From contig JAJPIV010000020.1 in NCBI GenBank assembly GCA_021324595.1, positions 1 through 35,713 on the forward strand: a DNA stretch of 35,713 nt. Reading direction: 5' to 3'. A model generated the notes under the pieces. That model saw nothing but the letters and a program-made list of their open reading frames with translations, did not search any database and was not told where the DNA came from. Positions 1-35,713 of this stretch are shown piece by piece. Numbering within the stretch: the first letter of the stretch is position 1; each line of letters begins with the position of its first letter. The translations under genes and the position numbers were made by a program. This stretch comes from Actinomycetota bacterium. Its GTDB lineage: Bacteria > Actinomycetota > Actinomycetes > Streptosporangiales > Streptosporangiaceae.

Positions 1-145
1 GGAGCTCCTCGTTCTCCTGGATGAGCCGATCGAGCTCAGCCTCGACCTCGTCGAGGAACGCGTCCACTTCCTCTTCGTCGTAGCCGGGCCTGAGCCTGGT
101 CGTGCTGAACTGCTTGTTCCGCACATCCGCGGGCGTCAGTGGCAT
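1..145 (-). CDS. divIVA: DivIVA/Wag31 polar growth scaffold, N-terminus only
   Basis: The first 48 codons of DivIVA are visible; the rest lies beyond the left edge. The reading begins [20 protein letters not shown] and continues [18 protein letters not shown], the membrane-binding N-terminal DivIVA domain followed by the start of the coiled coil. In actinobacteria this protein marks curved membrane and poles and recruits the wall-elongation machinery. The ATG at 145 is preceded by AAGGAG at good spacing. It is the last visible gene of the dcw run, 43 bp after yggT. A weak -10-like TAGCCT at 178-183 (minus strand) could give it its own promoter, but I see no matching -35. The family assignment is firm because the N-terminal motif is diagnostic; only the truncation limits it. 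Confidence 0.95.
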
Positions 146-188
146 GCCGTCTCTCCTTGGTGCGTGGTCCCCTGGGGAGGCTACCTGA

Positions 189-473
189 TCACAGCGAGCT
201 TACGACCGTGAGCAACACGACGATCACGAGGAACAGCAGCGTGAAGCTGAGGTCTAGGGCAACACTACCGAGCCGCACCGGGGGAATGTAGCGCCTTAGG
301 AATCTCAGCGGCGGGTCGGTGACCGTGAACAGCACCTCGGCGACGATCGCCAGCGGGCCCGTGGGCGTCCACGATCTGCTGTAGGACTGCAGCCACTCGA
401 TGATCAGGCGGCCGATGAGCAGCAGCAGGTACACCCACAGCACGTAGGTGACGACGATCAGGAAGATGCTCAC
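189..473 (-). CDS. yggT: YggT family small membrane protein
   Basis: A 94-residue membrane protein of the YggT (YlmG) family. It has two hydrophobic segments, at about residues 3-25 and 70-92, joined by a polar stretch with the family-type sequence [14 protein letters not shown]. Members sit beside sepF and divIVA in Gram-positive bacteria and cyanobacteria, and are linked to division or membrane organisation; the molecular activity is not settled. The start is GTG at 473. It lies between sepF (72 bp upstream) and divIVA (43 bp downstream) on the same strand, the usual actinobacterial arrangement, which supports co-transcription with ftsZ and sepF. Length is normal for the family. Confidence 0.9.
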
Positions 474-545
474 CGCGGCCCCGCCCCGCCGCGCCGGCGG
501 CCGCCGCGGGCGCGTCCAGCCACCCGGTCGTTCACTCGCATGTGC

Positions 546-1088
546 CTAACTCTGGTTGAAGAAGCCCCGCTCCGCGATCCGGGCCTTGTCCTCGGCCGTC
601 ACCTCGACGTTCGCCGGCGAGAGCAGGAAGACCTTGTTCGTGACCCGCTCGATCGTGCCTCGGAGTCCGAATATAAGCCCTGCGGAGAAGTCGACGAGCC
701 GCTTGGCGTCGCTGTCCACCATCTCGGTCAGGTTCATGATCACCGGGATGCCCTCGCGGAAGTGTTCGCCGATCGTCCTGGCCTCGTTGTACGTCCGCGG
801 ATGCAGCGTCGTGATCCTGGCCAGGTCCGCCACGGGCTGCTCGGCGCCGCTCCGGCGCTCGGCCCTGTCCTGCCGTGAGCGGCCGCCGTCGTGGGCCGGC
901 TCGGCGTAGTCGGCGCGGGCGTCCCCGGCGTCGTCTCCCGGGCCCGCGCCGGCCTGGTCGGGGTAGTCGGCCACGTAGTCGTCATAGTCGTCGCCGTCGC
1001 CGTACTCGCCCGGGTAGGCATCGTCGTAACGATGGTCATCCTCGACCAGGCCGAGATAGACCGCCATCTTGCGCATCGCGCTGGCCAT
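546..1088 (-). CDS. sepF: SepF, FtsZ membrane anchor
   Basis: A 180-residue cell division protein SepF. An N-terminal amphipathic helix ([14 protein letters not shown]) would bind membrane, followed by a long acidic, Asp/Tyr-rich linker (about residues 16-80). The C-terminal SepF domain (about 93-175) carries the family run ending [18 protein letters not shown]. SepF binds the C-terminal tail of FtsZ and ties the Z ring to the membrane in actinobacteria, which lack FtsA. The ATG at 1088 has GGAGG at normal spacing; a second in-frame ATG four codons later is a weaker alternative. It lies 63 bp after yggS and is transcribed with the ftsZ group. The intact FtsZ tail in this window ([11 protein letters not shown]) is its expected partner. 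Confidence 0.95.
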
Positions 1089-1151
1089 CGTCAGTCCTCC
1101 GTCATGCCGGTCATGCAGCCCAGGCTCGCGCCGCGTGCTACGCGTCGGACA

Positions 1152-1880
1152 TTACCTGACGAAGGACGGCCGGCCACCGAGCAACGCCGTACCGACACGC
1201 ACGTGTGTCGCACCTTCTGCGATGGCCTCATCGAGATCACCGCTCATGCCCGCGGAGACCATGAATGCCTCCGGGTGCTCCGCGCGCACCCGTTCAGCGA
1301 CCTCGCGCAGCCTGCGGAACGCCGGCCGGGGCGGCTCGCCCAGCGGCGCGATCGCCATCACCCCGCCCAGCGCCAGCCCCTCCTCGGCCGCGACGGCGGC
1401 GGCCAGGGCTGGCACCGCTGCGGGCGGCGCCCCGCCCCGTCCCGGCGCGGCGTCGAGGCTGACCTGGATCAGGCAGGTGATCACCCGGCCGGCCGCCCTC
1501 GCCCGCGCGCCCAGGGCGGCGACCAGCCGGGGCCGGTCCACCGAATGGACCACGCTGGCGTACCTGACCACGCTGGCGGCCTTGTTGACCTGCAACTGCC
1601 CGACGAAGTGCCAGCGCAACGGCAGGCCGAGGGCGGCGCACTCGGCTGCCTTGGGGGCGGCCTCCTGATCGCGGTTCTCTCCGACATCGGTCACGCCGAG
1701 CCGGGCGAGCACGGCGATGTCGGAGACCGGAAAGGTCTTGGTGACCGCGATCAGCGTGACCTCGGCGGGATCGCGGCCGGCGGCGGCGCAGGCGGCGGCG
1801 ATCCGTGCCCGGACCCGCGCCAGCCGCTCGCTGATCTCCTCCGCCCGGCCCTGGCCGGCCGCTGCCGCCACATCGGTCAC
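1152..1880 (-). CDS. yggS: YggS/PLPBP family pyridoxal phosphate-binding protein
   Basis: A 242-residue single-domain PLP-binding protein of the YggS/YlmE/PLPHP family, a TIM-barrel fold like alanine racemase domain I. The PLP lysine is K48 in the motif AVTKTFP. Other family signatures are GENRDQE, RWHFVGQLQVNK and the C-terminal SAGMSGDLDEAIAEGATHVRVGTALLG. The family is non-enzymatic and maintains vitamin B6 and amino-acid homeostasis; it usually sits with pgeF and sepF in Gram-positive dcw clusters. The start is GTG at 1880, only 7 bp after the pgeF stop, so the two are surely co-transcribed. The motif GENRDQEAAPK has Asp-Gln where many homologues have Val-Gln, a minor variant. Identification is secure. 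Confidence 0.94.
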   Translation of the reverse strand: MTDVAAAAGQGRAEEISERLARVRARIAAACAAAGRDPAEVTLIAVTKTFPVSDIAVLARLGVTDVGENRDQEAAPKAAECAALGLPLRWHFVGQLQVNKAASVVRYASVVHSVDRPRLVAALGARARAAGRVITCLIQVSLDAAPGRGGAPPAAVPALAAAVAAEEGLALGGVMAIAPLGEPPRPAFRRLREVAERVRAEHPEAFMVSAGMSGDLDEAIAEGATHVRVGTALLGGRPSFVR

Positions 1881-1887
1881 GCCCCCA

Positions 1888-2736
1888 TCATGCCGTCAGC
1901 CAGATCAGCCCGGCGAACCGGCCGGTGGTGCCGTCGCGGCGGTAGGAGAACAGCTCGGCGGACTCCGCGGTGCACCGCGCGTCGTCGCTCACCCGCCGGA
2001 CGCCGAGCCTGCGCAGCTGCGCTCGCAGCCCGGCCCGCAGGTCGACGCCGGGCGTGCCGCGCCGCGTCACGCACGCCGATCCCGGCGCGGCCGCGGACAC
2101 CCGTGCCGCGAGCGCGGCCGGCAGTTCATAGCACCCGCCGCAGATGGCGGGGCCGATCACCGCCCGGATGCGGCCCGGCTGCGCGCCCGCCGCCGTCATC
2201 GCCGCCACCAGCTCCGGGACGACGCCCAGGGCCAGGCCGGCCCGGCCTGCGTGGGCGGCGCCGACCAGCCTCGCCGCCGGGTCGGCGAGCAGCACGGGGG
2301 CACAGTCGGCCACCAAGATGCCGAGGGCCACCTCCGGCGAGTCGGTGAACATGGCGTCGGCGGGCGGTCCGCCATCCCCGCCAGGGCCGGCTCGGGCGCT
2401 GCCGGGAGGCCACCCGCCGCCCGGAACGTAGACCACCCGGGCGCCGTGGACCTGCCGCAGCCAGGCCAGCCACGCCGGCCCGGGCGCGACCTGATCCAGC
2501 ACCAGGTCACGGTTGCGCCGTACCGCGGCCGGATCGTCGCCGACCGCCGCGCTCAGGTTGAGGCCGGCGAACGGGCCTGCGCTGCAGCCGCCCGGGCGCC
2601 CGGTGAACAAGCCGCGCGCCCCGCTGCCGAGGGCGAACGCCCCGGTTCCCGGCGGCGATGCCCCCGCCCGGGTGCCCCGGCTGGCCGGCCAGCGGCGGCC
2701 GGCCGCCCCCGTGGCGGCCCGCTGGCCTTCCCTCAC
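1888..2736 (-). CDS. pgeF: PgeF/YfiH family multicopper-type purine nucleoside phosphorylase (laccase domain)
   Basis: A 282-residue member of the YfiH/YlmD/PgeF family, formerly called polyphenol oxidase or laccase domain. Some members act on purine nucleosides, and E. coli PgeF removes misincorporated L-Ser from peptidoglycan precursors. The metal-site residues are present: H97 in QVHG, C145 in ADCAPVLL and H162 in AAHAGRAGL. The GTG start at 2736 overlaps the ftsZ stop by 4 bp (GTGA), so translation is probably coupled to ftsZ. The N-terminal 35 residues are Gly/Ala/Arg-rich and not conserved, so the true start could be further in. Its place directly behind ftsZ fits a peptidoglycan quality-control role, but that is inference. 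Confidence 0.9.
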
Positions 2737-4124
2737 TTGAGGAAGTCGGGAACGTCGAGCTCGTCGTCCTCCTCGAAGACCACCGACCGCCGCCTGACGC
2801 CCTGGCCGTCCCGTCCCTTGCCGGGCTCCTTGGCCGCCGGGCCGGAGCCGTGCCCGGTACTGCCCGGCTCGTCCGCCGGGCGCGGCGGGGGGACCGGCGC
2901 GCTGGCCGGCGGGTCCGCCGCCGCGCCCGCCTCACGATCGGGCGCGCGGGCGGCGGCCGGTCCTGCCTGAACCGCCCCGGCGGAGGCGGGCGCCGGTCCG
3001 GCCGGCGCCGGTCCGGCCGGCGAAGGCCCGGCGGGAGCCGCCCCCGTCACCGCCGCCCCCAGCACGGCGTCCCTCGGTGCCGGGAACGGGGCGGGGCGCC
3101 AGGGCGCGCCGAAGACATCCGACCCCTGGCCGGGATGGTACGCGGTGGCCGGGCGAGGCGCCCTCGCCCCCTCGCCCGGTGCCTCGTCGAAGCCCGCGGC
3201 GATCACGGTCACCCGGACCTCGTCGCCGAGGGCATCGTCGATCACCGCGCCGAAGATGATGTTGGCATCGGGAGCGGCCGAGTTGGCCACCAGCTGGGCG
3301 GCCTCGTTGATCTCGAACAGGCCCAGGTCGGAGCCGCCCTGGATGGACAGCAGCACGCCGTGCGCGCCGTCGATGCTCGCCTCAAGGAGCGGGCTGGAGA
3401 TGGCCATCTCCGCCGCCGCGACCGCGCGGTCGTCCCCCCTGGCCGAGCCGATCCCCATCAGCGCCGAGCCCGCGCCTGACATCACCGACCTGACGTCGGC
3501 GAAGTCCAGGTTGATCAGGCCCGGGGTGGTGATCAGGTCGGTGATCCCCTGGACGCCGGACAGCAGCACCTGGTCGGCTGCCTTGAACGCGTCCAGCATG
3601 CTGATGCGGCGGTCGGAGATCGACAGCAGCCGGTCGTTGGGGATCACGATCAGCGTGTCGACCTCGCTGCGCAGGCGCTCGATGCCGGCGTCGGCCTGGG
3701 CGGCACGGCGCTTGCCCTCGAACCCGAACGGCCGGGTGACCACCCCGATCGTCAGCGCCCCCAGCGACCTGGCCACCTGGGCGACGACGGGAGCACCGCC
3801 CGTGCCCGTGCCGCCGCCCTCGCCCGCGGTCACGAAGACCATGTCGGCGCCCTTGAGCACCTCCTCGATCTCCTCGCGGTGGTCCTCCGTCGCCTTCGCG
3901 CCCTTCGCCGGGTCGGCGCCCGCGCCCAGGCCCCTGGTCAGCTCCCTGCCGATGTCGAGCTTGACGTCCGCGTCGCTCATCAGCAGGGCCTGCGCGTCAG
4001 TGTTGATCGCGATGAACTCGACGCCCTTGAGGCCCTCGTCGATCATCCGGTTGACGGCGTTGACGCCGCCACCGCCGATGCCGACGACCTTGATGACCGC
4101 GAGATAATTCTGCGGTGCTGCCAC
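2733..4124 (-). CDS. ftsZ: FtsZ, tubulin-like division GTPase
   Basis: A 463-residue FtsZ that polymerises into the Z ring at the future septum. The GTP-binding tubulin signature GGGTGTG is at residues 103-109, the N-terminal [13 protein letters not shown] loop at 15-27, and the catalytic T7 loop NLDFAD at 205-210. After the globular core (to about 315) comes a disordered Pro/Ala/Gly linker of about 135 residues, longer than in many FtsZ proteins. It ends in the conserved tail [11 protein letters not shown] (453-463) that binds SepF and other partners. The linker contains a 15-bp DNA tandem repeat at 2990-3019 (two copies). The GTG start at 4124 has GGAAGG seven bases upstream. A 341-bp leader with its own promoter precedes it, as is usual for actinobacterial ftsZ. 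Confidence 0.98.
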
Positions 4125-4158
4125 GGAGGGACCTTCCCGTTCGTTTGCCTGCCGCGAC

Positions 4159-4188
4159 GTGACCGGGCCGCCCCGGGCGGCCCGTCAC
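4159..4188 (-). promoter_or_regulatory. GC-rich hairpin in ftsZ leader
   Basis: An inverted repeat with arms GGGCCGCCC (4165-4173) and GGGCGGCCC (4175-4183) around a single central base. It is extended by an outer GTGAC/GTCAC pair (4159-4163 and 4184-4188) with a one-base bulge. As RNA, opening the central pairs would give a very stable stem 35-65 nt upstream of the ftsZ start codon. No U-tract follows, so it is not a classic terminator. It could be an attenuator, an RNA-processing site or a protein-binding site. Confidence 0.55.
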
Positions 4189-4294
4189 CAGCCCGGCCTG
4201 CGCGTGCCCGCGGGGCGGGCCACGGTGGACCTCCCCCCGCGCGCCAGGGCACGGCAGGTTCCGCCGTCCGGCATCATCGCTCTCACCATAAGGT

Positions 4295-4311
4295 CTCACC
4301 CTCAGGTTGAG
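4295..4311. promoter_or_regulatory. 17-bp inverted repeat, possible operator upstream of ftsZ
   Basis: The sequence CTCACCC-TCA-GGTTGAG is an inverted repeat with 7-bp arms, one mismatch and a 3-bp centre, lying in the AT-richer part of the ftsZ upstream region. It starts about 28 bp downstream of the transcription start predicted from the promoter at 4346-4375. Symmetry and position suggest a repressor operator, but I cannot name the regulator. Confidence 0.4.
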
Positions 4312-4345
4312 ATTTACAGTTATGTCAAGCTGGTGATTGATAGGG

Positions 4346-4375
4346 ACAGTAGGGTTGGCGGGCACGGGCGGTCAA
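4346..4375 (-). promoter_or_regulatory. Predicted ftsZ promoter
   Basis: On the minus strand TTGACC (4375-4370) and TACTGT (4351-4346) are separated by 18 bp, a good match to the principal vegetative sigma factor consensus. Transcription would begin near 4339, giving a leader of about 215 nt before the GTG at 4124. Dedicated ftsZ promoters in the ftsQ-ftsZ gap are known in Streptomyces. Confidence 0.6.
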
Positions 4376-4465
4376 CTAACCGCGCCGCACCGCATGGCGT
4401 GTCGCGCTCGGTGACGAGCGGATCACCACGCGTCCCGCCTGCCGGGCATGCCGTCGCCCGGCCGC

Positions 4466-5293
4466 TCAGCCGCTGGTCACCGCCGTGTAGGGATCGCTCA
4501 CGTCGTAGCGGCGCGCGCCCGTGCCGAGCAGGATCGCCAGCTCGCGCGCCTTCTGCGCGGCGCGCCGAGTGCCGCCCCAGTCGACGGTCAGGCCGCCCCG
4601 CAGGACGAGCGTGACCGCCGAGGCGCTCCCGGCCCGGACCGAGAGCACCCGGCGGCGCAGCCACCCGGGCAGCTCACGCACCACCACGCCGGCCGCGCGG
4701 ACCCTGGGATCTCCCCGCAGCGCGGCAGGCGAGCCCCGCGGGGCGGCCAGCACCGGCAGGCCGGGCGGGCGGGCGGGGCGCCAGCCGAGCACCACGCCGG
4801 CCGGGTCGATCAGGTCGTATCCGGCCGCCGCGGGCACCGCGAGCTCGGGGATCCGCGGCCGCACCCAGATGACGACCGCGTCCGGCCAGGACAGGCTGAC
4901 CCGCGCCGACTCGACCACGGCGATCCGCTCGACGCGGCGGGCCACCGCGGCCGGGTCGACCCGGACCAGCGGAGTGCCGGGAGCGATCCGGGCAGCGGCG
5001 AGCACCCGGCCCCGGGGAACGGGCGGCCCGCCGGTGACCAGCACCCGCACCGACCGCACGACGAACAGGCTCGATCCGAGGAGCGCCCAGGCGATGCCGC
5101 CGGCCAGGGCCAGCGCGGCCACGCCGAAGAACGCCGCCTTCCACCGGTCCCGCCCGGGCCTGCTCCGTCCCGTCGCGGGCGCGGCGGCCCGGCGCCTGGC
5201 GCCGGCAGGCGTGCCCGGCGCAGACCCGCACGGGTTCCGCCCCGCCCCGGGCAAGATGCCCGGGCCGGGCGGCGGGGCGGCTGCCCGGGTCAA
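4466..5293 (-). CDS. ftsQ: FtsQ divisome protein
   Basis: A 275-residue FtsQ/DivIB. It has a basic, Pro/Arg-rich cytoplasmic tail (about 1-52), one membrane helix (about 53-73), a POTRA domain beginning at FVVRSVRVLVTGG (about 77-147) and the extracytoplasmic beta domain. The motif ARVSLSWPDAVVIWVRPRIPELAV is typical of FtsQ. FtsQ forms a complex with FtsL and FtsB/DivIC and gates FtsW-FtsI activity. The apparent start is a rare TTG at 5293 overlapping the murC stop as TTGA; this 4-bp overlap fits the rest of the cluster and implies coupled translation. A downstream start is possible because the first 40 residues are low complexity. Gene order murC-ftsQ-ftsZ, without murB or ddl between, is normal for actinobacteria. 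Confidence 0.92.
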   Translation of the reverse strand: MTRAAAPPPGPGILPGAGRNPCGSAPGTPAGARRRAAAPATGRSRPGRDRWKAAFFGVAALALAGGIAWALLGSSLFVVRSVRVLVTGGPPVPRGRVLAAARIAPGTPLVRVDPAAVARRVERIAVVESARVSLSWPDAVVIWVRPRIPELAVPAAAGYDLIDPAGVVLGWRPARPPGLPVLAAPRGSPAALRGDPRVRAAGVVVRELPGWLRRRVLSVRAGSASAVTLVLRGGLTVDWGGTRRAAQKARELAILLGTGARRYDVSDPYTAVTSG

Positions 5294-6738
5294 CTCGCCT
5301 CACCCCGCCGCAGGCTCAGGGCGGCGAGGATCCGCGGCCCGAGCGCGGTCACGTCCCCGGCGCCCATCGTCAGCACGAGGTCGCCGGGCTTGGCCGCGTC
5401 GGCGACCACCGCGGGCAGGCTTTCCCGGTCCGGGTGGAACGCGCCGCGGCCGGCCGGCACCGCGTCGGCGATCAGGGCGCCCGTCACGCCCGGCTCGGGA
5501 TCCTCCCGCGCGGCGTAGACGTCCATCACGAGCGCCTCGTCGGCATGGCCGAGCGCGGCGCCGAACTCCCGCGCGAAGATCCTCGTGCGGCTGAACAGGT
5601 GCGGCTGGAAGACCACGATCACCCGGCCGCCCTCGGCGATCTGCCGCGCGGCCGCCAGGTCGGCGGCGATCTCCGTCGGATGGTGCGCGTAGCTGTCCAG
5701 CAGCAGCACCCCGTCGGCCTCACCCCTGGGCTCCATCCTCCGCCGCACGCCCCGGTAGGCGGCCAGCCCGGCGGCGATCTCCCCGGGCGCGAACCCCAGC
5801 TCGGCGGCCACGGCGTAGGCGGCGGCCGCATTCAGCGCGTTGTGCCGGCCGGGGACCGCGAGCCGCACGCGCACCGCCTGGCCGCGGGCGGTCAGGTCGA
5901 GCTCGCAGCTCATGCCCGCCGGCCGCGCGCCGGCGAGCCGGTAGTCCGCGCCCGCGGACTCGCCGTAGGTCACCAGCCGCGGGCGGCTGCCCCCGGCTGG
6001 CACCGGCCCGCCCGCCGGCCCGGCCAGCGAGGCCGCCAGCCGGCGCGCCCCGGCGTCGTCGGCGGACGTGACAAGGAAGCCACCGGGCGCGATCCGGCCG
6101 GCGAACGCGGCGAACGCGGCCTCGATCTCCGAAAGGCTCGCGTAGTTGTCCAGATGGTCGGCCTCGATGCTGGTCACGACCGCGGCGTGCGGCGAGAGCA
6201 TGAGGAACGAGCCGTCGCTCTCATCGGCCTCCGCGACGAACACCGGTCCGCTGCCGTCCGCGGCGCCGAGCCCGGTCTCGGTCAAGATCCCGCCGATCAC
6301 GTACGACGGGTCGGCCCCGCAGCTGCGCAGCACCGTGGTGATCATTGAGGTGGTGGTGGTCTTGCCGTGGGTCCCCGCCACGGCGATGACCTCGCGGCCG
6401 AGCATGACCGACGCGAGCGCGCAGGCCCGGTGAATGACCCGGATGCCCCGCCTGCCCGCCTCGGCCAGCTCCGGGTTGTCCGCCCTGATCGCCGTCGAGA
6501 TCACCAGCGTGTCGGCGGCGCGCACATGTTCGGCCGAGTGGCCGACCGTGACCTGCGCGCCGAGCCCGGACAGCTCGCTGAGCTGCGCCGAGGCCGCCGC
6601 GTCGCAGCCGGAGACCGGCACGCCCCGGGCCAGCATGATGCGCGCGATCCCGGACATGCCCGCCCCGCCGATCGCCGCGAAGTGCACCCGGCCCAGCTCG
6701 GCGAGCGGGACCGGCTCCTGGGGCATCACCAGGCTCAT
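5290..6738 (-). CDS. murC: UDP-N-acetylmuramate--L-alanine ligase
   Basis: A 482-residue MurC, the first Mur ligase, which adds L-Ala to UDP-MurNAc with ATP hydrolysis in the cytoplasm. The N-terminal UDP-binding domain has the glycine loop GGAGMSG (24-30). The ATP-binding P-loop is GTHGKTTT (122-129), in which the His is typical of MurC. The central domain carries EADESDGSF and the C-terminal domain YAHHPTEI. The ATG at 6738 has a strong GGAGGG ribosome binding site eleven bases upstream; a second ATG four codons in is less likely. It lies 39 bp after murG, one of the few true gaps in the cluster, and overlaps ftsQ by 4 bp. Length and motifs are normal. Confidence 0.97.
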   Translation of the reverse strand: MSLVMPQEPVPLAELGRVHFAAIGGAGMSGIARIMLARGVPVSGCDAAASAQLSELSGLGAQVTVGHSAEHVRAADTLVISTAIRADNPELAEAGRRGIRVIHRACALASVMLGREVIAVAGTHGKTTTTSMITTVLRSCGADPSYVIGGILTETGLGAADGSGPVFVAEADESDGSFLMLSPHAAVVTSIEADHLDNYASLSEIEAAFAAFAGRIAPGGFLVTSADDAGARRLAASLAGPAGGPVPAGGSRPRLVTYGESAGADYRLAGARPAGMSCELDLTARGQAVRVRLAVPGRHNALNAAAAYAVAAELGFAPGEIAAGLAAYRGVRRRMEPRGEADGVLLLDSYAHHPTEIAADLAAARQIAEGGRVIVVFQPHLFSRTRIFAREFGAALGHADEALVMDVYAAREDPEPGVTGALIADAVPAGRGAFHPDRESLPAVVADAAKPGDLVLTMGAGDVTALGPRILAALSLRRGEAS

Positions 6739-6777
6739 CGCTGCCCTCCGCGGCCCAGTCGCATGGGTCCCCCTCTC

Positions 6778-7908
6778 TCACCGGCTCCGGTGCGCGCCCC
6801 GGGGGCGCCCCCGGCGCGCTCCGGCATCGGCCACCGCGAGCACCCGCTCCGCGAGCAGGACATCCGCGTCCCTGCAGCCCACGCTCGAGGCCGCCTGTGA
6901 CATGGCTGCCACGCGCCCCGGGTCGAGCAGCACGCCGATCAGCTCCGTCCGGATCCAGTCCGGGGTCAGGTCGGCGTCCGCCACGATGAGCCCGCCGCCG
7001 GCCCGCTCGATCGGCAGCGCGTTGAGGCGCTGCTCGCCGTTGCCGTGCGGCAGCGGCACATAGGCTGCCGGCAGCCCCACCGCGCTTAGCTCCGCGCACG
7101 TCATGGCCCCCGCCCGGCAGAGCGCGAAGTCCGCTGCCGCGTAGCCGAGGTCCATCCTCTCCAGGTACTCAAGCATCACGTACGGCACCTCGCCGCGGGG
7201 GGCCTGCGCCACCGCGCCCGACCTCGGGCCCACGATGTGCAGCACCTGTATCCCGGCGGCCAGCAGGTCCGGGGCGGCGCCGAGCACGGCCCGGTTGAGC
7301 GAGGCCGCGCCCTGCGATCCCCCGGTGACCAGCAGCACCGGCAGGTCGGGCCGGAGCCCGAAGTGCGCCCGCGCCTTGTCGGCCAGGGCCAGCCGGTCCA
7401 GGCCGGCGATCTGGCGGCGGATCGGGATGCCGATGCAGCGCGCGTGCGGCAGCCTGATTCCCCGCTGCCCGGTGAAGACGTGCCTGGTCAGCCGGGCGCC
7501 CACCCGGTTGGCTAGCCCGGGGCGGCTGTTGGCCTCGTGCACGACGATCGGCACGTGACGCCTCCTGGCGGCCAGGTATCCCGGCGTCGCCACGTAGCCG
7601 CCGAACCCGACCAGCACGCTGGCGCCCGCCCGGTCGAGCACCGCGGCGGCGGCACCGACCGCGGCCGCCAGCCGGGCGGGCACCGACAGCAGCGCGGGCG
7701 TCAGCGAACGGGGCAGCGGGACCGGCGGGATCAGCTCCAGCGCGTACCCCCTGGCCGGGACCAGCCTGGTCTCCAGGCCGCGCTCGGTGCCCAGGCAGGT
7801 GATCGCGATCGCCGGATCCGCCCGGCGAAGCGCGTCCGCCAGCGCCAGGGCAGGCTCGATGTGACCGCCGGTCCCCCCGCCGGCGATGACCACGCTGCGT
7901 CCCGTCAT
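6778..7908 (-). CDS. murG: MurG, lipid II-forming GlcNAc transferase
   Basis: A 376-residue MurG. It transfers GlcNAc from UDP-GlcNAc to lipid I at the inner face of the membrane, giving lipid II. The glycine-rich loop GGGTGGHI (10-17) with catalytic H16 is intact, as are VTGGSQGA and the donor-binding [13 protein letters not shown]. The ATG at 7908 overlaps the ftsW stop as ATGA; an open frame continues upstream but has no MurG similarity. Gene order ftsW-murG-murC follows the actinobacterial pattern and places the lipid II synthase beside the septal polymerase. The last residues ([14 protein letters not shown]) form a short basic tail. Confidence 0.97.
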
Positions 7909-9536
7909 GTCGGCTCCGCTCCCGGGTGGCGGCGCGGGCGCCGGCTCCCGGCGCCCCGCCCCCCCTGCGGGGATTCTGCCGGATCCGGGCGCGGCAGGCC
8001 GACTCGGAGCGAGGGGGACAGCCACGGTTCCGCGCGCGGGGAGGGAGCCCGCGGCGCCCCGCCGGGCGATGAGGGCCACCGCGCGCCCGCGCGCGGGGAG
8101 GGAGCCCGCGGCGCCCCGCCGGGCGAGGCAACCCGCGGGGCCTGCCGCGGATGCGCGGGCCCTGGCCGCGGCCGGGCCTGCCGCGGGCCGGCCAGCGGTC
8201 CCGGTGCCCCGCCGCGGGGGAGTTCGCCGCAGGGAACCTCGCCCTTGGGGACCCCGCTGCGGGGGACCGGGGCCGGCCGCCCCGCCCCGGTCCCCCGCAG
8301 GTTCCCGTGGATCCACCGCCGGAGCCGGCCGTGGCCGGCCACGGCCAGCGCCTCGGCCGCGCCCGGTTCCCGCCTGGCGAATGACAGCAGCATGCCGATC
8401 GCCGCCATGGTCGCCAGCAGCGACGACAGGCCCTGCGAGATCAGCGGCAGCGGCACCCCGGTGATCGGCAGCAGGCCTATCACCGCCCCGATGTTCACCA
8501 GCGCCTGCGCCACGATCCAGGCGGTCGCGGCGGCGGCCGCGAGCCGCATGAACGTGTCCTGCATCCGCCGCGCCACCCGCAGGCCCGCATAGGCGAACAC
8601 GCTGTACAGCAGCGTGACGCAGACGGTGCCGATCAGGCCGAGCTCCTCGCCGAGGATCGCGAAGATGAAATCGGTGCTCGCGTTCGGCACCCAGCCCCAC
8701 TTCTCCATGCTGTCGCCCAGCCCGACCCCGAACAGGCCGCCCGAGCCGATCGCCCACCTGCCCTGTATGCCCTGCATGTCGGGGCCGGTCGGGCTGCCGC
8801 CCTGGTTCAGGAAGCTGGTCAGCCTGCTGTTGCTGTAGGGCTCAACGATGATCAGCAACAGCATCGCGAAGACGATCAGCCCGAGTATTCCCGCGAATGC
8901 CCTGGCTGGGGTGCCGATCACCCACAGCAGCGCGAGCAGGATGATCAGCAGCAGGAACGTCGTGCCGAAGTCGTGGCCGAGCATGACGAGCATGGCGATC
9001 ACCGCAGCGCCGGGGAGCAGCGGGATCAGCAGCGTGCGCCAGTCGTCGAGCTGGCGCAGCTTCTCCTTGCGGGCCAGCAGGTCCGCGCCCCACAGCAGGA
9101 ACGCGAGCTTGGCGAACTCGGAGGGCTGGACCGGGGTTCCCGCGATCACGATCCACCGCTTGGCCCCGTCGACCTCCTGGCCGAAGGCGAGCACGACCAG
9201 CAGGCCGGCGACCGCGGCCAGCAGCATCGGGGTGGCGATCGCGCGGAACAGCCCCGGGGGAGCCTTGGACAGCGCCCATATCATCGCCAGCCCGGCCACC
9301 GCGCCGGCCAGTTGCTTGACGAACACGCTGTATGGCGACCCGCCGACGTCCAGCTGCGTCGCCGACGAGGTCGACAGCACCATCACCAGCCCGATCGCCA
9401 GCAGCAGCCCGGTGCTGCCGAGGATCAGGTGGTAGGAGGCGAGCGGGTGGCGCAGCGCGGGCGCGAGCCCCCGGCGGCGCCGCCGCGCGCCCACGGTAGG
9501 CGCCGGCTGGCGGCCGGCCGCCGGCTCGCCGCTCAT
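7905..9536 (-). CDS. ftsW: FtsW septal peptidoglycan glycosyltransferase with long repetitive tail
   Basis: A 543-residue FtsW of the SEDS family, the polymerase that links lipid II into septal glycan together with FtsI. About ten membrane segments occupy residues 32-386. The putative catalytic Asp is D289 in [16 protein letters not shown]. The family loop near the end reads [13 protein letters not shown] (360-372), where most family members have a Gly-Gly pair; here it is Gly-Leu. Residues from about 391 form an unusually long cytoplasmic tail of some 150 residues rich in Pro, Gly, Ala and Arg, with an internal 19-residue repeat. The ATG at 9536 overlaps the murD stop by 4 bp, and the stop overlaps murG by 4 bp. 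The function is firm; the role of the tail is unknown. Confidence 0.96.
8031..8126. repeat. 39-bp perfect direct repeat, 57-bp period, in ftsW 3' end
   Basis: Two identical 39-bp copies (8031-8069 and 8088-8126) are spaced 57 bp apart, exactly 19 codons, so the reading frame is kept. They encode the repeated [11 protein letters not shown] element in the disordered FtsW tail. The arrangement suggests in-frame duplication within a low-complexity region. Confidence 0.85.
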
Positions 9537-10996
9537 CGGCCGGCCGCCAGCCGGCGGACCGCGTCGGCGAACGCCTCGCCCCGGGCCGGGTAGTCGCGGA
9601 ACATGTCGAACGACTGCGCGGCGGGGGCGAGCAGGACCGTGTCCCCGGGACCGGCGAGGCCGGCGGCGGCCGCGATCACCTCGTCCATGGTCCCAGTGTC
9701 GGTGCTGGTGATCTCCACCACCGGGACATCCGGCGCGTGTCGCGCGAGCGCCGCGGCGAGCTTGCCCCGGTCCGCCCCGAGCAGCACCACGCCGCGCAGC
9801 CGCTTGGCCGCCGCCTGCACCAGGCCGTCGAGGTCGCCCTCGGCGCCCTTGAGCTGGCCGCCGGCGATCCACACCACAGGGTCGAAGGCGGCCAGTGACG
9901 CCGTGGCCGCATGCGGGTTGGTCGCCTTGGAGTCGTCGACGTAGTCCACCCCGCCGACGCTGGCCACGAAGCTGATCCGGTGCGGGTCGGGGCGGAACCC
10001 GGCCAGCCCGGCGGCCACCGCCCCGGCGGGAACGCCGTAGGCCCGGGCCAGTGCCGCGGCGGCGAGCGCGTTCGCGACGTTGTGCGGGGCCGGCGGCCGG
10101 CCAGGGGACGCGCCGCCCGCGCCGGCCCGCGCCAGGACCGCGACCTGCGCCAGCCGCTCGCCGCCCGGCGCGCCGAAGGCCCGGTCCACCAGGAACCCGC
10201 CGGCCACGCCGAGCTCGCCGGGCCCCGGCTCGCTGAGCCGGAACAGGACCGTGCGGCCGCCCGCCGCGGCGGCCTGCTCCGCCATCCGCGCTGCCCGGTC
10301 GTCGTCGGCGTTGCCGACCGCGATGGTGCCGGGAGCGAAGATCCTCGCCTTGTCGGCCGCGTAGGCCTCCATGGTGCCGTGCCAGTCCAGGTGGTGCGCC
10401 GCGACGTTGAGGACCGCCGCGGCCAGCGGCGTGACCGTGGAGCTCCAGTGGAGCTGGAAGCTGGACAGCTCCGCGGCCACGACCTCGTAGGGCACGGGCT
10501 CGCTGATCACGTCGGCCAGCGAGGTGCCGACGTTGCCCGCCGCGATCGCGTGGCGGCCCGCCGCGGCCAGCATCAGGCCCAGCATCCGGACCGTGGTGGT
10601 CTTGCCGTTGGTGCCGGTCACCGCCAGCCATGCCTGCTCGCCGCCGCCGGCCAGCCGCGGGCGCAGCCGCCAGGCCAGCTCCACGTCGCCCATGATCTCG
10701 ATGCCCTCCCGCGCCGCCGCAGCCAGCAGGGGCGCGGTCGGCGGCCAGCCCGGAGAGGTGACGACGAGCCTGGTCCCCTCCGGCACGGCGCGGGCCCGGT
10801 CCGGGCCGAGCAGCACGCGGACGCCCGATGCGGCGAGCTCGGCGGCCACCGCGCGGATGCCCGGGTCGTCGCGGGAGTCCACCGCGGTCACCACCGCGCC
10901 GCGGGCCGCCAGCAGCCGGGCGGCAGGCGGCCCGGAGACGCCGAGGCCGGCCACGCAGACCGGCAGGCCCGCGAGCGACCGGCCGAAGTCACTCAT
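9533..10996 (-). CDS. murD: UDP-N-acetylmuramoylalanine--D-glutamate ligase
   Basis: A 487-residue MurD that adds D-Glu to UDP-MurNAc-L-Ala. The N-terminal domain starts [17 protein letters not shown]. The P-loop is GTNGKTTT (128-135) with the Asn typical of MurD. The central domain has AAELSSFQL and [11 protein letters not shown] (the DH.DxH-type metal region), and the C-terminal domain [12 protein letters not shown], followed by a [14 protein letters not shown] close. The ATG at 10996 overlaps the mraY stop as ATGA; the longer open frame upstream is not MurD-like. It sits between mraY and ftsW with 4-bp overlaps on both sides. All family motifs are in place. Confidence 0.97.
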
Positions 10997-12060
10997 ACCG
11001 CGCCCTGGGCCGACAGCCACTGGATGTAGAACAGGCCCAGGCCCAGGCCCACGAACAGGCCGGCGACCAGCCAGAACCGGATCACGATGGTGGTCTCCGC
11101 CCAGCCGAGCAGTTCGAAGTGGTGCTGCAGCGGCGCCATGCGGAACACCCGCTTGCCGGTCAGCTTGAACGAGACGACCTGGAGGATCACCGAGAGCGCG
11201 ATGATCACGAACAGGCCGCCGAGCACGACCAGCAGCAGCTGGGTGCGCGTGCACACCGCCAGCCCGGCGAGCACGCCGCCGAGGGCGAGCGACCCGGTGT
11301 CGCCCATGAAGATCTTCGCGGGCGGCGCGTTCCACCACAGGAACCCGAAGCATGCGCCGAGCGCGGCCGCCGCGACGACTGCGAGGTCCTGCGGATCGCG
11401 GACCGTGTAGCAGCTCGACGTCAGGTAGATCGTGCAGTCGTTGCGGAGCTGCCAGTTGGCGATCAGCACGTAGGCGGCGAGCACGAGGATCGCCGCCCCG
11501 GTGGCAAGGCCGTCCAGGCCGTCGGTGAGGTTCACCGCGTTGGACGTCCCCGCGATCATGAGCACGATCCAGAGCACGAAGGGCAGCACCCCGATGGTCG
11601 GCCCGAAATCGCGGAACAGGGACAGCTGGGGGTCGGCCGGGGTGAGGGCGTACCCGTCCGGGTACTTGAGCACTTCGACCGCGAAGATCGCGCCGACCAC
11701 GGCCTGCCCGGCGAGCTTGGCGCCGCTGCGCAGGCCGAGGCTGGTCTGCCGGTAGATCTTGATGAAGTCGTCGATGAACCCGACCAGCCCGAGGCCGGCC
11801 ATGAGGCCGAGCACCAGCAGGCCGGACGGCGACATCGGCTGGCGGGTCACGATGTTGGCGACGGCGTATCCGGCCAGCGTGGCGATCACGATGACGGTGC
11901 CGCCCATGGTCGGCGTGCCCCGCTTGGTGGCATGGGCGGCGGGCCCTTCCTCCCGGATCAGCTGCCCGTACCCCCGGCGGCGGAAGACCCGGATCGCCAG
12001 CGGGGTGCCGAACAGCGCGAGGACCATCGCCACGCCCGCCGCCACGATGATCGTCTTCAC
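10993..12060 (-). CDS. mraY: Phospho-MurNAc-pentapeptide transferase
   Basis: A 355-residue polytopic membrane enzyme, MraY, which joins phospho-MurNAc-pentapeptide to undecaprenyl phosphate to make lipid I. About ten membrane helices are visible. The catalytic and Mg-binding regions are all present: GFIDDFIKI (95-102, D97 and D98), [11 protein letters not shown] (174-184), FMGDTGS (251-257) and the HHFE loop (313-316). The substrate motif KRGTPTMGG is near residues 46-54. The GTG start at 12060 overlaps the murF stop as GTGA, and the stop overlaps murD as ATGA. Size and topology are typical, and it is a known target of nucleoside antibiotics made by actinomycetes. Confidence 0.97.
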
Positions 12061-13448
12061 GACCGCGCCTCCTGCCCGGCCAGGGCCAGGGCCACCGACT
12101 CCAGGCCCGCCGCCCGGGACGCCTTGACCAGGACCACGTCACCGGGGCGCAGCCGCTGCTCCAGCGCGGCCAGCGCGGCGCTGGCGTCGGGCACGGCGCA
12201 CAGCTCACCGCAGCCGCCCGGCTGGGACTTCGCGCCGGCCAGGATCGGCGCCGCGTCATCGCCCACCGCGATGATCCCGGCCAGGCCGGCCCGCGCGGCG
12301 GCGGCGCCCACCGCCTCGTGCAGCTCGCGCGAGCGCTCGCCAAGCTCAGCCATCCGGCCGAGGACGGCGAACGCCCGCCGCCCGGCAGCCATGACCCGCA
12401 CCGCATCCAGGGCGGCCGTCATAGCCTCCGGGCTGGCGTTGTAGGCATCGTTGACGACGATCACGCCGTCCGGCCGCTCGGTGACCTCCATCCGCCACTT
12501 GCTCAGCGGGGCCGCGGCCGACAGCACCTCGGCGGCCGCCGCGGGGCCCATGCCGAGCTCGCCGGCGAGCGCCGCGGCGGCCAGCGCGTTGGTCACGTTG
12601 TGCTCGCCGTGCAGCCGCAGCCGCACGCGGGCCGACCCGGCCGGGGTGGCCAGCGTGAAGCTCGGCCGGCCGAGCCGGTCCAGGCGCACGTCCAGCGCCC
12701 GCACGTCGGCGCCCGCGCGCCGGCCGAAGGTCAGGACCCGGGCGGCGGTCACCTTCGCCATGTCCCGCACTCGCGGGTCGTCGGCGTTGAGCACCGCGAC
12801 CCCGTCGGCCGGGAGCGCGGCCGGCAGCTCCCCCTTGGCCGCGGCCACCCGGTCGATGCTGCCGAACTCGCCGACGTGCGCGTGGCCGACGCACAGCACC
12901 ACGCCGAGCCGGGGCGGGGCGACCTCGCACAGGGCGGCGATGTGACCCGGGCCGCGCGCGGACAGCTCGGTCACCAGGTACCTGGTCCGCTCCTGCGCGC
13001 GCAGCACGGTCAGCGGGTGGCCGATCTCGTTGTTGAACGAGTTGTGCGGCCACACGGTGGGGCCGAGGGCGGACAGGAGCTGGCCCGCGAGGTCCTTGGT
13101 GGTGGTCTTGCCCGCCGAGCCGGTGATGCCGGCGATGGTCAGGCCATCCAGCCGGTCGACGACCGCGCGGGCCAGGCGGGCCAGCGCGGCGGGCACGTCG
13201 GGGACCAGGATGGCCGGGACGCCCGCGGGCCTGCTGCCGAGCATCACGACCGCGCCGGCGGCGATCGCCTGGCCGGCGAAGTCGTGGCCGTCGGCGCGCT
13301 CCCCGCGCAGGGCGGCGAACAGGCCCCCCGGGGCCACCTGCCGGGAGTCGATCACGACCGGGCCGCTGACCAGCGCGCGCGGGTCGGCGACCCGGTCGGG
13401 CGTGCCGCCGGTGATCCGCGCGATCTGCGCCACGGTGAGCGGGATCAC
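12057..13448 (-). CDS. murF: UDP-MurNAc-tripeptide--D-Ala-D-Ala ligase
   Basis: A 463-residue MurF that adds the D-Ala-D-Ala dipeptide, finishing the cytoplasmic precursor. It starts [14 protein letters not shown], a typical MurF N-terminus. The P-loop is [10 protein letters not shown] (110-119), followed by [14 protein letters not shown], a MurF hallmark, then [15 protein letters not shown] near the C-terminus. I chose GTG at 13448 because it overlaps the murE stop as GTGA; the open frame continues far upstream but that part is antisense-like composition over murE. It also overlaps mraY by 4 bp. D-Ala-D-Ala ligase itself (ddl) is not in this window. Confidence 0.96.
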
Positions 13449-15034
13449 CGTGGCTCGCCGCCCGCGCCCGCCCGGGCGTGCTCGGCCAGGTCGCGCTCGG
13501 CCAGCGCCCGCGCCGCCACCTCGCGGTCGTCGAACGGGAGCACGCGGCCGGCGATGTACTGCCCGCGCTCGTGGCCCTTGCCCGCGATCAGGACGACGTC
13601 GCCCTTCCCGGCGCCGCTGATCGCCATGGCGATCGCCGCCGCCCGGTCCGGCTCGACGATCACGTGCGCGCGCCTGGCCGCCGGCACCGACAGCGTCCCC
13701 GCGAGCATGTCCGCCAGGATCGCGAGCGGGTCCTCCGACCTGGGGTTGTCGCTGGTGAAGATCGCCACGTCGGCCAGCTCCGCCGCGGTGGCGCCCATCA
13801 CGGGCCGCTTGCCGGCATCCCGGTCGCCGCCGCAGCCGAGGACGATCCGCAGCGAGCCCTGCGTCACCGGGCGCAGCGCGCCGAGCACCGCCTGGACCGC
13901 GCCGGGCTTGTGCGAGTAGTCCACCAGGACGGTCAGGTCCGGGCCCGCCTCGACCCGCTCCAGCCTGCCGGGGACCCCGGGGCAGCTCGCCACGCCGGCG
14001 ATCGCCTCGGCCAGCCCGAGGCCGGTCTCGACCAGCGCCACGATCGCGCCGAGGGCGTTCGCCACGTTGAACGGGCCGAGCATGGTGATCGACGCGTCCG
14101 CCTCGACTCCGCCCGGGCCGACGACCTGGAACGTGGATCCGTCGGCGCCGCACCGGACATCGACGGCGCGCCAGTCGGCCTCCGCCCGGCCGGCGGCGGA
14201 GAACGTGGTGACCGGGACCGGCGCGCGAGCCGCGAGCAGGCGCCCCTTGGAGTCGTCGATGTTCACCACGCCGGCCCTGGCGTAGCGCGGCGTGAACAGC
14301 TCGGCCTTGGTGCGGAAGTAGTCCTCCATGTCGGCGTGGAAGTCCAGGTGGTCCCGGGACAGGTTGGTGAAGACCGCCACGTCGAACATGGTGCCCGCCA
14401 CCCGGCCGAGCGCGAGCGCGTGGCTGGAGACCTCCATCGCCGCGGCGGTCACGCCGCGCTCGGCCATCACCGCGAGCAGCGCCTGCAGGTCGGTGGCCTC
14501 CGGCGTGGTGAGCCGGCTCGGCTCCGACAGGCCGGCGGCCCGGGTCTCCACGCCGCCGATCAGCCCGGCGCGGTGGCCGGCCATCCGCAGCCCCGCCTCG
14601 ATCAGGTAGGTGGTGCTGGTCTTCCCGCTCGTGCCGGTCACCCCGATCAGCGTGAGCCGCGAGGAAGGGTTGCCGTACACCCAGGAGGCCACCTCGCCGA
14701 GCCGGGCTCGCGGGTCGGAGACCACGAAGACAGGCAGGCCGGTGGCGGCCGCCCGGTCCTTGCCCTGCGGGTCGGTGAGCACGGCGACTGCCCCGGCCGC
14801 GGCCGCCTGGCCGCAGAAGCTCGCGCCGTGCCGGCTGCTCCCCGGCAGGGCCGCGTACAGGTCGCCGGGACGGACCGCCGTCGAGTCGTGCGTCACCCCG
14901 GTGATGCCGCGCCGCCTGTCCCGCAGCGACGCCGGATCCGGCCCGTCGCCACCGGGGCCGCGCAATCCGAGCAGCGCGGCCAGCCCGGCGAGCGAGCGCG
15001 CCGGGACGTTCTGCGGACGTGGAGGCGCTGGCAC
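13445..15034 (-). CDS. murE: UDP-MurNAc-L-Ala-D-Glu--meso-diaminopimelate ligase
   Basis: MurE, which adds the third residue of the stem peptide. From the GTG at 15034 it has 529 residues. The P-loop is GTSGKTST (133-140). TTPEATDLQ and NLSRDHLDFH belong to the central domain. The DNPR motif (429-432, in SDNPRSEDP) is the signature of meso-diaminopimelate-specific enzymes, so the organism should have A1gamma-type wall stems. The start is uncertain. GTG at 15034, 19 bp after the ftsI stop, gives an N-terminus like those of other actinobacterial MurE proteins; an upstream GTG at 15091 would overlap ftsI by 38 bp. Neither has a strong ribosome binding site. The stop overlaps murF by 4 bp. Confidence 0.94.
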   Translation of the reverse strand: MPAPPRPQNVPARSLAGLAALLGLRGPGGDGPDPASLRDRRRGITGVTHDSTAVRPGDLYAALPGSSRHGASFCGQAAAAGAVAVLTDPQGKDRAAATGLPVFVVSDPRARLGEVASWVYGNPSSRLTLIGVTGTSGKTSTTYLIEAGLRMAGHRAGLIGGVETRAAGLSEPSRLTTPEATDLQALLAVMAERGVTAAAMEVSSHALALGRVAGTMFDVAVFTNLSRDHLDFHADMEDYFRTKAELFTPRYARAGVVNIDDSKGRLLAARAPVPVTTFSAAGRAEADWRAVDVRCGADGSTFQVVGPGGVEADASITMLGPFNVANALGAIVALVETGLGLAEAIAGVASCPGVPGRLERVEAGPDLTVLVDYSHKPGAVQAVLGALRPVTQGSLRIVLGCGGDRDAGKRPVMGATAAELADVAIFTSDNPRSEDPLAILADMLAGTLSVPAARRAHVIVEPDRAAAIAMAISGAGKGDVVLIAGKGHERGQYIAGRVLPFDDREVAARALAERDLAEHARAGAGGEPR

Positions 15035-15053
15035 GGGCTGAGGGTACCTCGCT

Positions 15054-17090
15054 TCACGGGACGGTGAGTGGGACGCGGGGGACGTGATCACCGTCCGGCG
15101 GGATCTTCATGCTGGCGAGGGCGAACTTCATCACGGCGTGGAAGACCGGGCCGGCCACGTCGATGCCGAAGTAGCTCCCCTTCCGCGGGTCCTGGACGTT
15201 GACGGCCACCACCAGGCCGTCCGCCGAGGCGGGCGCGATCCCGATGAAGCTGGCGCCGTAGATGGAGCCGTGCAGGCCGTACGCGCTGCCCGGCTCCTGC
15301 GAGGTGCCGGTCTTGGCGGCCACGGTGTACCCCGGGATCAGCCCCCACGTCTCCCCGACCCGGGCGTAGGCCAGCGGCACCTGCTCCAGCATCGACATGA
15401 TCTCGGCGGCGACCTTCCGGCTGATCACCCGCCGCCGCGCGGGCGGGCGAGCGGGAACGTAGCGCCCGGCGGGCGTCATCCGCCCGGCCACGACCGTGGG
15501 CGTCACCCGGACGCCGCCGTCGGCGATCGTCGCGTACACGCTGGCCATCTGGACCGCCGTGACGGCCACGCCCTGGCCAAAGGAGATCATGTAGCGCTCG
15601 TTGCGGTACGCGCCGGTCCACTGCGAGGGCGGCGGCAGCAGCCCCGCCTGCTCCGCGGGTAGGCCGAGGGGCGTGGCGGAGCCGATGCCGAACGCCCGGA
15701 ACATCGCGTACTGCTGGGCGGGCGTCACGTGGTCGGCCACCTGGACCATGCCGTCGTTGAGCGAGTTCGCGATGATCCCGGCGATCGTGTACCGCAGGGT
15801 CGGATGCGCCTCGGCGTCGTGGTAGAGCGCGCCGTGCCACCACAGCGCCGCCGGGACGACGTAGCTGCTGGCCGGCGACTGGCCGCCGTGCTCGAAGGCC
15901 GCGGCCACGGTGATCACCTTCGCCGTGCTCCCGGGGGCGAAGATCTCCGACACCGGGATGTCGGTCGTCGCGGCGAGGCTGGGGACCGGCTCGTTCGGGT
16001 TGAACGTCGGGTACTGCGCCAGCGCCAGGATCCGCCCGGTGGACGGCTGCATCACCACGACCGAGCAGTTCAGCGCCTTGGTCGCGCGCACCTGGGCGGC
16101 GCAGGCCCGCTCGGCCTCCCACTGGATGTAGGACTGGATGGTCAGCCGCAGCCCGCCCGCCGGGACCGCCCGCCTGATCACCGACACGGTGCCGGGGATC
16201 GGCTCGGAGTTCGATCCCATCTCGTACACCTCGGTCCCGTTCCGGCCCGCCAGCAGCCGGTTGTAGGCCTGCTCCAGCCCAGCCTCGCCGGTCATCACCC
16301 CCGAGGCGCTGGTGTCGGTGAACCCGAGCAGCGGCGCGGCCAGGTCGCCCTGCGGATACGACCTCGTGTAGCTCGGCTGCAGGACGACGCCGGTGATGCC
16401 GAGCCCCGCGATGGCGTCTGCGCTGGTCACGTCCACCGACTGCTTGAGGACCACGTAGTCCGGCGAGCTCGGGTGGCGCAGCAGCCACAGCACTGCCGAG
16501 GGCCGCATCCGCAGCGGCCCCGCCAGCTCGCGCGCGGCCCTGGGCAGCGGCAGCGACTCCCTGACGAACGGCGGGTCGGCGTAGACCAGGTCGGTCTGCA
16601 CGGTCATCGCGAGCGCGACTCCGTCCGCGCTCACGATCTCGCCGCGCACGGCCGGGATCGGGATGACCTGCATCCGGTAGTGCTGGGCGGCCGTGCGGTA
16701 CTGCGCGCCGTCCACCCCCTGGAGCTGCACCAGCCTGCCGACGACCAGCGTGACCGCGAACGCGATCGACAGCAGCGCGGCGTTCAGCCGGCGGATCGAG
16801 CTGCTGCGCCGCAGCGGCCGGCGCGCGGGGCTGGCCGCGCGGCCCCGCGGGCCGGGCGGGCGTGGCCGCCGCGCGCCACCGGGAACGTCCCGGGCGGCGG
16901 TGCCGGGCCGGGGGACGGCGCCCGCGGCCCGCGGCGGGCGGCGCTCGGTCCGTACGCTGCCCGTGCTGTCGGCTCCGTGCCAGCCGTCGCGGCGGCGCGC
17001 GGTGCCCGGGCGCTCGCCAGCGGGAGGACGGCGCCCTGCGGCGTCCGGTCCGCTGCCCGGCCGCCCGGCGCCCGGCCTTCCGCGCATCAC
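15054..17090 (-). CDS. ftsI: FtsI/PBP3 septal peptidoglycan transpeptidase
   Basis: A 678-residue class B penicillin-binding protein that crosslinks septal peptidoglycan with FtsW. A Pro/Arg/Gly-rich cytoplasmic tail of about 100 residues precedes a single membrane helix (about 103-122). The pedestal domain starts near AVRGEIVSADGVALA. The transpeptidase triad is complete: S388-T-A-K391 (in APGSTAKV), S443-L-N445 (in ANSLNDG) and K593-T-G (in AAKTGTSQ). The ATG at 17090 overlaps the ftsL stop as ATGA. The cytoplasmic tail is longer than in enterobacterial FtsI but such tails are usual in actinobacteria. No PASTA domains are present, as expected for FtsI. Confidence 0.96.
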   Translation of the reverse strand: MMRGRPGAGRPGSGPDAAGRRPPAGERPGTARRRDGWHGADSTGSVRTERRPPRAAGAVPRPGTAARDVPGGARRPRPPGPRGRAASPARRPLRRSSSIRRLNAALLSIAFAVTLVVGRLVQLQGVDGAQYRTAAQHYRMQVIPIPAVRGEIVSADGVALAMTVQTDLVYADPPFVRESLPLPRAARELAGPLRMRPSAVLWLLRHPSSPDYVVLKQSVDVTSADAIAGLGITGVVLQPSYTRSYPQGDLAAPLLGFTDTSASGVMTGEAGLEQAYNRLLAGRNGTEVYEMGSNSEPIPGTVSVIRRAVPAGGLRLTIQSYIQWEAERACAAQVRATKALNCSVVVMQPSTGRILALAQYPTFNPNEPVPSLAATTDIPVSEIFAPGSTAKVITVAAAFEHGGQSPASSYVVPAALWWHGALYHDAEAHPTLRYTIAGIIANSLNDGMVQVADHVTPAQQYAMFRAFGIGSATPLGLPAEQAGLLPPPSQWTGAYRNERYMISFGQGVAVTAVQMASVYATIADGGVRVTPTVVAGRMTPAGRYVPARPPARRRVISRKVAAEIMSMLEQVPLAYARVGETWGLIPGYTVAAKTGTSQEPGSAYGLHGSIYGASFIGIAPASADGLVVAVNVQDPRKGSYFGIDVAGPVFHAVMKFALASMKIPPDGDHVPRVPLTVP

Positions 17091-17788
17091 GGCCGGCGCC
17101 CGGCCCCGGAAGCGCCGTTCCCGGCGGCCCGGCGCCCGGCGGCCCGGCGCCCGGCGGCCCGGCGCCCGGCGGCCCGGTGCCCGGCAGCCCGGTGCCCGGC
17201 GGCACCGCCGCTGGCAGCGCCGCTCGCGCCGACGCCGGCCACGCCGAGCCGGCCGGTGCGCAAGTTCACGAAGCCGAGCAGCGGGTCGGGCCGCATGCCG
17301 AGCCGCCGCGCCTCCTGAGCGATCACCGCCGCCGAGACTGCGGTCGCCACCTGCTGCCCGAGCTCCTGGAGCCGCTGAGTACCCGCGGCATCCTCCTGCT
17401 GCAGCCGGGCGATCTCTATCGAGTTCGCGGCCAGGGTGGTGTTGACCACGAGCAGGCAGGCCAGGCCACCTGCCAGCAGGCCGAGCAGGAGCAGCACGAA
17501 CGACGTGCGCCCGGCCTGGGCGCCGCGGTCGGAACGCCGCGTGGCGCGCCCGGGGCGCGGCATGTGGCGCCGTCGGGCAGCCGCCTGGGCGCGCTCGCCC
17601 GGCGCGCTCTCGTCGGCCGGGCGCGCGGGCGCGGTCCGCGCGGGCCTGCCCGGCCGGCCGGGACCGGGGGACCGGACCGGGCTCGCCGGACGCTTGGGAC
17701 TGACGGGACGGCCGGGCCGCGGGCGCCTGCCCGGCCTGGTCGACCGGGCCGAGTCGGCGCCCGCGGGCGCTCCGCTGTTGTCTGTCAC
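17087..17788 (-). CDS. ftsL: FtsL-like divisome protein with repetitive C-terminal tail
   Basis: A 233-residue bitopic protein in the ftsL position between rsmH and ftsI. It has a basic Pro/Arg-rich cytoplasmic tail (1-94), one membrane helix (about 95-117) and a short coiled coil (about 121-162, NSIEIARLQQEDAAGTQRLQ). The segment EARRLGMRPDPLLGFVNLRTG resembles the end of other actinobacterial FtsL proteins. FtsL pairs with DivIC/FtsB and FtsQ to activate FtsW-FtsI. Residues 180-233 are an odd extension made of [10 protein letters not shown] pentapeptides, encoded by a 15-bp tandem repeat, and would lie outside the membrane. The GTG at 17788 overlaps rsmH as GTGA. Sequence conservation in FtsL is low, so the call rests on position and topology. 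Confidence 0.85.
   Translation of the reverse strand: MTDNSGAPAGADSARSTRPGRRPRPGRPVSPKRPASPVRSPGPGRPGRPARTAPARPADESAPGERAQAAARRRHMPRPGRATRRSDRGAQAGRTSFVLLLLGLLAGGLACLLVVNTTLAANSIEIARLQQEDAAGTQRLQELGQQVATAVSAAVIAQEARRLGMRPDPLLGFVNLRTGRLGVAGVGASGAASGGAAGHRAAGHRAAGRRAAGRRAAGRRAAGNGASGAGRRP
17121..17195. repeat. 15-bp tandem repeat, five copies, in ftsL 3' end
   Basis: Five adjacent copies of the unit CCGGCGGCCCGGCGC start at 17121, 17136, 17151, 17166 and 17181. The first three are identical, the last two differ by one or two bases, and a partial sixth follows. The 15-bp length keeps frame and encodes the AAGRR/AAGHR tail of FtsL. Near-identity of the units points to recent expansion by slippage. 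Confidence 0.9.
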
Positions 17789-18759
17789 GCCGCTGCCCTC
17801 ACTCGCTCGGCGGCCCGGAGCCTTGCCGATGCCGCGCGCGGATTGGCTGACCGTTCCTCCTTGGTCGGCCGCTCGGCTCCCGACGTGAGGAGCCGGAACT
17901 GCGGCCGGCGCTCGGCAAGCTGGACCGGCAGGCCGGCTGGGGTGGCATCGGCCGTGCGCTCGGTGAGCGCACGCTTGACGATGCGGTCCTCCAGCGAGTG
18001 ATAGGCGAGCACGACGATCCGGCCGCCGACCGCGATGGCGTCGAGCGCGGCAGGCACCGCCCGCCGCAGCGCCCCGAGCTCGTCATTGACCTCGATGCGC
18101 AGCGCCTGGAACGTGCGCTTGGCGGGATTCCCGCCAGTGCGCCGGGCTGCGGCCGGGATCGAGCTCCGCACGATCTCCGCGAGCCGCAGCGTGGAGGTGA
18201 CCGGTTCGCGTTCCCGCTCGCGCACCACGGCAGCGGCGATCCGCCCGGCGAACCGTTCCTCGCCGTACTCGCTGAGCACGCGGGCCAGCCGCGCGGCCGG
18301 GTAGGTGTTGACGACCTCTGCGGCCGTCAGGCGCCTGGACCGGTCCATCCGCATGTCGAGCGGCGCGTCCCGCGAATAGGAGAACCCCCTCCCCGGGTCG
18401 TCCACCTGGGGTGATGAGATGCCGAGGTCGAACAGCACGCCTTGCACGCTGGGCAGGCCGAGGTCGGCGAGGATGGCCGCGAGACGGTCGTACGGCGCGT
18501 TCACCAGCCGGACGCGGGGGGCGTCGGCGGCGAGCAGCCTGCCGGACTCCGCGATCGCCTCCTGGTCGGCGTCGATGCCGATCAGCGTCAGCCGGGGATG
18601 ATCGGCCAGGAGCGCGCGGGCGTGCCCGGCGCGGCCGATCGTCGCGTCGACGAGCACCGCGCCGGCCTTGTCGAGTGCGGGAGCCAGGAGGACGCGCACC
18701 CGGTCGAGCATGACCGGCACATGCCCGGCCGCCGCCGGCTCGGTGGCTGCCGCGTTCAT
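17785..18759 (-). CDS. rsmH: 16S rRNA (cytosine1402-N4)-methyltransferase RsmH
   Basis: A 324-residue RsmH (MraW), which N4-methylates C1402 in the decoding centre of 16S rRNA using SAM. The SAM-binding loop is VDATIGRAGHA (37-47); further motifs are GVLFDLGISSPQVDDPGRGFSY, NPAKRTFQALRIEVNDEL and VLAYHSLEDRIVKR. The ATG at 18759 has AGGAGG eight bases upstream. It is the first gene after mraZ in the minus-strand dcw run, separated from it by 191 bp that contain a predicted structured RNA, and overlaps ftsL as GTGA. Why an rRNA methyltransferase heads division clusters is not known, but the linkage is almost universal. Confidence 0.97.
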   Translation of the reverse strand: MNAAATEPAAAGHVPVMLDRVRVLLAPALDKAGAVLVDATIGRAGHARALLADHPRLTLIGIDADQEAIAESGRLLAADAPRVRLVNAPYDRLAAILADLGLPSVQGVLFDLGISSPQVDDPGRGFSYSRDAPLDMRMDRSRRLTAAEVVNTYPAARLARVLSEYGEERFAGRIAAAVVREREREPVTSTLRLAEIVRSSIPAAARRTGGNPAKRTFQALRIEVNDELGALRRAVPAALDAIAVGGRIVVLAYHSLEDRIVKRALTERTADATPAGLPVQLAERRPQFRLLTSGAERPTKEERSANPRAASARLRAAERVRAAA

Positions 18760-18829
18760 CCACGCCCCCTCCTGACTACCCGCCTCGTCCCCTGACCCGG
18801 CCCGCCGGGTTCGCTCAGGTGCCCGGCCA

Positions 18830-18898
18830 GGTCGCCATCCGCGCCGTGGCGCGGGCCGCGCCGCCTGGCGCCGGGGAAGAGGCGTCAGCCGGGCGACC
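18830..18898 (-). ncRNA. Candidate mraW RNA motif (rsmH leader)
   Basis: The minus strand between mraZ and rsmH can fold into a three-way junction. A perfect 7-bp outer stem pairs GGTCGCC (18898-18892) with GGCGACC (18836-18830). Inside is an imperfect hairpin (18891-18861) whose loop (18880-18873) reads UCUUCCCC, and a perfect 6-bp hairpin CCGCGC-CACG-GCGCGG (18854-18839). A structured RNA called the mraW motif is known in 5' leaders of actinobacterial mraW (rsmH) operons, and, as I recall it, a CUUCCCC terminal loop is its hallmark. Position, strand and loop all fit. It ends 70 nt before the rsmH start and would act on the whole downstream wall-synthesis operon. Confidence 0.6.
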
Positions 18899-18929
18899 GC
18901 AGGCGCGGGTGGAGACCTCGCCGGGCACT

Positions 18930-18950
18930 GGGCTGCGCGATGCGCAGCCC
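18930..18950 (-). terminator. Hairpin abutting the mraZ stop codon, possible attenuator
   Basis: A perfect inverted repeat GGGCTGCGC-ATC-GCGCAGCCC (9-bp arms, 3-bp loop) begins at the base after the mraZ stop codon. No U-tract follows, so it may be a weak or factor-assisted terminator, or a 3' stabiliser that separates mraZ mRNA from the downstream dcw message. Confidence 0.5.
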
Positions 18951-19382
18951 CTACAGAACTCCTGGCAGCACCTCCTGTGACGCCTCGGAGAACGCTTGCT
19001 CCTGCTCGGCCAGGTACGCGTCCCAGGCCGCCGCGTCCCAGATCTCAAGCCGGGTGTTCGCGCCGATCACCACGCAGTCGCGCTGCAGGGCCGCGTAGTC
19101 GCGCAGCGCCGGGGGGATCGTGATGCGGCCCTGCTTGTCGGGCACCTCGTCGGACGCGCTGGCGAAGAACACGCGGCTGTAGTCGCGGACGGCCTTGGCC
19201 GTCACCGGCGCCGCGCGCAGAGCCTGCGTGATCCTGCCGAACTCGGCCTGCGGAAAGACGTAGAAGCAGCGCTCCTGGCCCTTGGTCAGCACTACCCCCT
19301 CCGCAAGCTCCTCGCGGTACTTCGCTGGGAGGAACAGCCGCCCCTTGTCGTCCAGGCGGGGGGTGTGAGTGCCGAGGAACAC
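18951..19382 (-). CDS. mraZ: MraZ transcriptional regulator
   Basis: A 143-residue MraZ with two SpoVT/AbrB-type DNA-binding half domains, marked by [16 protein letters not shown] (11-26) and [16 protein letters not shown] (82-97). MraZ forms ring oligomers and represses its own dcw promoter by binding short direct repeats at helical spacing. The GTG start at 19382 has GGAGGT eight bases upstream. Its promoter region carries four GTGG boxes at 10-bp spacing, the expected target. It is the first gene of the dcw run and is divergent from the moxR operon. Length is normal. The start [15 protein letters not shown] is the standard family start. Confidence 0.97.
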
Positions 19383-19440
19383 CGGCGCTCACCTCCACCA
19401 TCCCCCACCGTGGTCGCCAGGAGCTTCCCGCTCCTCCCCC

Positions 19441-19474
19441 CCACCGCGCACCACTGTACTCCACAATCCACCAC
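19441..19474 (-). promoter_or_regulatory. Predicted MraZ box array (four GTGG repeats)
   Basis: On the minus strand GTGG occurs at 19474-19471, 19464-19461, 19454-19451 and 19444-19441, exactly 10 bp apart. MraZ in other bacteria binds several short G-rich repeats (TGGG or GTGG cores) at this helical spacing near the mraZ promoter. The array spans the spacer, -10 and start region of the predicted promoter, ideal for autorepression. Confidence 0.75.
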
Positions 19475-19480
19475 CGTCAA
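19453..19480 (-). promoter_or_regulatory. Predicted mraZ/dcw promoter
   Basis: TTGACG (19480-19475) and TACAGT (19458-19453) on the minus strand are 16 bp apart and resemble a vegetative promoter. The start point would be near 19446, giving a leader of about 64 nt to the mraZ GTG. It is embedded in the GTGG box array. Confidence 0.65.
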
Positions 19481-19531
19481 CGACCTGCGGCGGCGTGGCT
19501 CACCACTGCCCCCACCGGCAGCCCGCCTTCT

Positions 19532-19603
19532 CCCCGCCGGGCACCGCCCCCACCCCGCCGGGCACCGCCCCCACCCCGCCGGGCACCGCCCCCACCCCGC
19601 CGG
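19532..19603. repeat. 21-bp tandem repeat, 3.4 copies
   Basis: Three perfect adjacent copies of a 21-bp unit starting CCCCGCCGGGCACC (19532-19552, 19553-19573, 19574-19594) and nine bases of a fourth. The unit is two helical turns long and lies between the mraZ and moxR promoters, on neither side inside a convincing gene. It may simply be slippage or it may be a phased protein-binding array. Confidence 0.9.
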
Positions 19604-19698
19604 TAGCCTCCGGGCCGGCAACCCGCCGCGGCCCCGCCGGAGCATGTGGCGAGCCGGGCAGAACGGGCAGCATGTTATGGAGTGATTTCCAATCCGTT

Positions 19699-19728
19699 GT
19701 TACATCGAAGCGTGCCGGGACGTACTGT
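19699..19728 (+). promoter_or_regulatory. Possible moxR operon promoter
   Basis: GTTACA (19699-19704) and TACTGT (19723-19728) are 18 bp apart. The -10 is good and the -35 weak. The start point near 19735 would leave a leader of about 64 nt before the GTG at 19799. Confidence 0.4.
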
Positions 19729-19798
19729 CTGAACGGCGCGTGCCGCTGGAGAACGACCCGGTCAGCGGTGCCGGCGGGTGACGGAGCGAGGAGGAGCG

Positions 19799-20770
19799 GT
19801 GGCGGCTGAGGCAGGGCAGGCGGAACGCGCGCTCGAAGACCTGATCCCGATCGCCCACAAGATCAGCTCGGCCATCAACTCGGTGATCGTCGGCAAGCCG
19901 GAGACTGCCCGGCTGGCCCTGACAGTGCTGCTCGCCGAGGGGCACGCGCTGATCGAGGACGTGCCCGGGGTCGGCAAGACGCTGCTCGCCAAGGCGATCG
20001 CGCGGTCGATCGACTGCTCGGTCCGGCGGGTTCAGTTCACGCCTGATCTGCTGCCGAGCGACATCACCGGGGTGAGCGCCTACAACCAGGAGCTGCGCGA
20101 GTTCGAGTTCAAGCCAGGGCCGATCTTCGCCAACCTGGTGCTCGGTGACGAGATCAACCGCGCCTCGCCGAAGACCCAGTCGGCGCTCCTGGAGTGCATG
20201 GAGGAGCGGCAGGTCACGGTCGATGGCATCACCTATCCGCTACGGGCTCCCTTCATGGTGATCGCGACGCAGAACCCGGTCGAGATGGAGGGCACCTACC
20301 CCCTGCCCGAGGCGCAGCGGGACCGGTTCACCGCCCGCCTGTCGATCGGCTACCCGGATCCGGCAGCCGAGCTCACGATGCTGGACGAGCACGGCTCGTC
20401 CTCCCCGCTCGACGAGCTGACTCCCGCAGCCCACGCGCAGGACGTGCGCGCCCTGATCGCCGCAGTCAAGGCCGTCCACGTGGCACCCGCCGTCCGGCAG
20501 TACATCATCGACCTGGTGAACGCGACGCGAACTGCCCCGTCGCTGCGGCTGGGCGCCTCACCACGCGCCGCGCTGCACCTTCTGCGGGCCTGCCGCGCCT
20601 ACGCGGCGCTGGAGGACCGGAGCTTCGTCATCCCCGACGACGTGCAGGTGCTGGCGGGCCCGGTCCTCGCCCACCGGCTGCTGCCGACCGCCGAGGCGGT
20701 GGTCGGGCGGGAACTCCCGGAGCAGGCGCTCGACCGGATCGTCGCCCAGGTTCCGATCCCGAGCCGTTGA
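19799..20770 (+). CDS. MoxR family AAA+ ATPase
   Basis: A 323-residue MoxR-type AAA+ ATPase, a chaperone-like protein thought to help mature or insert partner proteins. Walker A is GVGKT (57-61, in EDVPGVGKTLL), Walker B LVLGDEINRA with D117/E118, sensor I in IATQNP (N159), and the arginine-finger region EAQRDRF (171-177). The segment GLLPSD-type loop reads TPDLLPSDITG. I chose GTG at 19799 because AGGAGG lies four bases upstream; another GTG at 19778 lacks one. It opens a plus-strand operon with a DUF58 protein (45 bp downstream) and a transglutaminase, the classic MoxR-DUF58-TGase set, which suggests a joint role in cell-envelope protein processing. The actual substrate is unknown. Confidence 0.93.
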   Translation: MAAEAGQAERALEDLIPIAHKISSAINSVIVGKPETARLALTVLLAEGHALIEDVPGVGKTLLAKAIARSIDCSVRRVQFTPDLLPSDITGVSAYNQELREFEFKPGPIFANLVLGDEINRASPKTQSALLECMEERQVTVDGITYPLRAPFMVIATQNPVEMEGTYPLPEAQRDRFTARLSIGYPDPAAELTMLDEHGSSSPLDELTPAAHAQDVRALIAAVKAVHVAPAVRQYIIDLVNATRTAPSLRLGASPRAALHLLRACRAYAALEDRSFVIPDDVQVLAGPVLAHRLLPTAEAVVGRELPEQALDRIVAQVPIPSR

Positions 20771-20815
20771 CCAGCCGCGACGTACAGTGATGGGGAGCCT
20801 CGGAAGGAGGCGCCG

Positions 20816-22288
20816 ATGCGATCGGCTCTGGCCCGGTTCACCGCGCGTGGCGCCTCGTTCCTGGCCGCCGGGATCATCGGCGTGCTCGCCGGGCTTGGGC
20901 TGGGCAGCGATGCCCTGGTCAGCGTCGGCGTCATGCTGGTGTGCCTGCCGCTGTTCTCCGTCTGGACCGCCCGCCGGGCCCGCTACCAGCTGCGCTGCGA
21001 GCGCAGGATCGTCCCGCCCAGGGCCGCCCCCGGGCAGCGGGTCACCGTCCAGGTCCGCCTGGAGAACGTCAGCCGGATCGCCACCGGGCTGCTGCTGGCC
21101 GAGGAGGCCATCCCCTATTCCCTGGGACCCAGGCCCAGGTACGTGCTCAACGGCATCGAGCGCGGCGGCGCGCGCGAGATCAGCTACCCGCTCCGGTCGG
21201 ATCTGCGGGGCAAGTACCAGGTCGGCCCGCTGCGGATCCAGATCGCGGACGTCTTCGGCCTGGTCAGCTTCCACGCCGACTTCGCCACCCGGGCGACGCT
21301 GACGGTCACGCCCAAGGTGGTGCCGCTGACCGGCGCGCCGGCGACGGGGAGCTGGTCCGCTGAGGGGGACGGCCGCAGCCGGATGACCGCCGCCGCCGGG
21401 GACGACGACGTGATCCCGCGCGCCTATCGCGATGGCGATGAGCTGCGCCGGGTGCACTGGCGGTCCACCGCCCGGTACGGCGAGCTGATGGTGCGGCGCG
21501 AGGAGCAGCGCTGGCAGGACCGCGCCGTGCTGATCCTCGACACCCGCCGGCTGGCCCATGCCGGGAGCGGGCCGGCCTCGTCGTTCGAGTACGCGGTGAG
21601 TGCCGCCGCGTCGATCGGCGTGCATGCCGCCCGCTCGGGCCTCGCCGGGCACCTCCTCACCGATTCCGGGCCGCTGGCCGGCCCGGCGATGTTCGAGGAC
21701 GTGCTGCTCGACGCGCTCTCGGTGGTGACGCTGTCCCGCAACGTGGACTTCGCCAGGGCCACCACGGCGCTGTCCACGATCGAGGGCGGGCTGCTCGTGC
21801 TGATCGCCGGCAGGCTGTCGGCCGATGCCGCCCGCGAACTGGCGGCGGCGCGCCGCCAGGGCTGCCAGGGCATCGCGCTGCTCCTGGCCGTGTCCACCTG
21901 GGCCGCGGTTCCAGGCGCGGACCGGACCGGCACGGACCCGGCGGCGGCCGGGCGGCCGGGCGCGGCGGCTGGCTCCGGCGGCCCGGCCGCGCGCCCAGCC
22001 AGCGCGGCGGGCGGCGAGCGCGGCTCCGCGGGCACCGGGAATCCGGCGGGCACCGGGACTCCGGCCGGCCCCACGGCACCAGCCGCCGGCGAAGGTGCCG
22101 GCACCGGCATGACGCGGTTCCGTCGGCATGACGAGACCGCCGCGGCGCAGGCCATCCTGCAGGCCGCCGGCTGGCGGGTCATCACCGCCGACTCGGCCAC
22201 CCCGCTCCAGCTCGCCTGGCAGAGCCTGCCCCGGCGTGGCAGCACCGCCCTGCGCTCCGGCGCGGGCCGCCCGGTGGTGGCCCGGTGA
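20816..22288 (+). CDS. DUF58 membrane protein, MoxR partner
   Basis: A 490-residue DUF58 protein. Two membrane segments lie near residues 13-50, followed by a beta-rich region and the DUF58 core motif YRDGDELRRVHWRSTARYGEL (204-224), then a von Willebrand A-like part (AVLILDTRRLAH and onward). Such proteins are predicted clients or adaptors of MoxR ATPases. Residues of about 365-430 are a low-complexity Ala/Gly/Pro insertion before a folded-looking end. The ATG at 20816 has GGAGG at proper spacing. It lies 45 bp after moxR and overlaps the transglutaminase gene by 4 bp (GTGA), indicating translational coupling. Function is inferred only from family and operon. Confidence 0.9.
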   Translation: MRSALARFTARGASFLAAGIIGVLAGLGLGSDALVSVGVMLVCLPLFSVWTARRARYQLRCERRIVPPRAAPGQRVTVQVRLENVSRIATGLLLAEEAIPYSLGPRPRYVLNGIERGGAREISYPLRSDLRGKYQVGPLRIQIADVFGLVSFHADFATRATLTVTPKVVPLTGAPATGSWSAEGDGRSRMTAAAGDDDVIPRAYRDGDELRRVHWRSTARYGELMVRREEQRWQDRAVLILDTRRLAHAGSGPASSFEYAVSAAASIGVHAARSGLAGHLLTDSGPLAGPAMFEDVLLDALSVVTLSRNVDFARATTALSTIEGGLLVLIAGRLSADAARELAAARRQGCQGIALLLAVSTWAAVPGADRTGTDPAAAGRPGAAAGSGGPAARPASAAGGERGSAGTGNPAGTGTPAGPTAPAAGEGAGTGMTRFRRHDETAAAQAILQAAGWRVITADSATPLQLAWQSLPRRGSTALRSGAGRPVVAR

Positions 22289-24846
22289 ACCACAAGATGA
22301 CCGCCGTCGCGGCGGCCGCGGTCATCCTCGCCTCGTTCTCCGAGTTCTCGCTGGCCCGGGGAGTGGCCTGGTTCGCCGCCGCCGCCGGCGCGGTGATCGT
22401 GGTGGCCCTGGCGGGCACGCTGACCCGGCTGCCGCGCCTCCAGGCCGGAACGGGCGCCACCCTGCTCGCCCTCGCCGGGGCGGCGCCGCTGGTGGCCGCC
22501 CGGCCCGTGGCCGTCAAGATGGGCGCGCTGCCGCTGCTGGCCTGCTGCGCCGCCAGCATCCGCTGGCCGCGCCACTTCCGCGTGGTCGCCGACCTGGCCA
22601 CGTACCTGTCCGCGCTGCTGATCTACCTGACCGTGGTCTTCGCCCGCGCCCAGGCCTTCGCCCTGTTCGTGCCGACCACCGGGGTCATCCGGCAGCTCGG
22701 CGCGCTCGCCCGCGCGGGCGCCGCGCTGACCGCCTACGCCCCCCCGGTCCCCGGGACACCGGGGGTGGCGCTGCTGGCCGCCGGGGGCATCGGGCTGGCC
22801 GCGGTCGTCGTCGACATCATCGCCGTGCGGCTGCGGCGGCCCGCGCTCACCGGCCTGCCGCTGCTGGCGGTCTACATCGCGCCGATCGCCTCCGCCGCCA
22901 AGGTGGGCGGCCTCGGCGGACTGGTCGCGTTCGCCCTCGCCGCGAGCGGCTACCTGGCGCTGCTGTCCGCAGAAGGCAGGGACCGGCTCCGCGGCTGGGG
23001 CGCGCTGGTGACGGTGTGGCATCAGGTCGGCGAGGACGACCGGCTCGGCGGCGCGGATGTCGCACCGCTGGCGGCGACCGGACGGCGGATCGGCCTGGCC
23101 GCGGTCTGCGCCGCGGCTCTCGCGCCGCTGATCCTGCCCAGCCTGCACCTGCCGCGGCTGCTGAACGGCGCCGGAGGGGGCGGCATCCAGCCGGTGGCGG
23201 TCGGGCTGCCCGATCCGGTCGTCCAGCTGCACTCCCAGCTCAGCAGGGAGAAGCCGGAGCCGGTGCTGACCTACCGGGCGCGCGGCGCCGGCCAGGATGA
23301 CTACCTCCAGATCTACGTGCTCAACTACGACCCGTCCCGGGGTAGCTGGGTGCTGATCCGGCCGGACGCCGGCAGCCAGGTCGGTGCCGGGCCCATGCAG
23401 CCGCCGCCGGGGCTCGCCCCGGGCACTCCCGTCCTCTCCCGGACGCTGACCGTCACGCTCGGCCCGGTCGGCCGCGGCTACTCGTGGCCTATCTTCTTCC
23501 TCCCCGTGCCGTACTGGCCGCAGCGGCTTCAGGTGGCGGGCTCATGGCGCGAGGCGAACGGCACCCTCATGGTCTACTCGGGCACCACCGATCCGGCCGG
23601 GCTCAGGTACACGGTGACGAGCGGCCAGCCGGTCGTGACCGGGGCCGAGCTCGCCGCCGACGCCAGCCTGCCGGTCCCTCCCGCGATCGCGCGCGACTAC
23701 CTCGGCTTCCGCTCGCCGCTGGCGGGCCTGCTGCGCGGGATCGCCGACCGGGTGACCCGCGGCCAGTCGTCAGCCTTCGGGCGGGCGGTGGCCCTGGAGC
23801 GGTGGTTCCAGTCGGCCAGGTTCGGCTACTCGCTCCGGTCCGACCTTCCGGACACCGCACAGGGGCTGCTGACGTTCCTCACCACCGACCGCCGCGGGAA
23901 CTGCCAGCAGTTCGCGTTCGCGATGGCCGTCCTCGCCCGCCTCGTGGGGATCCCGTCACGGATCGCCGTCGGCTACACCGGCGGCACCCCGGAGCGGGAC
24001 GGGACGTGGCTGGTCACGACCGCCGACGCGCACGCCTGGCCGGAGCTGTACTTCCCGGGACTCGGCTGGCTGCGGTTCGAGCCCACTCCCGCCGGCCCCC
24101 AGGGGGCGGGAACCGCGACCCAGCCGTCCTACGTGACGTCCCCGGCCTCCGGCGGGAGCTCCCCGGGCCAGGGGTCCGGCCCGGGGCCGGGCGGGTCGCA
24201 GCAGCCGTCACCGGGCAGCGCGACCTTCATCCGCGGGCGGCTGCGAACTGCCGCCGGCGGCTCGGGCCACGTCACGGCGGTCGCGCCGGATCACGGTCCC
24301 GGCCCGGCGCCCGCGGCCCTGGCGGCGGCGCTGGCGCTGCTCGCGGCCGTGGCGGTGGCACCCGGCGCGGCGCGGCTGGCAGCGCGCAGGCTCCGCTGGA
24401 AGGCAGCCAGCGGCAACGCCGGCCTCGCGCACGCGGCGTGGGCCGAGCTCCGCGCGGACCTGGAGGACGTCGGGATGCCCTGCCGGGACAGCGACTCTCC
24501 CCGGGCCGTCGCCCGGCGGGTGAGCGCCGCGGTCGGCGAGGACGAGGCGGCGCGGCGCGCCGTCCGCCGGATCGCCGAGATCGTGGAGCGCGCCCGGTAC
24601 GCGCAGGTGCCCGCGCCGGCGGACGGCCTGCGGGCCGATGTCCGCCTGGTTCGCCGTTCACTGTGCCGGGCGGCCGGCCCGGCGCGCCGCTGGCGGGCAC
24701 GGCTGCTGCCCGCGTCCGCCCTCAACCCGGTCCTCGCGGCGCTGCGCGGTGCCGCCGGACTGCTGACGGGGTGGGCGCCCGTGCCACCCGCCGGGAGGGG
24801 CGAGGCACCCGGCGCGGGAGCCACGGGGCGGCCGGCCGCCCGGTGA
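22285..24846 (+). CDS. Membrane-bound transglutaminase-like protein (TgpA type)
   Basis: An 853-residue membrane protein with a transglutaminase-like domain. About six to eight hydrophobic segments fill residues 1-290. An extracytoplasmic region follows with the core motif DRRGNCQQFAFAMAVLARLVGIPSR, containing catalytic C540. H583 lies in TTADAHAWPELYFPG, and FEPTP has E599 in the place of the third catalytic acid. A Gly/Ser/Pro linker, a further membrane helix (about 672-697) and a cytoplasmic C-terminal DUF4129-like domain (AHAAWAELRADLEDVG and onward) complete it. The start is GTG at 22285, overlapping DUF58; an ATG four codons later is possible. It probably acts as a protease or crosslinking enzyme at the cell surface; no substrate is known. 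Confidence 0.9.
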   Translation: MNHKMTAVAAAAVILASFSEFSLARGVAWFAAAAGAVIVVALAGTLTRLPRLQAGTGATLLALAGAAPLVAARPVAVKMGALPLLACCAASIRWPRHFRVVADLATYLSALLIYLTVVFARAQAFALFVPTTGVIRQLGALARAGAALTAYAPPVPGTPGVALLAAGGIGLAAVVVDIIAVRLRRPALTGLPLLAVYIAPIASAAKVGGLGGLVAFALAASGYLALLSAEGRDRLRGWGALVTVWHQVGEDDRLGGADVAPLAATGRRIGLAAVCAAALAPLILPSLHLPRLLNGAGGGGIQPVAVGLPDPVVQLHSQLSREKPEPVLTYRARGAGQDDYLQIYVLNYDPSRGSWVLIRPDAGSQVGAGPMQPPPGLAPGTPVLSRTLTVTLGPVGRGYSWPIFFLPVPYWPQRLQVAGSWREANGTLMVYSGTTDPAGLRYTVTSGQPVVTGAELAADASLPVPPAIARDYLGFRSPLAGLLRGIADRVTRGQSSAFGRAVALERWFQSARFGYSLRSDLPDTAQGLLTFLTTDRRGNCQQFAFAMAVLARLVGIPSRIAVGYTGGTPERDGTWLVTTADAHAWPELYFPGLGWLRFEPTPAGPQGAGTATQPSYVTSPASGGSSPGQGSGPGPGGSQQPSPGSATFIRGRLRTAAGGSGHVTAVAPDHGPGPAPAALAAALALLAAVAVAPGAARLAARRLRWKAASGNAGLAHAAWAELRADLEDVGMPCRDSDSPRAVARRVSAAVGEDEAARRAVRRIAEIVERARYAQVPAPADGLRADVRLVRRSLCRAAGPARRWRARLLPASALNPVLAALRGAAGLLTGWAPVPPAGRGEAPGAGATGRPAAR

Positions 24847-24858
24847 CCCCGCTGCCCG

Positions 24859-24907
24859 GCGGTGCCCCTGGCCGCAGATCCAGCAGCCCCGCGGTGCCTC
24901 TGGCCGC
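24859..24907. repeat. 17-bp direct repeat between convergent genes
   Basis: GCGGTGCCCCTGGCCGC (24859-24875) recurs at 24891-24907 with one mismatch, 32 bp apart, in the 131-bp gap between the convergent transglutaminase and DUF3040 genes. No function is evident. Confidence 0.6.
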
Positions 24908-24931
24908 GGCTTCTCCGGCACCCGGCAGCCC

Positions 24932-24953
24932 GCCGGCCGCGCACGGCCCCGGC
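24932..24953. terminator. Possible bidirectional terminator hairpin
   Basis: GCCGGCCG (24932-24939) can pair with CGGCC plus GGC (24944-24948 and 24951-24953) across a four-base loop with a two-base bulge. It lies between convergent operons, where a terminator is expected. No T-tract follows, as is common in GC-rich actinobacteria. Confidence 0.35.
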
Positions 24954-24977
24954 CTTGCTCCCCGGCGCGTGCCCGCG

Positions 24978-25427
24978 CTAGAACCCGCGCCCCTCCTGGC
25001 GCCGGCGCCAGCGCTCCTCAAGGCGCTCGCCAAGCCCGCCGCCCGGGCGCCTGCCGGGGCGGGCCGGCCGGCCGGGGCCTCCGCGCCCTGGGCGGCCCGC
25101 CCGGGCCTGACGGCGGAGCCGGCGGTGCCTGAGGCCGATGCGGCCGCTCACGATGCCGTCCATCCGGCGGTAGCTGCTCGTTGCCCAGTAGGAGCACGCC
25201 AGCATGACGACGAAGCCGAGGACGCTGACCAGGATGGAGGAGATCGCCACGCCCACCGGCAGCAGCGCGAGTCCGAGGACGAAGCCGATCGCCGCGTACA
25301 GGATGCGGCGCCGGTAGTGCACCTGGGGGTCGGCCGCGCGCACGGCCCTGGCGAACCGCGGATGTTCGGCATAGAGCGCCTGCTCGATCTGCTCGAGCTG
25401 GCGCTGCTCGTGCTCGGAGAGCGGCAC
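24978..25427 (-). CDS. DUF3040 family membrane protein
   Basis: A 149-residue actinobacterial DUF3040 protein. It opens with the family signature PLSEHEQRQLEQIEQALYAEHPRFA, then two adjacent membrane helices (about 43-60 and 62-82), and ends in a Gly/Arg/Pro-rich basic tail. I chose GTG at 25427, which has GGGAGG four bases upstream and gives the standard family N-terminus; an open frame extends 35 codons further. Family members are frequent near mraZ in actinobacteria. No biochemical function is established. It lies 147 bp after dinB on the same strand and converges with the transglutaminase operon. Confidence 0.9.
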   Translation of the reverse strand: MPLSEHEQRQLEQIEQALYAEHPRFARAVRAADPQVHYRRRILYAAIGFVLGLALLPVGVAISSILVSVLGFVVMLACSYWATSSYRRMDGIVSGRIGLRHRRLRRQARAGRPGRGGPGRPARPGRRPGGGLGERLEERWRRRQEGRGF

Positions 25428-25574
25428 GGTGCCTCCCGATGACTCGCGCCGGCCGGCCTGATCCCGCCTGCGGCCCGGCTTGCTCCCAGGATACGAGCGG
25501 CGGCGCGTTCTGTGGAAGGGGACCGCACCCACGCGGCCGGCATCGTCGCAGCATGGCGGGCCGGCCAGCGCCCG

Positions 25575-26825
25575 CTACCGGCCGTCCCGCAGCCGGGCGG
25601 CCCGCGGGGCCCTGGGGGCGATCAGCGTGCCCGGCGCGACCGCGCCGGCCCCGAACCGCCGGGTGATCCTCTCGACCGCGGCCTCGGCCTCGCGCCAGGC
25701 GTCGCCCCGCTCGCCGAGGGCCAGCTGGGCGCCGGCGCTGGCGGCTGGCACCAGGCCGCTCGCGCGCACGCCCAACAGCCGGAGCGGCTCGCCGTCGCCC
25801 AGGCCGGAGGCCCCGTACAGTTCGCACGCGACCGCGTGGATCCGCCGCGCCACGTCGGTAGGCTCGGCCAGCGTACGTGACCTGGTGATCGTCCGGAAGT
25901 CCGCCCGCCGGAGCTTCACCGAGATGGTCCGGGCCGCGCAGCCCGAGGCCCGCAGGCTCCGGGCGGTCCGCCCGGCCAGGCGGAGCAGCTCCCGGCGGAT
26001 GGCCTCGGGATCGCCGATGTCGGCCGGGAACGTCTCCTCCGCGCCGATGCTCTTCTCGCGCGACTTCGGGTTCACCCTCCTGTCGTCCCGCCCCCAGGCC
26101 AGGGCGAGCAGGTGGCCGGCGACCGCACGGCCCAGCTCCCGCTCGATGGCCGCCGCGGGGGCGCGGGCCAGGTCGCCGATCGTGCGCAGGCCAAGGCGGC
26201 GCAGCGCCTGCCCGGTGCGCGGGCCGACGCCCCACAGCGCGGAGACCGGCAGCGGGTGCAGGAAGCCGAGCACCTCGCCGGCCGGGACGACGAGCAGGCC
26301 GTCGGGCTTGCACCAGGCCGAGGCGAGCTTGGCGACGAACATCGTGGGCGCGACTCCGACCGAGCAGGTGATGCCGAGCTGGCCGCGGACCTGCGCCCTG
26401 ATCCGCTCGCCGATCCGGGCGGGACCGCCCAGCAGCCGGGCCGCACCGGACACGTCGAGGAACGCCTCATCCAGCGAGAGCGGCTCCACCAGCGGGGTGA
26501 CCGACCTGAAGATCGCCATCACCTCGCGCGAGACCGCGGCGTAGGCCTCGTGCCTGGGCGGGATCACCAGCGCCCCAGGGCACAGGCGCAGGGCCCGGGC
26601 GAGCGGCATCGCCGAGCGCACGCCGAAACGGCGCGCGACATAGCTCGCCGAGAGAACCACCCCGCGGGCGCCGCCGTGCGCCACGATCACCGGCTGCCCG
26701 GCGAGCCCCTGCCGGTCCCGGATCTCCACGCTGGCGTAAAACGCGTCCATGTCAATGTGGAGGATCGGGCAGGCCGAGTCATCGGGCCCGGTGCCCGCCG
26801 CGCCGCCCGGTCCGCTGCCACTCAT
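25575..26825 (-). CDS. dinB: DNA polymerase IV (Y family)
   Basis: A 416-residue Y-family translesion polymerase. The palm motif ILHIDMDAFYASVE holds D25, and PLSLDEAFLDV holds D119 and E120, the catalytic metal ligands. Y30 is at the steric-gate position that excludes ribonucleotides. The helix-hairpin-helix region (LPVSALWGVGPRTGQALRRLGLRTIGDLA) and little-finger domain follow. QLALGE (367-372) resembles a beta-clamp binding motif. It is therefore probably active rather than a clamp-less paralogue. It lies 42 bp after nusB, so it may be transcribed with it, although no functional link is known. No LexA-box-like site was found in the short gap upstream. Confidence 0.95.
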   Translation of the reverse strand: MSGSGPGGAAGTGPDDSACPILHIDMDAFYASVEIRDRQGLAGQPVIVAHGGARGVVLSASYVARRFGVRSAMPLARALRLCPGALVIPPRHEAYAAVSREVMAIFRSVTPLVEPLSLDEAFLDVSGAARLLGGPARIGERIRAQVRGQLGITCSVGVAPTMFVAKLASAWCKPDGLLVVPAGEVLGFLHPLPVSALWGVGPRTGQALRRLGLRTIGDLARAPAAAIERELGRAVAGHLLALAWGRDDRRVNPKSREKSIGAEETFPADIGDPEAIRRELLRLAGRTARSLRASGCAARTISVKLRRADFRTITRSRTLAEPTDVARRIHAVACELYGASGLGDGEPLRLLGVRASGLVPAASAGAQLALGERGDAWREAEAAVERITRRFGAGAVAPGTLIAPRAPRAARLRDGR

Positions 26826-26867
26826 CGCGCCGCCCCGATCCGCCTGCGCTGGACACTGTAACGCCGC

Positions 26868-27305
26868 TCAGTGACGCTCCGGCTCTGGCCCGTCCGCGCC
26901 GGCCAGCTCCGGCTTGAGCTCCAGCAGGCGGGCGAGCAGGCCGTTCACGAACCCCGGCGAGGCATCGGTGGACAGGTCCCTGGCCAGCACCACCGCCTCG
27001 CTGATCGCGACGGCCTCCGGCACCTCGCCGCCCCACAGCAGCTCGTACGCGCCGATCCGCAGGATGTTCCGGTCCACCGCCGGCATCCGGTCCAGCGCCC
27101 AGCCCCGGGAGTTCTCCGCGAGCAGCCGGTCGATCCGCGCCCGGTGCGCCTGGACCCCGCGGACCAGCTCAGCTGCGTACCCGGTCACCGGGGGGTGGGC
27201 CTGCTCCATGCGCTCGGCCAGGATGCGAAGCGGCGGCTCGCGCCTGATCTCCGCCTCATACAAGATGTCCAGGGCGCGCTTGCGCGCCTTGCTACGGGCG
27301 GCCAC
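26868..27305 (-). CDS. nusB: Transcription antitermination factor NusB
   Basis: A 145-residue NusB, an all-helical RNA-binding protein that works with NusE (S10) in rRNA antitermination. It starts with the basic motif ARSKARKRALDILYEAE. The C-terminal half AVDRNILRIGAYELLWGGEVPEAVAISEAVVLARDLSTDASPGFVNGLLARL matches the family closely. Start is GTG at 27305, 27 bp after efp, so the pair is co-transcribed as is usual. In Streptomyces bldD follows nusB; here dinB does instead. The last 15 residues are a short acidic tail. Confidence 0.95.
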   Translation of the reverse strand: MAARSKARKRALDILYEAEIRREPPLRILAERMEQAHPPVTGYAAELVRGVQAHRARIDRLLAENSRGWALDRMPAVDRNILRIGAYELLWGGEVPEAVAISEAVVLARDLSTDASPGFVNGLLARLLELKPELAGADGPEPERH

Positions 27306-27332
27306 GACCGCTCCGGGGCAGTGCCGGCACCC

Positions 27333-27890
27333 TCACGCCCGGCCGAGGTACTCGCCGGTGCGCGTGTCGACGCGGATCCGCTCCCCGGTGGTGATGAACA
27401 GCGGCACCTGGATCTGGGCGCCCGTCTCCAGCGTGGCGGGCTTGGTGCCGCCGGTGGAGCGATCGCCCTGCAGGCCCGGATCGGTGTGCTGGACGGTCAG
27501 TTCGACCGCCGCCGGGAGCTCGACGTAGAGCGGCACGCCGTCGTTGAACGCGATCGTCACCGCCTGCCCCTCCAGCAGGTAGCCGGCCGCGCTCCCGACC
27601 GTGGCCGCGGGGATCCTGGGCTGGTCATAGTCCTGGACGTCCATGAAGACGAACTCGTCGCCCTCGCGGTAGAGGTACTGCATCTCCCGCTTGTCAACGT
27701 TCGCGACGTCGACCTTGACCCCGGCGTTGAACGTGCGGTCGACGACCTTGCCGGTCAGCACGTTCTTCAGCTTGGTGCGCACGAATGCCCCGCCCTTGCC
27801 GGGCTTGACATGCTGGAACTCCACGACGTTCCAGAGCTGGCCGTCGATGCTGAGGGTCATGCCGTTCTTGAGATCGTTCGTGGTGGCCAC
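27333..27890 (-). CDS. efp: Translation elongation factor P
   Basis: A 185-residue EF-P, which binds between P and E sites and rescues ribosomes stalled on polyproline stretches. It has three beta-barrel domains: KOW-like domain I with the loop KPGKGGAF (tip lysine K32), domain II with [17 protein letters not shown], and domain III ending [17 protein letters not shown]. The GTG start at 27890 has GGAG ten bases upstream; the open frame runs further up but without similarity. It is relevant here, as FtsZ, FtsI, the DUF58 and other products encoded nearby have Pro-rich stretches. It lies 100 bp after pepQ and 27 bp before nusB. No modification enzyme gene (such as epmA) is visible. Confidence 0.96.
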
Positions 27891-27959
27891 GTGTGTTGCA
27901 CTCCTGCATGGGTATCGGTGCCGCAGCGCCCGCGGTCCCCGGCTCGCCGCGCGGGGTCC

Positions 27960-27989
27960 GTGCGGGCGAGGGCCGTGCGGGCGAGGGCC
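27960..27989. repeat. 15-bp perfect tandem repeat after pepQ
   Basis: GTGCGGGCGAGGGCC occurs twice without gap (27960-27974 and 27975-27989), immediately beyond the pepQ stop codon (27991-27993, minus strand). It is one of several short tandem repeats at gene ends in this window. Confidence 0.9.
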
Positions 27990-27990
27990 A

Positions 27991-29088
27991 TCAGAGGACG
28001 AGCAGTTCCCTGGTGATCGTGGTGAGCGGCTGAGCTGGCCCCGCCGCCCCGGCGCCCGCGCGGACCACGAGCGTGTCCTCGATCCGGACGCCACCGAGGC
28101 CGGGCAGGTAGACGCCCGGTTCGATGGTGATGGGAACCCGTTCCCTCAGTGTACCCGTGCGGCCGTAGCCGATCGTCGGCGCCTCGTGGACCTGCAGCCC
28201 GACGCCATGCCCGAGCCCGTGCGAGAAGTTCTCGCCGTACCCGGCCGCCGCGATCCTGTCCCTGGCGGCCGCGTCGACGTCCCCGACGTCCGCTCCGGGC
28301 CGGGCCGCGGCGATCCCGGCCGCCTGGGCCTCCCGGGTGACCTCGTGGATCTCCCGCTGCCACCCGGCCGGCTCGCCGACCGCGACCGTCCTGGTCATGT
28401 CGGCGTGGTAGCCGCCGAACCTCGCGCCGCAGTCGATGGTCACCAGGTCGCCCGGCTCGAATGCCCGGGTGCCGGGGACGTGGTGCGGGATGGCGCCGTT
28501 CGGCCCGGACGCGACGATGCTGTCGAAGGCGGGCGCCTCTGCGCCCAGGTCGATCATGGCTCGTTCCAGCGCGATCGCGCATTCGCGCTCGGTCACGCCC
28601 GGCCGGATGCTGCCGAGCACCGCCAGGAACGCCTCCCCGGTGATCGCGCACGCCTTCGCCAGCAGCTCGAGCTCGGCCTCGTCCTTGACCATCCGCAGGT
28701 CCTCGACCACCCGGCCCAGCGGGACCAGCCGGAGCGCGCCATCGCCCAGCCCGGCCAGCGCCTGGTGGCGCTCGACCGTCACCTCCTGGGCCTCGAACGC
28801 CAGGGCCGGCATCCGGCGGCGCAGGGCCTCCCGGGCGAGCGCGAGCTCGGCCTCCCGCTCGACCAGCAGCGGCAGGTCGGGGCAGTCGCGCGCCGCCGTG
28901 CCCGCATACCGCGAGTCGGTGGCCAGCAGCGGCTCGCCGTCGGACGGCAGCAGCAGCGCCGCGTTCGAGCTGGCCAGCCCCGTGAGGTAGCGGACGTTCA
29001 CCCCGGCCGTGATCAGCGCCGCGTCCGCGCCGAGCGCGGCCACGCGCCGCCGGGCCAGCTCCCGCCTCGACTGGTGGATCTCCGGCAT
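27991..29088 (-). CDS. pepQ: Xaa-Pro peptidase (M24 family)
   Basis: A 365-residue M24 metallopeptidase of the PepQ/aminopeptidase P group, cleaving Xaa-Pro bonds. A creatinase-like N-terminal domain (1-130) precedes the pita-bread domain. All five metal ligands are visible: D219 (VTIDCG), D230 (GGYHADMT), H294 (GLGHGVGL), E323 (TIEPGVY) and E337 (VRIEDT). The ATG at 29088 lacks a ribosome binding site but has TACAGT ending six bases upstream, so it is probably leaderless. It begins a pepQ-efp-nusB run, a standard actinobacterial order in which prolyl peptidase sits beside EF-P. Linkage to aro genes upstream is also standard. Confidence 0.94.
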
Positions 29089-29094
29089 GACAGA

Positions 29095-29100
29095 ACTGTA
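29095..29100 (-). promoter_or_regulatory. -10 element for leaderless pepQ transcript
   Basis: TACAGT on the minus strand ends six bases before the pepQ ATG, so transcription should start at or next to the A of the start codon. No ribosome binding site is present in between. No clear -35 is visible, which is common in actinobacteria. Confidence 0.55.
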
Positions 29101-29177
29101 CGGCTCACTTGCCGCCGCGCGGGCCGCCGCCAGTGATCACCGCAGCGGCCAGGGCACGCGAGGCCGCCCCGCACGCC

Positions 29178-30218
29178 TCAGGAGGCCAGCTCCCTGACCT
29201 GCTCGACCAGCCGGACGCGCTGCTCGTGGGTCGGGGCGAGCGGCTGCACGTTCAGCGTGGTCACCCCGGCCTCCCGCAGGGCGGCGATCCGCTCGGCGAC
29301 GTGCGACCTCGGGCCGATCAGGGAGATGCCCTCCAGGAGCGAGCGGGGCACGAGGGCGGCCGCCTCGTCCTTGCGCCCGGACAGGTAGGCGTCCTGGATC
29401 GCACGGGCCTCGTCCGGGTAGCCGTAGTCGGCGGCGAGCTTGGCGTAGAAGTTCTGCCCCCGTGCGCCCATCCCGCCGATGTACAGCGCCAGCGCCGGCC
29501 GGCCGAGGTCGACCAGGTCCGCCACGTCGTCGCCGATCGCCAGGCTCGCCTGCGCGATCACGTCCAGGGGCGGCAGCGACGGGTCGCGCCGCGCCGTGCC
29601 CTCCGCGAGCGCGTCCCCCCAGACCGCCGCCGCCTTCTCCGGGAAGTAGAAGATCGGCTGCCAGCCCTCGGCCAGCTCGGCGGCCAGCGCCGTGTTCCTG
29701 CGGCCGACGGCGGCCAGGAAGATCGGTATCCGCTCCCGGACCGGGTGGTTGATGAGCTTCAGGGCCTTGCCGAGCCCGGTGCCCTGCCCCGGCGGGAGCG
29801 GGATCTGGTAATGCCGGCCCTGGTAGGTCAGGCGCTCCCGGCGCCACACGGCCCGGCAGATCTCGATGGTCTCCCTGGTCCGGCCGATCGGGTGGTCGTA
29901 GGGCACGCCATGCCATCCCTCGATCACCTGAGGGCCGGAGACCCCGATTCCCAGGTTGAACCGGCCGTCCGAGACGTAGTCGAGCCCGGCCGCGGTCATG
30001 GCCACCAGGGTCGGGGTCCTGCTGTACAGCTGCAGGATCCCCGAGGCGATCTGGAGCCGCCCGGTCCTGGCCGCCAGGTAGCCGAGCTGGCTGACCGCGT
30101 CATAGCTGTAGGCCTCGGGCACGAACACGATGTCCAGCCCCGCCTTCTCGAAGTCGGCGAGCTCGGCCACGGTCTCGGCGAAGCCGCCCGCGTAGTTCAG
30201 TGACATTCCGATGCGCAC
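29178..30218 (-). CDS. Luciferase-like (LLM) F420-type oxidoreductase
   Basis: A 346-residue TIM-barrel protein of the bacterial luciferase-like family, in actinobacteria typically coenzyme F420-dependent. It begins VRIGMSLNYAGGF and has the family elements FVPEAYSYDAVSQLGYLAARTGRLQIASGI, DYVSDGRFNLGIGVSGPQVIEGWHGV and GGMGARGQNFYAKLAADYGY. The GTG at 30218 has GGAG five bases upstream; the frame stays open for 100 more codons but the composition there is repeat-like. It lies 115 bp after aroQ and 89 bp before pepQ, on the same strand. It has no known link with either pathway. The substrate cannot be read from sequence; F420 rather than FMN use is inference from the family. Confidence 0.88.
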   Translation of the reverse strand: MRIGMSLNYAGGFAETVAELADFEKAGLDIVFVPEAYSYDAVSQLGYLAARTGRLQIASGILQLYSRTPTLVAMTAAGLDYVSDGRFNLGIGVSGPQVIEGWHGVPYDHPIGRTRETIEICRAVWRRERLTYQGRHYQIPLPPGQGTGLGKALKLINHPVRERIPIFLAAVGRRNTALAAELAEGWQPIFYFPEKAAAVWGDALAEGTARRDPSLPPLDVIAQASLAIGDDVADLVDLGRPALALYIGGMGARGQNFYAKLAADYGYPDEARAIQDAYLSGRKDEAAALVPRSLLEGISLIGPRSHVAERIAALREAGVTTLNVQPLAPTHEQRVRLVEQVRELAS

Positions 30219-30277
30219 GGGCACTCCAGGCTGGCGGGGACGCGGCGGACGAGGGCATCGTAACGGGCGGCCGGGGC

Positions 30278-30345
30278 GGTCAGCCCCGCGCCCGCCGGCC
30301 TGCCGGTCAGCCCCGCGCCCGCCAGCCTGCTGCTCAGCCCCGCGC
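30278..30345. repeat. 27-bp tandem repeat overlapping the aroQ stop codon
   Basis: Two copies of a 27-bp unit (30278-30304 and 30305-30331, two mismatches) are followed by about 14 bases of a third (30332-30345) that contains the aroQ stop. On the minus strand each unit contains GCGCGGGGCTGA, so the end of aroQ including its TGA has been copied in tandem downstream. Confidence 0.85.
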
Positions 30346-30777
30346 GGCGAGCAGGCCGGCGATCGCGCGGAGCGCGAGCTGGTAGGAGGCCACGCCGAAG
30401 CCCGCGATGGTCCCGTCCGCCACGCCGGCGACCACGGAGGCGTGCCGGAACTCCTCGCGCGCGGCCGGGTTGGACAGGTGCACCTCGACGAGCGGCGCGG
30501 TCCGCATCGCCAGGGCATCGCGCAGTGCGTACGAGTAATGGGTGAACGCCGCCGGGTTCAGCACGACCGGCAACCGCCTGCCCGCCGCCTCATGAACCCA
30601 GGCGACCAGTTCGCCCTCGTCGTCGGTCTGCCGGAAGTCGGTCGAAAGCCCGAGCTCGGCCGCGGTCGCCGCGCACGCGCTCGCCACGTCCTGCAAGGTC
30701 GCCGTCCCGTACACGTCCGGCTCGCGCGACCCGAGCATGGACAGGTTCGGCCCGTTAAGCACGAGCACGGTCGGCAT
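30334..30777 (-). CDS. aroQ: 3-dehydroquinate dehydratase, type II
   Basis: A 147-residue type II dehydroquinase, third step of the shikimate pathway. The N-terminal motif [19 protein letters not shown] includes catalytic Y23. The lid loop has RQTDDEGELVAWVHEA, the form usual in actinomycetes. NPAAFTHYSYALRDAL holds H80, and VEVHLSNPAAREEFRH holds the catalytic base-partner H100. The ATG at 30777 is preceded by GGGAGGTGA and lies inside the last codons of aroB (23-bp overlap), so translation is coupled. The end of the gene overlaps a 27-bp tandem repeat. It closes the aroC-aroK-aroB-aroQ run. Confidence 0.96.
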   Translation of the reverse strand: MPTVLVLNGPNLSMLGSREPDVYGTATLQDVASACAATAAELGLSTDFRQTDDEGELVAWVHEAAGRRLPVVLNPAAFTHYSYALRDALAMRTAPLVEVHLSNPAAREEFRHASVVAGVADGTIAGFGVASYQLALRAIAGLLAARG

Positions 30778-31852
30778 CGGTCACCTCCCGGTAGGCCCGT
30801 TCGAGCAGGTCCTCCGGCGGGTCGGCGAGGATGCCCGGCCGGGCCAGGCCATCAAGCACCACCATCCGCAGCCGCCGGCCCCTGGTCTTCTTGTCCACGC
30901 CCATCGCCTCGCGGAGCCTCGGCCACGCCGCGGCGCCCCGGTAGGCGGCCGGCAGGCCGATGGCGGTGAGGATCTCACGGTGGCGCCCGGCGGTGGCCGC
31001 GTCGAGCCGCCCCGCCAGCCGGCCCACCGCCGCCGCGAACACCATGCCGACGGCGACCGCCTCGCCGTGCGGGACCGCGTACTCCTCGGCCGCCTCGATC
31101 GCGTGCCCGAGCGTGTGGCCGTAGTTGAGCATCTCCCGCGGGCCCGCCTCGCGCAGGTCGGCGGCGACCACGGCGGCCTTGACCCGGATCGCCCGCTCGA
31201 CCAGCTCCCGCTCGTGCCGACCCCCCGGCCGCGCGGCGCCGGCCGGATCGTCCTCGATCAGGGCGAGGATCGCCGGGTCGGCGATGAACCCGGCCTTGAC
31301 CACCTCGGCCAGCCCGCTGACGTACTCCCGGCGCGGCAGCGTGGCCAGGGCGTCCAGGTCGGCGATGACGCCGGCCGGCGGGTGGAACGCGCCGACGAGG
31401 TTCTTGCCCGCCGCGAGGTTGATGGCGGTCTTGCCGCCGATGGCGGCGTCGACGACCGCGAGCAGCGTCGTCGGCGCGAGCACGACCGGCACGCCGCGCA
31501 GCCAGGTCGCCGCCACGAACCCGGCCAGATCGGTGACGGCGCCGCCGCCGAGGCCGACGATCAGGTCGGACCGGCCGACCCGCAGGGCCGCCAGCGCCGA
31601 CCACAGCCGGCTCGCCACGGTGATCTCCTTGGCCCGCTCGCCGGCGGGCACGGCGACGGCGTGCACCGCGTGCCCGGCGGCGGCGAGGGCCGCGCGGGCG
31701 GGGGTGACGAGCCGGTCCAGGCCCTCGGCGTGGATGATCACGACGGTCCGCGGCGCCCGGCCGGCCAGGTCTGGCAGGGCTCCGGCGAGGCCGTGGCCCA
31801 CGAGGACCTCATAGGGGCGCTCGCCGCCGACGGCGATCCGGGTGACGCTCAT
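30755..31852 (-). CDS. aroB: 3-dehydroquinate synthase
   Basis: A 365-residue AroB, the NAD- and metal-dependent cyclisation of DAHP to 3-dehydroquinate. The NAD-binding [21 protein letters not shown] and the substrate loop [33 protein letters not shown] are present. [30 protein letters not shown] contributes metal-ligand histidines. The ATG at 31852 overlaps the aroK stop as ATGA, and its 3' end overlaps aroQ by 23 bp. With aroC, aroK and aroQ it covers four of the seven shikimate steps; aroA, aroE and DAHP synthase are not in this window. Confidence 0.97.
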
Positions 31853-32376
31853 CGCCCGCCCGCGCCGCCGGCAAGGCCCGCCAGCCGGCCGGCGATCTCG
31901 GCGGCAACCTCCTGCGGCGCGCGGCCGTCGGTGGGCACCGTGATCCTGGCCAGCCGCCGGTAGACCGGCAGCCGCTGGTCGAGCAGCGCCTTCAAGGTCG
32001 CCCTCGGGTTCCGTAGGAGCAGCGGCCGCGCCTGGCTCAGGCCGACCCGCGCCGCCGCCTCCGCGAACCCGGTCTCCAGGTACACCACCGGCAGCCCGGC
32101 GAGCAGCTCCTGGGTGCGCGGATCGAGCACGGCGCCCCCGCCGACCGCGACCACCCCGTCACTGCCGGCCAGGGCGCGGGCGACGGCGGCGCGTTCCAGC
32201 GCGCGGAACGCGGGCTCGCCGTCCTCGATGAAGATGTCGCTGACCGGCTTGCCCGCGTCCGCCTCGACCTGCGCGTCGGTGTCGGTGAAGGCGACGGCCA
32301 GGCGCTGCGCGAGCAGCGCGCCCACCGTGGACTTGCCCGCGCCCGGCGGGCCAATCAGGACCGCGACCGGGCTCAC
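31849..32376 (-). CDS. aroK: Shikimate kinase
   Basis: A 175-residue AroK that phosphorylates shikimate with ATP. The P-loop is GPPGAGKST (9-17). [32 protein letters not shown] carries the Mg and shikimate-binding residues, [11 protein letters not shown] is the Walker B/shikimate motif, and the LID arginine lies in [10 protein letters not shown]. The GTG at 32376 overlaps the aroC stop by 4 bp and its stop overlaps aroB by 4 bp. Length is normal and all motifs are intact. Confidence 0.97.
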
Positions 32377-33551
32377 CGGATCACCAGGGCCTGCAGGTAG
32401 CCGGCCAGGTTCCTGCGCACCTCGGGCACGCTGTCGCCGCCGAACTTCTCCAGCGCCGCGTCGGCCAGCACCAGCGCGGCCATCGCCTCGGCGACCACGC
32501 CCGCGGCGGGGACCGCGGTCACGTCGCTGCGCTGGTGGATGGCCCGCGCCGGCTCCCCGGTCCGCACGTCCACGGTGCGCAGGGCGCGCGGCACCGTGGA
32601 GATCGGCTTCATCGCCGCGCGGACCAGGACTGGCTCCCCGGTGCTCATCCCCCCCTCGATGCCCCCCGCCCGGTTGGTACGGCGCCGCAGGCCACCTGGT
32701 CCCGGTTCGATCTCGTCATGCGCCTGCGACCCGCGCCGGCCTGCGGCGGCGAATCCCTCGCCCACCTCCACGCCCTTGATCGCGTGGATGCTCATCAGCG
32801 CCCCAGCCAGGCGCGCGTCCAGCCGCCGGTCGGCGTGGACGTGGCTGCCGATGCCGGGCGGCAGCCCGTGCGCGATCACCTCGATCACCCCGCCGAGCGT
32901 ATCGCCGTCCTTGCGCGCCGCGTCGATCTCCGCGACCATCGCCGCGCTCGCGGCCGGGTCGAAGCAGCGGACCGGGTCCGCGTCGATCGCGGCAAGGTCC
33001 TCCGGCCCGGGCAGCGTGCCCGCCGGCGCCCGGACCGTCCCGATCGCCACGACGTGGCTCAGGATCCGCACCCCCAGCGCCTGGGCGAGGAACCTCCTGG
33101 CCAGCTCGCCGATCGCGACCCGCGCCGCCGTCTCCCGGGCGCTGGCCCGCTCAAGGACCGGCCGGGCGTCCGCGTGCCCGTACTTCTGCATGCCGGCCAG
33201 GTCGGCGTGGCCGGGACGGGGGCGGGTGAGCGGCTCACCGCGGGCCAGGCCGGCCAGGTCCTCCGGAGTGACCGGATCGGGCGACATGACCCGCTCCCAC
33301 TTCGGCCACTCGGCGTTGCCGACCCGGATCGCGACCGGGCCGCCGAGCGTTCGCCCGTGCCGGACCCCCCCGGTGATCTCGGCCTCGTCCTGCTCGAACG
33401 CCATCCGGGCGCCGCGGCCGTGCCCTGCCCTGCGGCGGGCCAGCGCCGCGGCCACGTCCGCCGTGGTGACCTCGATCCCGGCGGGCAGCCCTTCGCAGAT
33501 CGCCACCAGCGCACGGCCGTGCGACTCCCCGGCGGTCAGCCAGCGCAGCAT
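32373..33551 (-). CDS. aroC: Chorismate synthase
   Basis: A 392-residue chorismate synthase, the last common step to aromatic amino acids, which needs reduced FMN. The three family signatures are visible: GESHG near the N-terminus (8-12), the [22 protein letters not shown] region, and [14 protein letters not shown] with [18 protein letters not shown]. The protein closes with [27 protein letters not shown]. The ATG at 33551 lies 34 bp after the SseB-like gene, which is therefore likely its upstream operon partner. aroE and mltG, which precede aroC in many actinobacteria, are missing here. Confidence 0.97.
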
Positions 33552-33585
33552 GTGCCGATCCTGCCACGGACGGGCGCGTTCCCGG

Positions 33586-34332
33586 TCACGCGCCCGGGGC
33601 CACCACGACCGCGACGCCGCGCCGGATCCGGCCGCCGAGCCCGGTCATGACCGCGTTGCCGATGCCCGCGGCGGCGCCGTCCAGCCGGCGGCCGTCGCTT
33701 CCCGGCACGGGGGACACGGCGATCACCAGGTCGCCTCCGCCGGGCTCCGGCCAGAGCTCGAACGACCCGATCTCCGGGCGGCCCGCCACGGCGCGCGCGA
33801 CGACTTCCCGCACGTCGGGATCGGACCACAGCGGGGGCGGAGCCTCGCCCCTGGCCAGCGCGGCCAGCCTGGCGCCCTCGACCGCGAGCGGGACCGGCCC
33901 TGCCACGTCGATGACAACCGCGCAGGACCGCGCCACCGCGTCCTGCCAGACCTGGCGCGCGGCCACCGGCAGCGGGCGCGCGCTCTCCTGCCAGCGGCGC
34001 AGCGGGTCCAGGCCGGTGAACGCCGGCAGCGCCGGCCGGCCGTCGCGGCCGATCAGCGTGGCGAAGGCCACGTCGGTGGCCCTCTCGCCGCGCCGGGCCG
34101 GCCGCAGCGACCCTGGATCGCCGGCTCTGGCCGGATCCGGCGAGGCCGGCCCGGCGGCCGTGGCCGTCACGGGCACCACGGGGACGAGCAGCCGGGCCGC
34201 GCTCAGGGCCGCCAGCGCGTCAGCCTCGGGCCTCCGGCCGGCGGCGTAGGCGGCGAGCGCGGCGGTCACCGCGGGGTCCGCGGAGCCGTCGTCGGAACCT
34301 CGCGGCGGGCCAGCGCCGTTGATCACAGGCAC
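33586..34332 (-). CDS. SseB N-terminal domain-like protein
   Basis: A 248-residue protein that I assign to the SseB-like family. The segment [26 protein letters not shown] and LLVPVVPV, then [30 protein letters not shown], follows the layout of the SseB N-terminal domain. The C-terminal part is less familiar. The function of these proteins in actinobacteria is unknown. I chose GTG at 34332 because a TACAGT -10 ends six bases upstream and no ribosome binding site exists, implying a leaderless message; a second GTG lies two codons on, and an open frame extends 40 codons upstream through a tandem repeat. It is 34 bp before aroC and probably heads that operon. Confidence 0.72.
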
Positions 34333-34338
34333 GGGGCA

Positions 34339-34344
34339 ACTGTA
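34339..34344 (-). promoter_or_regulatory. -10 element for leaderless SseB-like/aro transcript
   Basis: TACAGT on the minus strand ends six bases before the GTG at 34332, the same geometry as at pepQ. It would make the SseB-like gene leaderless and drive the aro operon. The hexamer lies across the edge of a 20-bp tandem repeat whose second copy has a related but weaker TACAGG. Confidence 0.5.
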
Positions 34345-34380
34345 GTTGAGCGCCAGCGCCTGTAGCTGAGCGCCAGCGCC
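34341..34380. repeat. 20-bp tandem duplication upstream of the SseB-like gene
   Basis: TGTAGTTGAGCGCCAGCGCC (34341-34360) is followed directly by a copy with one mismatch (34361-34380). The duplication covers the probable promoter region of the minus-strand operon, so promoter elements may have been duplicated. Confidence 0.9.
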
Positions 34381-34417
34381 CGGGCGCCATCCGGGCACTT
34401 GTGGCAGGAGGGCCGTG

Positions 34418-34454
34418 GGATGGCAACCAGGCACTTTATCTGGTCGTGCCATCC
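34418..34454. promoter_or_regulatory. 13-bp inverted repeat between divergent genes
   Basis: GGATGGCAACCAG (34418-34430) pairs with CTGGT and TGCCATCC (34440-34444 and 34447-34454), with a two-base CG bulge and a nine-base AT-rich loop (34431-34439). It sits in the 248-bp gap between the SseB-like gene and the plus-strand unknown pair, so it is upstream of both. This favours an operator or leader hairpin over a terminator. Confidence 0.5.
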
Positions 34455-34580
34455 GGCCCGGATCAGGCGCCAGTACCCTGGCTCCAGCAGCAGGCAGCGC
34501 CTCTCGCGGACGTGTGAGTCCGTGACGAGCGAGATGAGAACCTCATGGAGCCGCATCCAAGCATGATCACAGGGGAGCGA

Positions 34581-35066
34581 GTGCGGAACATCCCTCGGCA
34601 ACCACTGCTCATCGAGGCGGGGACGCCGATGTGCAAGCCGGTCCCGCCCCGGCTGGTGGAGCCCTACCTGACCGGGCGCAGGACGGTCATCGCCGGGTTC
34701 GCCTACCGCGCGGCGGACTGCGCGTTCAGCGGGCCGGGCGAGTACTACGAGGCGCTCGATCTGGGATACGAAGGCTCGGACTTCCTTCCCGACATGCCCG
34801 AGCTGTACCTGCTGCGCTGGCTGGCGACCGGACCGGGGGGCTACCTGGTGCCGTACTCGGTCCAGCACGGCGGCGACTGGACGGGCAAGCCGCCGTTCAC
34901 CGGCACCGGCTACACCTCATGGGCGGTCCGCCCGATCCCGGAGTTCTACATCGACCTGATGCCGATACCGGTCGGGACCGAGATCCACCGGATCACCGCC
35001 GCCCAGGCAGACTTCATCGCGCGCTATGACGGCCAGGTCTGGCTGCGACCCGCCGAGGGGATCTGA
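34581..35066 (+). CDS. Hypothetical protein, first of an unknown gene pair
   Basis: A 161-residue soluble protein that I do not recognise. There is no signal peptide or membrane segment. It is rich in aromatic residues, with short glycine-turn motifs such as FTGTGYTSWAVRPIPEFYIDL and a conserved-looking close RYDGQVWLRP. I chose GTG at 34581, preceded by AGGGGAG; ATG codons at 34545, 34563 and 34629 are alternatives, and the last would start MCKPVPPRL. It is followed five bases later by the next gene, so the two form an operon. Divergent from the SseB-like gene. Codon use (strong GC at third positions) is like that of its neighbours, so there is no sign of recent transfer. Confidence 0.65.
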   Translation: MRNIPRQPLLIEAGTPMCKPVPPRLVEPYLTGRRTVIAGFAYRAADCAFSGPGEYYEALDLGYEGSDFLPDMPELYLLRWLATGPGGYLVPYSVQHGGDWTGKPPFTGTGYTSWAVRPIPEFYIDLMPIPVGTEIHRITAAQADFIARYDGQVWLRPAEGI

Positions 35067-35071
35067 GAACG

Positions 35072-35713
35072 ATGCGATACCGACTGCTCGCCAGCTACCA
35101 GGGCGCCCCCTACGAGGTGGGCGTGGGGCCAACCGGCTCTGACGTCGTCTTGTTCGCCGCCTGCCCGCCGCCGGAGGACCTGCAGTTCGAGCCGGCCACC
35201 GGGCACTGGCGCAAGCCGGTCAGCCGGGCCGAGGTCCAGGCGTTGCACGAGTCCCGGCCGGTCGGCCTGTTCCGCGGCGACCGCTGCGTCGTCCTCGATG
35301 ACCTGGGCGACCGGCTGCACATCGCCTACCTGGGACACGACGCGCTCCGGGCCGAGCAGCTCGGCTACTGGGAGGTCGACCGCGGCGTCTTCGAGCTGAT
35401 CACGCCCCGGCAGGAGGTGACCGACATCGTGGAGCAGCGGCTGCCATTCCCGCCGCCTCCGCCGCCGGCGGTCCTCGGCCCGGGTCCCGACGCCCGGCAA
35501 CACTCCGCGTCCCAGCCGCCGGAAGCGGTGCCCAACGGATATGCGCCGTTGCCGCCGCCGGAGACGGCGCAGGCCGCGAACGGCGGCGACTACGGATACC
35601 GCCAGCCCCCGGTGCCCGCCGGGCTCGCCGGCATCTCTTCCGGGCCGGCCACCTCCGCGCCGGCCGCCCCGCCCCCGGTCACCCCCGCGCCGGCCGCCCC
35701 GCCCCCGGTCACC
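35072..35713 (+). CDS. Hypothetical protein with proline-rich tail, cut by window end
   Basis: The first 214 residues of a longer protein. Residues 1-123 look globular (MRYRLLASYQGAPYEVGVG at the start; DRCVVLDDLGDRLHIAYLGHD and QLGYWEVDRGVFELITPRQEV further on). From about 124 a Pro/Ala-rich linker runs to the window edge and includes two copies of APAAPPPVTP. No signal peptide or membrane helix is visible. A folded N-domain plus long Pro-rich linker suggests a modular protein with another domain beyond the window. I do not recognise the N-domain. The ATG at 35072 is five bases after the preceding stop, so the two genes are very likely co-translated and functionally paired. Confidence 0.75.
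   Translation, partial: MRYRLLASYQGAPYEVGVGPTGSDVVLFAACPPPEDLQFEPATGHWRKPVSRAEVQALHESRPVGLFRGDRCVVLDDLGDRLHIAYLGHDALRAEQLGYWEVDRGVFELITPRQEVTDIVEQRLPFPPPPPPAVLGPGPDARQHSASQPPEAVPNGYAPLPPPETAQAANGGDYGYRQPPVPAGLAGISSGPATSAPAAPPPVTPAPAAPPPVT
35657..35713. repeat. 30-bp tandem repeat at window end
   Basis: A 30-bp unit (35657-35686) is followed by 27 bases of an identical copy (35687-35713) that runs off the window. It encodes the decapeptide APAAPPPVTP in frame in the Pro-rich tail of the last gene; more copies may follow outside. Confidence 0.85.

Follow-up and report, generated by a model that had tools for sequence, protein, structure and literature searches.

On record since 2010, the mraW RNA (Rfam RF01746; Weinberg et al. 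2010, PMC2864571) is an orphan motif. It is core in mycobacteria (PMC9569102), and a paper of 2017 still called its function unknown (PMC5640933). Two further RNAs invite comparison: the small RNA B11, the C-rich loops of which pair with G-tracts at ribosome-binding sites (PMC10470900), and the icaR 3′ UTR, which carries a UCCCCUG motif (PMC3868564). Literature searches on its function or on an mraZ/mraW leader RNA brought up no recognisable functional study.

Here, we describe an element from the window (the whole stretch of 35,713 nt of actinomycete DNA analysed), which is almost certainly a divergent homologue of the mraW RNA, located on the sense strand of the mraZ-rsmH mRNA, with a long helix, P1, holding up a hairpin, P2, that bears the loop sequence CUUCCCC. 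This RNA is real and conserved, and it belongs to a known class whose Rfam model misses it at this locus; what is surprising about it is the near-invariant loop, the extra copies of the loop sequence and the independence from MraZ. The new elements of this analysis are a model that recovers far more mraW RNA copies, a corrected architecture, and repeated CUUCCCC sites that survive the loss of MraZ.

The element in the mraZ-rsmH gap

The features of the locus are as follows, all on the minus strand.

19441..19480, minus: probable mraZ promoter, TTGACG, 16 nt, TACAGT, read from the sequence
18951..19382, minus: mraZ (Pfam MraZ, 135 bits)
18930..18950, minus: P0, a perfect 9-bp GC hairpin with no U-run, between the mraZ stop codon and P1, read and folded
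18819..18928, minus: whole structured RNA element of mraW type, from the R2 match at 18817-18930 and the P1/P2 anatomy
18902..18928, minus: P1 5′ strand, GTGCCCGGCGAGGTCTCCACCCGCGCC, pairing with 18819-18845, with covariation
18861..18892, minus: P2 hairpin with loop UCUUCCCC, the loop hairpin of the sequence-only reading
18873..18879, minus: CUUCCCC loop core, nearly invariant (in the gap of 182/184 mraZ-rsmH loci)
18819..18845, minus: P1 3′ strand, GGCGCGGATGGCGACCTGGCCGGGCAC, from the P1 anatomy
18765..18773, minus: rsmH ribosome-binding site, AGGAGGGGG, read from the sequence
17785..18759, minus: rsmH (mraW; Pfam Methyltransf_5, 356 bits)

P1 is a helix of 27 positions (18928-18902 with 18845-18819), with 24/27 standard pairs in the window and 21 to 25 of 27 in four congeners. 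P2 consists of a lower stem of 3 bp, a G.G mismatch and an upper stem of 8 positions that include one A.C mismatch. The window element contains CUUCCCC once, with no second copy.

This architecture differs from that drawn by the sequence-only reading, which confined the structure to 18830-18898 and closed it with a 7-bp stem around two inner hairpins. The strands of that stem, GGUCGCC (18898-18892) and GGCGACC (18836-18830), and the hairpin with the UCUUCCCC loop are all present on the minus strand. The closing stem, however, forms 7/7 pairs in the window but 2, 4, 4 and 3 of 7 in the four congeners, and thus the three-stem architecture is wrong; imposing this stem on the 110-nt element yields -63.7 kcal/mol versus -85.8 for the free fold, a cost of 22 kcal/mol. 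The loop hairpin is real; the second inner hairpin, when 18830-18898 is folded alone, uses bases of the conserved P1 3′ strand, and most of the outer P1 arm is left unpaired in the fold of the sequence-only reading. The span itself is a piece of the larger structure at 18819-18928: a 91-nt segment around it folds no better than shuffled sequences (z -1.01; 32/200 as good), whereas the 221-nt leader does (z -2.81; 0/200 as good).

The kinship with the mraW motif proposed at the same time was borne out, although not with the outline and stems assigned to it. Of the Rfam families, mraW matches the gap best, over a stretch that takes in the loop hairpin (model positions 29-75, 18854-18898, minus strand), but with only 20.4 bits (E 0.064) against a cut-off of 50; aligned to that model, the hairpin shows two gaps and four non-standard pairs in its stem. 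Because it falls below this cut-off, the element is not filed as an mraW (RF01746) member in Rfam's strict sense, and a search of the whole window against Rfam returned no family at the gathering score. What would speak against kinship, namely a missing model match combined with missing covariation, was not the outcome, as the loop stem covaries. Applied to the window's genome and 40 relatives, 41 in all, the Rfam model produced matches with E ≤1e-3 in 28 and above the cut-off in 6, with none from the five genomes of the window's genus; in a set of 20 loci made up of the window's and those of 19 relatives, no score reached the cut-off. That the element adds a second layer of control over rsmH-ftsQ, as also proposed, is something that we continue to infer.

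Upstream of the element, hairpins of at least 7 bp, such as P0, occur between the mraZ stop codon and P1 in 33/139 loci, about twice the 14.5 expected. Four GTGG repeats with exact 10-bp spacing overlap the mraZ promoter (19441-19480, minus), a layout that recurs upstream of mraZ in many relatives; they are MraZ-box-like, and by sequence the array looks like an autoregulatory MraZ box. A tandem repeat of about 21 bp (GGCGGGGTGGGGGCGGTGCCC), in roughly three copies, lies further upstream of this promoter, at about 19535-19602 (minus).

Covariation and distribution

The comparative set comprised rsmH loci from 80 named-contig loci and from genomes of the window's genus and family. CTTCCCC was found in the mraZ-rsmH gap of 182/184 loci with mraZ upstream, compared with 0.21 occurrences per kb over the rest of these loci. 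Of the two exceptions, L082 has an mraZ frame (755-1477) that lacks the usual stop, runs through an intact element and overlaps the rsmH start, so that CUUCCCC is present at 183/184 loci when this one is counted; the other, L064 (Glycomyces), has a gap of 25 nt and no R2 match anywhere in the genome. The P2 stem varies in sequence (at one position, G-C in 89, A-U in 58 and A.C in 40 of 197 hairpins), and few columns are invariant apart from the loop and some stem columns. A P1 above the score limit was present in 171/179 distinct gaps and absent at this limit from the other 8, with a median of 28 positions (the search maximum being 30).

From 149 eligible loci, 48 representatives were chosen, and 33 of these were included in alignment A1; those left out seemed harder to align (L011, L044, L146, L172, L153, L196, L165, L191, L171, L004, L130, L100, L204, L065 and L190). 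Alignment A2 (29 loci) is A1 without the window, L042, L049 and L205. In A1, 31/38 pairs changed on both sides, with 215 such cells versus 74.9 in shuffled alignments; in A2, 31/38 pairs again changed on both sides, with 202 cells versus 68.4 and 0/500 shuffles as high. When the partners were shifted by one to three columns, paired cells fell from 84% to 33-45%; the paired percentage of P1 is partly built in, because the ends of the alignment fragments were chosen for maximal P1 complementarity, and P2 is anchored by the loop alone. G.U pairs exceed A.C combinations, 428:177 in P1 and 144:48 in P2, which indicates that the sense strand is constrained. The following traits of RF01746 were found at this locus: a position upstream of rsmH on the sense strand, in an actinomycete by kinship with named actinomycetes, a CUUCCCC-loop hairpin, and an outer stem that covaries among relatives.

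Homology to accepted mraW members was recovered by a covariance model, R2, built from 29 other loci with the window and its whole genus excluded; the training set includes loci above Rfam's cut-off (L001, L003, L005 and L007). R2 matched the window at 18817-18930 (minus) with 53.8 bits and E 9.3e-11, R2 E-values being rough owing to shortened calibration, and the sole other match up to E 10 came from the opposite strand at this position (24.2 bits). At G000:C16:8484-8574, in another part of the window's genome, a weak R2 match (25.7 bits, E 0.055) is probably due to chance. R2 found 87/88 loci of the window's family, four of them in the training set; the single miss, L201, comes from an MraZ-less genome. 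An earlier model, R1, which included the window in training, detected the element in 157/197 genomes of the window's class and in 10/149 genomes drawn from the phylum, all ten in that class, under stricter filters at which weak matches are lost. Nearly every genome with a match has one such place, and a wider regulon was accordingly rejected.

Extra CUUCCCC copies and genomes without MraZ

A second exact CTTCCCC in the 3′ junction is found in 18/20 loci of family f20, all 20 from MraZ-less genera (0.02 expected), and in 7/44 of other families (0.0 expected), five of the seven being whole tandem hairpins; in the window's family, f1, it occurs in 2/118 (0.18 expected). Within one mismatch, 20/118 f1 loci contain a copy in the 3′ junction against 2.7 expected, mostly CTTCCTC. 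On the 5′ side, the same search returned 0/129 loci for f1 and the other families together (2.7 expected) and 2/18 for f20 (0.94 expected). These counts set aside junctions shorter than 7 nt (3′ side, 7 of other families and 2 of f1; 5′ side, 23 of other families, 19 of f1 and 2 of f20). The second-copy loci of f20 are relatives of one another and therefore represent few independent gains; repetition on one side only suggests that the CUUCCCC sequence itself is read. Outside the junctions, at about position 97 of L221, mraZ is closely preceded by a CTTCCCC between GCTGT and GCAGC.

With R1, a match was present in 154/173 genomes of the class with MraZ and in 3/24 without, a comparison made by hand in which some of the 24 are incomplete assemblies and one, G293, is counted despite a single partial match (5.9e-4). 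Six of the 19 MraZ genomes missed by R1 were fetched, and all 6/6 had a CTTCCCC hairpin just downstream of mraZ. Among 21 Streptomyces loci with no mraZ in the flank, 7 keep CTTCCCC, others retain P1 with an altered loop, and others have nothing. In 12 such genomes (eight behind those Streptomyces loci and four of genus g87), no full MraZ was found, and 4/12 gave partial matches of 22.4-23.1 bits; one genome of the window's own family, G022, has neither MraZ nor the element.

The loop loss in Streptomyces and the case of G022 suggested a role for mraZ only, a candidate that was weakened by the test across f20. In this set of 121 genomes, 46 encode MraZ (51 matches minus five partial ones of 22-26 bits), and R2 matches (E ≤0.01) were present in 46/46 genomes with MraZ and in 53/75 without; these are plain tallies with no significance test, and the losses sit in few clades. 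Among the genomes listed, the element was found in 27/27 of the MraZ-less genus g277 and in 13/14 of the MraZ-less genus g266, some of the latter matches being weak, and all 20/20 elements fetched from four MraZ-less genera had an intact loop with rsmH downstream. Loss of the element is concentrated in genus g87 (18/20 among the matchless f20 genomes listed); L037, a named Streptomyces, is apparently a member of this genus too, as G314 and G552 share its coordinates and score. The persistence of the element in MraZ-less genomes means that MraZ is not needed, and the element probably serves rsmH and its downstream genes. Some tie to mraZ is possible, considering the 46/46 versus 53/75 in f20 and the lack of both in G022.

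Candidate roles and relation to known RNAs

The mechanism that we favor, tentatively but as a quite realistic possibility, is one of scaffolding and docking. P1 would act as a scaffold that keeps CUUCCCC single-stranded, and the single-stranded heptamer would be where a putative factor docks in trans, the likeliest being a KH/poly-C-type RNA-binding protein; several lineages add a second or third CUUCCCC site. Once bound, the factor might set how well the rsmH-fts portion of the mRNA is translated or how stable it is. The factor, its nature and the direction of its effect are what we infer here. We count in favor of docking the structure, its covariation, the sense-strand bias, the near-invariant loop, the 3′ extra copies, the single locus in nearly all genomes with a match, the persistence without MraZ and the variable distance to rsmH. 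Counted against it are the single CUUCCCC of the window and the few independent events behind the second-copy loci of f20, and the same data fit base-pairing with an RNA in trans equally.

KH proteins bind C-rich RNA. In S. pneumoniae, EloR/KhpA are reported as RNA-binding proteins that regulate elongation and division (PMC6403258). A stronger version of the docking mechanism, in which the mraW RNA is a multivalent CUUCCCC display for a dedicated single-strand RNA-binding regulator, with a KhpA/KhpB-like KH protein as the first candidate, and provides MraZ-independent division control at the RNA level, strikes us as somewhat unlikely. The mraW RNA stands at the head of an operon for making septum and wall, and the mraZ-independent CUUCCCC sites make its binder directly searchable.

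An unlikely alternative is processing, whereby RNase III or a similar enzyme would cut P1, split the mraZ and rsmH parts of the mRNA and free a stable small RNA whose loop is C-rich. The length of P1, close to the search maximum, fits such a substrate, as do short RNAs reported from this place in two papers: in C. glutamicum, a transcript located at the mraW motif and seen in RNA selected for sizes below 250 nt (PMC4046766), and in Nocardia brasiliensis, the 33-nt Nbnc-18 (HUJEG-1 2646061-2646093), which lies between mraZ and the gene for the 16S m4C1402 methyltransferase (PMC5543724, where 'mraW' is absent from the available text). The 5′ end of cg2377, which maps within the 3′ end of the mraW motif (PMC3890552), points the same way. 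However, both corynebacterial 5′ ends have been reported as transcription starts rather than cuts, and a nuclease site alone leaves the nearly invariant loop unexplained.

Both Rfam, which gives the family the type Cis-reg, and the sequence-only reading took the element for a classical cis-regulator of rsmH, possibly with a ligand. A conserved structured leader that stays with rsmH after the loss of mraZ is in keeping with this, but an expression platform at a fixed place was not seen (P1 and the aligned start of rsmH lie -1 to 405 nt apart, with a median of 107), and little is invariant besides the loop and a few stem columns. Bare copies of a loop sequence are unusual for an aptamer, and altogether we regard a riboswitch or classical cis-regulator as decidedly improbable.

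Still more doubtful is an mraZ 3′-UTR element, in which an anti-Shine-Dalgarno-like loop would pair with mraZ's own ribosome-binding site, for which the icaR motif is a precedent. The element lies directly 3′ of mraZ and is present in all MraZ-bearing f20 genomes, and the 7-nt loop pairs more strongly with the mraZ site than with the rsmH site, both in f1 (median -9.3 vs -7.9 kcal/mol, p 0.069) and in other families (-8.6 vs -7.4 kcal/mol, p 0.047). The canonical site of mraZ is the stronger one (16S pairing -14.8 vs -11.4), and this preference is therefore generic, whereas MraZ-less genera, g277 and g266 among them, retain both element and loop.

That the loop hides the rsmH ribosome-binding site through direct pairing is highly improbable, and this candidate was dropped as unsupported after testing. 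The rsmH site is indeed G-rich, with GGGGG in 103/123 f1 loci versus 15/60 for mraZ; in a comparison with seven further dcw genes, the figures are 12/14 versus 5/98. Within the 70 nt that precede rsmH, GGGG by itself is enriched (139/179, shuffled 110), and a 6-nt loop complement is slightly so (69, shuffled 55, maximum 70). The full 7-nt complement, however, is not enriched there (25/179 vs 24.4 shuffled) and is depleted over the whole 3′ part (38 vs 59.8), and the pairing is the weaker one given above, over a P1-rsmH distance that varies. The mraZ site in f1, unlike the GGGGG of rsmH, is GGAGG in 53/60 loci. The f1 rsmH GGGGG could be a target of a small RNA of the 6C/B11 type: in M. abscessus, B11 targets such G-tracts (PMC10470900), so that a different RNA may use the site. 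Between the element and rsmH, 61/120 f1 leaders contain CCGCGAG, which does not rank among the top 20 words of 51 other leaders.

A DNA element, operator or internal promoter, is scarcely conceivable: its arms are inverted repeats, and in C. diphtheriae the mraW motif lies upstream of a transcription start (PMC5784534), but the G.U excess over A.C on the sense strand and the sense score in the window of 53.8 versus 24.2 bits antisense stand against it. An internal promoter 3′ of the loop was rejected, as 171 loci, a set without any named Corynebacterium, held 0 promoter-like pairs (0.5 expected); -10-like words numbered 4 versus 28.5 expected from plain shuffles. A DNA site shared between the loop and the mraZ promoter was likewise discarded, with CTTCCCC in just 4/87 upstream regions.

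Compared with known systems, the element shares C-rich hairpin loops with the 6C and B11 small RNAs, but these are separate, trans-encoded RNAs, whereas the window element lies in cis, and the 6C/B11 Rfam model gave no match at the cut-off in the window. Like the anti-Shine-Dalgarno element of the icaR 3′ UTR of S. aureus, in which a C-rich motif lies directly 3′ of a repressor gene (PMC3868564), it follows a regulator gene; unlike that element, its type persists in genera without the upstream regulator gene. From the mraW RNA as modeled by Rfam, it differs in its score far below the cut-off and in the gaps and non-standard pairs of its stem, but it shares the location in cis upstream of rsmH in Actinomycetes and the CUUCCCC loop hairpin, and it is found by a model trained partly on loci above Rfam's cut-off.
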